Below, piece by piece: positions 1 through 43,747 of a stretch of 43,747 bases of DNA (position 1 is its first letter; every line of letters starts with the position of its first letter). Position numbers and translations under genes: made by a program. Source of the DNA: Candidatus Bathyarchaeota archaeon (GTDB lineage Archaea; Thermoproteota; Bathyarchaeia; TCS64); NCBI GenBank assembly GCA_017883585.1, contig JADGNG010000013.1, positions 1 through 43,747 on the forward strand, in the 5' to 3' direction. Below the pieces are notes generated by a model. It saw only the letters and a list, made by a program, of their open reading frames with translations, did no database searches and was not told the DNA's origin.

Positions 1-27
1 CTTGGTTTCCCTAATCGTTTGAGCTCC

Positions 28-681
28 ATGGGCGGAATCCTCGCCGTTGTTTCCCACCCCGATGATGAAACTTTCGGGTGCGGTGGCACACTCGCGCTGT
101 ACGCGGAAGAGTCGCGAGTTCTGTGCCTGACGTGCAACCCCCGGAATCGTAAGGTGGAGATCGAGAGGGCGTGCAAAGCCCTCGAATTGGCTGAGCCAAT
201 CGTTCTCATGGAAGACAACGTCCAATCTTCGAAGGAACTCATTAAGCGGGTAGCCGACGCGATCGTGACGGAGAGGCCTAGGATAGTCGTCACACACCTG
301 CCCTTCGACTACCACGCCCAGCACAGGGCCACTTACGAGGTCGTAAAGGAGGCTATCGAGTGGGCGGCGCACACGACCACATACAAGGAGCCCCACCTCG
401 TCGAGCGCCTCCTCCTCATGGAGATAAACACCCTAATCCCGAGCCCCCACGTGTTGGTCGACATCTCCGAGACAATGAAAAGAAAAAGGGCCGCGGTCGA
501 GTCCTATGACTCTCAGCTGACTAAATTCCACTGGGGTTACTACCAAAGATTCAGCGATAAAAAGGCGGAGCTGAGGGGAGCCCAGGCAAACTGCGAGTTC
601 GCCGAGGCATTCGTCGAGGAATCGGTGGCAAAGAACGGGCCATTTTACGAGGCTAAGACAACAAAAAATCTGCTGAGGTGA
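28..681 (+). CDS. bshB: PIG-L/LmbE family N-acetylglucosaminide deacetylase, BshB-like
   Basis: Zn-dependent deacetylase of the PIG-L/LmbE family. In bacillithiol synthesis BshB removes the acetyl group from GlcNAc-malate. The family hallmark HPDDE is at residues 10-14 and the second metal-binding stretch HAQH at about residues 96-99; length (about 217 aa) is normal. ATG 28 is chosen because the conserved beta strand begins right after it; an in-frame TTG lies at 19. The 3' end overlaps the next gene by a GTGA junction, so it is almost certainly co-translated with the BshC-like gene, which is what points to thiol synthesis rather than another PIG-L role. Bacterial BshB homologues also act as bacillithiol-conjugate amidases, so this protein could have both roles. 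Family assignment is firm; the substrate is inferred from neighbours. Confidence 0.85.
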   Translation: MGGILAVVSHPDDETFGCGGTLALYAEESRVLCLTCNPRNRKVEIERACKALELAEPIVLMEDNVQSSKELIKRVADAIVTERPRIVVTHLPFDYHAQHRATYEVVKEAIEWAAHTTTYKEPHLVERLLLMEINTLIPSPHVLVDISETMKRKRAAVESYDSQLTKFHWGYYQRFSDKKAELRGAQANCEFAEAFVEESVAKNGPFYEAKTTKNLLR

Positions 682-2414
682 ATGATGTGAGCGAAAACCC
701 CCCTGTACATATACTGTATCAGAAGTACGCGGAGAAGGACCCGGCCGGTGAGTACGCGACCCGCCTCTGGGGGAGGATACCCCAGAACATGGCTGAGTGC
801 AATAGCTACTTCGGCGAGATAAAGGCGAAGTACGGTGCGCCTTCCCCTGAGCTCGAGGGGCTTAAGAAGGCTGTTAAAAACCAGATGAGAGGGCTTGGGA
901 TACTTACCTCGAGGGCATCGAACAGGATCGACTCCCTTGACAAGGGGGCAGTGGAGACGGGTCAGCAGCCCAACTGCCTTGGTGGACCCAGTTTCATCTT
1001 CAACAAGATCATCTACGTCTCGACCCTCGCGGGCCTCGGGGGGTACGTTCCGCTCTACTACGTGGGTGACTACGACAGTGTCCAGGCTGAATTGATTAAC
1101 ATCCGTATCCCGAGCCCTTCAGCGAGGGGGATGCTCATCGCCTACCCCTCCCCGCCTGAGTTCGAGGGCTCACCCATACGTCGTCTTCCAAACCCCGACG
1201 AGGAGTGGCTCAGGAAGACCCTAGAGAAGATCGAGAGCAACTATCGTGGGCTCCTCAAGGGAGTGGAACCTGCGAGGCAAGATAAGGTGCTCCAGAATCT
1301 CTCCCACGTCTTCACAATAATCAAGGGCGCCTACTACTCGACAGAGAACGTCGCCGACTTCTCCACAAAGATACTCGGATCGGTCCTGAACCTCGAGGCG
1401 GACATGGGCATACCGATGCTCTCGGCCACGGACCCGGTCATCCGGGGCTTCTTCAGGCACGGCTACGAGATGCTGCTCTCAGAGCCCAATAGGAGTAGCT
1501 TCATACGCGCGTCCAACGACGCCGTCGACCTCATCGAGGGGCTCGGATACAGGGCGCAGATCGGTAAGAGGTCGATGGACTACGTCCCCTTCTTCCTGGA
1601 GTGCCAGACTCCGAGCTGCCACGGGAGCAGGGTCGAACTGAAGTATCATGCGGGCTCCGGCTCTATATCGGGTATCGAGGGGAAGTGCCCGAGGTGTGAA
1701 CAGACGTACAACTACTCGTTCTCAGCGGAGAAGCCGGACATCGAGGAGATAGCCAACATCGTAACGCCTAGGGTAGACTCCCGCCAAGTCGTTGTCGACT
1801 CGGTTATCCCCATTTTGGGGCACGTCGGCGGGCCTGGTGAGACTGGTTATTACGCTGAGGTCATACCCGGCGTCTCCCAGCTAGGGATACCCTTCCCCAC
1901 CTACACCCGTTATGCTAGGGTATTCTACAATACACCGTGGAATGAGGTCGCGGGTAGGAACCTAGAGGCGAAGGGATACACAACGCTGGCGCGGAGGGAG
2001 CTTTTCGACGCCCTCGCGTCGTGGGTTGAGGCGAAGAAGGCGACCAACGTCGAGAGCATCGCTCAGGCCCACGGTAATATCCGGAAGGTCATCGACGAGA
2101 CCTACGCTGCGTTGAGCAAGGCGAAGACGGACGCCGAGTCGGAGGTTGAAGCCATTAAGCCAAGGCTTGGTGACCCCACGACGAGGGCCGCCCTTATGCA
2201 AGAGATGAAGATGAAGCAGGCGCAGGCACAGGAGTTGGACGGATACCTATCCTACGCCTTCGGCCGCTTCGCCCCCGAGAAGTTCGGGCAGGAGGTCAGC
2301 TGGGCGTGGATAGACCTCGCCCTCGCCTCGGGGTTAGGGGAGAATGTCGAAATATATAGGCGGCTTTACGGCGGCTGGACACCGAACTCTACGTATTTTT
2401 ATGTCAACCTCTAG
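678..2414 (+). CDS. bshC: BshC-like putative cysteine ligase (bacillithiol synthesis)
   Basis: Homologue of BshC (COG4365), a class I aminoacyl-tRNA-synthetase-like enzyme that adds cysteine to GlcN-malate in the last step of bacillithiol synthesis. The most recognisable block is VGGPGETGYYAEV followed by the QLGIPFP stretch, equivalent to the GGPGE/AGPGE-YWA-QLG region of bacterial BshC. The segment QQPNCLGGPSFIFNKI near residue 100 matches the BshC N-terminal QQ-glycine loop. At 578 aa it is somewhat longer than the usual ~540. An insertion carries four cysteines (C309, C314, C337, C340) arranged like a zinc ribbon. It ends with a helical, probably coiled-coil region (about residues 455-520). 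It starts at GTG 678, overlapping the bshB stop, and its last 11 bases overlap the convergent bshA gene. Confidence 0.82.
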   Translation: MNDVSENPPVHILYQKYAEKDPAGEYATRLWGRIPQNMAECNSYFGEIKAKYGAPSPELEGLKKAVKNQMRGLGILTSRASNRIDSLDKGAVETGQQPNCLGGPSFIFNKIIYVSTLAGLGGYVPLYYVGDYDSVQAELINIRIPSPSARGMLIAYPSPPEFEGSPIRRLPNPDEEWLRKTLEKIESNYRGLLKGVEPARQDKVLQNLSHVFTIIKGAYYSTENVADFSTKILGSVLNLEADMGIPMLSATDPVIRGFFRHGYEMLLSEPNRSSFIRASNDAVDLIEGLGYRAQIGKRSMDYVPFFLECQTPSCHGSRVELKYHAGSGSISGIEGKCPRCEQTYNYSFSAEKPDIEEIANIVTPRVDSRQVVVDSVIPILGHVGGPGETGYYAEVIPGVSQLGIPFPTYTRYARVFYNTPWNEVAGRNLEAKGYTTLARRELFDALASWVEAKKATNVESIAQAHGNIRKVIDETYAALSKAKTDAESEVEAIKPRLGDPTTRAALMQEMKMKQAQAQELDGYLSYAFGRFAPEKFGQEVSWAWIDLALASGLGENVEIYRRLYGGWTPNSTYFYVNL

Positions 2415-3522
2415 GTGCTGAGACCGTCTCGAAGGTCTCGATGTATTGGTTGACAACTTTCTCCGCCGTGTATTTTTCTAGAACAGTCTTGCGTGCGTTC
2501 TCGCCTAGCTTTGTCCTCAGCATTGAGTCCCTATAAAGACGGAGTATCGCCTGGGCTAGTTTCTCCGGCTGCTTTGAGGGGACTAGTAACCCGTTACTGC
2601 CTTCGTCTATGATTTCGAGCACGCCTCCGACCTCGGTCGCCACCATTGGTAGCCCCGTGCTCATCCCTTCAAGTAGCGTCAGCGGGGCGCTTTCCGTCTC
2701 GCTGCATAGCACCCCTATATCGCTACATCGCATGAGGTTTGGGATGTCGCTCCTGAACCCAGTCAGGGTCACATTTCTGCGTAGTCCGAGGCTGTCTACC
2801 AGCTTCTCTACTCCAGGCCTGTCCGGGCCATCCCCCACGAGTGTCAATCTAGCCTTGGGTTCCTTTTTAACCACGAAAGCCATGGCTTGGACGAGGTCAG
2901 GTACCCGCTTCACAGGGCGGAAGTTACTCACGTGGATAATGCGGCCGCACTCGTCATAGTCAGCCTTAGCGGCATCGCATGGTGCTGGGGCGAAGGCCTG
3001 GGTGTCGACGAAGTTCGGTATCACCTTGACCTCACGCTCGATTCCAAGCCGCTCATACGCCTCCCTCTGTATGAACTTGGAGACCGCAGTCACGGCGTCC
3101 GCCTTCTCGATGCTATGGTTGTTGACGATCTGGTAACTTGGGTCGCTGCCGAGTATTGTGACGTCACTGCCGTGAAGGGTCACAACGTAGGGGACACCTG
3201 TTATCTCACGGGCGAGGTAAGCGGCGGTGGCGTGTGGGATCGCGTAGTGGACATTGAGGACTTCCAGCTTCTCCTGCTTCGATACCCTCGCCATCTCTGA
3301 GCCGAGCGCCACCGTGTACGGGGGATACTTGAACAGGGGATACTCGAGGACGTTGACAAGGTGGATGTGGACGTTCTCCTGGTCGATGCCCTGGACGGCG
3401 AACGGGCGCTCGTAGGTGATGAAGTGGATGTCGTGGCCCCTCTGGGCGAACTCGACGCCGAGCCTCGTGGCGAGTATTCCGCTGCCGCCGACGCCGGGGT
3501 AACAGGTTATGCCTATCCTCGT
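2404..3522 (-). CDS. bshA: BshA-like GT4 glycosyltransferase (GlcNAc-malate synthase)
   Basis: GT4 enzyme closely resembling BshA, which joins UDP-GlcNAc to L-malate. Read from 3522 it begins RIGITCYPGVGGSGILATRL, the BshA N-terminal glycine loop. It continues through HYAIPHATAAYLA, TLHGSDVTILG, HVSNFRPVKRV, LVGDGP and the catalytic E-x7-E (ESAPLTLLE) to a C-terminal amphipathic helix: about 372 aa, the family's normal size. The first canonical start in frame is GTG 3312, which would delete about 70 residues of the conserved N-terminal domain. Between that GTG and the in-frame TAG at 3535-3537 there is no ATG, GTG or TTG. ACG 3522-3520 sits directly before RIGIT, 8 nt after a GGGGG tract. A one-base indel after TTG 3526, or an ATA start at 3516, are alternatives. 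The function is firm, the start is not. Confidence 0.85.
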   Translation of the reverse strand, partial: TRIGITCYPGVGGSGILATRLGVEFAQRGHDIHFITYERPFAVQGIDQENVHIHLVNVLEYPLFKYPPYTVALGSEMARVSKQEKLEVLNVHYAIPHATAAYLAREITGVPYVVTLHGSDVTILGSDPSYQIVNNHSIEKADAVTAVSKFIQREAYERLGIEREVKVIPNFVDTQAFAPAPCDAAKADYDECGRIIHVSNFRPVKRVPDLVQAMAFVVKKEPKARLTLVGDGPDRPGVEKLVDSLGLRRNVTLTGFRSDIPNLMRCSDIGVLCSETESAPLTLLEGMSTGLPMVATEVGGVLEIIDEGSNGLLVPSKQPEKLAQAILRLYRDSMLRTKLGENARKTVLEKYTAEKVVNQYIETFETVSAPRG

Positions 3523-3581
3523 GCAAGATGCCCCCTAACAGATAGGGTGACTAGAAAGGTGAAATAAAAGGGGATGGGTGG

Positions 3582-4040
3582 CTACTTGGTGCCCTTAATC
3601 CTCTTCTCGACGCCGAGGATGGCCGCGATCTGCCCCTCGTGATGGACTATCTCACTCACCATCAGCATGAGGTAGAACTCGCGCGGTTTCTTACCCGCCC
3701 AAGCCTCTACTTCCTCGTCGAGCTTGTCGTTAGTCAGCTTGTTCAGGCCAGCATTGAGCTTTCTATGCCCTTTCTCGATGTCGGCCATGATCTTCTCCAT
3801 CTTGTACTTCGGGTTGCCGACGTAGTCCTTCGGCCAGTCCTTCGGCGGAGCCTCGCCGAGGAACTTTGGGAGGGCGACGTTCAGCTCCTCGCTCAGGTGG
3901 GTGAGTATCCACCTGATCGTGTTGGCCTGCGTGCAGCTCTTCCAGTCGAGTTGCTCGGGCTTCAGGGTCTTCGTCGCGCTACCTAGCCTGTCGAATCCTA
4001 TCTGTGCGAAGTCTTTTATCATCTTCGTCTTTACAGTCAT
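3582..4040 (-). CDS. DinB/YfiT-superfamily protein, candidate thiol S-transferase
   Basis: A 152-residue four-helix-bundle protein of the DinB/S-transferase-like superfamily. It has the metal-site histidine H48 (in LTHLSEE) and the C-terminal signature EIVHHEGQI (E130, H133, H134). Where most members have H-x3-H, the first ligand position here is Glu. The superfamily includes the B. subtilis bacillithiol S-transferase BstA (YfiT) and mycothiol-dependent enzymes. Lying 60 bp upstream of bshA on the same strand, this is a good candidate for a bacillithiol-type S-transferase. The start ATG follows a GGTGG ribosome site (tctGGTGGttaaATG). A paralogue lies just upstream. Superfamily membership is clear; the reaction is inferred from context. 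Confidence 0.75.
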   Translation of the reverse strand: MTVKTKMIKDFAQIGFDRLGSATKTLKPEQLDWKSCTQANTIRWILTHLSEELNVALPKFLGEAPPKDWPKDYVGNPKYKMEKIMADIEKGHRKLNAGLNKLTNDKLDEEVEAWAGKKPREFYLMLMVSEIVHHEGQIAAILGVEKRIKGTK

Positions 4041-4078
4041 TTAACCACCAGAATTCCGCATTAAAATCAGTTGAAATT

Positions 4079-4090
4079 GATATATAATAC
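4079..4090 (-). promoter_or_regulatory. TATA-type promoter for the DinB-like gene (and possibly bshA)
   Basis: Read on the minus strand the segment is a strong archaeal TATA element (tattatatatc) in an otherwise GC-rich region. It lies about 40 bp upstream of the DinB-like ATG, leaving a short leader that contains the GGTGG ribosome site. No strong terminator is seen between this gene and bshA, so both may be served from here, although a weaker TATA-like run (cttttattt) lies at about 3562-3572. Confidence 0.55.
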
Positions 4091-4120
4091 TACGCATTTT
4101 TTGGCCTATTTTGACCACTT

Positions 4121-4606
4121 TCAGCAGTCGGCGAGGAAGTTAGGGTCCTTCGCCGTGAAGCGTTTCACGGTTCCCCTGATGTAGGCTATCTGCCCCTTAT
4201 GGTGGATGATCTCGCCTATATAGGCAAAGAGACCAACTTTTCGCTTCTTGGTGCCTCCCCACAGCGGGATCTCCTCCTCTAGCTGGGCGTCTGTGAGCTT
4301 GCCGATGCCGTCTAGGGTTGCCCCCTTCCCCATGGCCAGGTCCTCCATATACTTCTGGATGCTGTAGTGCCTGTCCTTGTAGTCATCAAGCCATCCAGAA
4401 GGCTTGTAGTTCGGGTCGCCCTTGATTATACGCGGGATCGCCGTGTTGCTGATCCTACATAGATGGTTTACGATCCACTCGATGTTGTTTGACTCCTCCG
4501 TCGGCTTGTACATCGCCTCCTTCTCATCTAACCCCTTCAGGGCCTCCTCCAACGAGTTGAAGTGGTACTCGGCTAGCTCCTTCAGAATCTGTGCTTTCGC
4601 TGACAA
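4121..4606 (-). CDS. DinB/YfiT-superfamily protein, second copy
   Basis: A 161-residue paralogue of the neighbouring DinB-like protein with the same layout: H48 in VNHL and a C-terminal EIIHHKGQI (E132, H135, H136), again with Glu in place of the first His of the usual H-x3-H metal pair. The start is TTG 4606. The two copies are clearly diverged rather than a recent duplication. Its place upstream of bshA on the same strand suggests a role in thiol conjugation or detoxification; two copies could handle different electrophiles. The membership call is secure; the specific function is inference. Confidence 0.72.
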   Translation of the reverse strand: MSAKAQILKELAEYHFNSLEEALKGLDEKEAMYKPTEESNNIEWIVNHLCRISNTAIPRIIKGDPNYKPSGWLDDYKDRHYSIQKYMEDLAMGKGATLDGIGKLTDAQLEEEIPLWGGTKKRKVGLFAYIGEIIHHKGQIAYIRGTVKRFTAKDPNFLADC

Positions 4607-4707
4607 GTGATTAACCTGGAGAATCTTAGGCGTTGCGGTTAAATTGCTTATCGCTTCTGGGCGAAGGCGTTATAGGTCATTGGCTTTTCCATATTCAGGA
4701 AGAAGGC

Positions 4708-5208
4708 ATGTTTCAGGAGACTCTCGTAATTCTGAAGCCGGACGCACTCGAGAGGAACCTCGTGGGGACTATCATCGACAGGTTCGAGAGGGCTGGTCTA
4801 CACATCATCGACATACGCTACTATCGCAGGGTGAATGAGGCTATTCTCAGGAAGCATTACCCGGACTCGATGGCGGAGGGGCTCGGTAAGAAGGCGCAGC
4901 TCGCCTATCCCGGGATAACCGACGCGAAGGCGCACGGGTTGAAGGTGCTCGAGAGGCTTAGGAAGTACTTCACTCGTAGCCCCGTTATCGCCATAAGGTT
5001 TGGGGGTGAGGAGGCCATACAGACCGTGAGGGAGGTCACGGGGTACACCGACCCGACCACGGCGGAGAAGGGTACGATTCGGGGTGACTTCGGCGTCGAC
5101 TCAATAGCGAAGAGCACCGCCGAGTGGCGGGCTTGCGAGAACCTCATACACGCCTCGGGCAACCCAGAGGAGGCTAAGTCGGAGCTCGCCCTCTGGTTCC
5201 CAGAATAA
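4708..5208 (+). CDS. ndk: nucleoside diphosphate kinase
   Basis: Transfers the terminal phosphate of NTPs to NDPs through a phosphohistidine. It starts METLVILKPDALER-like (MFQETLVILKPDALERN), carries RGDFG and the active-site histidine block NLIHASGNPEEA. ATG 4708 is chosen because it follows an AGGAAGAAGG ribosome site and is where homology begins; the frame is open for 25 more codons upstream. The 166-aa product is longer than the usual ~150. Extra residues lie after the HYPDSMAEGLGKK segment and around DSIAKSTAEWRACENL near the active site. In many archaea ndk sits with L7Ae-S28e-L24e; here it is about 10 kb away, next to the thiol genes. Confidence 0.93.
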   Translation: MFQETLVILKPDALERNLVGTIIDRFERAGLHIIDIRYYRRVNEAILRKHYPDSMAEGLGKKAQLAYPGITDAKAHGLKVLERLRKYFTRSPVIAIRFGGEEAIQTVREVTGYTDPTTAEKGTIRGDFGVDSIAKSTAEWRACENLIHASGNPEEAKSELALWFPE

Positions 5209-5210
5209 AC

Positions 5211-6281
5211 TTACCGATCCTTTTTACCCGCGATAAAGTCCTCAACCCACTGGTGTGCCTGGTCGTCGGGAACCTGCTGGGGCGGGTGCTTGAAGCTGTA
5301 GCTGCTTATCCCGAGGAGTGGGCCGCTTATTCCCCTGTCTAGGGCGATCTTCACGGCCCTCACGACGTCGATGACGACACCACCGCTGTTGGGGCTGTCG
5401 TTGACGAGGAGCTTCGCGTCCATCACGAGTGGGAGGTCGCCGAATGCCTTGCCGTTGATCCTGATATAGCAGACCTTGTGATCCTCGAGGAATGGGACGT
5501 AGTCGCTCGGACCTATCCTTGTGGGCATGTCGTACGGGATGAGGCTCTGGACAGCCTGCGTCTTGCTTACGCGCTTTGTCTTGAGTCTGTTCTCCACCGT
5601 CATGTTTAGGAAGTCTGTGTTGCCGCCGATGTTGAGCTGGTATGTCGAGTCGATCTTGACGCCGCGGTCGTAGAAGAGTCTCGCGAGGACGCGGTGGACG
5701 ATGGTAGCGCCCACCTGGCTCTTGATGTCGTCGCCTGCAACAGGTAGCCCCGCTTTCTCGAACTTTTTCGCCCAAACGGGGACGCTGCAAATGAACTCGG
5801 GGATGCAGTTGACGAAGGCGCAGTCAGCGTCTAGGGCGGCTTGAGCGTAAATCTGGGTGCCCTTTGCGCTGCCGACTGGGAGGTAGTTTACGAGCATGTC
5901 CGCGTCGCTCTCCTTGAGTATCTGAGCGACATCGACGGTCTCGATGCTCTTGTCTGCGTGGAAGGCCTCGAACATATGTGGGGCGACGCCATCACTTATT
6001 GGGCCGGCGTATACCTTTGCTCCTGTCTTTGGCACGTCACTGAACTTGGCACAGCAGTTGGGGGGTGCCCAGATCGCGTCGGCTAGGTCCTTCCCGATCT
6101 TCTGCTGGTTTACCTCGAATGCGGCGACGAACTTGACGTCCCGTATGTGGTAGTCTCCGAAGCGTGCATGCATTACCCCGGGGATATCCTCGTCCTTCTC
6201 GACGTTCTTGTAGAACTCGACGCCCTGTACGAGGGCGGAGGCACAGTTACCGACGCCGGCAATGGCTACCTTGATGACCGT
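5211..6281 (-). CDS. ino1: myo-inositol-1-phosphate synthase, apparent ACG start
   Basis: Converts glucose-6-phosphate to L-myo-inositol-1-phosphate with NAD as cofactor. It supplies inositol for archaeal phospholipid headgroups or compatible solutes. Read from 6281 the protein starts VIKVAIAGVGNCASALVQG, the NAD-binding loop. It continues through HARFGDYHIRDVKFVAAFE, the DIKSQVGATIVHR stretch, LNIGGNTDF and DSPNSGG, all typical of the archaeal/actinobacterial Ino1 type; about 356 aa is the expected size. The first canonical start (ATG 6173) would remove the NAD-binding loop. No ATG, GTG or TTG lies in frame between that ATG and an upstream TAG. ACG 6281-6279 stands 7 nt after a perfect GGAGG, so an ACG start (or an ATG-to-ACG base error) is the best reading. 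Confidence 0.9.
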   Translation of the reverse strand, partial: TVIKVAIAGVGNCASALVQGVEFYKNVEKDEDIPGVMHARFGDYHIRDVKFVAAFEVNQQKIGKDLADAIWAPPNCCAKFSDVPKTGAKVYAGPISDGVAPHMFEAFHADKSIETVDVAQILKESDADMLVNYLPVGSAKGTQIYAQAALDADCAFVNCIPEFICSVPVWAKKFEKAGLPVAGDDIKSQVGATIVHRVLARLFYDRGVKIDSTYQLNIGGNTDFLNMTVENRLKTKRVSKTQAVQSLIPYDMPTRIGPSDYVPFLEDHKVCYIRINGKAFGDLPLVMDAKLLVNDSPNSGGVVIDVVRAVKIALDRGISGPLLGISSYSFKHPPQQVPDDQAHQWVEDFIAGKKDR

Positions 6282-6293
6282 TTCAGTTCCTCC
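6279..6293 (-). promoter_or_regulatory. Shine-Dalgarno GGAGG placed on an ACG codon
   Basis: GGAGG occupies 6293-6289 on the minus strand and the next in-frame codon at optimal spacing (7 nt) is ACG 6281-6279, followed by GTC ATC AAG, the conserved Ino1 N-terminus. This ribosome site decides the start of ino1. Confidence 0.7.
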
Positions 6294-6446
6294 AATGGCG
6301 CCCGCGTTAACAATAGGCTGAGGCGATACCCGTTTAAGGGTTTCCCAGAAAAGATGGGTGGGCTAGGACAGTGTATTCTTGACGACACGCGTGCGTGTCC
6401 GGAAATATCCATGGCAGAGACGTTGGGTGATGGTGGATATAAGAGG

Positions 6447-8492
6447 CTAGGAGGCGCGCCTGTAGGTCCCTGGACGCGGCGAGAAGATTGTGCCGTCCCT
6501 CATCAGGGTACTGATGAGCTTCGCGGCGTCGCTCCTATTTACGCCGTCGTCGGCGAGAGCCTCATAGAGGTCGTCATCTTTCACGGGGCCTGTCCTCTCG
6601 AGCTCCGCTATCTTGCCGAGCACCTTCTGGAGCTGCGTCTGAAGGCTCCTCGGCTTGCCCGTGTAGAGGATGTCGATGTCTATCTGGCCAGTGGAAACGT
6701 CGATGCCTACCTGCTCCAGGCTGGTCTGCATTAGGGTGATGACCGCCTCGGCGTCCTCCTTGGTTACATCGGTTCTGAGATGGGCCTTGGCGCGTGCTTC
6801 TGCGAGCCTTACGAGGCTCTCCAACTGGCGCGCCGTGATGGCGACTGCGGAGGCTTCGCCTCCTTCGACCGATGCGGTCCTCATCTTGACGTAGAAGTCC
6901 CTGAATCGGGTGACGACCTCCTCACTCAGGAGGGGGCGAACGCGAGTTTTGGCGTAGCTGATGTATTTCCTGAAAAGCTCTGGGTCGATGGGGGAGGTTA
7001 TCGTTGAGCCAGCGGATCTGTGGAGGCCGAGTATGTGCTCCGCCATTGTGGCGTCCCTCTCGGCGTCGGGGACGTCCTTGAGGACGAATATGACGTCGAA
7101 CCTGCTGAGGATGGTGACTGGGAGATTGATGTTCTGCCCGATGGTCTGGTACGGGTTATAGCGGCCAAGTGTTGGATTCGCTGCCGCGAGTATGCTAGTG
7201 CGGGCGTTCAGGGTTGCGACGATGCCGCCCTTCGCAATGGGCACGATCTGCTGCTCCATCGCCGGGTGAATAGCGCCGCGGTCCTCCTCCCTCATCTTAT
7301 CGATCTCGTCGATGCAGCAGATGCCCTGGTCGCTGAGTACGAGGGCTCCGGCCTCCAACACATAGTTGCCTGTTCCCCCCTCCTTTACGACGGCTGCCGT
7401 GAGGCCCGCTGCCGTGCTCCCCCTGCCCGTCGTCATCAATCCCCTCGGCGCGATCTTCGCCGCGAATTGCAGTAGCTGGCTCTTGCCTGTACCCGGGTCT
7501 CCGACGAGTAGGACGTTGATGTCCCCTCTTATTCGGACGTCTGGGAGTTCCTTGGTTACGCCTCCGAAGAGCAGATATAAGATGGACTCTTTGATGTTCT
7601 CGTAGCCGTAGATGCTCGGGGCGATAGATTGAAGGAGCCTACGGTGGACCCAAGGGTCCTGCGCGATCTCCTTGATCTTCTCCTCGTCCTCAGGGGAGAT
7701 GGCGGTCATCTCCGACTCACGGCCACTCACCTCTATGTGGCTCGCCTCCATCACCATGTCGAAGATGCGAAGCTGACCCCCACGGCCGAAGCGCTGAAGT
7801 AGGTCGACGCTGCCCACGATAGTAATCCTGTCACCGGGTCGTGCTTGATCTACGATGTCATCCTTGAGGTCAACATGAAGGCTCCTAGGAAGCTGCCCGG
7901 GTGGCAGGTCCTCTGGTCTCTCCTGAATGGTTACCCTCTGTGAGTCCATGAAAACAGAGAGTTTCGGGACAAGGTCGAACCTGACCTTGCTGTCACAATG
8001 CTCACACTTTATCGGGGTCTTTATAGTCTCTCCGTCCTGCTCGACGTAATTTAGCTCGTTGCAATTGCTGCATCGGAAGACGGCCTTCATGACCTGGGGC
8101 GTCGTGGCGGAGGCGCGAACGATTATTCCCTGGACCATGACGAGGCGCCCGATGTGCTCCGAACCTATTTTCCTGAGCTGTGTGATCGAGGGGAGAGCGC
8201 GGATGCGAACGTGTATCTTCTTCTGCGCTTCGGCGTAGACTAGGTCGCGCTGCCGGAGCTTGTCGAAGACGACGCGACCGAAGAGCTCCAGTATCCTGTC
8301 GGGATCCTTCATCGCGTCAGTGGCGAGCTCCATATCGTAGTTGTAGAGGTCGTTGAAGTCGACGAGCAGTGATCTGACGCCCTTTATAGGCATCTCCTGT
8401 ATGGCCTGCTCGTACTTGAGGAGGCCCTCGTCATCTCGGAAGTCCTCGACGAATCGGGTGAAGATTTCCTCGTGGCTGACCTGCTTGGCCAT
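6447..8492 (-). CDS. mcm: replicative DNA helicase MCM
   Basis: Homohexameric 3'-5' replicative helicase. The N-terminal oligonucleotide-binding domain contains a C4 zinc finger (CSNC at about 141-144 and CEHC at about 163-166). The AAA+ core has Walker A GDPGTGKS (about 331-338), Walker B CIDEID (about 393-398), the AAANP sensor and the LSRFD arginine finger (about 463). A winged-helix domain closes the 681-aa protein. ATG 8492 is used because it overlaps the stop of gins23 (TAATG); an upstream start would extend into gins23. Cotranscription with gins23 puts two parts of the CMG helicase in one operon. No intein or truncation is seen. Confidence 0.97.
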   Translation of the reverse strand: MAKQVSHEEIFTRFVEDFRDDEGLLKYEQAIQEMPIKGVRSLLVDFNDLYNYDMELATDAMKDPDRILELFGRVVFDKLRQRDLVYAEAQKKIHVRIRALPSITQLRKIGSEHIGRLVMVQGIIVRASATTPQVMKAVFRCSNCNELNYVEQDGETIKTPIKCEHCDSKVRFDLVPKLSVFMDSQRVTIQERPEDLPPGQLPRSLHVDLKDDIVDQARPGDRITIVGSVDLLQRFGRGGQLRIFDMVMEASHIEVSGRESEMTAISPEDEEKIKEIAQDPWVHRRLLQSIAPSIYGYENIKESILYLLFGGVTKELPDVRIRGDINVLLVGDPGTGKSQLLQFAAKIAPRGLMTTGRGSTAAGLTAAVVKEGGTGNYVLEAGALVLSDQGICCIDEIDKMREEDRGAIHPAMEQQIVPIAKGGIVATLNARTSILAAANPTLGRYNPYQTIGQNINLPVTILSRFDVIFVLKDVPDAERDATMAEHILGLHRSAGSTITSPIDPELFRKYISYAKTRVRPLLSEEVVTRFRDFYVKMRTASVEGGEASAVAITARQLESLVRLAEARAKAHLRTDVTKEDAEAVITLMQTSLEQVGIDVSTGQIDIDILYTGKPRSLQTQLQKVLGKIAELERTGPVKDDDLYEALADDGVNRSDAAKLISTLMRDGTIFSPRPGTYRRAS

Positions 8493-9028
8493 TACCGAGT
8501 GCTCAGCCTCCTGATGTCCCTGCGCCACTCGGATACGAGGTGCTCGAGCTCTTGGTAGAACGCTTGCTCCTCTGGCTGGAGGATACCGGGCTGTAAGGCG
8601 GTCTCGGTTGTGGCGATGCGCGTGACCTTGCCGACCCTGCTGTCGATGATCTCCCTGAAGCGGGCATGGAGCCTGTTAATCTGCTCAGCCTTTGTCGCGT
8701 CTCCCCCCACCGCCTTAGCGGCGAGGGTGAGGCTGATGTACGCCTTTGCGTAGAAGTCCTTAGGCAGTGCTCCGGGGGGGCCACCTGGATTGAACCGTTC
8801 CTTGAAGTGGGTTGAGGTCCACTCCTCGGTTGTGAGCCCCTCCTCGCCGTACTTGGCGAGACCTGCCTCGACGAGGACGCCGGCGACCCAGAATGGGGCC
8901 GAGAACTCTTTGCGCTCGTCCACTTCCTCGATGGTGAGGCCGGGAGTCTCTATTTTAGGGGTCTTCCTAAGCGCCACCAGCTTGATTGGAGTGTTCTCGT
9001 ACTCGAGGAGGTTCAAGTCCACAGACAA
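8492..9028 (-). CDS. gins23: GINS complex subunit Gins23
   Basis: Archaeal GINS subunit of the Psf2/Psf3 type, part of the CMG helicase that drives replication forks. The small beta-rich B domain is N-terminal (about 1-50), containing PIKLVALRKTPKIE and FSAPFWVAGVLVEAGLA, and the helical A domain follows. That B-A order fits Gins23 and not Gins51. TTG 9028 is chosen because it is preceded by GGTG at 8 nt and begins SVDLNLLEYEN; the frame is open further up without homology-like sequence. It overlaps mcm at a TAATG junction. Sequence conservation in this family is low, so the call leans on domain order and the mcm neighbour. Confidence 0.8.
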   Translation of the reverse strand: MSVDLNLLEYENTPIKLVALRKTPKIETPGLTIEEVDERKEFSAPFWVAGVLVEAGLAKYGEEGLTTEEWTSTHFKERFNPGGPPGALPKDFYAKAYISLTLAAKAVGGDATKAEQINRLHARFREIIDSRVGKVTRIATTETALQPGILQPEEQAFYQELEHLVSEWRRDIRRLSTR

Positions 9029-9157
9029 GCCGGCGGCACCTGCAGAAGAATAGCCCGGTGGCTGCGAGTATAACCGTATCCATCGCCGCAATTTACACCG
9101 GGGAGGCAAAAAGTACCCTGTATGCCTTTAAGAGGGTCCTCGCTGGGGTTAAGAATC

Positions 9158-9811
9158 ATGCAATCCACTGAGAGCCTTGAGCGTCTCGCAGCCGTCGTGA
9201 GGGCGGAGGTGGAGAAACCTGAGACCCGTCGGAAGGTCGAGGCACGGATCGGGGAGTTCAAGAGGGCTCAGGGCGAGGGGGAGGATAAATGGTTCGAGGA
9301 GCTTGTCTTCTGCCTCCTCACGGCGAACTACAGCGCCAGGGGAGCACTCGCATGTATAGTAGCTCTAAACGAAGGAGACACCATTAGCGAGGGCAGCCTT
9401 GAGCAACTCAAGATGTGTCTCGAGCACAGACACAGGTTCCCTAACAAACGTGCGGAGTTCATAGTGGAGGCACGCGCCCATAAGGGGGATCTGAGGAAGA
9501 TCATCACCTCCCAGCAGAGTAGCCGAGCCGCCCGGAAATGGCTTGTCGAGAACATCAAGGGCCTCGGCATGAAGGAGGCGAGCCACTTCCTACGGAACGT
9601 CGGATACCTCGACCTCGCTATAATAGATAAACACATACTCACGCACATGATTGAGCAGGGCATCATAGGGGAGCGTCCGAAAACAGTTACGCCTAAAAAA
9701 TACCTGGAGTACGAGGAGATCCTGACGGGCGTGGCAAAGAGGCTGGGGATGCCACTGGGTCAGATGGATCTCTACCTCTGGGCGAAGAAGAGCGGTGAAG
9801 TGATCAAGTAA
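9158..9811 (+). CDS. ogg: 8-oxoguanine DNA glycosylase/AP lyase, Ogg2 type
   Basis: Bifunctional N-glycosylase/DNA lyase that excises 8-oxoguanine. The helix-hairpin-helix block GLGMKEASHFLRNVGY carries the catalytic lysine (in MKEAS), followed by LAIIDKHI with the catalytic aspartate; this is the Ogg2 (archaeal MjaOgg-like) signature. ATG 9158 gives 217 aa, normal for Ogg2. It lies about 27 bp after a TATA-like cctttaag, so the mRNA is probably leaderless; ATG 9122 is less likely. The gene is divergent from gins23-mcm and overlaps mtnA by TAATG. Confidence 0.88.
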   Translation: MQSTESLERLAAVVRAEVEKPETRRKVEARIGEFKRAQGEGEDKWFEELVFCLLTANYSARGALACIVALNEGDTISEGSLEQLKMCLEHRHRFPNKRAEFIVEARAHKGDLRKIITSQQSSRAARKWLVENIKGLGMKEASHFLRNVGYLDLAIIDKHILTHMIEQGIIGERPKTVTPKKYLEYEEILTGVAKRLGMPLGQMDLYLWAKKSGEVIK

Positions 9812-10914
9812 TGAGGGTAAAGGTCAACGGAGAGACACATGAGTTGTGGACCCTCTGGAGGGAGGGCTCCGAGGTGAAGATGATCGACCAGCGCCTCCTC
9901 CCACACAGGTTCATGATATTAACACTATACAGCCACCAGGAGACAGCGGAGGCGATCCGAGACATGGTGGTGAGGGGCGCGGGTGCTATAGGCGTAGCCG
10001 GAGGGTACGGTGTGGCTCAAGCGGCTCTCGAGGCTCAGGGGAAGAACCAGAAGACATTCAAGGCGTACGTCTCCGAGGCTGCGGACACCCTCAGGGCAAC
10101 GCGTCCCACAGCGGTGAACCTATTCCATGCGATCGATAAGTGCGAGAAAGCAGCCTCGAAGGGAAGCGTACCCGAGCGGGTAGCTGCTACATGCGCCGAA
10201 GCGGACAGGCTTGCGCAGGAGGACCTGGAAGCCTCGAAGAAGATGGGGGAGTACGGGAACGCCCTCATTAAGGACGGTTTCAGGGTTCTCACTCACTGCA
10301 ACGCGGGGGCGCTAGCTTTCATCGACAACGGCTCCGCCCTTGCCCCGATACGAGTAGCCCACAGGTCAGGGAAGCACATTTTCGTCTACGCAGACGAGAC
10401 CCGGCCACGCAGCCAGGGCGCTAAACTCACCGCGTGGGAGCTACAGCAGGAGGGGATACCATACGCCCTCATCGTAGACAACGCCGCTGGTCACTACATG
10501 CGCCTCGGCGAGGTCGACTTCGTCGTCGTTGGCGCGGACAGGATCGCCGCAAACGGTGATACGGCCAATAAGATCGGCACCTACGAGAAGGCGGTACTCG
10601 CCAAGGAGAACGGCATCCCATTCTACGTAGCAGCGCCGAGGATGACCTTCGACCTCAAATGCCCCAATGGAGACGGCATCGAGATCGAGGAGAGGAGCCC
10701 CGACGAAGTCAACTGGGTCTGGGGTGCAGATGAAAACGGAAAATACTCGAAAGTCCGTATATCCGCAGATGGCACGGTGGCCAAGAACCCCAGCTTCGAT
10801 GTGACCCCCGCTAAGTACATCACTGGGTTCATCACCGACGTTGGCGTCCTGAGACCACCCTACCGGAGGAGCATCAGGGAGGCCCTCCACACACGGAAGG
10901 GCAGCGTCGGCTAA
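9811..10914 (+). CDS. mtnA: methylthioribose-1-phosphate isomerase
   Basis: Isomerises 5-methylthioribose-1-phosphate to methylthioribulose-1-phosphate in methionine/MTA salvage. It belongs to the eIF2B-alpha/MtnA/ribose-1,5-bisphosphate isomerase superfamily. RGAGAIGVAGGYG (about 55-67) matches the MtnA motif. Candidate catalytic residues are C163 (in LTHCNAGALA) and D243 (in VGADRIAANGDTANKIGTY). At 367 aa it has typical length. The final A of ATG overlaps the ogg stop, so the two are translationally coupled. A ribose-1,5-bisphosphate isomerase role is less likely given the MtnA-type motifs. Confidence 0.9.
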   Translation: MRVKVNGETHELWTLWREGSEVKMIDQRLLPHRFMILTLYSHQETAEAIRDMVVRGAGAIGVAGGYGVAQAALEAQGKNQKTFKAYVSEAADTLRATRPTAVNLFHAIDKCEKAASKGSVPERVAATCAEADRLAQEDLEASKKMGEYGNALIKDGFRVLTHCNAGALAFIDNGSALAPIRVAHRSGKHIFVYADETRPRSQGAKLTAWELQQEGIPYALIVDNAAGHYMRLGEVDFVVVGADRIAANGDTANKIGTYEKAVLAKENGIPFYVAAPRMTFDLKCPNGDGIEIEERSPDEVNWVWGADENGKYSKVRISADGTVAKNPSFDVTPAKYITGFITDVGVLRPPYRRSIREALHTRKGSVG

Positions 10915-10922
10915 CCATAGGG

Positions 10923-10931
10923 CTTATATTT
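10923..10931 (+). promoter_or_regulatory. TATA promoter of tRNA-Tyr
   Basis: Element ttatatttt centred about 30 bp upstream of the mature tRNA-Tyr 5' end, the right distance for an archaeal tRNA promoter. Confidence 0.6.
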
Positions 10932-10956
10932 TCCGTGTAGACTCCTTTTGGCGGAG

Positions 10957-11070
10957 CCCGCCTTAGCTCAATGGTAGAGCATTCGGCTGTAGCTTCCGCC
11001 CCGCGGGGCGAAGGCAATCAGGCCTTGAGCAGACACCGAGTGGTTCCAGGTTCAAATCCCGGAGGCGGGA
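10957..11070 (+). tRNA. tRNA-Tyr(GTA) with 42-nt anticodon-loop intron
   Basis: Acceptor CCCGCCT pairs with AGGCGGG, giving the C1-G72 pair typical of archaeal tRNA-Tyr. The D arm is GCTC/GAGC and the anticodon stem TTCGG/CCGAG with anticodon GTA at 10989-10991. The loop is split after position 37 by an intron at about 10993-11034, the canonical archaeal site; the intron carries its own GC-rich hairpin (CCGCCCCGCGGGGCG). The T loop is normal (TTCAAAT), but the T stem CCAGG/CCCGG has an A51-C63 mismatch. CCA is encoded at 11071-11073. Confidence 0.93.
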
Positions 11071-11143
11071 CCACTTCTCATCTTCATTGAATTTTTATTT
11101 ATTATCTATAGTAGCCTGCAACAACGCATGGCAGTGAATGACG

Positions 11144-12028
11144 CTATACTAACTTCTCTTTCGCCAGCTTCTCGACCGCGGTGACGACCGCCTGCGTACC
11201 CTTATCCCTCATGCCCTCCGCGTCGAGGTTCTTGAACATCTGCTGGACCACTGCAGTTCCCACTAGTGGCATCTTGATGCTGTCGCTCGTCTCCATGATT
11301 ATACGGAGGTCTTTGAGGTAGTCCTTCACCTTGAAGCCGGGCTCGTGGTCACCCACAAGGAGTTTCGCACCGTTGTTGGTGAGCTGCCAGCTCCCCGCTG
11401 CGCCAGGCGCAACGGCAGCGTGCACCTTCTTCGGGTCCACACCCGCCTTCTTAGCGAAGACGAGCGCCTCAGCCACGCCAAGCATGTTCATACCGACGAG
11501 TATCTGGTTCACCGCTTTGCAGATCTGTCCGTCACCGTTGCCGCCGATGTGGGTGATGGTCTTCCCCATTGCCTGGAAAACGGGCACCGCCTCCTCGAAG
11601 GCGTCCTTGTCCCCGCCGACCATGATGCTGAGTGTCCCGTTTCGGGCGCCTATGTCGCCGCCGCTAACCGGGGCGTCGAGCATCTTTATGCCCTTTTCCT
11701 TGAATCTAGTGGCCATCTCCCGTGTCCTGATGGGGCTGATAGTACTCATGTCGATGACTATAGTCCCCGGTTTCACGCCATTGATGACCCCGTTTGAGCC
11801 GAGGAGAACCTCCTCCACGTCCTTCGAGTCAGTGACTATGTCGATGACTATATCGCTCTGCTCCGCGACCTCGCTCGGTGACTTCGCCACCTTGGCCCCC
11901 GCCTTCACGAGCGGCTCCGTCCGAGAAGCCGTCCGGTTCCAGACCGTGATGGGGAAACCGGCCTTTAAGATGTTCATGGACATCCCGCTGCCCATGAGGC
12001 CCAACCCGATGAAACCAACACGCTTCAA
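11144..12028 (-). CDS. beta-hydroxyacid dehydrogenase (3-hydroxyisobutyrate/tartronate-semialdehyde reductase family)
   Basis: NAD(P)-dependent dehydrogenase of the 6PGDH/3-hydroxyisobutyrate family. It has an N-terminal Rossmann loop GFIGLGLMGSGMS, the substrate motif DAPVSGGDIGARNGTL and the catalytic-lysine region GQICKAVNQI (lysine about residue 170). The protein is 294 aa, full length. Candidate substrates are 3-hydroxyisobutyrate (valine breakdown), tartronate semialdehyde, glyoxylate or succinate semialdehyde; sequence alone does not choose. It stands alone on its strand after the tRNA-Tyr gene. ATG 12028 is supported by the Rossmann strand beginning directly after it. Confidence 0.85.
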   Translation of the reverse strand: MKRVGFIGLGLMGSGMSMNILKAGFPITVWNRTASRTEPLVKAGAKVAKSPSEVAEQSDIVIDIVTDSKDVEEVLLGSNGVINGVKPGTIVIDMSTISPIRTREMATRFKEKGIKMLDAPVSGGDIGARNGTLSIMVGGDKDAFEEAVPVFQAMGKTITHIGGNGDGQICKAVNQILVGMNMLGVAEALVFAKKAGVDPKKVHAAVAPGAAGSWQLTNNGAKLLVGDHEPGFKVKDYLKDLRIIMETSDSIKMPLVGTAVVQQMFKNLDAEGMRDKGTQAVVTAVEKLAKEKLV

Positions 12029-12091
12029 CTGATCACAATACCAGATAAACGCCTAATGCCCTAAAGCCTTTCCAAAAACCGGAACAATCGG

Positions 12092-12160
12092 TTAAAATTT
12101 CAAGCCAAAAAAGGGGGCTTTAGTCACCTTCGTGCCGCAGCTGCGGCAGAACTTTGTCGT
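12092..12160 (-). CDS. possible 22-residue zinc-knuckle microprotein or gene remnant
   Basis: The minus-strand frame reads TKFCRSCGTKVTKAPFFGLKF and stops at TAA. It carries one CxxC knuckle of the kind that opens zinc-ribbon proteins. There is no canonical start; ACG 12160 lies 7 nt after a GAGGT ribosome-like site. It could be a start fragment of a decayed zinc-ribbon gene or a microprotein with an ACG start. Coding status is uncertain; the rest of the 230-bp gap shows nothing clear. Confidence 0.25.
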   Translation of the reverse strand, partial: TTKFCRSCGTKVTKAPFFGLKF

Positions 12161-12258
12161 GTCGCTTACCTCACGCGCGCACTAACTCCATACGACAGGA
12201 TTCTATTTCGTGAAATCAATCATCAACGAAAAATCGATAAGGCTGCCCTGACTTAGTT

Positions 12259-12657
12259 CTACCCTTTCAACAGGAGGAGAACGTAGGCTCCAGCTGTACC
12301 TACCATGGCGAGGCTCAAACCGATCATCAGGCTGATGTTAGCCTTCGACTTGTCGTAAAGCACCTGTGCGCTTTTATAGACGAGGAAGAGGCCTGCGATG
12401 GCGAAGCCGGCAAGGAACATGCTAACTATGCTCTCGTTTATAGTCTGCTCACCCGCGTAGGGGCTTATGGACGTGTATGAGCCGCTCGACGTCTGGAGAA
12501 CCGCTGCCGGCCCCACTATAACGTCGTAGACCCCGCCACCAAGCAGGAAGACGATGAAGATCACCATCGCTATGCCTGCGTAGCCTGAGATTGCCTCAAT
12601 TCGCTTGTTTCTACGGATCTTTAGTACGTCCTTTGCTTTGCCTGCTGGGTGAGCCAT
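12259..12657 (-). CDS. small membrane protein with three predicted TM helices
   Basis: Protein of 132 aa with a basic N-terminus (KAKDVLKIRRNKRIE), a first hydrophobic helix (about residues 26-45), an extracytoplasmic Ser/Thr/Gly-rich loop (QTSSGSYTSISPYAGEQT) and two further helices (about 77-95 and 108-130). ATG 12657 (MAHPAGKAK) is preceded by GGAG at good spacing; 27 more codons are open upstream but lack a ribosome site. The layout recalls small archaeal OST3/OST6-annotated membrane proteins, but no catalytic motif is visible. I do not assign a function. Confidence 0.75.
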   Translation of the reverse strand: MAHPAGKAKDVLKIRRNKRIEAISGYAGIAMVIFIVFLLGGGVYDVIVGPAAVLQTSSGSYTSISPYAGEQTINESIVSMFLAGFAIAGLFLVYKSAQVLYDKSKANISLMIGLSLAMVGTAGAYVLLLLKG

Positions 12658-12790
12658 ACTGGACTCCTTCTCGGAATGATGCACTGGGTAACCATATATC
12701 CTTTTGTGCCGTAGGAAGGCGATGAAAAAAGGTTCCACTATAATGAGGTTTATATGTCCTTAGCTTGGAGCTTCTCTAGACGGTGGAGCT

Positions 12791-12961
12791 TTGCCTCAGA
12801 AGATTGTCTGCAAATCGTGTAAGGAGATCCTCTACGAGGGGGACCTCCTAAAGTCTCCGCAGGACATCATAAAGAAGTATGAGGGTAAGTGCCCGAAGTG
12901 TAAGAAGGACCTGAAGTTCTCCACGGAGGGCGTCGACGTTCGCCCCTGCGGCGAGAAGTAG
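12791..12961 (+). CDS. small zinc-ribbon protein
   Basis: A 56-residue protein beginning MPQKIVCKSCKEIL (TTG start). It has two CxxC knuckles, CKSC (about 7-10) and CPKC (about 34-37), a Lys-rich linker (SPQDIIKKYEG) and a late cysteine (RPCGEK). A TATA element (tttatatg) lies at about 12749-12756 and GGTGGAG immediately precedes the start, so it looks like a real expressed gene despite its size. Such proteins often bind nucleic acid or act as assembly factors; no specific function can be assigned. It lies upstream of gcvT on the same strand. Confidence 0.72.
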   Translation: MPQKIVCKSCKEILYEGDLLKSPQDIIKKYEGKCPKCKKDLKFSTEGVDVRPCGEK

Positions 12962-13024
12962 CGCCGCCCACCCCAGATAGGGTTTTAACCTTCCCCCCAT
13001 TGCATATCTAACCGGTAATCCGGT

Positions 13025-14149
13025 TTGGAGCTCAGGAAGACACACATTTACAAATACCACGCTGAGCACGGCAACGTTGTTGACTTCGGCGGATTCGCGA
13101 TGCCCGTCTGGTACGAGGGCATCATCGCCGAGCACAAAGCCGTTCGAGAGGCGTGCGGCATATTCGACACGAGTCACATGGGCAGGGTCTACGCCGAGGG
13201 TCCCGAGGTCGTGAAGTTTCTCGACTACGTCGACACGAACGATATCGGCGCCCTCACAGACGGGAAGGGCGTCTACGGCGTCATGTGCAAGCCAGACGGC
13301 GGGATAGTCGACGACCTCATCGTCTACAGGAGGAACGCCGAGAATTTCCTCGTAGTATACAATGCGGGGAACCGCGTCAAGGACTTTGCCTGGCTGCAGA
13401 AGAACACGAAGGGGTTCAAAGTTAAACTCACTGACATGAGCGACAAGATCGGCATGATCGCTGTCCAGGGCCCCAAGGCGGTCGATGTGCTCGCCAAGAT
13501 AAGCGCGACCGACCCGAACGCCATCGAGAGGTTCAACATCGCCCCTCTCAAGGTCAGTGGCATAGACTGCCTAGTTGCCCGAACCGGATACACGGGCGAG
13601 GACGGCTTCGAGCTCTTCATACTCGATGACCCAGTCAATGACCCGTCGAAGTCGCTGAAGGTCTGGAACGACCTCGTCGCAGCCGGTGCTAAGCCCTGTG
13701 GCCTCGGCGCCCGTGACAGTCTCCGTCTAGAGGCGGGCTTATGGCTCTACGGAAATGACATAGACGAGACCACAAACCCAGTCGAGGCTGGCCTCAAGTG
13801 GGTGCTAAAGATGAAGAAGCCCTACTTCAACGGCAAGAAGGCGCTCGAGGGCATAATCGAGAAGGGCGTCACTAGGACACTTATCGGCATCGAGTTGACC
13901 GAGCGCGGTATCCCCCGCCACGGCTACGAGGTCTACGACGGCGAGAAGAAGATCGGCGTCGTAACCAGCGGAGGAGTAGCTCCCACCCTCGACAAGAGCA
14001 TCGCCCTTGCCTACCTGCCACCAGAGTGCAAGGAAGTCGGCAAGGAGGTTCAGGTAAAGATCAGGGCAAACCTCGTCAAGGGAAAGATTGTTAAACACCA
14101 CCCATTTTATGATGAGTCAAAGTACGGTTGGAAGAGGGTTAAAGCATGA
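13025..14149 (+). CDS. gcvT: glycine cleavage system T protein (aminomethyltransferase)
   Basis: Transfers the methylene group from the H-protein-bound aminomethyl intermediate to tetrahydrofolate (or an archaeal pterin), releasing ammonia. The 374-aa protein has the GcvT hallmarks MPVWYEGIIAEHKAVREACGI-like N-terminus, MGRVYAEGPEV, LTDMSDKIGMIAVQGPKA, ARTGYTGEDGFELF, GLGARDSLRLEAGLWLYGND and the C-terminal barrel. TTG 13025 begins MELRKTHIYKYH, a normal GcvT start. The stop overlaps gcvH by ATGA. gcvP and the lipoamide dehydrogenase are not in this window. Confidence 0.95.
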   Translation: MELRKTHIYKYHAEHGNVVDFGGFAMPVWYEGIIAEHKAVREACGIFDTSHMGRVYAEGPEVVKFLDYVDTNDIGALTDGKGVYGVMCKPDGGIVDDLIVYRRNAENFLVVYNAGNRVKDFAWLQKNTKGFKVKLTDMSDKIGMIAVQGPKAVDVLAKISATDPNAIERFNIAPLKVSGIDCLVARTGYTGEDGFELFILDDPVNDPSKSLKVWNDLVAAGAKPCGLGARDSLRLEAGLWLYGNDIDETTNPVEAGLKWVLKMKKPYFNGKKALEGIIEKGVTRTLIGIELTERGIPRHGYEVYDGEKKIGVVTSGGVAPTLDKSIALAYLPPECKEVGKEVQVKIRANLVKGKIVKHHPFYDESKYGWKRVKA

Positions 14150-14550
14150 CAGACGAAGTCAAGGTTGAAACCGGATTATTCTACACGAGCGAGCACGAGT
14201 GGGCGAAGCCCGCCGGCGAGGTCGTAACCATTGGTATAAGTGACTACGCACAGGCACAGCTCCATGAGATAGTCTATGTGGAGCTGCCGAAGAAGGATGC
14301 ATCCATCGCGCAGGGGGAGGCCGTCGGTGCTGTCGAGTCCGTTAAAGCAGTCTCCGATTTCTACAGTCCCGTCACGGGCACAGTCATCGAGGTCAACGAG
14401 GCCTTACTTGACAGCCCTGAGAAGATCAACAGCGACCCCTACGGCGAGGGCTGGATCGCGAAGGTGAAGCCCAGCAACTGGGAGGCCAACGCGGCAAAGT
14501 TGATGGACGCCGAAAAGTATAAACAGCACATCGCGTCGCTCAAGCACTAG
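14146..14550 (+). CDS. gcvH: glycine cleavage system H protein
   Basis: Lipoyl carrier shuttling the aminomethyl group between P, T and L proteins. The 134-aa lipoyl-domain fold has the modified lysine in AVESVKAVSDF (residue about 68), followed by YSPVTGTVIEVNE and the C-terminal GEGWIAKVKPSNW. It overlaps the end of gcvT (ATGA), so translation is coupled. No lipoate ligase is seen nearby. Confidence 0.96.
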   Translation: MTDEVKVETGLFYTSEHEWAKPAGEVVTIGISDYAQAQLHEIVYVELPKKDASIAQGEAVGAVESVKAVSDFYSPVTGTVIEVNEALLDSPEKINSDPYGEGWIAKVKPSNWEANAAKLMDAEKYKQHIASLKH

Positions 14551-14565
14551 CCACCCAATTATTGT

Positions 14566-14647
14566 GCAGGGGTTCCCGAGTGGCCAAAGGGGTCAGGTTC
14601 AGGACCTGATGGTTAGTCCTCCGTGGGTTCGAGCCCCACCCCCTGCA
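14566..14647 (+). tRNA. tRNA-Leu(CAG)
   Basis: Class II tRNA with acceptor GCAGGGG/CCCCTGC, anticodon stem TCAGG/CCTGA and loop TTCAGGA giving anticodon CAG (14599-14601 region). It has a long variable arm and a normal T arm GTGGG-TTCGAGC-CCCAC. CCA is encoded (14648-14650). It lies 15 bp after gcvH. No intron. Confidence 0.95.
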
Positions 14648-14656
14648 CCAACCAAC

Positions 14657-15091
14657 TCAACGCCTCTTTGCTAGGAGTGAGACGCCGCGCCCATCCATCA
14701 CCCGACCCAACTTCATGCCATCCAACCTCATGATCAAGACCTCAGCCAGATATAGCACAACGCAGCCGGGTTCAACATGCCCAGAGTAAGTCCGCTGATC
14801 CCTGCAGCCCGCCACCATGTGCAGGTGGGGCTCGTAGTCCGCGATCAATCCACAGATCGAGCCCACTTCGAGGGGATCATCAACGACGTATAACTTGTTC
14901 TCCGCCGGGAACGTCGTCGTGTTGACGTAATGCATGTGGCACCGCTTCAAGGTGCCTATCCCTGAGACCACTACACCATCGCGGATGTCGTGGCTCTTGA
15001 TAACAGCCTTAATCGATTCCAAGAGCTCCTCGTCAGGTCCCAACCCGATGGCGACCAACTTCGGTTGCCCATTCGACTCGATTACATTCAT
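14657..15091 (-). CDS. PPC/DUF296-domain protein
   Basis: Single PPC (DUF296, AT-hook-associated) domain protein of about 144 aa. It contains a GVVVSGIGTLKRCHMHYVN core, an HLHMVAG strand and a GHVEPGCVVLYLAEV strand. The histidines (HMHY, HLH, GHV) match the trimeric metal-binding site of stand-alone archaeal and bacterial PPC proteins. Function is unknown in general; DNA binding is shown only for some plant relatives. ATG 15091 is preferred because a TATA-like tract (ctattttttat) at about 15160-15170 would place the transcript start downstream of the alternative ATG 15157. Confidence 0.8.
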   Translation of the reverse strand: MNVIESNGQPKLVAIGLGPDEELLESIKAVIKSHDIRDGVVVSGIGTLKRCHMHYVNTTTFPAENKLYVVDDPLEVGSICGLIADYEPHLHMVAGCRDQRTYSGHVEPGCVVLYLAEVLIMRLDGMKLGRVMDGRGVSLLAKRR

Positions 15092-15309
15092 GGATGAAGA
15101 AACGACCAAAGCTACTTCAATCCTTCTGGTGCATCGTTCGCTGAGAAGTGTCACCATAAAAAATAGGGCAGGAGCTCACTATCCAGACCGAATTAGGGCA
15201 CCTATGAGAAAAATACGCCTGAAAATTGCTCCGATTGGGTTAGATTATGTATAAAAACGTGCACTTAAGCCACTTAGATGAATTAAAAAAGTTGATGAAG
15301 AGGGCGATC

Positions 15310-15495
15310 TTACCGCTGCTGGCCCCAGGCCTTCGTCCACTTGAACTTCCTAGGGTCCCTCTTCAGCTTTAGGCTGCACTTCCTGCACTTGCTCCCGCAG
15401 AACCTTAGGACACGCCCGTCCCTGCGGACGAAGCCTATCCCTGTGCCGGGGGCGATGTCGCTCCCGCAGAACGCGCACTTGTAGACAGTAGGCAT
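15310..15495 (-). CDS. rpl24e: ribosomal protein eL24
   Basis: A 61-aa large-subunit protein with the L24e treble-clef zinc site: [21 protein letters not shown] then FCGSKCRKC, ending in the [12 protein letters not shown] tail that is diagnostic of this family. Last gene of the L7Ae-S28e-L24e operon, 9 bp after rps28e. Confidence 0.96.
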
Positions 15496-15504
15496 ACACT
15501 ATAC

Positions 15505-15717
15505 CTACCTGATCTTCCTAGCCTCGCGTTCAGTCTCGCGTAGCAGCAGCAGGTCGTCTATCCTCACCGGGCCCTTTATGTTCCTGGTGATAATGCGGCC
15601 CTTGTCTCTGCCATCCTCGATCCTGACGCGGACCTGCATGACCTCGCCGGTCAGACCGGTCCTACCCAGTATCTGGATGACCGTCGCTTGCGTCAGGCTC
15701 TCCTGTTCCTCGGACAC
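15505..15717 (-). CDS. rps28e: ribosomal protein eS28
   Basis: A 70-aa small-subunit OB-fold protein. [34 protein letters not shown] and the C-terminal [17 protein letters not shown] are characteristic of S28e. It lies between L7Ae (11 bp) and L24e (9 bp). Confidence 0.97.
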
Positions 15718-15728
15718 TGAGGTTCACC

Positions 15729-16112
15729 TTACTTTACTATGCCCTTGAGCTTCTCGACGATCTCGGCGACTAGCTTTTCTGAGTCGCCCGTCTCCTCGAT
15801 GGCCGCGGCTGCGCTGCCCACCGTTAGGCCGAGAGCCTCACCGATGCGCTGCTTCTCAGGCACGTAAACGTAGGCGGCCTTCCGCTCATCGCAGAGGAGG
15901 GGGAGGTGTGCTACAACCTCTGGGGGCGAGACATCCTCGGCTATGAGGACGAGCTTCGCTTTGCCCCTCTCGATCGTCTTGGTCGTCTCGTTTGTACCCT
16001 TCCTGATCTTACCCGTCTCACGGGCGACCTTCAGGGCCTCGTAAGCGGCCTCGGCTATTTCTTTTGGGACCTCGAACTTTACATAGAACGCTTTCTTCGG
16101 AAGATCGGACAT
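15729..16112 (-). CDS. rpl7ae: ribosomal protein eL8/L7Ae
   Basis: Kink-turn-binding protein of the ribosome, of box C/D and H/ACA RNPs and of archaeal RNase P. The 127-aa L7Ae fold has [39 protein letters not shown] and the VGSAAAAI loop. ATG 16112 is preferred over ATG 16118 because GGAGG lies 8 nt upstream of the former but only 2 nt from the latter. First gene of the r-protein operon. Two other RNase P proteins (Rnp2, Rnp3) are encoded about 8 kb away. Confidence 0.95.
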
Positions 16113-16178
16113 TGTCATTTCCTCCAGTTGTGCATAGTAGACGCCGACTCTTTCTTTTTAAACGTTATGTAAAAGGGT

Positions 16179-17903
16179 CTAGTCGTGGGCGTAGTAGAAC
16201 CTTAGCGGTTCCTTCGAGTCGACGCGCACGAAACCGAACCTCTCGAACTGAAGCATATCGTCTACATTTAGCCCGGTAACAAGGCTCTCTGCCCTGCCCT
16301 TGGCGGTCGATGCGTCCGGCATAACGACCTCGGCCTCCACCGAGTTACCCTCGGTTAACCAATGTATGAAGGGCGCACCCTTCTCACGAGCGATGTGGTG
16401 CTCCTTTGAATGGAACTTCGCCTCTGCCTTCTTCCCGGTATTCGTCACTTCAACATTAACTAGACCCATTAGACGGATTAGCTTGCCCTTCGCGTCCTCC
16501 AGGTCCTTAGTGGAGATTAGGAAGACGCACTTTCCATCATCCGGCACGACGGTATACTCCCTGTACCCCTTCTCGGGGTGGTCAGGGTGAAGAGGCAGCT
16601 TAGCCTTCAAATTCTCCGTTACTCCCTTCACCTTGAGCTCGATTGGCTCGTTTACGAAGAAATACCTGTTCGAGCGGGGGTCGATGATTTTCTTGTTCGC
16701 CGCGGCGAAGTTCCCCCAGCTGATCATGACGTTGATCGGTTTGGGCCCAACTTGCAGCATTATCTCCCTTATCGTCTCAGGCTGTAGGCCCCTTCGCTTT
16801 AATGCCCTGAGGGTGCCTAGTCGAGGATCGTCCCATCCGGTGTAAATGCCCGAATCCACTCCTGCCCTGATCTTCGACTTGCTCAGGATCCCCGCCTCGA
16901 GCCCGAGGCGCCCAACATTGATGACCTCCGGGAACTGCCACCCGAAGTGGTCATAAAGGTACTTCTGGCGGGCGCTGTTTACCTCATGCTCTTTACCCCT
17001 GATCACATGGCTGACCCCCATCAAGTGGTCGTCGATGGCGCAGCTGAAGTTGTAGAGGGGCCAGACGCGGTACTTCTTCTTCTGGAGTGGGTGGGAACGT
17101 GTTGATATTCTTAGTGCGGGCCAATCCCTTACGGCCGGGTTGGGGTGGGTGATGTCCGTCTTCAACCTGACTACGGCCTCACCCCGCTTGAAGTCGCCGT
17201 CGAGCATCATCTGCCAACGCCTTAGGTGCTCCTCAGGGGACATGTCCCTGCAGGGGCACGCCTCCTTCGCCATGTAGAGCTTCTTGAATTCCTCCGATTC
17301 GCAGGTACACACGTAGGCAGCCCCCATACCGAGGATCTTCTCGGCGTACTCGTAGTAGGTAGCAAGCCTATCGGATTGGACGTACTTCTCGTCCACCTTT
17401 ACATCGAGCCATTTGAGATCCTCCTGAATCCATCGGTACATCTGGGGGATCGGCGGCTTCACATCAGCGCTCGTGTCCTCGAAGCGGAGTATGAAGTGTC
17501 CATTGTACTGCTTGGCATACTCGTCGCTGAAGATGATTGACTCGGCGCTCCCGAGGTGAAGTGGCCCGTCGGGATTGGGAGCGAACCGAACTTTGACCAT
17601 TGGCCACTTATCAACGTTCTTGAGCGGTGGGAGGGTCTTCTTCTCCTCGGCCTTCTTAGCCTCGAATAGCTCAGGCCACTGCTTCACAGTCTCCAATATC
17701 TTCTCGACGGGCCAAGAGTTGACGTCTGCGACGACGCCCATTATAAGGCGCTGGACGTCCTTGGCGTTCGCCTTTGCCTCCGGATACTCGGCGAATATCC
17801 TACCCATCACCGAGCCGGGGTTCGCCTTCCCACCGTACTGGGAAGCATTAAAGACGGCGTACTTGACCGCAGACTCTCTCACCTTGTCTAAATCTAACCC
17901 CAC
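16179..17903 (-). CDS. gltX: glutamyl-tRNA synthetase (archaeal type)
   Basis: Class I synthetase charging tRNA-Glu, and in organisms lacking GlnRS also tRNA-Gln. The 574-aa protein has an archaeal N-terminal helical extension (about 1-98), the HIGH equivalent PLHLGSA (about 114-120), a zinc-like insertion (CTCESEEF...CPCRD), the KMSKS equivalent LSKSKI and a beta-barrel anticodon domain. ATG 17903 (MGLDLDKVRESAVKYAVFNA) is a normal start. TATA-like sequence (aattaaaatt) lies upstream at about 17968-17977. No GatD/GatE is in the window. Confidence 0.96.
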   Translation of the reverse strand: MGLDLDKVRESAVKYAVFNASQYGGKANPGSVMGRIFAEYPEAKANAKDVQRLIMGVVADVNSWPVEKILETVKQWPELFEAKKAEEKKTLPPLKNVDKWPMVKVRFAPNPDGPLHLGSAESIIFSDEYAKQYNGHFILRFEDTSADVKPPIPQMYRWIQEDLKWLDVKVDEKYVQSDRLATYYEYAEKILGMGAAYVCTCESEEFKKLYMAKEACPCRDMSPEEHLRRWQMMLDGDFKRGEAVVRLKTDITHPNPAVRDWPALRISTRSHPLQKKKYRVWPLYNFSCAIDDHLMGVSHVIRGKEHEVNSARQKYLYDHFGWQFPEVINVGRLGLEAGILSKSKIRAGVDSGIYTGWDDPRLGTLRALKRRGLQPETIREIMLQVGPKPINVMISWGNFAAANKKIIDPRSNRYFFVNEPIELKVKGVTENLKAKLPLHPDHPEKGYREYTVVPDDGKCVFLISTKDLEDAKGKLIRLMGLVNVEVTNTGKKAEAKFHSKEHHIAREKGAPFIHWLTEGNSVEAEVVMPDASTAKGRAESLVTGLNVDDMLQFERFGFVRVDSKEPLRFYYAHD

Positions 17904-17992
17904 AGGAGACCACTACGCCCCATAAGGCAGATGGAAAACACTTATCCTTTTCCCAATTCGCCGAATTTTAATTGGAAGTTCTACCAACTTGC

Positions 17993-18997
17993 TTAGTATT
18001 GCCTAGCCGTGAAATAGTCGATGAGTGCCAGCAGGTCGCTCTTCGCCTCGCTGTCGGGGAGGGTGTTAATGTGTTTCTTGGCAGTCACAATGTACTTGCC
18101 GGCCCTCTTCAGCGTGTAGTCTATAGAGCCGATTTCCATGAGTAAAGTGTTCATCTCCTCGATCTGCTGTTTTTTCGCTGAGGGATTCCCGAGAACTGCG
18201 AGTATCCTCTCTCTCTGGCGTGGCTTCGCCTTCCGGAGGGCATGGAGGATGATGAGGGTCTTCTTCCCCTCCCTGAGGTCGCTACCTACCGGCTTCCCGA
18301 GGGTCTTCTCGTTGGCCGTTGCCCCTAGATAGTCGTCCATTAACTGGAAAGCGATCCCCGCATCCCAGGCGAACTGGCCTATCGCCTTTACCTGTCTCTT
18401 CTTCCCACCGCCGACTATAGCACCCACCTCGGCACAAGCCTTGAAGAGGGCGCTCGTCTTCCCTCCAACCATCATTAAGTAGTCCTGCTCGGTGACATCG
18501 GCCGTGTTGGGGAAGGAGATGTCTAGGACCTGCCCCTCGCATATCTCGATTGTCGCAGTTGTGGCAATCTCTATGCAGTCCTTGACGCGTCTGGCGCTCA
18601 TACCCTCGGGAGCGTATGTTGTCATCGCTTCGAATACCTTGGCGAAGAGTAGGTCCCCAGCGGCTATCGCCATGGGGATGCCCCACTTCGTGTGGACGGT
18701 CGGCGCGCTGCGCCTCATCGCATCATTGTCCATCACGTCGTCGTGGACGAGAGTGAAGTTGTGAAGCATCTCGAGGGCCGCGGCGAAGGGGACCGCGTCC
18801 TTGGGGTCTCCCCCGACGGCCTCGCATGACTTCAACGTGAGGAACGGGCGGAGCCTCTTCCCACCCGCCATAACAAGGTGCCTCGATGCTTCATACAGCA
18901 CCTCGGGTCTCCTTGGCTTGAGTATCTCGTCGATGAAAGCATCCACTGGTTTGACGCTCAGCACCAGCTTCCTCTTTATGACGTCGCCGCTGGACAT
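17993..18997 (-). CDS. idsA: polyprenyl diphosphate synthase (geranylgeranyl diphosphate synthase type)
   Basis: Condenses IPP with allylic diphosphates to make the C20/C25 chains of archaeal lipids. The first Asp-rich motif is LVHDDVMDND, the second QLMDDYLG; GGKRLRPFL and GKTSALF are also typical. ATG 18997 (MSSGDVIKRKLVLSVKPVD) gives 334 aa, normal; the longer frame upstream runs into idi2. Last gene of the MEMO-mvk-ipk-idi2-idsA operon. Chain length cannot be read with certainty; the small residues before the first motif (MLHNFTLVHDD) are compatible with C20. Confidence 0.93.
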   Translation of the reverse strand: MSSGDVIKRKLVLSVKPVDAFIDEILKPRRPEVLYEASRHLVMAGGKRLRPFLTLKSCEAVGGDPKDAVPFAAALEMLHNFTLVHDDVMDNDAMRRSAPTVHTKWGIPMAIAAGDLLFAKVFEAMTTYAPEGMSARRVKDCIEIATTATIEICEGQVLDISFPNTADVTEQDYLMMVGGKTSALFKACAEVGAIVGGGKKRQVKAIGQFAWDAGIAFQLMDDYLGATANEKTLGKPVGSDLREGKKTLIILHALRKAKPRQRERILAVLGNPSAKKQQIEEMNTLLMEIGSIDYTLKRAGKYIVTAKKHINTLPDSEAKSDLLALIDYFTARQY

Positions 18998-19041
18998 ACT
19001 GACCACTTGGTAGCAAATCCCCGACGGAGATAAAAGCTGTC

Positions 19042-20133
19042 CTACCTCCCCCTTGAGGCGAGATGAGCGGTGTCGAAGTCCCTCGCCTTGAGCCACTCCG
19101 AGGTCCACCCCGTGACAACGACGGGGACTCCCCTCATCTCAGCGACGTTCCGTGCGCCGACGAGAAACATACAGATCTTAGCCTCGGCGATGATGGCCTC
19201 GACGTGTTTCTGGAGAGCCTCCTCACCCTCAATGGCCTTCTGGAGGAAGGGTTTGGCGATCCCAGCGGTATCTGCTCCCAGCGCAAGGGATTTAGCGACG
19301 TCCAGGCCGCTCCTGAGTCCACCGGAAGCAATGATCTTCCCCTTCGAGGCTGCCCTGACCTCGACTAGACTACAGGCAGTGGGTATGCCCCAGTTCCAAA
19401 GAGACTTACCAAGATATTCCTGACGGGCGTCACCGACCTCTCTCGCGATGTGGTGCTCAACGGCTGCCCAGCTAGTACCCCCGAGGCCGCTTATCTCGAA
19501 CCCGGAGACACCGGCTTCCTCGAGCCTCGTGGCGTCCTCGTATGAAATACCGGCGCCCGTCTCCTTCATGATTACTGGAACACTGAGGGACGAGGAAAGG
19601 GAGCCTATCTTCTCCACCAGGCCACGATAGTTCGTGTCTCCGCCGATCTGGATTGCCTCCTGTAGGGGGTTCATATGGACTGCGAGGGCGTCCGCCTCGA
19701 CCATGTCGACGGCCTTCTTTGCTTCCTCTATACCCCATCCGAGGCTAAGCTGGGGGCATCCGATGTTACCGATGACTAGGACGTCCGGAGCCTCATCCCT
19801 TACGACACGGAAGGTCCCCTCGACCTCTGGCCACTGGATCGCTATCCTCTGGCTGCCGACGCCTATCCCTATCCCCGTTCTCTGGGCGACTCTAGCGAGG
19901 GTCCTGTTTATTTTCTTGGCCTCCTCGGTGCCACCAGTTATGGAGGAAATGATGAGGGGCGCGGAGAGTTTTCTACCGAAGAGCTCAACGCTTGTATCTA
20001 CGTCCTTGAGGTCGATCTCAGGGACGGCCCTGTGAACTAGGCTGATGTCGCCGAAACCCGTCGGTATCTCTGACTCGACGTTCTCCTCGAGGCTTACCCT
20101 GATGTGTCTCTGCTTCCTCTTCCCTATGCTCAT
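19042..20133 (-). CDS. fni: type 2 isopentenyl-diphosphate delta-isomerase
   Basis: FMN- and NADPH-dependent isomerase interconverting IPP and DMAPP. TIM-barrel landmarks are SITGGTEEAKKIN, GVGSQRIA, HMNPLQEAIQIGGDTNY, VIMKETGAGIS, GGTSWAAVEHH, IASGGLRSG and DTAGIAKPFL. ATG 20133 is preceded by a perfect AGGAGGT ribosome site that lies within the end of ipk; it gives 363 aa. The operon supplies all late steps from mevalonate kinase to prenyl chain, except the step producing isopentenyl phosphate. Confidence 0.95.
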   Translation of the reverse strand: MSIGKRKQRHIRVSLEENVESEIPTGFGDISLVHRAVPEIDLKDVDTSVELFGRKLSAPLIISSITGGTEEAKKINRTLARVAQRTGIGIGVGSQRIAIQWPEVEGTFRVVRDEAPDVLVIGNIGCPQLSLGWGIEEAKKAVDMVEADALAVHMNPLQEAIQIGGDTNYRGLVEKIGSLSSSLSVPVIMKETGAGISYEDATRLEEAGVSGFEISGLGGTSWAAVEHHIAREVGDARQEYLGKSLWNWGIPTACSLVEVRAASKGKIIASGGLRSGLDVAKSLALGADTAGIAKPFLQKAIEGEEALQKHVEAIIAEAKICMFLVGARNVAEMRGVPVVVTGWTSEWLKARDFDTAHLASRGR

Positions 20134-20137
20134 GTCT

Positions 20138-20917
20138 TTACCTCCTGAGCCACGTGCACGCGACCTTTTCACCGCGGAGCGCGTCGTGGATGACTCCCGG
20201 CTTGAGTGCGTTGACCAGTTGGACCTCGACGCCCGCCTGGACAGCGGCCGCAGCCTCCATAATCTTACCGAGCATCCCGCCGGTGACGTCTGTGGATAGT
20301 GCCTCCCCGATCTTGATAATACCCTTCATTTGTCCGAGGGATAGCTCCTCAATCAGTCGTGCCTCCTTTACCAGCTTAGGGTTAGCAGTGAAAACGCCGT
20401 CGACGTCGACGCCGAAGATTATCCTGCTTGCACCGAGGTCGGTGGCGAGCCTCGCGGCGAGCTGGTCCCCTGATAGGATGGTAAACCTGAGCGCGGTGTC
20501 GAGAACCGCGTCTCCATAGAGGACGGGGACGAATCCAAACTCGACCGCCCGGGAAATGAGGGCGAAGTCGACGGTCGTGATTCTTCGGTCCTCAGTTGTG
20601 ATAAATGAGGATGGTGCGATCGAAACTGTGGGCACGCCGGCGTCAAGGAAAGCGTCGACTATCAGTTTGTTCAGCTCAACCATTGCCTGATGTGTCAAGG
20701 AGAAGCCAGTCATCTGGTTGGGGGATTTATAGCCCGTAGATATCGAATACTCCTGGGCGAGGGGGTGGCCGTAGCTGCCCCCGCCGTGTACTATTATAAG
20801 TCTCCTCGGTCCCGCAGTCGCGACCTCCGATGCTAGGCGGGTTATAGCTTCGGTGTTGGGTGTCCTCGGTTTCTCCTTGTAGGTGATGACCGAGCCACCG
20901 AGCTTAAGAATCTCCAT
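20138..20917 (-). CDS. ipk: isopentenyl phosphate kinase
   Basis: Amino-acid-kinase-fold enzyme that phosphorylates isopentenyl phosphate to IPP, the last step of the archaeal mevalonate variant. It begins MEILKLGGSVIT. The loop VHGGGSYGHPLA contains the histidine that marks IPK; GDAVLD, SGDQLAARLA and FGVDVDGVF follow. At 259 aa it is normal. It overlaps mvk by 14 bases and ends 4 bases before the fni start. Confidence 0.95.
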   Translation of the reverse strand: MEILKLGGSVITYKEKPRTPNTEAITRLASEVATAGPRRLIIVHGGGSYGHPLAQEYSISTGYKSPNQMTGFSLTHQAMVELNKLIVDAFLDAGVPTVSIAPSSFITTEDRRITTVDFALISRAVEFGFVPVLYGDAVLDTALRFTILSGDQLAARLATDLGASRIIFGVDVDGVFTANPKLVKEARLIEELSLGQMKGIIKIGEALSTDVTGGMLGKIMEAAAAVQAGVEVQLVNALKPGVIHDALRGEKVACTWLRR

Positions 20918-21899
20918 TCTCGATCTTCCTCGTCTTCACGCCCTCGTCGGTGACGTTGACTCTCATGGATTGGCCACGTGAGGCCCTAATACTCTTCTCG
21001 ATATTGCTCAGGTTTTCCTCCTCAGCGAGGGCTATCATGCAACCCCCTCCCCCGGCGCCGGTTAGCTTAGCGCCGAGCGCCCCCTCTTGTCGGGCGGCGT
21101 AGACGAGATCGTCGAGCTCGATCGTCGAAACGCCGATGGCGGAGAGTAGTCCGTGGTTGATGTTCATGAGGTCGCCAAGCTTATGCTTGTCCCCCCGGAG
21201 GAGAGCGTCTAGGCCGGTCTGAGATAGACCCGCCATAGTGTAGATAATAGGGTCGACGACCTCCGGGTTTCTATCCTTGAGCACCTTGACGCCCTCAACC
21301 ATGTTGCGTGTGGAACGCTTCCTACGTGTGTTGCCGATGACAAACGGGAGGGCGTTCTCAAGCCGTAGCCTCTTGAGGCCTTCACCGCGCTCGTATCGCA
21401 TTATTCCCCCGTAGGTAGCGATGCTATTGTCGGCGCCGCTGGGGTTGCCGTGTATGACCTTCTCCCCCTCGAAACTGAGCTCGGATATCTTCTCCTTTGT
21501 GAGGTTGCCGTCGAATAACTCGCCTACGGCTGCAGTTGTTGCTACACATACCGCTGCAGAGGAGCCGAGGCCGACTGCGATGGGTATCATGCTCCGAACC
21601 TTTAGATTGACCCCCGCGTCGACGCCAAGGTGTGCCATGACCTTCCGGGTGGCGACGGCGAGTGCCATCATGTTCCTCCCCCTCCACTCCTTTCCCGTGA
21701 CGGCCGTATACTCGCCGTCGTCAAAGTAGCCGGAGAATCCGAGGTCCTCAGAGTCAATGTAGATTCGTTTATCGTCGCGTCTCGAGGCAGTGACGGTTGC
21801 GCGCCTGTCGACGGCGAGGAGTATGGCGGGTCCTTTGTAGACCACGCTGTGTTCTCCGAATAGGATTATCTTCCCTGGGGCCGTCGCCTCTGCGCTCAT
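20904..21899 (-). CDS. mvk: mevalonate kinase
   Basis: GHMP-family kinase making phosphomevalonate. It has the N-terminal APGKIILFGEHSVVYKGPAI, the ATP loop PIAVGLGSSAAVCVATTAAV, the NPSGADNSIATYGG segment and the C-terminal KLTGAGGGGCMIAL; 331 aa. It starts one base after the stop of the MEMO gene. With ipk and fni it points to the archaeal (isopentenyl phosphate) mevalonate route. Confidence 0.96.
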   Translation of the reverse strand: MSAEATAPGKIILFGEHSVVYKGPAILLAVDRRATVTASRRDDKRIYIDSEDLGFSGYFDDGEYTAVTGKEWRGRNMMALAVATRKVMAHLGVDAGVNLKVRSMIPIAVGLGSSAAVCVATTAAVGELFDGNLTKEKISELSFEGEKVIHGNPSGADNSIATYGGIMRYERGEGLKRLRLENALPFVIGNTRRKRSTRNMVEGVKVLKDRNPEVVDPIIYTMAGLSQTGLDALLRGDKHKLGDLMNINHGLLSAIGVSTIELDDLVYAARQEGALGAKLTGAGGGGCMIALAEEENLSNIEKSIRASRGQSMRVNVTDEGVKTRKIENGDS

Positions 21900-22754
21900 C
21901 TATTGCACCGTTCGGGTGATCTTCGCAGAGGCGTATCCGACCACCGCTCCACGGTCACCCGTTATATCCCCGCTCGTGTGGTATGATAAGATTTCTGCCT
22001 TGTCAGCGCCGAGGCGCTTCGAAGCGACGAGCGCGGCTGAGACTGGACCATATCCGCACATGGTGATTCGGTGGCTCTCGACGGTTTTCTGGACGCTCTC
22101 CTCGTCCATGGTCTGGATGGCGTCGAGGACGAGTCGGTCCTTGCACGTGGCGGACTGCTGGGACTCCTGGTGGGTCATGTCGGTCGAGGCGATTACGACT
22201 ATGTTCTTCGATTTGGTGGCCTCGGCTATGGCCTCGCCTAGGTTCCTGCTGACGTCGAGGTCCTGTAGCCCCATGCAAATCGGGACTATGCGAATAGTTG
22301 AACCATATAGGTATTGGAGGAAGGGTAGCTGGACCTCGATCGAGTGTTCGTAGGCGTGGGCGGTCTCGTCCATGTCAATCATCCTGGAGGCGTCGAAGAT
22401 TGCTTTCGATATCTCCTCGTCGATGTTTACCCTGCCGAGGGGGGTCTCCCAGATACCTTTCCCCATTAGGGAGAGGGCGCTGCCTACCCCTGTGTGGTTC
22501 GGACAGAGGATGATGGCGGTGTCCGGCTTTCTCTCCTCTGAGAGGGCTAGATAGCTGTGCGCCGCGACTGGACCGCTGTACATGTAACCGGCATGTGGGC
22601 AGACGATTGCGGTTATGGTCCTTGGTTCGTTGCCCTTTGTGGGTAGTCTACCCGGTCCTAAAGGGTGTTTAAAACAACCTTCAATATCTTGTATGAGGCG
22701 CTGGGGTTCGCGGGGGTAAAAGCTCCCCGCGACGTAGGAGCGCCTCACCGACAA
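21900..22754 (-). CDS. MEMO family (AmmeMemoRadiSam class III) protein
   Basis: 284-aa MEMO-like protein related to non-haem iron extradiol dioxygenases. Conserved histidines occur in CPHAGYMYSGPVAAHSY, CPNHTGVG, YEHSIEVQLPFL and STDMTHQ, together with MCGYGPV and the C-terminal GAVVGYASA. In archaea it is regularly found between rps2 and mvk; its biochemical role is unsettled. It lies 11 bp after rps2 and abuts mvk. Confidence 0.92.
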   Translation of the reverse strand: MSVRRSYVAGSFYPREPQRLIQDIEGCFKHPLGPGRLPTKGNEPRTITAIVCPHAGYMYSGPVAAHSYLALSEERKPDTAIILCPNHTGVGSALSLMGKGIWETPLGRVNIDEEISKAIFDASRMIDMDETAHAYEHSIEVQLPFLQYLYGSTIRIVPICMGLQDLDVSRNLGEAIAEATKSKNIVVIASTDMTHQESQQSATCKDRLVLDAIQTMDEESVQKTVESHRITMCGYGPVSAALVASKRLGADKAEILSYHTSGDITGDRGAVVGYASAKITRTVQ

Positions 22755-22765
22755 CTGGAGACCTC

Positions 22766-23392
22766 CTAACTGGTCTCGAAGTCGTCGATGCTGTGTCTCA
22801 TCTCGCCGCTCGCGGGTAGCTCGTTGCGCTCCTTTAGTATCTCGCGCGCAATGAGCCAGAAGGCGATGGCAAGTGCACGGCGACCCTTGTTGTTCATGGG
22901 TATTACGACGTCGACGTTGCTCTTGCTGTTGTCCGTGCTGGCAAGGGCGATCACCGGGACGCCGATCTGGCTTGCCTCGATGACGATCTGGTCGTCGGCG
23001 AGGCTGTCCGTCACGATGACTGCCGTCGGCTCGAAGAATCCCGCGTAGACTGGGTTCGTGAATGTGCCTGAGGTGAACCTGCCCGTGATGGCCTTGCAGC
23101 CGACGGTCTCGCAGAACATCTCGACTGGACTCCTGCCGTAGCGCTTGCTTGAGGCGACGACTACCTTGCTGAGGTTCATTCGGCTGAGGAACTTCGCGGC
23201 AACCTTGACGCGCTCGTTCATCTGCTCCATGTCGAGGACGTAGAGGCCGTCTGGGCGGACCTTGTAGATGAAGGGCTCCATGTCCTTTGTCTTCACACGT
23301 GTCCCGATGTGGACACCCGCTGATAGTAGGACCTCCTGTGGTAGCAGTAGGTTCTCGTTGATCGGCTGCTGTGCCTCATTCTCCGGCTCCAA
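22766..23392 (-). CDS. rps2: ribosomal protein uS2
   Basis: 208-aa small-subunit protein. LLSAGVHIGTRVKTKDMEPFIYKVRPDGLYVLD, SSKRYGRSPVEMF, GRFTSGTFTNP and PDALAD-like DSLADDQIVIEASQIGVPVIALASTDN are the uS2 signature. It starts at TTG 23392 directly after the rpoN stop codon, so the two are translationally linked. Confidence 0.96.
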   Translation of the reverse strand: MEPENEAQQPINENLLLPQEVLLSAGVHIGTRVKTKDMEPFIYKVRPDGLYVLDMEQMNERVKVAAKFLSRMNLSKVVVASSKRYGRSPVEMFCETVGCKAITGRFTSGTFTNPVYAGFFEPTAVIVTDSLADDQIVIEASQIGVPVIALASTDNSKSNVDVVIPMNNKGRRALAIAFWLIAREILKERNELPASGEMRHSIDDFETS

Positions 23393-23620
23393 CTAGTTTC
23401 CTCCCTTGACCTCTAGACCTTTCTGTCCTTCGTGGAACTTGATCACGTCGTCTATGATCTCTACGTGGGAGAGTATCATTCGGCGGCAGCAGTAGCGGGT
23501 GACGCCCAGGTCATCGAGGACCTTTCCGGGCTCTTCGCCTGCCTCGACGCGCTTCTTGAACGGCTCCCACTTGTCGCCTATTACCTTCCCGCATGAGAAG
23601 CATCTCACGGGTATTATCAT
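23393..23620 (-). CDS. rpoN: RNA polymerase subunit N
   Basis: 75-aa zinc-bundle subunit (Rpb10 homologue): [21 protein letters not shown] with CFSC, then RYCCRRM, the CC pair completing the zinc site. ATG 23620 follows a GGAG site at good spacing; the frame is open for 27 codons upstream without homology. The usual neighbours rpl13, rps9 and rpoK are missing here; RNase P genes lie upstream instead. Confidence 0.96.
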
Positions 23621-23697
23621 TCTTTCAGTCTCCTTCCCACGTCTCTGTGGCGATTCCACCTTGTCAACTATCAGGAGGAATAAAAATACTTCTCTAT

Positions 23698-24051
23698 TCA
23701 CTTAGCCGCTTCTTTTTTCGGTTTCTCGATTCCCGCCTTTTTTCGGAGGGCCTTGATGGTGCCGCTGGTCCTTTGGACCCTGAAGGCGACGGGAGAGCCG
23801 GATACGTTCATGATTGAAGCTAGAGAGGCTCTCAGGAACCTCTCTGTGTCGTGTGTGCACCTGATTATCCCGTTGCGGGTCTCCTCGTTGTACTCTATCA
23901 GGTTGGCGTCGATGAGTGAGAGCCCCTTAGAGCCATATAGAGTGAGTATCGAGTCCCTGATCGTCTCCCAAATAGCCTTCTCTATGGGCGCGTGTTCACC
24001 TGCAACATCGAAGAGAAGGTATCTGCGCCTGACTCCCCTGACCGGCATCAT
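23698..24051 (-). CDS. rnp2: RNase P protein component 2 (Pop5 homologue)
   Basis: 117-aa Pop5/Rpp14-family protein, a protein cofactor of RNase P in tRNA 5' maturation. [12 protein letters not shown] at the start and the [24 protein letters not shown] block are typical. A basic tail ([15 protein letters not shown]) follows. It overlaps rnp3 by ATGA. A Rnp2-Rnp3 heterotetramer is known for archaeal RNase P, fitting the gene pair. Confidence 0.9.
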
Positions 24052-24704
24052 GACTCCTCCGCTCTGAGCTTGGATCTATTCCTCTCGAGGATCACGTCAG
24101 GGACTTTGGAGATCATGTCAACGGCGTATTCCTCTTCGATGTCGAGCAGGCTCGCGAGTGCGGTCAGTGCCCTCGGCTCCCTCATCGCGAGGGGCGTCGT
24201 CGCTCCGCTCGATAAAACGATCGGTATATCATGCCTCATTGCAACAACGAGGTCCCGCTTGAGCTGTGTAATCACCTTGGCTAGGTGGGTCGGGCTTGTC
24301 GCCAGGAGATCCGAGGCATTAACCTCGTAAGCGCGCCCGGTTCCCTCGATCAGTTCAGCCTCGTGATGGTCGAGCCAGTTGTACTTCCTTTGTGCGGGGT
24401 CGTCGGGGAAGAGTAGTATATCAACGCGGTCGTCCTTTGCGGCTTGCCTAGCCACCTCCTTGGAATAGCACCTGACAGCGATTACTTCGACTCTCCGCCT
24501 GTATCTCTTGAGACCGTCGACGAGTTCCTTGCCCCACCTCGCCTCGATATCGACGCGGGTAGCGGCCGTGATTTTATAGTTTGTACCAGTGGGAGGCTTC
24601 AGGGAGGCGACATGTGTGTAACCGAGCTGATGGGCGAGGTTGACCATCTCGAGCGCCTGCTCCGAGGAGGAGGGCCTGATGTGGAGGTCGAAGTAGTGCC
24701 TCAT
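24048..24704 (-). CDS. rnp3: RNase P protein component 3 (Rpp30 homologue)
   Basis: TIM-barrel PHP-like protein of RNase P, 218 aa from ATG 24704 (MRHYFDLHIRPSSSEQALEM). AHQLGYTHVASLKP, RVDILLFPDDPAQRKYNWLDHHEAELI and KVITQLKRDLVVAMRHDIPIVLSSGATTPLAMREPRAL are the Rpp30 core. It overlaps the DUF54 gene (ATGA) and rnp2, forming a tight three-gene unit. Confidence 0.92.
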   Translation of the reverse strand: MRHYFDLHIRPSSSEQALEMVNLAHQLGYTHVASLKPPTGTNYKITAATRVDIEARWGKELVDGLKRYRRRVEVIAVRCYSKEVARQAAKDDRVDILLFPDDPAQRKYNWLDHHEAELIEGTGRAYEVNASDLLATSPTHLAKVITQLKRDLVVAMRHDIPIVLSSGATTPLAMREPRALTALASLLDIEEEYAVDMISKVPDVILERNRSKLRAEES

Positions 24705-25156
24705 TCTCCCGTGTCCTCCTCCAGATTGATTATGCACTCCTTTATGACGGCGACCGGGTCAGCCTTGTGTGGGAGCTGAAACTTGATTTTGACACGAATT
24801 GGGTCGTTCTCCTGTATAGATACCCTGCCGTGGAAGGCCCTCTGCTTGTCGAAGCGTAAGTACAAGTTGCCCTGAGGGTCAACGTGGTTGGGGAGCTCGT
24901 CGAAGAGAGTCTGCTTGTCGAGGCTTGATAGTTTCCTGACGATGTTGGCGAGGAGGTCTGTTGCCTCCTTCTTCTTGGTCGTCTTCGAAGTGATGAGGAT
25001 TATAGGGTCCTCATAGTGACCGGAGAGGCGCTGCGACTCGAAAACGTGCTCGTAGGGGGCTATTCTTTTGACGGCTTGCTTGACCTTCTCCTCGTCCTCG
25101 GTGGCGTGTGCGAAGACGCTTATCTCAGCGGCCTTGACGAGTCTCTCCTCTTTCAT
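24701..25156 (-). CDS. RNA-binding protein, DUF54/COG1325 (exosome-associated candidate)
   Basis: 151-aa protein of the COG1325/DUF54 family, with an L5-like RNA-binding fold. The N-terminal half (AEISVFAHATEDEEKVKQAVKRIAPYEHVFESQRLSGHYEDPIILI, given here in outline) and the C-terminal LYLRFDKQRAFHGRVSI...DPIRVKIKF match the family. It has been linked to the archaeal exosome/RNase P neighbourhood by gene order. First gene of the rnp operon; ATG 25156. The exact role is not established. Confidence 0.8.
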   Translation of the reverse strand: MKEERLVKAAEISVFAHATEDEEKVKQAVKRIAPYEHVFESQRLSGHYEDPIILITSKTTKKKEATDLLANIVRKLSSLDKQTLFDELPNHVDPQGNLYLRFDKQRAFHGRVSIQENDPIRVKIKFQLPHKADPVAVIKECIINLEEDTGE

Positions 25157-25256
25157 CGGGGCTCCCTTTTCGTTGTATTCGTCCGACGCTGGCTTATTAT
25201 GGGTTCGCCCGATTGGGTAACGCTTAATTGCGTTGAGGCGTCCATCCCTGCGGAGT

Positions 25257-25329
25257 GCGGCCGTAGCTTAGTGGATAGAGCGTGGGCCTTCGGAGCCCAT
25301 GGTCGCGGGTCCGAATCCTGCCGGCCGCG
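25257..25329 (+). tRNA. tRNA-Arg(TCG)
   Basis: Acceptor GCGGCCG/CGGCCGC, D arm GCTT/GAGC, anticodon stem TGGGC/GCCCA, loop CTTCGGA with anticodon TCG (25290-25292), T stem GCGGG/CCTGC (one G-T pair). CCA is encoded (25330-25332). The T loop reads TCCGAAT, with C instead of the near-universal T at position 55. No intron. Confidence 0.93.
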
Positions 25330-25448
25330 CCACCCATCAAACAAGCAAGACCCTCGCAGTATTTTATTACCGAAAAAGCGACATCTAGCTAATCTGTATA
25401 AGGAGAACTGGTATGAAAATGAAGATCATTAAGTGAGCGGCCAACCTG

Positions 25449-25985
25449 ATGTACCCCTGTCCAGTCACCCTTGTGACCTGCCGGGACTCTAAGGAAAACG
25501 ATAACATCCTAACGTTCGCCTGGATCGGTGTGCTAGGCGCTAAACCGCCGATGATTGGCATAGGTCTAAACAAGTCGAGGCATTCGACCGCGATGATCGA
25601 GGAGTCGGGAGAGTTCATCGTGAACATCCCCGGTGAAGACGCCCTCGAAGAGTCGGACTGGTGTGGATGCGTGTCGGGAAAAGACGTTGACAAGTTTGGA
25701 AAGGCGAAATTCACGAAGGAGCCCGCGTCGAAGGTCAAGGCTCCATTGATCAAGGAGTGCCCGGTGAACATCGAGTGTGTGGTGAAGGAAAAGTTGGATT
25801 TGGGTGCTTACCGACTATTTATCGGGGAGATCGTTGAGACACATGCCGACGAGGGCGTCCTGAACGAGGAGGGTAACATCGACTTCGCCAAGGCTGCTCC
25901 GTTCCTGTATAACGTCGGTGAATACTGGAGTATCGGTAAGAAAAAGGGACTTTATGGCTTCGCCGTGAAGAAGTTTAGTGATTAA
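25449..25985 (+). CDS. flavin reductase-like (flavoredoxin) protein
   Basis: FMN-binding split-barrel protein of the flavin-reductase/flavoredoxin family: YPCPVTLVTCRD, NILTFAWIGVLGAKPPMIGIGL, ESGEFIVNIPGEDALEE and ECPVNIECVV, KEKLDLGAYRLFIGEIV. At 178 aa from ATG 25449 it is missing the short N-terminal segment that usually precedes the PxPVxLVT strand. Twelve codons upstream, ATG 25413 sits 7 nt after a GGAG site. That frame reads MKMKIIK, then TGA (25434-25436), then AANLMYPCPV straight into this protein. Either translation starts at 25449, the TGA is a mutation or base error, or it is read through. Partner proteins are unknown. Confidence 0.82.
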   Translation: MYPCPVTLVTCRDSKENDNILTFAWIGVLGAKPPMIGIGLNKSRHSTAMIEESGEFIVNIPGEDALEESDWCGCVSGKDVDKFGKAKFTKEPASKVKAPLIKECPVNIECVVKEKLDLGAYRLFIGEIVETHADEGVLNEEGNIDFAKAAPFLYNVGEYWSIGKKKGLYGFAVKKFSD

Positions 25986-26063
25986 CCTCGTCAATGTTTA
26001 GAAAAAATTTCTTTCCGCTACCCCAATCAACTTATCCCTGAATCACTTAGGCAGTAATGGTGG

Positions 26064-26645
26064 ATGCTTTTGGAGAAGACGATTCTATACTGTGACTCGA
26101 CAGGCGTGGGGAGTACCGACCTCGTCCTCGCCGCGGCGAAGAAGCGGGCGAAGGAGTTGAAGATAATGGATATAATCGTCGCCTCGACGCACGGGGGAAC
26201 AGCGATCAAGGCGAAGGAGGCCTTCGCCGACCCCAAATTAAACCTAGTCGCTGTCGGCATAGCTGAGGGATACAGAGAGAACGGCTGGTGCTTCACGGAC
26301 GCAGAGAAGAAGCGGCTGGAGAAGGAGGGGATCAAGCTTCTAGTCGCTAGCCACGTCCTTGGAGACGGCGTCGCCAGCAGTTTCACCGAGAAGAGTGGCG
26401 GGAAGAGCATCGAGGAGGTCGTGAGGGACACCCTCTACCGCTTCGGGCAGGGGATGAAGGTCTGCGTCGAGATTGTCATGATGGCTGCCGACGCGGGGTT
26501 GATCCCTATGGATAAGGAGGTAATGGCCATAGCCGGGACCGCCGCGGGCACCGACACATGCATCGTCGTGAAGCCGGCGTACCCGAGGAAGTTCTACGAG
26601 CTGGAGATCAGGGAGATAGTGGCGAAGCCTAGGAATCTCGCCTAG
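26064..26645 (+). CDS. pyruvate-kinase C-terminal-domain-like protein (COG1751)
   Basis: 193-aa stand-alone protein resembling the alpha/beta allosteric domain of pyruvate kinase. GSTDLVLAAAKKRAKEL, DIIVASTHGGTAIKAKEAF and AIAGTAAGTDTCIVVKPA are recognisable, with no kinase barrel. ATG 26064 follows GGTGG. Members are widespread in archaea and uncharacterised. It lies alone on its strand after the flavin reductase gene. Confidence 0.75.
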   Translation: MLLEKTILYCDSTGVGSTDLVLAAAKKRAKELKIMDIIVASTHGGTAIKAKEAFADPKLNLVAVGIAEGYRENGWCFTDAEKKRLEKEGIKLLVASHVLGDGVASSFTEKSGGKSIEEVVRDTLYRFGQGMKVCVEIVMMAADAGLIPMDKEVMAIAGTAAGTDTCIVVKPAYPRKFYELEIREIVAKPRNLA

Positions 26646-26793
26646 ACATCTTAAGGTCTCACTTTGGTATATAATCTAGGGACAACTGGCTTATTTTATA
26701 GCTTCTTTCGGCGAGCGGAGTCGTTTTCTGGCTCTTTCGTGGTACCCCCCCTGTTTTTAGAGGCGCCAAAAAATTGTCAGCAGGGTATTGGAC

Positions 26794-28089
26794 TTATGGC
26801 TTGTAGAAGTAGGGGAAAGCCCCGTATATCCTGACGCCGAGGACGAGGTTCTCGACCGTGATGTATTCGTTCGGTTGGTGGGCGACGCCGCTTATGCTGG
26901 TGCCGTAGCCGAGACTGGGTATGCCTGCAATCTTGCTCGTGCTTATACCATCGGTGCCTCCTGTGAGTATCTTCATGCCCGGCCTCTTGCCCGTTGCCTT
27001 CTTGATGGTCTTTGAGAACTGCTTGGCGAAGACCGTGTCGGGGCTCTCGTAGAAGCCAGCCTGGTCGGCGAGCTTACCCGAACCCCTTGCGTGTGTCTCA
27101 GTGCTGGCGGCTATCTCGACGCCAGGGACGCCCGCAGCCTTCACAATCTTCTCGATCTCATTCTTAACAGCTGAGACGCTTGCGCCTGGGGTAAGGCGGA
27201 TGTCGAACTCTGCCTCGGCGTAATCGGGGACGACGTTGATCTTTACTCCACCGTTGATAATATTGCAGGTGACTGTGGGATAATTGAAGAGGCGTCTCAC
27301 GGCCTTTTTGAGCTCAGGAGTGTTCGCCTCGCCAATGTAGAACTTTATGCTGTCCCTGACGGGCTTGTTGAGGTCCTCGGGTAAGGCGAGCTTGTAGTTG
27401 CCTATCTTGTAGACCTCTGGGATGACCTTGATGAGCTTAGTTATGGCGTTGTCTCCGAGGAAGGGTGTGCTGCCGTGGGCGGTCTTGCCCTTGGCGATGA
27501 GGCGCGTCTGCGCGCCACCTTTGCAGCCGAGGTCGATGCTCGGGTTCTCCGCGCCGCCGCCATTGCCGTCTCCTATGACGCATACTTCACCTTTGAGGCG
27601 TCCCGACTCGGCGAGCCACTTTGCCCCTGCTCCTCCACCGATCTCTTCGTCGCTGGTGAACCAGAACTCGACAGGGTGAGGTAGCCTCATCTTGCTGAGT
27701 ATCCGGGCGCTTACCATCGCGGCTGCGTCGCTTCCCTTCATGTCGCTGCTACCCCTACCATGGACGATGCCGTCCTTAATGATGCCCTGGTAGGCGGGGT
27801 ATTTCCACGCCTCCGACTTCCCCTCTGGTACGACGTCTATGTGTCCCACCCATAGTATCTTGTGATTCGACTTTCCCGGGAGCTTCGCAACTATGTTCGG
27901 CTTCTTGGGGTCCGTTACGTGTACCTCGTGCTCTATGCCGTATTTGTCGAGGTACTCGGCGATGTAGGACACAATCTCGTCGGTGCGCCCTTCGGGGTGG
28001 GCGCTGTTGAACTTCACAAGCCCCGATGTGAGCTCTGCTACTTCCTTCGAGGCTTTATCGGCTTCTGCAAAAACCTTAGCGATACTCAT
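26794..28089 (-). CDS. M20 family metallopeptidase (ArgE/DapE/carboxypeptidase type)
   Basis: Two-zinc hydrolase of the M20 family, 431 aa from ATG 28089. Metal-site motifs are LWVGHIDVVPEG, VHGRGSSDMKGSDAA, TSDEEIGGGAG and a late THARGSG/GTSISGVAHQPNEY histidine. Between them lies the dimerisation domain (KGKTAHGSTPFLGDNAI). The longer frame from 28227 is non-homologous. Substrates could be acyl-amino acids, succinyl-diaminopimelate or dipeptides; the family does not decide. TATA-like ttataca lies at about 28237-28247. Confidence 0.88.
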   Translation of the reverse strand: MSIAKVFAEADKASKEVAELTSGLVKFNSAHPEGRTDEIVSYIAEYLDKYGIEHEVHVTDPKKPNIVAKLPGKSNHKILWVGHIDVVPEGKSEAWKYPAYQGIIKDGIVHGRGSSDMKGSDAAAMVSARILSKMRLPHPVEFWFTSDEEIGGGAGAKWLAESGRLKGEVCVIGDGNGGGAENPSIDLGCKGGAQTRLIAKGKTAHGSTPFLGDNAITKLIKVIPEVYKIGNYKLALPEDLNKPVRDSIKFYIGEANTPELKKAVRRLFNYPTVTCNIINGGVKINVVPDYAEAEFDIRLTPGASVSAVKNEIEKIVKAAGVPGVEIAASTETHARGSGKLADQAGFYESPDTVFAKQFSKTIKKATGKRPGMKILTGGTDGISTSKIAGIPSLGYGTSISGVAHQPNEYITVENLVLGVRIYGAFPYFYKP

Positions 28090-28151
28090 ACAGGAAAAAT
28101 GGTGGAAGGTGGCTTTACCACTTTCCCCGAGTCTAAGTGATGCTCTGTCTC

Positions 28152-28217
28152 TTAGAGGGGCTTTATCATCAGGAAAACGATAAGCGCGATGATAACGAAG
28201 TTGATCAGCAGCCACGT
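28152..28217 (-). CDS. possible 21-residue single-TM microprotein
   Basis: Minus-strand frame between TAG (28221-28223) and TAA (28152-28154) reads WLLINFVIIALIVFLMIKPL, an uninterrupted transmembrane helix with a basic end. No ATG/GTG/TTG opens it; ACG 28217 or CTG 28211 would have to serve. A TATA-like ttatacaaaa lies about 25 bp upstream, so the transcript may begin almost at the ACG. It precedes the M20 peptidase on the same strand. Coding status is a guess based on hydrophobic pattern. Confidence 0.3.
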   Translation of the reverse strand, partial: TWLLINFVIIALIVFLMIKPL

Positions 28218-28274
28218 GTGCTAACATAACAAGCTAGTTTTGTATAAGGGGGGAATGGGAAAAAAGACCGTAGT

Positions 28275-29321
28275 CTAGGGTATGCTCCGCTCCTCAAGGC
28301 GCTTGAGGAGAGCGTCCATCTTCTCGGGGAGGAGCTTCCTTATCGGTAGCTGGTATGGGCAACGTGTCTCGCATGCGCCGCAGTCGAGGCAGGCAGCCAC
28401 CTTGGGCGCTGTCTCCTTAGTCTGCTTTATAGTTCCCTCCGTCCAACCCATGCGGCGTAGGGTGCTCATCTCCGTGCGGAGCACGAAGCTGATCGGGATA
28501 CCGACGGGGCATGGCTGGCAGTAATCGCAGGCTGCGCAAAATTCGTCCCCAAGGGCAGCGCGGTCAATCTCGATGGAGTCGAGCTCGTCCTTCGACAGAG
28601 TGAGGCTTCCGCCGCAGACGGCGACGTTCTCCTCGACCTCAGCGACGCTCTGCATACCGGGGATGGTGCAGTCAGCGTTCTTATCCGCGAGCACGAACTT
28701 CAACGCGGTTCTGGCGTTCGTGAATGCGCCTCCGCCGAAGGGTTTCATGATGATCGTGCCGACGTCCATCTTCTTACAGGTGGATAGGAGCTCCTTCGAC
28801 GGCTCGAGAGCTATGTAATTGTACCCCACCATGATAGTCTCGAAGGGACTACCCTCGCCTACAATACGGGTTAGGAACGTCGGACTGTGGCTCGTCACAC
28901 CTATGTGTCGGGCGATGCCCTCCTCCTTGATCTTCAGGATCTCCTCATAGGCTCCGCCGGGGGCATTGATAGTATTCCAGCTGTCATCGGTGATGTTGTG
29001 TAGCTGGTACAGGTCGAGGTAGTCGGTGCGTAGGTTCTTGAGGCTCGTCACGAGGTTCTCGCGTAGCTCCTTCGCTGTCTTAGCGTGGCTCTTCGTGGCT
29101 ATGTAGACCTTGTCCCTCACGCCTTCCAACGCTTTCCCCATACGCTCCTCGCTCGTCGTGTAGCCGCGTGCGGTGTCGTAGTAGTTGATGCCGAGATCGT
29201 AGCATCGCTTCACGACCTTGATAGCCTCCTCCTCGGAGACTCTTTGTATCGGTATCCCGCCGAAGCCCATCTCCGTGACCTGGAGGCCTGTTTTCCCGAG
29301 TCTCCTCTTCTTTAGCGCCAT
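28275..29321 (-). CDS. aldo-keto reductase with C-terminal 4Fe-4S domain
   Basis: 348-aa fusion. An aldo-keto reductase barrel (GKTGLQVTEMGFGG, NYYDTARGYTTSEERMGKAL with catalytic Tyr, ATKSHAKT with Lys, YQLHNI with His) is followed by a ferredoxin-like region. That region has CAACDYCQPCPVGI (about 255-268) and CLDCGACETRCPYQLPI (about 312-328), enough for one or two 4Fe-4S clusters. The fusion is a known archaeal/clostridial type thought to use ferredoxin or NAD(P)H; the substrate is unknown. It is divergent from iorA. Confidence 0.92.
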   Translation of the reverse strand: MALKKRRLGKTGLQVTEMGFGGIPIQRVSEEEAIKVVKRCYDLGINYYDTARGYTTSEERMGKALEGVRDKVYIATKSHAKTAKELRENLVTSLKNLRTDYLDLYQLHNITDDSWNTINAPGGAYEEILKIKEEGIARHIGVTSHSPTFLTRIVGEGSPFETIMVGYNYIALEPSKELLSTCKKMDVGTIIMKPFGGGAFTNARTALKFVLADKNADCTIPGMQSVAEVEENVAVCGGSLTLSKDELDSIEIDRAALGDEFCAACDYCQPCPVGIPISFVLRTEMSTLRRMGWTEGTIKQTKETAPKVAACLDCGACETRCPYQLPIRKLLPEKMDALLKRLEERSIP

Positions 29322-29376
29322 GGGGGAGGAAGCGTCGTGAAGACTAATAAATGGTTTCAGCTAGTTAGCTAGACCC

Positions 29377-31269
29377 ATGAGCAATCCAGTCACGTTGGAT
29401 AAGCCGGGGGAGACGGTACTCCTTATGGGTAACGAGGCGATAGTCCGCGGAGCATTAGAGGCGGGCATAAGGATCGCCGCGTCATATCCCGGGACGCCGG
29501 CTTCGGAGATAGGCAACACCTTCGCCGAGGTCGCGAAGGAGATGAGCATTCACTTCGAGTGGTCGACAAACGAGAAGGTTGCCTTCGAGGTCGTCTATGG
29601 TGCCTCGATGTGCAACCAGCGGGGTATGGTGAGCATGAAGCACGTCGGCCTCAACGTGGCTCTCGACATCATGGAGATGGCGGCGCTCCGCGGCGTCAAG
29701 GGGGGACTCGTCTTCGTTTCCGCCGACGACCCGAGCCAGCACAGTAGCGGGCAAGAGCAGGACCAGCGCTGGCTCGCGAAGCAGAACTGCGTCCCAGCCC
29801 TCGAGCCAAGCGATCCCCAGGACGCGAAGGACTTCACCATCTACGCCTACGAGCTATCCGAGAAGTACCAGCTACCCGTAATGCTCCGCACGGTCACACG
29901 CGTCAGCCACATGAGGAGCAACGTCAAGCTTGGCAAGCTACAGAAGCTGGAGAGGAAGGCGGAATTCGACTTCGAGCAGTTCAGCTATGTAGTGGCTGGC
30001 TTTGACAAGCTATTCTACAGCAGGGAGAAGGAGGCGAACGAGAAGATCATGAAGATCAAAGTCGAGTTCGACACCTCGCCCCTGAACAAACTCGTGATGA
30101 CCGGGAAAGAGAGGGTAGGCGTCATCGCGACGGGACAGACCTATAACTACGTCATGGACGCCCTTGTAAAGATGGGTGCCAAGGACAAGGTCGCGGTCCT
30201 AAAGCTCGGCACCTCGAACCCTCTCCCCGAGGGGCTCATCTCCAAACTCCTCAAGGGCGTCGATAAGGTCCTCGTCACTGAGGAGCCTGACCCCTTTGTT
30301 GAGCTGCACGTCAAGGCGCTGGCGAAGGATGTGAACCCGAAGGTTGAGCTATACGGACGCATGAATGGTAAACTTCCGGGCGAGGGTGAGCTGATGCCAT
30401 TGATGGTCGACAGCGTAGTCGCCGAGATGCTCGGCGAGAAGCTTCCGCAGAATCCACGCGCCGAGGTGGAGAAGGAGTCTACGGATATGATATTCGGGAG
30501 GATGCTCACAGTCTGCGCGGGGTGCCCCCACAGGCCGAGCATCTACGCTCTCAAGCGCGCAGTAAAGGCGGTGAAGGGTGATATCCACAAGGTCGTCATA
30601 AACGGGGACATTGGCTGCTACGGCCTCGCCTGGGCGCCGCCGATGAGTTACGAGGACACTTACTTCTGCATGGGCGCGAGTCTCGGCGTCAGCCAAGGGA
30701 TGAGCCAGGTTGGAGTCGACACTATCGCATGGATCGGAGACGGCACCTTCTTCCATGCCGCTATCCCTGCCCTAATGAACGCCGTCCAGACGAAGACCAA
30801 TATCAAGGTCGTAGTCGCCGACAACAGCGTCACCGCCATGACCGGTTTCCAGCCAAACCCCCAGTCGGGGAAAACGGCAACGGGTGAGCCAACAGTCAGC
30901 GTGCCAATCGAGGCCCTCGCGAAAGCCGTCGGTGTTGAACACATCGAGGTCACAGACGCCTACGACACTAAGGCAACCGAGGCTGCGTTCAAGAGGATGC
31001 TCCTGACCGAGGGGGTCGCCATGGTCATCAGCAGGCGCGTCTGCGCCACCGAGGCTATCCGTCGGATGAGGCCGAAGCGCCCCGTCCCTTACGAGGTTGA
31101 CGAGTCGAAGTGCGTCGGCTGCAAATTATGCCTCAGCACCTTCGGTTGCCCCGGACTCAGCTTCGATGAGGAGAAAAAGAAGGCGAGCATCGACCCGATT
31201 ATCTGCATGGGCTGCGGCGTCTGCGCGCAGGTGTGCAATGTCGGTTGTATCCACGGGAGGAACGAGTGA
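29377..31269 (+). CDS. iorA: indolepyruvate ferredoxin oxidoreductase alpha subunit
   Basis: Oxidatively decarboxylates aryl pyruvates from Trp, Phe and Tyr to acyl-CoA with ferredoxin reduction, a hallmark of archaeal peptide fermentation. The 630-aa protein has an N-terminal pyrimidine-binding domain (SYPGTPASEIGNTFAEVA). The TPP-binding domain includes CAGCPHRPS, GDIGCYGLAWAPP and the GDG...N TPP motif (WIGDGTFFHAAIPALMNA to ADNS). Two C-terminal 4Fe-4S motifs follow (CVGCKLCLSTFGCP and CMGCGVCAQVCNVGC). ATG 29377; the stop overlaps iorB (TGATG). Confidence 0.97.
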   Translation: MSNPVTLDKPGETVLLMGNEAIVRGALEAGIRIAASYPGTPASEIGNTFAEVAKEMSIHFEWSTNEKVAFEVVYGASMCNQRGMVSMKHVGLNVALDIMEMAALRGVKGGLVFVSADDPSQHSSGQEQDQRWLAKQNCVPALEPSDPQDAKDFTIYAYELSEKYQLPVMLRTVTRVSHMRSNVKLGKLQKLERKAEFDFEQFSYVVAGFDKLFYSREKEANEKIMKIKVEFDTSPLNKLVMTGKERVGVIATGQTYNYVMDALVKMGAKDKVAVLKLGTSNPLPEGLISKLLKGVDKVLVTEEPDPFVELHVKALAKDVNPKVELYGRMNGKLPGEGELMPLMVDSVVAEMLGEKLPQNPRAEVEKESTDMIFGRMLTVCAGCPHRPSIYALKRAVKAVKGDIHKVVINGDIGCYGLAWAPPMSYEDTYFCMGASLGVSQGMSQVGVDTIAWIGDGTFFHAAIPALMNAVQTKTNIKVVVADNSVTAMTGFQPNPQSGKTATGEPTVSVPIEALAKAVGVEHIEVTDAYDTKATEAAFKRMLLTEGVAMVISRRVCATEAIRRMRPKRPVPYEVDESKCVGCKLCLSTFGCPGLSFDEEKKKASIDPIICMGCGVCAQVCNVGCIHGRNE

Positions 31270-31868
31270 TGAAGACAACTCGCGTTGTAATCGCAGGTGT
31301 CGGTGGGCAGGGAACGCTCCTGGCTACACGCCTCATCGCCGAGACGGCTATCAACCAGAAGCTTAACGTCCGAATAGGGGAGACTTACGGTATGGCTCAG
31401 AGGGGCGGCCCGGTGATGGGTCACATCCAGATCGGCGAAGCCTACTCCCCCCAGATTAGGCCGGGGGAGGCGGACGCCCTACTCGGGTTTGAACTAGCCG
31501 AGGCAACCCGTAGGGGTGTAACATACCTCAAGCAGGGGGGGCTTGCAATAGTAAACAGTAAGAAGATACTCCCAGTCGAAGTAATCAGTGGGATGCGAAA
31601 GTACCCGGAGGAGTGGGAGCTGATCAAGCTCCTCAAGAGGGTATCGAGCAAGATCGTCGTCTTCGACGCGACAAGTCTCGCAGAGAAGGCGGGGGACCCC
31701 ATTGCCACAAACATGGTGATGCTTGGGGCTCTAGCCGCCTCGGACGTCCTCCCCTTCGGCGAGAAGGAGATAACCGCGATGATGAAGGAGTCGATCCCCG
31801 CCCGGTTCCTGGATCTGAACACGAAGGCGTTCAAGCTCGGGACCGAGGCGTTCAGAGAGTCGAAGTGA
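31269..31868 (+). CDS. iorB: indolepyruvate ferredoxin oxidoreductase beta subunit
   Basis: 199-aa gamma-type subunit of the 2-oxoacid:acceptor oxidoreductases: VVIAGVGGQGTLLATRLIAETAI, GETYGMAQRGGPVMGHIQIG, DALLGFELAEATRRGVTYL and NMVMLGALAA. ATG 31269 shares its A with the iorA stop; the frame is open further upstream but only inside iorA. It works as a heterodimer partner of IorA in the cytoplasm. Confidence 0.96.
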   Translation: MKTTRVVIAGVGGQGTLLATRLIAETAINQKLNVRIGETYGMAQRGGPVMGHIQIGEAYSPQIRPGEADALLGFELAEATRRGVTYLKQGGLAIVNSKKILPVEVISGMRKYPEEWELIKLLKRVSSKIVVFDATSLAEKAGDPIATNMVMLGALAASDVLPFGEKEITAMMKESIPARFLDLNTKAFKLGTEAFRESK

Positions 31869-31871
31869 CCC

Positions 31872-33329
31872 CTATTTTTCATCCCAGAGTTTGAAAGCGA
31901 GCGGGCTGACCTCATCCGCCGTCTGCTTGAGGTAGTAGTGCTCGGGAATTCGGGCCCAGATCTCCTCCCCCGCCTTCTGGACGTCCCTGAGCAACTTCCT
32001 CTCGTCGATGGTGGTCAACTTGCCATCATCAACGACCACTTTCCCGTCAACTATGACCCACCTCACGTCAGATCGCTGGCTACTGTTTATCAGGTTCTTT
32101 ATCGGGTCGCGGTATGGTACGCCGTTGAATGTCTCCATATCGACGATAGCGAGGTCCGCGAGCGCGCCGGGGGCGAGGCGTCCAAGGTCGTTCCTGCCCA
32201 GCCCCTTGGCTCCGCCGAGGGTGGCGCTATTGAATATGTCCCTGCTCGCACCGCTGTGGCAGTCCCAGTCAGCCAGCTTCGACGTGTAACTCGCCATCCT
32301 CATCTCGTTGAGGAGGTCCTGGGGAACAGTGTCGGTGCCTATACTGACATTGACGCCAGCCTTGAGATAGGCGGTGTGGCTGTGCATCTTATTGCCGCGT
32401 TTTACGAAAACGAGCGGGTCGTGGCTCACGGTCGCACCGCTTTTAGCGAGTATGGTGAGGTCGCCGCCGTCCACCGGTGGATAGTTGATCATCGGGTGTC
32501 CAGTTATCGCCCAGCCGTGGCCGACGATGAGGTCGGGACCCAGAAGACCGGTATCCTTCAGGAACTCTATTGGTGTCCTTCCGTACATCCTGATCATGTT
32601 GTTGAACTCGACCACCCACTGGCCAGCGTGGATTGTGACGGGCAACTTCAGCTCGTTTGCCTTGATGCGTATCGCTTTCTGAAGATCGGCGCTGCACTTG
32701 TCGACTGTGTCGCCGTAGATAGCGGGAATTAGGCGACCACCGCAGGCGCCAGTGTAGGTCTTAGCGAACCTCTCAGCCTCGTCGAGTTTCTTAAGCCCGG
32801 ACTCTAGGCCGATCCACTTCGTCCGCAGGTCGGCGACCTGAGTCCTGTCCCAGACACCATCGGCCACTATGGGGCTCTCCGTCGCCCTGATGCCGAGCTG
32901 TTCGATCGTCTTAACCGCCTTCTCCGGGCCAAGGTTCGGCACCATGCTGATCTCTAAGATGGTCGTGTTCCCGCTCTTGAGGCACTCCGCTAGGCTGAAC
33001 TTTGCGAAGACCTCGTAGTCGGAGCTTCTCATCGCCTGGCCGAGTGCGGTGAGATTCTCGCCGAGGCTGCTCATGTAGAAATGGCGAGCGCCGGTGTCGT
33101 CGATGAAACCCTTGTCTTTGGGAGCCGTAGCGGCGTGTATGTGGGTGTTAATTAGCCCTGGGATCACGAGCCCCGTCGGGGCGTCAATCCACCTGTCGAC
33201 ATTCCCCTCGTAGCCCTTGCCCACATATTTAATCCTCTTACCATCGACGACAACGACGCCGTCGCGTATGATCCTATGCTCGACGCCGTCGAAGCCGACG
33301 ACGAACTTGCCTCGTATACCGAGAGACAT
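31872..33329 (-). CDS. amidohydrolase, TRZ/ATZ (cytosine/MTA deaminase) superfamily
   Basis: Metal-dependent hydrolase/deaminase of 485 aa. A small N-terminal beta domain precedes the HxH pair in PGLINTHIHAAT (about 63-65). Further ligands are in TIHAGQWVVEF, VGHGWAI and SIGTDTVPQDLL, with C-terminal strands AIVDMETFNGVPYRDP and VDGKVVVDDG. Related enzymes deaminate or dechlorinate heterocycles, but the substrate here is unknown; the MTA/SAH deaminase, cytosine and guanine deaminase subfamilies are possible. Start ATG 33329 lies inside a 39-bp segment that is repeated at 33714-33752. It converges with iorAB. Confidence 0.85.
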   Translation of the reverse strand: MSLGIRGKFVVGFDGVEHRIIRDGVVVVDGKRIKYVGKGYEGNVDRWIDAPTGLVIPGLINTHIHAATAPKDKGFIDDTGARHFYMSSLGENLTALGQAMRSSDYEVFAKFSLAECLKSGNTTILEISMVPNLGPEKAVKTIEQLGIRATESPIVADGVWDRTQVADLRTKWIGLESGLKKLDEAERFAKTYTGACGGRLIPAIYGDTVDKCSADLQKAIRIKANELKLPVTIHAGQWVVEFNNMIRMYGRTPIEFLKDTGLLGPDLIVGHGWAITGHPMINYPPVDGGDLTILAKSGATVSHDPLVFVKRGNKMHSHTAYLKAGVNVSIGTDTVPQDLLNEMRMASYTSKLADWDCHSGASRDIFNSATLGGAKGLGRNDLGRLAPGALADLAIVDMETFNGVPYRDPIKNLINSSQRSDVRWVIVDGKVVVDDGKLTTIDERKLLRDVQKAGEEIWARIPEHYYLKQTADEVSPLAFKLWDEK

Positions 33330-33359
33330 GAGGGGATGAGTGTGGCCTTGGGGTTAAAA
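33321..33359. repeat. direct repeat copy 1 (amidohydrolase start and promoter)
   Basis: A 39-bp segment containing the amidohydrolase start codon and upstream region recurs at 33714-33752 in the same orientation with 36 of 39 bases identical; the first 20 bases (gagagacatgaggggatgag) are identical. Confidence 0.85.
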
Positions 33360-33454
33360 GCGTGCGCGCGCGTGCACAATATCCCAATGTCTTGATGAGA
33401 ATGTCCAATATCTTATAGAGTGGTAATATTACCAATCAGTATAGGTGTTTCAAA

Positions 33455-33622
33455 TTGGTTAATGAGTATCGCGTAATCGTGAAAGATACTGAATCCGCTC
33501 TCGAAGAAGAACTAAACAAGGCGGGTGCTATGGGGTATCATGTCGATAGATTCAAAACCATCTCGAACCCTCAGGGAAGCGTTTCTTTTTATGTTATAAT
33601 GATGCGAGAAAAAGGAAATTGA
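33455..33622 (+). CDS. small DUF4177-like protein
   Basis: 55-aa protein starting at TTG 33455: MVNEYRVIVKDTESALEEEL, then NKAGAMGYHVDRFKTIS and a final strand SVSFYVIMMREKGN. The strand-helix-strand-strand pattern, with L-E-x-x-LNxxGxxGYxV in the middle, is that of DUF4177-type small proteins of unknown function. Only TTG is available as a start. Flanked on both sides by the 39-bp direct repeats, in AT-rich DNA unlike the neighbouring genes. Function unknown; the frame and fold-like pattern make it likely real. Confidence 0.55.
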   Translation: MVNEYRVIVKDTESALEEELNKAGAMGYHVDRFKTISNPQGSVSFYVIMMREKGN

Positions 33623-33713
33623 GAAACGCGTGCGCAATAATTCAATAAATATGTGACAAAAATCTATAAAACCAAAATGCGCGCGCGATATGTGGTAAAA
33701 AATACTAGGTCTC

Positions 33714-33752
33714 GAGAGACATGAGGGGATGAGCGTTACCTTGGGGTTAAAA
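33714..33752. repeat. direct repeat copy 2 (duplicated promoter/start fragment)
   Basis: Second copy of the 33321-33359 segment. On the minus strand it still carries an ATG TCT CTC start but then reads GAG ACC TAG, so it is a dead duplicate of the amidohydrolase 5' end. The 354 bp between the copies include the small DUF4177-like ORF and GCGCGC tracts near both ends. Confidence 0.85.
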
Positions 33753-33757
33753 AACGT

Positions 33758-33794
33758 GGAGGCATTACCGCTGAGCCATTTTGTTGATGCCTCC
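33758..33794. repeat. hairpin (8-bp perfect stem, 21-nt loop)
   Basis: GGAGGCAT (33758-33765) pairs perfectly with ATGCCTCC (33787-33794). On the minus strand the stem is followed by acgtttttt, terminator-like; on the plus strand it is followed by an A-rich run. No gene on either side clearly needs it. It stands directly beside repeat copy 2. Confidence 0.5.
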
Positions 33795-33883
33795 TAAAAA
33801 ATAAAAAAAAGTTATCTACACCTATGCATGCTCGCAGATACACCGCAACGCTTTAAAACCGTCAGCCGACTCCTAGAAGGCGA

Positions 33884-34282
33884 GTGGTGAACAATGTCCC
33901 ACCAATTCGATTGCTAGAAGCCGACGAGAAAGACCTCAGGCGGCTTCTACTCAGAGCGTTAAACGAGAACCAGGTCCTGATTCTGAGCAATATAGGCGGA
34001 AGGGGTGAGAGGGTTTCGCGCATCCTGCAGAGGATAAGCGACTCCCGTGGCGTCCCCCTATCCACTCTCAAGCTCAATGCGAAGATACTTCGGGAGCTAA
34101 GGCTCATCCGCTACGGCACACTGTCGGAACCGGACGAGGCCGAACTAACCCCTCTGGGGAAGATGGTCCTCAGCATAGTGGACGACCCCACGAAGAGGTG
34201 CGCCCCCTTCTGCCTCGCCCAGAGTGGCGACGCGCCTCGGGACAGGTATTTTAAGCCCTCCCCGGCACATCTATCCGATTGA
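33884..34282 (+). CDS. winged-helix DNA-binding protein, probable transcription regulator
   Basis: 132-aa protein with a predicted winged helix. The helices ENQVLILSNI, RVSRILQRISDSRGVPLSTLKLNAKILRELRLI (helix-turn-recognition helix, in outline) and the wing YGTLSEPDEAELTPLGKMVLSIV follow the ArsR/MarR-like archaeal pattern. GTG 33884 lies about 30 bp after a TATA element (ctttaaaacc), so the transcript is likely leaderless. A Cys pair (KRCAPFC) lies near the C-terminus. It ends two bases before the ATG of the pentein gene, so it may regulate that gene. Confidence 0.72.
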   Translation: MVNNVPPIRLLEADEKDLRRLLLRALNENQVLILSNIGGRGERVSRILQRISDSRGVPLSTLKLNAKILRELRLIRYGTLSEPDEAELTPLGKMVLSIVDDPTKRCAPFCLAQSGDAPRDRYFKPSPAHLSD

Positions 34283-34283
34283 A

Positions 34284-35363
34284 ATGCCGGAACCAAAGAA
34301 GAAGATGAACGCCGAGGAGGAACTCAAGGATATATACACGAGGCTCCACCCTCAGGTCCTCTCTGAGTTCGAGGAGATGATGCCCAAGTACTGGGGCAGC
34401 AAGTGGAAGGCAAACTCCAGCATCGGGAAGCTACGTACGGTACTCGTCCACCGTCCCGGTAAGGAGTTCCTCGACGTCGGCAAGAAGACGCCGTGGCCAC
34501 CGCACGAGTCGAGCTTCGCTGCTTGGCGTATGACCTATAAGCCCGACCTCAAGGAGCTCCTCGAGCATCATGAGAATCTTGTCATGGCATACAAGGACAA
34601 TGGCGTCAACGTTATCGTCAGGGACCCAGACCCGTACGACCCGCCGTATCAGGTGAAGGCGATCTACACGGATGATGTCTGCCACGCAGCGGTTTATGGC
34701 CAGGTCATCCTTCGCATGTATGACTGGATCAGGATGGGTGAGGAGAGGCCTACTTTCCAGACGCTTGCGAGAATTGGATGTCCCGTCGTCGGCATGATCA
34801 CCGGCAACGGCATGGTCGAGGGCGGACCCTGCGGTTGGCTCGACGAGAAGCACCTCCTTATAGAGGTCCACTACCCACGCGGCAACACCGGCGACCCCGC
34901 CATTCACCGCGCCAACGAGACGGGTCATGAGCAGTACGCCCGTATCGTTAAGCAGCAGGACCCGGAGGTAGACATACGCCTCGGCCCCGGTTATGGCACA
35001 CGCAAGGGCACCATCCACTACAGCATGATAGACCGCCACACCAGCGTCGCCGACCCCAGCTTCTACGATCCCTACCTCGTAGAGTGGATGAAGAGGGAGA
35101 TGAACTGGAACTTCATCACGCCCCCGGACGACCTCGTCAGCATCGACACGAGGGGCTTCAAGAAGGGCCCAGACACCGGTGTTGTCCTCGGCCCCATGAA
35201 GATTATGGTGCCCACGGGGAGCCCTAAGAACGTCAAGTATCTCGAGTCGATCGGTGTTGATGTCGTGCAGGTCGAGTGCAGCAGTCTAGTCCGCCCGCGT
35301 AACAGCGGCAGCATCCACTGCACCAGCGGGAGCCTCGAGCGAGACCCAGAGCCCTGCGACTAA
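34284..35363 (+). CDS. arginine deiminase/amidinotransferase-fold protein
   Basis: 359-aa pentein-superfamily protein (arginine deiminase, dimethylarginine hydrolase, glycine amidinotransferase type). RTVLVHRPGKEF, CPVVGMITGNGMVEGGPCGWLDEKHLLIEVH, the GTIHYSMIDRHTSVAD stretch and a C-terminal NSGSIHCTSGSLERD with the probable catalytic cysteine fit the family. ATG 34284 is 1-2 bases after the regulator's stop and about 33 bp after a TATA element (tattttaag). Which guanidino substrate it uses cannot be told. No carbamate kinase or ornithine carbamoyltransferase is nearby, so a classical arginine deiminase pathway is not indicated. Confidence 0.8.
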   Translation: MPEPKKKMNAEEELKDIYTRLHPQVLSEFEEMMPKYWGSKWKANSSIGKLRTVLVHRPGKEFLDVGKKTPWPPHESSFAAWRMTYKPDLKELLEHHENLVMAYKDNGVNVIVRDPDPYDPPYQVKAIYTDDVCHAAVYGQVILRMYDWIRMGEERPTFQTLARIGCPVVGMITGNGMVEGGPCGWLDEKHLLIEVHYPRGNTGDPAIHRANETGHEQYARIVKQQDPEVDIRLGPGYGTRKGTIHYSMIDRHTSVADPSFYDPYLVEWMKREMNWNFITPPDDLVSIDTRGFKKGPDTGVVLGPMKIMVPTGSPKNVKYLESIGVDVVQVECSSLVRPRNSGSIHCTSGSLERDPEPCD

Positions 35364-35455
35364 CACGTTATACAGCACAATTCTCATCAACTTCCACAAT
35401 CACTACGCTGCCACTATTTACTCTGCTATCTTTCCCTGTGGTTGGAGGCATGCCC

Positions 35456-35512
35456 GTGTGGATGTGGTTCACCGTCTTTGCGTCGATGACCTCCGTCTTC
35501 CTATTAGGCTAA
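35456..35512 (+). CDS. possible 18-residue single-TM microprotein
   Basis: GTG 35456 lies 7 nt after a perfect GGAGG (35444-35448) and opens MWMWFTVFASMTSVFLLG followed by TAA; ATG 35450 in the same frame would be too close to the ribosome site. The product would be a single hydrophobic helix. It lies between the pentein and the ECF S-component genes. The remaining gap (35364-35449) shows a TATA-like ttatac near 35368 and nothing else clear. Very short, so uncertain. Confidence 0.35.
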   Translation: MWMWFTVFASMTSVFLLG

Positions 35513-35577
35513 AAAACGTATAGAAACGCGATAAAAGCTGCGGAGTTTATTAGCGAAGCATCACCGTATCTCGTTAT

Positions 35578-36120
35578 ATGACTCAAGCTGGAAGGTACTA
35601 CTTCTCTACGCGGGAGCTGGCGGTTATTGTTCTCATGGCCGCACTAGGCGCTGTAGTAAGCGTCCCTCTTGGCTACCTAAGCAGGGGGCTGAACGCGCTC
35701 GCTATCCTCCCCTTCGGCGCACCGCAGATCCTCGCAGGAGTTCATATCCTCTGGCTTCTCATCGCTGCTCTCTACAACAAGCGCCGAGGCTCCGCCCTTG
35801 CGACAGGCGCATTAAAGGGTCTAGTCGAAACCACCCTGTTCAGCGCCCAGGGCATAACCGCGATCCCGATATCACTGCTCGAAGGAGCCATCCTTGAGGC
35901 GGGTCTGATTCTTCTCGGTAAAAGAAGGATATCAGTCGTCATCTCGGGGGGATTATCCGCAGTTGGCAACGTGATAGTGTTGAGGCTCTTCGTCCTCTAT
36001 GCGCTGCCAATTTGGGTGATTGGTTTCATGGCGGTCCTCGCGTTCATTTCAGGTGCTCTGGTTAGTCTGCTTGGGCTCAGGATCGAGTCTGTCGTCGATA
36101 AGACTCTTCACTCGGCTTAA
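35578..36120 (+). CDS. ECF transporter S component-like membrane protein
   Basis: 180-aa protein with about five to six hydrophobic helices. It begins TRELAVIVLMAALGAVVSVPLGYLS, with further helices AGVHILWLLIAALY, AIPISLLEGAILEAGLILLG and VIGFMAVLAFISGALVSLLGL. The pattern, with small-residue helix 1 and the ALKGLVETTLFS loop, is that of energy-coupling-factor S components. YkoE/thiamin-precursor specificity is one possibility but is not shown. No EcfA/EcfT genes are in the window, so it would share a module encoded elsewhere. ATG 35578 is about 30 bp after an AT-rich tttattag element. Its 3' end overlaps thyX by 4 bp. Confidence 0.65.
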   Translation: MTQAGRYYFSTRELAVIVLMAALGAVVSVPLGYLSRGLNALAILPFGAPQILAGVHILWLLIAALYNKRRGSALATGALKGLVETTLFSAQGITAIPISLLEGAILEAGLILLGKRRISVVISGGLSAVGNVIVLRLFVLYALPIWVIGFMAVLAFISGALVSLLGLRIESVVDKTLHSA

Positions 36121-36716
36121 CCGTACCTAGCTTTCATCTTAGCGGCCTTCCCACAGCTGAAGCGTCCCTCTGGGCATTTACCCAGCTGGACGCAGTACGG
36201 GCCTGCCACGCTGAAAAGCTCTGGCTCAGTAAGCCGCACCTGGCGCAGCATCTCCTCCGCCATCTCCCTGACCTCCCACTGAGCTCGGTTGCACAGTCTC
36301 AAGCCGAAGAAGTGCATGAGGCTCCTCCCATCCATTGTCATGAGAAGGCTGGTCTCGGTCGCGTTTGGGAGGACGAAGCGGGCATCCTCCCTGGGCACTC
36401 CCCCCTCGACCATCTTAGAGTAAACATCACTGGCAACATTGATGAATGACGCAAACTCGTCGGCTGCCTTTTCAGTGATAATCAGAGGTGTCACGACGTG
36501 CTGATTTAACCTCTTGACTTGGATATACCTCTGGCTCTGCTGACTGAAGCTCGCCACCCTGTGCCGTATGAGTTGGTGGCTGCAGGCCCTGCTTATTCCC
36601 TCTACAGCGAATGTGAATGATAGATGGCCAAGAAAATCCTTTTCGGATATCTCCGAGGCGGGGAGTGCGGCGAGCAACTCTCTGCTCGATGTGTGTGCAA
36701 GTAGCTCCACTATCAC
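36117..36716 (-). CDS. thyX: FAD-dependent thymidylate synthase
   Basis: Makes dTMP using FAD and methylene-folate. The signature RHRVASFSQQSQRY (about 57-70) contains the RHR...S motif, and GVPREDARFVLPNATET plus NRAQWEVREMA are typical. The tail GPYCVQLGKCPEGRFSCGK is Cys-rich as in many archaeal ThyX. It starts at GTG 36716, 8 nt after GGAGG, with a GTGA overlap onto the preceding ThyX-like gene. The N-terminal region before HLSFTFAVEG is shorter than usual: the GHxSPLEH segment is reduced to FLGHLSF. At 199 aa it is a little short. Confidence 0.9.
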   Translation of the reverse strand: MIVELLAHTSSRELLAALPASEISEKDFLGHLSFTFAVEGISRACSHQLIRHRVASFSQQSQRYIQVKRLNQHVVTPLIITEKAADEFASFINVASDVYSKMVEGGVPREDARFVLPNATETSLLMTMDGRSLMHFFGLRLCNRAQWEVREMAEEMLRQVRLTEPELFSVAGPYCVQLGKCPEGRFSCGKAAKMKARYG

Positions 36717-37123
36717 GCCTCGCGCCTCCAAAACGCGTACGCAGAGGGAATCAATTTCTCGATAGATGACATTAATAACCCCGAGAACTCGTCCCCTTCA
36801 ACCTGATACTCGAGGATGGTTCGAAGATTAGCGCTCAGGAGCCAACTGTCGGAGCCGAGTCTAGTCACCGTAAAGAACCTGTTTGCGAGGAGTATCTTGA
36901 GGACATCTCCCTCCCTAGCCTCTAGAAGCCAGTCCAGCCGGTTATGCTCGAGTATGCTCCCGTGCTGCACCTCGATCCTCCCCACGGTCTCAGCCACCTT
37001 CGCAGGGTTGGCTGAGAGTCTGTGGAATATACTCGATGGCGACGCGCCGCTCGTGGTCGTAAGCATCGCCGTCGCTATAAATGTCTCCACTGCGGGGGTC
37101 GAGGCTAGGAGCCTGAGCTTCAA
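36713..37123 (-). CDS. ThyX-like protein lacking the RHR motif
   Basis: 136-aa protein that aligns by eye with the N-terminal half of ThyX: KLRLLASTPAVETFIATAMLTTTSG, then VGRIEVQHGSILEHNRLDWLLEA in the place of the ThyX GHxSPLEHxxFTFxVE segment, then LANRFFTVTRLGSDSWLLSANLRTILEY where RHR...SxxSxRY should be. The catalytic motif is absent. It lies directly upstream of thyX with a GTGA junction. It may be a non-catalytic partner, or one half of an ancestral tandem ThyX. TTG 37123. Family call is moderate. Confidence 0.6.
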   Translation of the reverse strand: MKLRLLASTPAVETFIATAMLTTTSGASPSSIFHRLSANPAKVAETVGRIEVQHGSILEHNRLDWLLEAREGDVLKILLANRFFTVTRLGSDSWLLSANLRTILEYQVEGDEFSGLLMSSIEKLIPSAYAFWRREA

Positions 37124-37126
37124 ATT

Positions 37127-37387
37127 CTACACCGGCGGCATGCTGCTCTTCTTCGGCTTCGCCTTGATCTCGGTTGGGATGTCGATCGCCCTTACGACAT
37201 TCATCGAGTTGATGAGGTAAACGGGGGTCCCATCAGGCTCGAACTGGTTGAGCCTCTTCACACCCCTGATTACGAGCTTGACCTTCAATTTCGTCCCATC
37301 ACTGAGTTGATAGACGTTCCAGTGCTCCTCGATCTCTGTGAAGTCAAGGTCAACACTGTCGTTTAGCGCATCGGCTGGTAGTGTCAT
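37127..37387 (-). CDS. conserved hypothetical archaeal protein
   Basis: 86-aa soluble protein, MTLPADALNDSVDLDFTEIE..., with a beta-rich core (EEHWNVYQLSDGTKLKVKLVIRGVKRLN) and a C-terminal VYLINSMNVVRAIDIP. ATG 37387 follows GGTGGG. It is followed after 3 bp by the ThyX-like gene and preceded by thiI, so it is probably part of one operon. The look is of a small barrel of unknown function, and I do not recognise a characterised family. Confidence 0.65.
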   Translation of the reverse strand: MTLPADALNDSVDLDFTEIEEHWNVYQLSDGTKLKVKLVIRGVKRLNQFEPDGTPVYLINSMNVVRAIDIPTEIKAKPKKSSMPPV

Positions 37388-37429
37388 GACTGTGTCCCAC
37401 CCCAAACTATAGGGGTCGGCAATTTATCT

Positions 37430-38590
37430 TTAGCCCGAAGGGAGGCGCTCGATCTTCTTCGCGACCTCACCGCAGAGGTCGACCAGCCCTAGAAAAGCCT
37501 CGATCTTCTCTATCTTCTCAACCCTACTTGTCGTCGCTGGTGTGGATGGCACAACCTTGCACCCCTCGACCTTGTGGGCGGTCAACGAGTAGGTGCCTAT
37601 TATTCTCGCCTTGTCTTCTATCTCGACCTTGTCGAGCCCTATGATGGGGCGCAGAACTGGGATGTTCACTGCAGAGTCGAGTACGAAGAGGTTATCGAGG
37701 GTCTGGCTCGCCACTTGCCCCATACTCTCGCCAGTCACAATCGCCTTCGCCTCCTTGTGTCTGCAGAACTCCTCCGCTATTCGGTACATTGAGCGCTTGC
37801 AGAGGACGCAAGTGAATCTGGGCTCGGGGGAGTCGAGTATCCTCTCCATGACGGGCCCCATGGGGGCTGAGTAGAGTGAAAAGCCCTCCGAAGGGGCGTA
37901 CCGCGACATCCAGGTGAACGCCTCCTTGGCTCGAATCAGGTAACTCTCCCCCACATACGGGGTCTGGTCCATGAATAGTGGAAGGGTCTCCACGCCTCGC
38001 TTCATTATCAGCCAAGTCGCGACGGGGCTGTCGATGCCGCCGCTGAACAGGGATACGGCTCTTCCCTGGGAGCCATACGGGAGACCGCCTACTCCATCGA
38101 CTTTGCCTGAGTAGGCATAGGCATCTCTGTCCCGAACCTCTATCCCTATCGTGACGTCAGGAGAGGTCAAGTTCACCTTCACCCCCTTGTTCTTCTGGGC
38201 ATCGTTTATCGCCGACCCTGCCTTTATGGCGAGGTCCCGACTTCCGTATGGCTGCTCGCCAACGACCTTGGGCCGGACAGCAAACGTGGAACCGAGTTTC
38301 AACGATGCGTTTGCAACCTCCACAGCGAGTGCTATGACGTCATCAATCTCAGAGCTGGATTGCTTCGCAGGGATTGCGTGGACCACACCGAAGATGTTCG
38401 CGACGATCTTGGCTGCCTCTGCGGGTGCGCCGCTGACTATTATCCTTCCGAACTGCCTCCTAGCCCTAACCTCACCGTGACCTTCCCGCTTCAGGACGTA
38501 TTCGATCTGATTGGCCAGTCTCCGCTCTAGCGTCGCGCGTACATACCTGCTCTTGAGGGCTATTTCGTTGTAGGCCACGAGTATCGGCAT
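37430..38590 (-). CDS. thiI: tRNA 4-thiouridine synthetase ThiI (rhodanese-less)
   Basis: Adenylates U8 of tRNA for thiolation. The 386-aa protein has an N-terminal ferredoxin-like/THUMP region (ALKSRYVRATLERRL, VRPKVVGEQPYGSRDLAIKAG) and the PP-loop SLFSGGIDSPVATWL (about 181-195). It also has a CVLCKRSMYR cysteine pair and a TGESMGQVASQTLDNL motif. There is no C-terminal rhodanese domain, as usual in archaea. The U8 targets are present in the tRNAs here. ATG 38590. Confidence 0.95.
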   Translation of the reverse strand: MPILVAYNEIALKSRYVRATLERRLANQIEYVLKREGHGEVRARRQFGRIIVSGAPAEAAKIVANIFGVVHAIPAKQSSSEIDDVIALAVEVANASLKLGSTFAVRPKVVGEQPYGSRDLAIKAGSAINDAQKNKGVKVNLTSPDVTIGIEVRDRDAYAYSGKVDGVGGLPYGSQGRAVSLFSGGIDSPVATWLIMKRGVETLPLFMDQTPYVGESYLIRAKEAFTWMSRYAPSEGFSLYSAPMGPVMERILDSPEPRFTCVLCKRSMYRIAEEFCRHKEAKAIVTGESMGQVASQTLDNLFVLDSAVNIPVLRPIIGLDKVEIEDKARIIGTYSLTAHKVEGCKVVPSTPATTSRVEKIEKIEAFLGLVDLCGEVAKKIERLPSG

Positions 38591-38678
38591 CGCAGTTGGC
38601 TCTACGCCGCGGAGCCTCTTAAGTTGCTCGGGATACCCTTAAAACGGGAGCCTCTTCACACTCTACATGGTGCAGTAA

Positions 38679-39272
38679 TTGTCTTTCTGGGAGGAGTGGG
38701 AGAAGCGAAAGAAGCGTGGGTCACCCTTCTTCTTCCCCGACCTTGAGCGGATGGTCGAGGAGATGGAGAAGGAGATGGCGGACTTCTTCAAGGAGATAGA
38801 GGCGGAGGTACCCGAGGACCTCGCGCAGGAGCACGTCCTCCCCGACGGCTCCGTGAGGAAGGAGTACGGCCCATTCGTCTACGGCTACTCGGTAAAGGTA
38901 GGGCCGGACGGGAAGCCAGTGGTACGGGAGTTTGGGAACATGAAGCCAAACCCGTCGGTAGGGGAGGATAAGAGGCAGCTGAACCTCCAAGAGGCTCGTG
39001 AGCCCCTAGTAGACGTAATCCAGGAGCCGGAGCAGGTGAAGGTTATAACGGAGCTACCTGGCGTCGAGAAAGAGGACATCCAGTTATTCGCGACTGAAAG
39101 GTCCCTCACAATCGACGTCACGAACCCAGAGCACAGATACCACAAGGAGCTTGAGCTGCCCTTCGAGGTCGATGACGAATCTGCGACGAGCACCTATCGA
39201 AACGGTGTCCTAGAGACTATTATCAAGAGGAAGCGTGACCGGGGCTCCGGGCGGAACATCGCGATCCAGTGA
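38679..39272 (+). CDS. hsp20: small heat-shock protein, Hsp20/alpha-crystallin family
   Basis: 197-aa holdase chaperone. A charged, helical N-terminal region (FFFPDLERMVEEMEKEMADFFKEIEAEVPED) is followed by an alpha-crystallin domain: EPLVDVIQEPEQVKVITELPGVEKEDIQLFATERSLTIDV, YHKELELPFEVD and TYRNGVLETIIKRK. The I-x-I end motif (NIAIQ) is present. TTG 38679 follows GGTG at 6 nt; an ATG-initiated frame just upstream is stopped after three codons. It stands between thiI (divergent) and the AT-rich island. Confidence 0.9.
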   Translation: MSFWEEWEKRKKRGSPFFFPDLERMVEEMEKEMADFFKEIEAEVPEDLAQEHVLPDGSVRKEYGPFVYGYSVKVGPDGKPVVREFGNMKPNPSVGEDKRQLNLQEAREPLVDVIQEPEQVKVITELPGVEKEDIQLFATERSLTIDVTNPEHRYHKELELPFEVDDESATSTYRNGVLETIIKRKRDRGSGRNIAIQ

Positions 39273-39642
39273 TCAGCGCCAGTGCTCCATGACGTACTTT
39301 GTAGTGTTGGAGAGACAAATGGTGAGAGTTGTTACCCATCCTGACGAAAGAACTGCTCCCGGGAACCCACTTTATGAAAACGTGCGCGCTTGAGGCTGCT
39401 CATATGGGTTATAGAGGAAGCTATTTATCGGTCGGCTCGTAGAGTTGGTCGGCCGATGATGTGAAGGCATTAGAGCGATCCGTGAGCGATCAGAGTTACA
39501 CTGAGGCTATGCTCCGTCTAAAATAGAATTAGACGGAAAAGCATCCATTTCGAGAAACATGCGTGTTTTCATAACATAGAATTCACCAATATTTATTAAA
39601 ATTCGCGCGCTCACGAGAGCGCCTATAATTCATGAAATAATA
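39273..39642. other. AT-rich intergenic region with hairpin and GCGCGC motifs
   Basis: 370 bp without a convincing ORF. It contains a strong hairpin at 39509-39544, tandem GAGCGATC words (39473-39480 and 39484-39491), a near-inverted repeat ATCGGTCGGC...GTCGGCCGAT (about 39428-39457), and three GCGCGC-type words (39368, 39604, 39646). It marks the border of the AT-richer island. Confidence 0.6.
39509..39544. repeat. intergenic hairpin
   Basis: CCGTCTAA (39514-39521) and TTAGACGG (39529-39536) form a perfect 8-bp stem around a 7-nt loop, extended outward by ATGCT/AGCAT across an AAA bulge. No T-run follows on the plus strand, so it is not an obvious terminator; it could belong to a structured RNA. 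Confidence 0.5.
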
Positions 39643-40551
39643 TCAGTGCGCGAGAATTGGGAGGATTTCGTCCAGAGATAATCTGGTTACGCTTATCACT
39701 GTATCAGCCGCCCCATAGGAAATCAAGACATCATTTCCACGACGAACTGCACCACAGCTAAAAACTACATTTGGAATAAACCCATTACATTCGTAATCTG
39801 CCTGAGGCTCAAAAATCGGTTTCTTAGACCGATATAATATTTTTTCAGGGTCATCCTTCTGAAGCAGTAAAGCACCTAATCTGTAAACACGGTTATAATC
39901 TACTCCATGGTAGATCTGAAGCCAGCCCTCATCGAGGAGAATTGGAGGTCCCGCTATTCCAACTCTTACACAATCCCAACTGTCTTCACGCGGAGTCATG
40001 ACGATCCTCGAATCATTCCAGCTAAGCATGTCATCCGAGTATGCGACGCATAGATTCGGATCGATTCTATGAAACATAACAAACCTGCTCTTCAACTTAA
40101 CGGGGAACAACGCGCTATTTTTATTCGTGACATCAGGGAATGGATATGTCCTGTCGGCCCAATTCCAATTGTTTTCCAACAGATCTTTTCCTTTAATTGA
40201 GGTAATCCCGATCTGTGACGTTATTGCGTATGCTGTGTATGTCATGTAACATCGGTCTCCTATCACAGTTACTCTGGGGTCTTCTACCCCGCGGACTTCT
40301 AAGGGATTTTTTGGTTCGAAAACTGGGTGATCAATTCTTTCATCAATGTGTTGACCATCAAGAGAAGACGCGTAACCTAGTCGGGAGATCATCTCGTCCC
40401 CCATTGCTCTATAAATGTAATGAACTCTCCCTTCTAGCTCGAACATGGCGGGGTTAAATACGAGTTTAGACTCCCACCCGTGTTCAGGTATGGGTTTCAG
40501 TATAGGATTACCCTCGAAGCGGTTCATCCTCTCATTCACCATAAGCGACAC
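39643..40551 (-). CDS. GH130 glycoside phosphorylase/hydrolase, mannose-type candidate
   Basis: 302-aa five-bladed propeller enzyme of family GH130, whose members phosphorolyse or hydrolyse beta-1,2- or beta-1,4-mannosides. Recognisable blocks are NRFEGNPILKP, FNPAMFELEGRVHYIYRA, RGVEDPRVTVIGDRCYMTYTA (with the catalytic-region Asp), FVMFHRIDPNLCVAYSDDML, IGIAGPPILLDEGWLQIYHGVD-like and YGAADTVISVTRL. GTG 40551. It is the last gene of an AT-rich operon with an alpha/alpha-toroid protein and a CBS-GT4. Phosphorylase versus hydrolase and the linkage cannot be decided from sequence alone. Confidence 0.88.
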   Translation of the reverse strand: MSLMVNERMNRFEGNPILKPIPEHGWESKLVFNPAMFELEGRVHYIYRAMGDEMISRLGYASSLDGQHIDERIDHPVFEPKNPLEVRGVEDPRVTVIGDRCYMTYTAYAITSQIGITSIKGKDLLENNWNWADRTYPFPDVTNKNSALFPVKLKSRFVMFHRIDPNLCVAYSDDMLSWNDSRIVMTPREDSWDCVRVGIAGPPILLDEGWLQIYHGVDYNRVYRLGALLLQKDDPEKILYRSKKPIFEPQADYECNGFIPNVVFSCGAVRRGNDVLISYGAADTVISVTRLSLDEILPILAH

Positions 40552-40617
40552 TATTTAATGATTATGAATTATAGTTACATTACATCCTCCCCTAAATTTG
40601 GATTTTATTTTTGGGTG

Positions 40618-41649
40618 TTATAACGTTAAGATTGGTAGTGATAACTCTGCTAATAGGTACGAGATCAACGATTCTGCACCTTTATTTTGATTTACACCTG
40701 TAGGTGTCAATCCATCATAGCATGTGTAGTTACTTGTGTCGATCAGGGATTGTTGGACCGTGTTTTTTCCTTGAAACCATTGGAATGCTTCGTATCCTCT
40801 CTGCTTGTATGTTTCATCTGCTAAGATCTCTGCAGCTTTAAAGGCGGCTTCAGTCATGCATGCGGATTCAATGGGTTGCTGATCGTAAAGCGCCTTTTTC
40901 TTTCCTTTGTGGTACCATCCTTCGGTGCCTATTGGAATGAAGATTCCATTACTAAACTGTGATTCGATTAAGAAGTCGAAGGACTTCTTTGCAATGCTAA
41001 GGTAATTTGTGTTCTTCACGATTTCGTAGGATTCGAAGAGTGCCTGTGGTATCCTAGCGTTTGCGTATGTTACATATGGTTCGAACCATTGCCATTCTGG
41101 TTCTTCTGTATCCAAGTATTTCTGGATCAGAAAATCCGAAAAGTCGATGATGTCTCTGATTAAATTTTCGTCTTTGGGATAGGCCCTCGAGTAGCCACAT
41201 AAACCGAGGAGGGTGAAGGCTTTTGCCCTAGGTGAGGTGAAGCTTCGCGTGAGGGGCAGGTTTTCATCAAATAGCCACTTAGACAGCTGTTTCAAGTACA
41301 GGGGGATGGTTGAATTGAGTGTACATCCCGTTGCCCATAGGGCCTGACCGATGCTGTCTTCGGTTCCATTCTTATCTAGGTATTTTCTGTCGTAGCTAAT
41401 TACGTTGTGAAAGCCTCCTCCATTGATGTTCATAAAGAGGAGAAACTCGAGGTATCTCTTCGCCAAGTGAATGGGCTCATCTCCCCCAAACCGACTATGG
41501 AAACGTACAGCTGCCAGTAGAGCCCTAGAATTGTCATCTGTAGTATACCCGTGTCGTTTATCGATTACACCAAACTTCGAGTGCTGCAGAATTCCTGTTT
41601 CATCGGTGAAGAGACTTAGGCCGCTGAGCCCACTCTTTTTGTTTGGCAT
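40618..41649 (-). CDS. alpha/alpha-toroid (six-hairpin-like) protein of GH130/GT4 loci
   Basis: 343-aa helical protein with repeated helix-hairpin pattern. An opening TDETGILQHSKFGVIDKRHGYTTDDNSRAL contains a DDN acidic motif, then FLLFMNINGGGFHNVISYDRKY, EDSIGQALWATGC, PQALFESYEIV and PIESACMTEAAFKAAEILADETY. Such toroid proteins occur beside GT4 and GH130 genes, sometimes fused to the GT; they may bind or process the oligosaccharide. It starts 5 bases after the GT4 stop and leads to GH130. No defined enzymatic function is known to me. Confidence 0.65.
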   Translation of the reverse strand: MPNKKSGLSGLSLFTDETGILQHSKFGVIDKRHGYTTDDNSRALLAAVRFHSRFGGDEPIHLAKRYLEFLLFMNINGGGFHNVISYDRKYLDKNGTEDSIGQALWATGCTLNSTIPLYLKQLSKWLFDENLPLTRSFTSPRAKAFTLLGLCGYSRAYPKDENLIRDIIDFSDFLIQKYLDTEEPEWQWFEPYVTYANARIPQALFESYEIVKNTNYLSIAKKSFDFLIESQFSNGIFIPIGTEGWYHKGKKKALYDQQPIESACMTEAAFKAAEILADETYKQRGYEAFQWFQGKNTVQQSLIDTSNYTCYDGLTPTGVNQNKGAESLISYLLAELSLPILTL

Positions 41650-41653
41650 CGTG

Positions 41654-43258
41654 TCACAACCCTAGGTCCTTGTAGAATTCGTTGATGTACTTCATTGAAA
41701 TGGTTGGCCATATCAGGTCGCGACTATAGTCATATGCTCTCTTCTCGTATTTTTTTCTCATCTCTTCATCTTTAATGAAGGCGTTTACATTTTCAGCGAT
41801 TGAGTGCGGATCTTTAAACTCGCATTGTAGAGCAGCGCCCTGATCTATGACCTCCTCCGCGTGAAGGAATGGAGTTGTTATTATTGCTTTTCCGGTACAG
41901 AGTGCATGGAGCATGGTCCCACTGCTTATTTGATCCCTATTCGGGTAGGGGAGAACGTAGGTATCTGTTGCCTGAAGGAATCTAATTAGATCGCTTTTAT
42001 TTAAGAATCGGTTAACGAATCGGACGTTTTCAACGACTCCGAGAGAATTCACAATGTCATATAGGGATTGCCGATAGGATTCCCCCTCTTGTTTCCTGAC
42101 GTCGGGATGCGTTTCTCCAATGATAATATAAAGTACCCGTGGTTCAACGGAGATTATCTCAGGTAGGGATCTGATTGCATATTCTATCCCTTTTCCCCTG
42201 CTTATGAGGCCGAAGGTGGATATTACGTATCTATCCTTAAGGCCTAAATCCCCTTTTGGTATTTCACTCTTTATAAATGGAACATTTGGGCAACCATGTG
42301 GAATGTATCTTATCTTATCTGGTGCACAATTGTAGCGCTCCTCAAGTATCTTAAATCCCGCCTTAGCTAAGATGATGATTCTGTCACTAAGCCTAATGAT
42401 CTCTTGTAGAACCCTCGCTGCGTCAATGTTGGGATCGGGAAGGATAGTGTGGAGAGTGGTTACGATTGGCTTTTCTAGCTCCTCTAAAAAGGATAGAAGA
42501 TAATCACCCCAGTTCCCGCCAAACAATCCGTATTCGTGTTGAATATTTACGGCGCTAATGCCCGAGTTGTTAATTTTTGATGCTACGGATTTGTAGCTCT
42601 GTTTGTCGTCCTTTTCTATTTGGAACTTCACTTCACTGGGATAATCATAGTATTCTCCTTTATCATTGATAGCGATAATAACGGATGGAGATAGAGCCGC
42701 TTGATGGTTAATGGAGTCGACTAAATCAGATGTGAAGGTCGCTATACCACATTCGCGTGGAGGATAAGTACTAAGATAGGCGATAACCGGCTTGTTGGAT
42801 GTGAAATACGTGATTTCAGTATCTCTGCTTTTGGCTCTGTCCACATATGTGTTATGAGCTATGTTTAGTAAATTTTTCTCAGTTGTTAAGCCTATGAGTT
42901 TTCCTTTCTCTGTTACGCCTAGACTCCGGATATTTCTCTCCTTTAATAGATCTATAGCTTCCTTTATTGAACTCTTAGATTCTATTGAGATTAATGGAGA
43001 GGACATTATTTCTTCGACACGGGTATCATCAAGGCTTTTCTCAAGTTTTAGAACTCTTTCAACTATATCACTTTCGGTAACTATACCCACAGGACCCAGG
43101 TTATCTGTTACGACTGCCGAGCCCAAGTCATATGCAACTAAAAGATCAATCAACTTTGAGACTTTTTCGGTTCTGGAAATCTTTGGTGGCTCTAAATAGG
43201 TGCTGGTTAAGACCGGTAAATCTAATAGAATTTTAAAATATGAATTAGTATCTTCCAC
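41654..43258 (-). CDS. glycosyltransferase family 4 with N-terminal tandem CBS domains
   Basis: 534-aa fusion. Two CBS domains (about 20-70: SAVVTDNLGPVGIVTESDIVER; about 84-135: SIKEAIDLLKERNIRSLGV...GLTTEKNLL) precede a complete GT-B glycosyltransferase from about 157. The GT part has YLSTYPPRECGIATFTSDLV, VNIQHEYGLFGGNWGDYL, IPHGCPNVPF, TFGLISRGKGIEYAI and PYPNRDQISSGTMLHALCTGKAIITTPF. CBS pairs normally bind AMP, ATP or S-adenosyl compounds, so the transferase is probably allosterically gated by an adenosine ligand. GTG 43258, about 26 bp after a TATA element, implies a leaderless mRNA. Donor and acceptor are unknown; the GH130 partner suggests mannose. Confidence 0.85.
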   Translation of the reverse strand: MEDTNSYFKILLDLPVLTSTYLEPPKISRTEKVSKLIDLLVAYDLGSAVVTDNLGPVGIVTESDIVERVLKLEKSLDDTRVEEIMSSPLISIESKSSIKEAIDLLKERNIRSLGVTEKGKLIGLTTEKNLLNIAHNTYVDRAKSRDTEITYFTSNKPVIAYLSTYPPRECGIATFTSDLVDSINHQAALSPSVIIAINDKGEYYDYPSEVKFQIEKDDKQSYKSVASKINNSGISAVNIQHEYGLFGGNWGDYLLSFLEELEKPIVTTLHTILPDPNIDAARVLQEIIRLSDRIIILAKAGFKILEERYNCAPDKIRYIPHGCPNVPFIKSEIPKGDLGLKDRYVISTFGLISRGKGIEYAIRSLPEIISVEPRVLYIIIGETHPDVRKQEGESYRQSLYDIVNSLGVVENVRFVNRFLNKSDLIRFLQATDTYVLPYPNRDQISSGTMLHALCTGKAIITTPFLHAEEVIDQGAALQCEFKDPHSIAENVNAFIKDEEMRKKYEKRAYDYSRDLIWPTISMKYINEFYKDLGL

Positions 43259-43279
43259 GAATAATCATTGAAAGCTTTG

Positions 43280-43288
43280 TTTATATTC
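43280..43288 (-). promoter_or_regulatory. TATA promoter of the CBS-GT4 operon
   Basis: Minus-strand aatataaac centred about 26 bp before GTG 43258, the distance expected for a leaderless archaeal transcript. No other promoter-like element is needed for the three tightly spaced genes downstream. Confidence 0.6.
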
Positions 43289-43560
43289 CCTTATGACCTG
43301 CCCACTTCTAAAGAGGCGAGTTTTCTAGTTCACAACACAATTTGCTTCACAGTTACCTAATAGAGAATGCAGTTCGAGACTCAGGTACACCTACGAAATA
43401 CGTGAGATATCCTAGAGAAACTATGCACTCGCATCCTCTAAGGACATATTATCAAGAGTTATGTGTCAATGACGATTCTATATAATGAAAATGGAGAGCC
43501 AATACACCAATTCGTACGGGCTAAAACAACCGGATCAAGATGCCCAACCAAACCATCAAC

Positions 43561-43602
43561 GTGTGTGTGCGCTCTTAGCGCTTACAAAAAACTTACGCAC
43601 AC
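43561..43602. repeat. inverted repeat (9-bp perfect arms)
   Basis: GTGTGTGCG (43561-43569) is the exact reverse complement of CGCACACAC (43594-43602), with a 24-nt loop that holds a smaller GCGC-TCTTA-GCGC hairpin. It could be a protein-binding site or a structured-RNA stem. Confidence 0.55.
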
Positions 43603-43747
43603 ACAAATATTACCTTAACACGAAGAGGAGAAGATTCATTCAGCTCTAAGTTGAGAGGGCTGAGCCAGTGAAGCGCTTAACCTATTATCTGCTCCAAGTG
43701 AACCCGAGAACTCAAGATAACCAACAACCATCTCCCCCCTCCCCGTA

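Follow-up and report, generated by a model that had tools for sequence, protein, structure and literature searches.

A CBS-domain pair fused to a GT4-like glycosyltransferase beside a GH130 gene in Bathyarchaeia

The stretch of DNA analysed here (the window) comprises 43,747 nucleotides of contig JADGNG010000013.1 from a Candidatus Bathyarchaeota archaeon, a draft metagenome assembly with 84.65% completeness and 5.86% contamination. A gene on the minus strand (41654..43258) encodes a 534-aa protein with a GTG start, in which two tandem CBS domains precede a glycosyltransferase (GT) domain. The initial annotation had placed a CBS pair and a GT4 enzyme in a single frame at these positions, and the single open reading frame, the Pfam domains and conserved relatives all agree with it, the gene being on the minus strand. 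The reading frame runs from 43258 to 41654 with 534 codons, and the open frame that contains it is only 2 codons longer (536); the translation of the plus strand across the same interval is full of stops. A stop codon or frameshift between the CBS and GT domains had been named as a finding that would overturn the fusion, and neither was found. The same architecture was observed in full-length relatives that are 51-64% identical to the window's protein.

Pfam matched the N-terminal part of the protein to CBS (PF00571, E=6.5e-18) in two stretches in tandem, the arrangement of a CBS pair (Bateman module). The pair covers about residues 20-137 (42860..43192, minus strand; CBS1 at 43049-43192 and CBS2 at 42860-43018), in good agreement with the residues 20-135 originally given. 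A linker of residues 138-156 (42791..42847, minus strand) connects it to a GT4-type GT-B glycosyltransferase domain at residues 157-534 (41657..42790, minus strand), which was matched by Glycos_transf_1 (PF00534) above the cut-off (E=3.2e-15), while the N-terminal Glyco_transf_4 domain scored 25.3 bits, below the 28.5 cut-off. A structure prediction of the domain interface had been called for, and an AlphaFold2 model of the fusion built on 57 aligned sequences supplied part of the answer. The mean pLDDT was 90.7, with values below 50 only at residues 1-5 and 145-153, the latter within the linker. The domains are thus each well folded in the model, but the pTM of 0.70 leaves the placement of the CBS pair relative to the GT loose.

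The ribose motif of CBS pairs, which contacts ribose and phosphate, was taken as G-h-x-(T/S)-x-x-(D/N). In the fusion, a motif of this type is GIVTESD at residues 58-64 of CBS1 (43067..43087, minus strand), where G58, I59, T61, E62 and D64 are invariant among nine aligned fusions and the motif is complete in all nine. The corresponding CBS2 motif is GLTTEKN at residues 123-129 (42872..42892, minus strand); here GLTTE is invariant in the nine fusions and is followed by R or K and then by R or N, so that the final acidic residue is absent, the last position being N in the window's fusion and R in the remaining ones. The fused CBS pair weakly matched IMP dehydrogenase and AcuB chains (the latter being 9s4w), and according to the title of a 2026 paper AcuB senses the energy charge of the cell (PMC13121692). 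The fused pair would be an allosteric sensor, probably of adenine nucleotides. Energy charge may control the glycosyltransferase, although the canonical ribose motif is complete in CBS1 only.

The GT domain had been described as an intact GT4, a description that holds for its fold and fails for its active site. A search with the AlphaFold2 model using Foldseek returned PimB' (3oka), MshA (3c48) and PimA (2gej) as the best PDB matches, indicating a GT-B fold, and the trehalose-forming and lipid-mannosylating GT-B enzymes TreT (2x6q), OtsA, PimA and PimB' were among the close matches. Alignment within the family and to MshA located the EX7E position of GT4 at Q443...H451 (41906..41932, minus strand), where most relatives carry Y in place of the histidine. 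Q443 was present in 57 of 57 sequences and Y or H at position 451 in 53 of them, meaning that both EX7E glutamates are replaced throughout the family. Shared with the GT4 enzymes MshA, PimA and PimB' are the KG lysine (K356), which is invariant, and the TTLHT histidine (H270), which is found in 56 of 57 sequences. The fusion also differs from those enzymes in its added N-terminal CBS pair and in the N-terminal Pfam domain that falls below the cut-off. Because EX7E is replaced, we refer to the domain as GT4-like and not as a canonical GT4, and its chemistry may differ from that of an ordinary GT4 enzyme, given the missing glutamates.

Two genes follow on the same strand. Gene X (40618..41649) starts 4 bases past the end of the fusion and encodes a 343-aa alpha/alpha-barrel protein with conserved residues D16, D38, D39, W186, W188, E190, Q257, Q258, D312 and E326. 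Its fold resembles 7tem, cellobiose 2-epimerases (AGE-type) and GH76 at 9-19% identity, and no Pfam family matched it over the curated cut-off, with scattered weak matches among its relatives; assignment to GH76, to the AGE epimerases or to another named alpha/alpha-barrel family was accordingly rejected. In 19 of the 66 loci L035-L100, GT and X form one polypeptide. Such single GT-X proteins, of about 670-790 aa, occur in many bacteria and DPANN archaea (L050, L054, L056, L076-L079, L083-L087, L089, L090, L092, L095, L096, L099 and L100). In one fused locus (L148:7479-8570, genome G089), X lies on the strand opposite to the fusion and GH130, unlike in the other fused loci.

The next gene (39643..40551, minus strand), 66 bases after X, encodes a GH130 protein (PF04041, 205 bits versus a cut-off of 26) whose nearest relatives are beta-1,2-mannobiose and 1,2-beta-oligomannan phosphorylases. 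It scored 317.5 bits against the beta-1,2-mannobiose phosphorylase model NF052550, under that model's curated equivalog cut-off of 450, and 84 bits against the beta-1,2-mannosidase model versus 317 against the phosphorylase model; its best solved relatives are 7fip and 9fj8. The relatives begin about 8 residues later, and the true start may lie downstream of the annotated GTG. In the Bathyarchaeia loci L165, L167, L169-L172, L174, L175 and L177, a further GH130 gene lies beyond the GT, so that GT-X-CBS has GH130 on both flanks.

The GT was present in 56 of the 257 Bathyarchaeia genomes searched, and ten of the 257 carry the CBS-GT fusion (frames of more than 450 aa with CBS ahead of GT). These ten belong to three families: six to the window's own family (one of them cut by a contig end), three to a second and one to a third. 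Among the matches listed in a phylum sample of 398 genomes, only the window's own spans the CBS part, the rest beginning at a query residue of at least 137. A species-wide scan found CBS-GT fusions in Bathyarchaeota records only; the scan covers the best 80 of 575 GT relatives, and more distant GTs could still hold fusions. In the GT tree the ten fused GTs formed one clade (SH-aLRT 100, by a quick method that has no bootstrap), consistent with a single fusion. In the X and GH130 trees, the fused loci did not form one group and 2 changes were needed; these two genes may have partly separate histories, with exchange between loci.

The dN/dS ratios of the CBS part and the GT were 0.14 and 0.10 in the pair L114/L115 and 0.11 and 0.17 in the pair L147/L148; in more distant pairs, synonymous sites were at or near saturation. 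By these ratios the CBS part of the fusion is under purifying selection. The linker gave about 1.1 and 0.45 in the same two pairs, dN being close to dS in L114/L115, but its 19 codons are too few for these values to weigh much.

Neighbourhoods were annotated with purpose-built profiles for 47 GT loci, 37 unfused and ten fused. X and GH130 were present in 33 of the 37 unfused loci, 30 of which also carried a separate CBS gene, and where all four genes were mapped the order was mostly GT-X-CBS-GH130. A separate CBS gene was found in none of the ten fused loci; X and GH130 were both visible in six of these, the remainder being short contig pieces. No CBS gene was nearby in L166, L173 and L176, which are unfused and have X and GH130, so control by CBS is not universal. 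Four loci elsewhere in the phylum had GT and X with no match to CBS or GH130, and among loci L035-L100 a CBS was seen on three, namely two of Bathyarchaeota and L035. The latter (L035:5962-9608), on a contig labelled Asgard group archaeon, has the Bathyarchaeia-type order GT-X-CBS-GH130, which reflects either transfer or a binning error.

One could envisage that the fused CBS pair is the CBS protein of the cluster moved by fusion. The CBS tree and a genome-wide search ruled this out. In a tree built from 55 CBS pairs, the nine complete pairs from fusions grouped together (96/92), with a free-standing CBS protein from the same family (L107) as nearest neighbour, and 31 cluster CBS proteins formed a separate group (100/99). 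The tree was rooted at the midpoint and has some long branches, but other CBS proteins lie between the two groups, so that their separation does not depend on the rooting alone. In a genome-wide search, the cluster-type CBS scored 206-208 bits in two unfused genomes and no more than 84 bits in any of the ten that have the fusion. Since the fused pairs and the cluster CBS proteins form two groups and the cluster type is missing from the fused genomes, an unrelated CBS pair has taken the place of the separate one. L107 was considered as a decayed fusion and rejected, as no GT remnant was found. As judged from the sequences, the fused and separate CBS pairs are mutually exclusive and of separate ancestry, the fusion is conserved and has a single origin, and two different CBS lineages are tied to the same enzymes. 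The proposal that the GT is regulated through its CBS pair is strengthened by the unrelated CBS protein that stands in the relatives' cluster and is missing where the GT is fused; control by energy charge in particular stays putative.

Our joint reading, to which we assign a probability of about 0.5, is that a glycosyltransferase with a built-in nucleotide sensor works with X and GH130 in a mannose-type glycan cycle. The N-terminal CBS pair would bind an adenine nucleotide via the complete CBS1 motif, and the flexible linker would pass the effect of binding on to the GT4-type transferase, changing its activity. GT and X would assemble or modify a mannose-containing glycan or oligosaccharide inside the cell; that the two work together is suggested by the many bacteria and DPANN archaea in which they are a single polypeptide. 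The adjacent GH130 would recover alpha-mannose-1-phosphate from the glycan, and storage or release would be coupled through the CBS pair to the nucleotide state. In most cluster-bearing Bathyarchaeia this task would fall to an unrelated CBS protein acting in trans from its own gene, whose place was taken in one lineage by a different CBS pair joined to the GT. In this scheme the ligand, the allostery, the mannose chemistry, the storage role, the direction of control and the glycan are all things we infer.

The synthesis of a reserve glycan, which the initial annotation had proposed, gains some support from the adjacent GH130 and sits less easily with the expected linkages. A retaining GT4 would be expected to form alpha linkages, whereas GH130 enzymes act on beta-mannosides and are inverting, so GH130 cannot simply reverse the reaction of the GT; its target may be a linkage formed by another enzyme, or the GT may be no usual GT4. 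GT5 (PF08323) had no match in the window's genome, which is incomplete, or in G083, G088, G089 and G091, and other genomes gave weak or stronger matches; its absence from an incomplete genome hints only faintly at an alternative reserve. On another contig of the source genome, two nucleotidyltransferase-like genes lie beside a phosphohexomutase-like gene, an arrangement that would fit sugar-nucleotide supply. A more far-reaching version, which we consider doubtful, is that a widespread GT-X-GH130 pathway with an unusual GT active site makes an archaeal mannan-like reserve, and that in Bathyarchaeia it is switched by energy charge via CBS modules recruited twice, in trans and by fusion.

Among CBS pairs, binding of ligands other than adenine nucleotides also occurs, as does a response to ionic strength, which is known for the transporter OpuA, and one could therefore suppose that the fused pair senses ionic strength or a non-adenylate ligand and that the cluster makes a compatible solute or a surface glycan and not a reserve. 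The missing acidic residue in CBS2 would be compatible with a non-adenylate ligand, and TreT, OtsA, PimA and PimB' among the fold matches with a solute or surface glycan; the CBS1 motif, complete in the nine aligned fusions, speaks for an adenylate, however, and a phosphorylase-like GH130 alongside better suits the turnover of an internal glycan. We regard this alternative as on the unlikely side. It is improbable, in our view, that the pair serves chiefly for dimerisation or docking, holding GT, X and GH130 together and sensing little or nothing. CBS pairs do dimerise, the pair has given way to an unrelated one, an exchange that a scaffold could tolerate, and the linker appears free to drift, but a pure scaffold would have no need of the nucleotide-type CBS1 motif and the GLTTE of CBS2 that are invariant in the fusions.

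The draft state and the contamination of the source metagenome assembly could raise the suspicion of an assembly artefact, or of a chance fusion devoid of functional meaning. Such an origin is highly improbable, given ten genomes with the same fusion, the single GT clade and the selection on the CBS part; the relatives largely refute it, and full-length relatives, the ten fused genomes and the dN/dS ratios rule out an artefact of annotation. If a GT4-like transferase were indeed under direct nucleotide control, energy state and glycan making would be connected in a new way in Bathyarchaeia, which are abundant sediment archaea that are hard to grow. The exchange between separate and fused unrelated CBS pairs amounts to a natural experiment through which the regulatory role can be tested, and it draws attention to an uncharacterised GT-X-GH130 module in bacteria and archaea.

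The arrangement had been called unfamiliar among characterised GT4 enzymes, and no published CBS-GT4 fusion and nothing relevant on the GT-X-CBS-GH130 cluster was found in open-licence papers; glycosyltransferases, but not CBS, come up in a paper on archaeal fusions. In IMP dehydrogenase, CBS pyrophosphatase and AcuB a CBS pair likewise serves a metabolic enzyme, either as part of it or by acting upon it, but in the fusion that enzyme is a glycosyltransferase. In the Thermoanaerobacter cluster Teth514_1786-1789, a GT4-family transferase adjoins two GH130 beta-1,2-mannoside phosphorylases; an ABC transporter and a mannose-1-phosphate guanylyltransferase are also reported there, and a role in GDP-mannose salvage was proposed (PMC4264767). 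The Bathyarchaeia cluster likewise has a GT, here GT4-like, beside GH130, and instead of the other genes it has X and a putative CBS sensor. Leishmania mannogen, a reserve of beta-1,2-mannan on which GH130-like propeller enzymes act, the GT108 transferase-phosphorylases (PMC8950772), is a possible parallel for such a reserve, which is putative in Bathyarchaeia, where no GT108 is shown.

Elsewhere in the window, positions 2404-3312 (minus strand) encode a 302-aa GT4-type protein whose N-terminal Pfam match starts at profile position 62 of 170, and which may be N-terminally short. Positions 29377-31269 (plus strand) encode a 630-aa protein with POR_N and TPP_enzyme_C in one frame; a fusion of pyruvate oxidoreductase subunits has been reported for Bathyarchaeota (PMC11237513).
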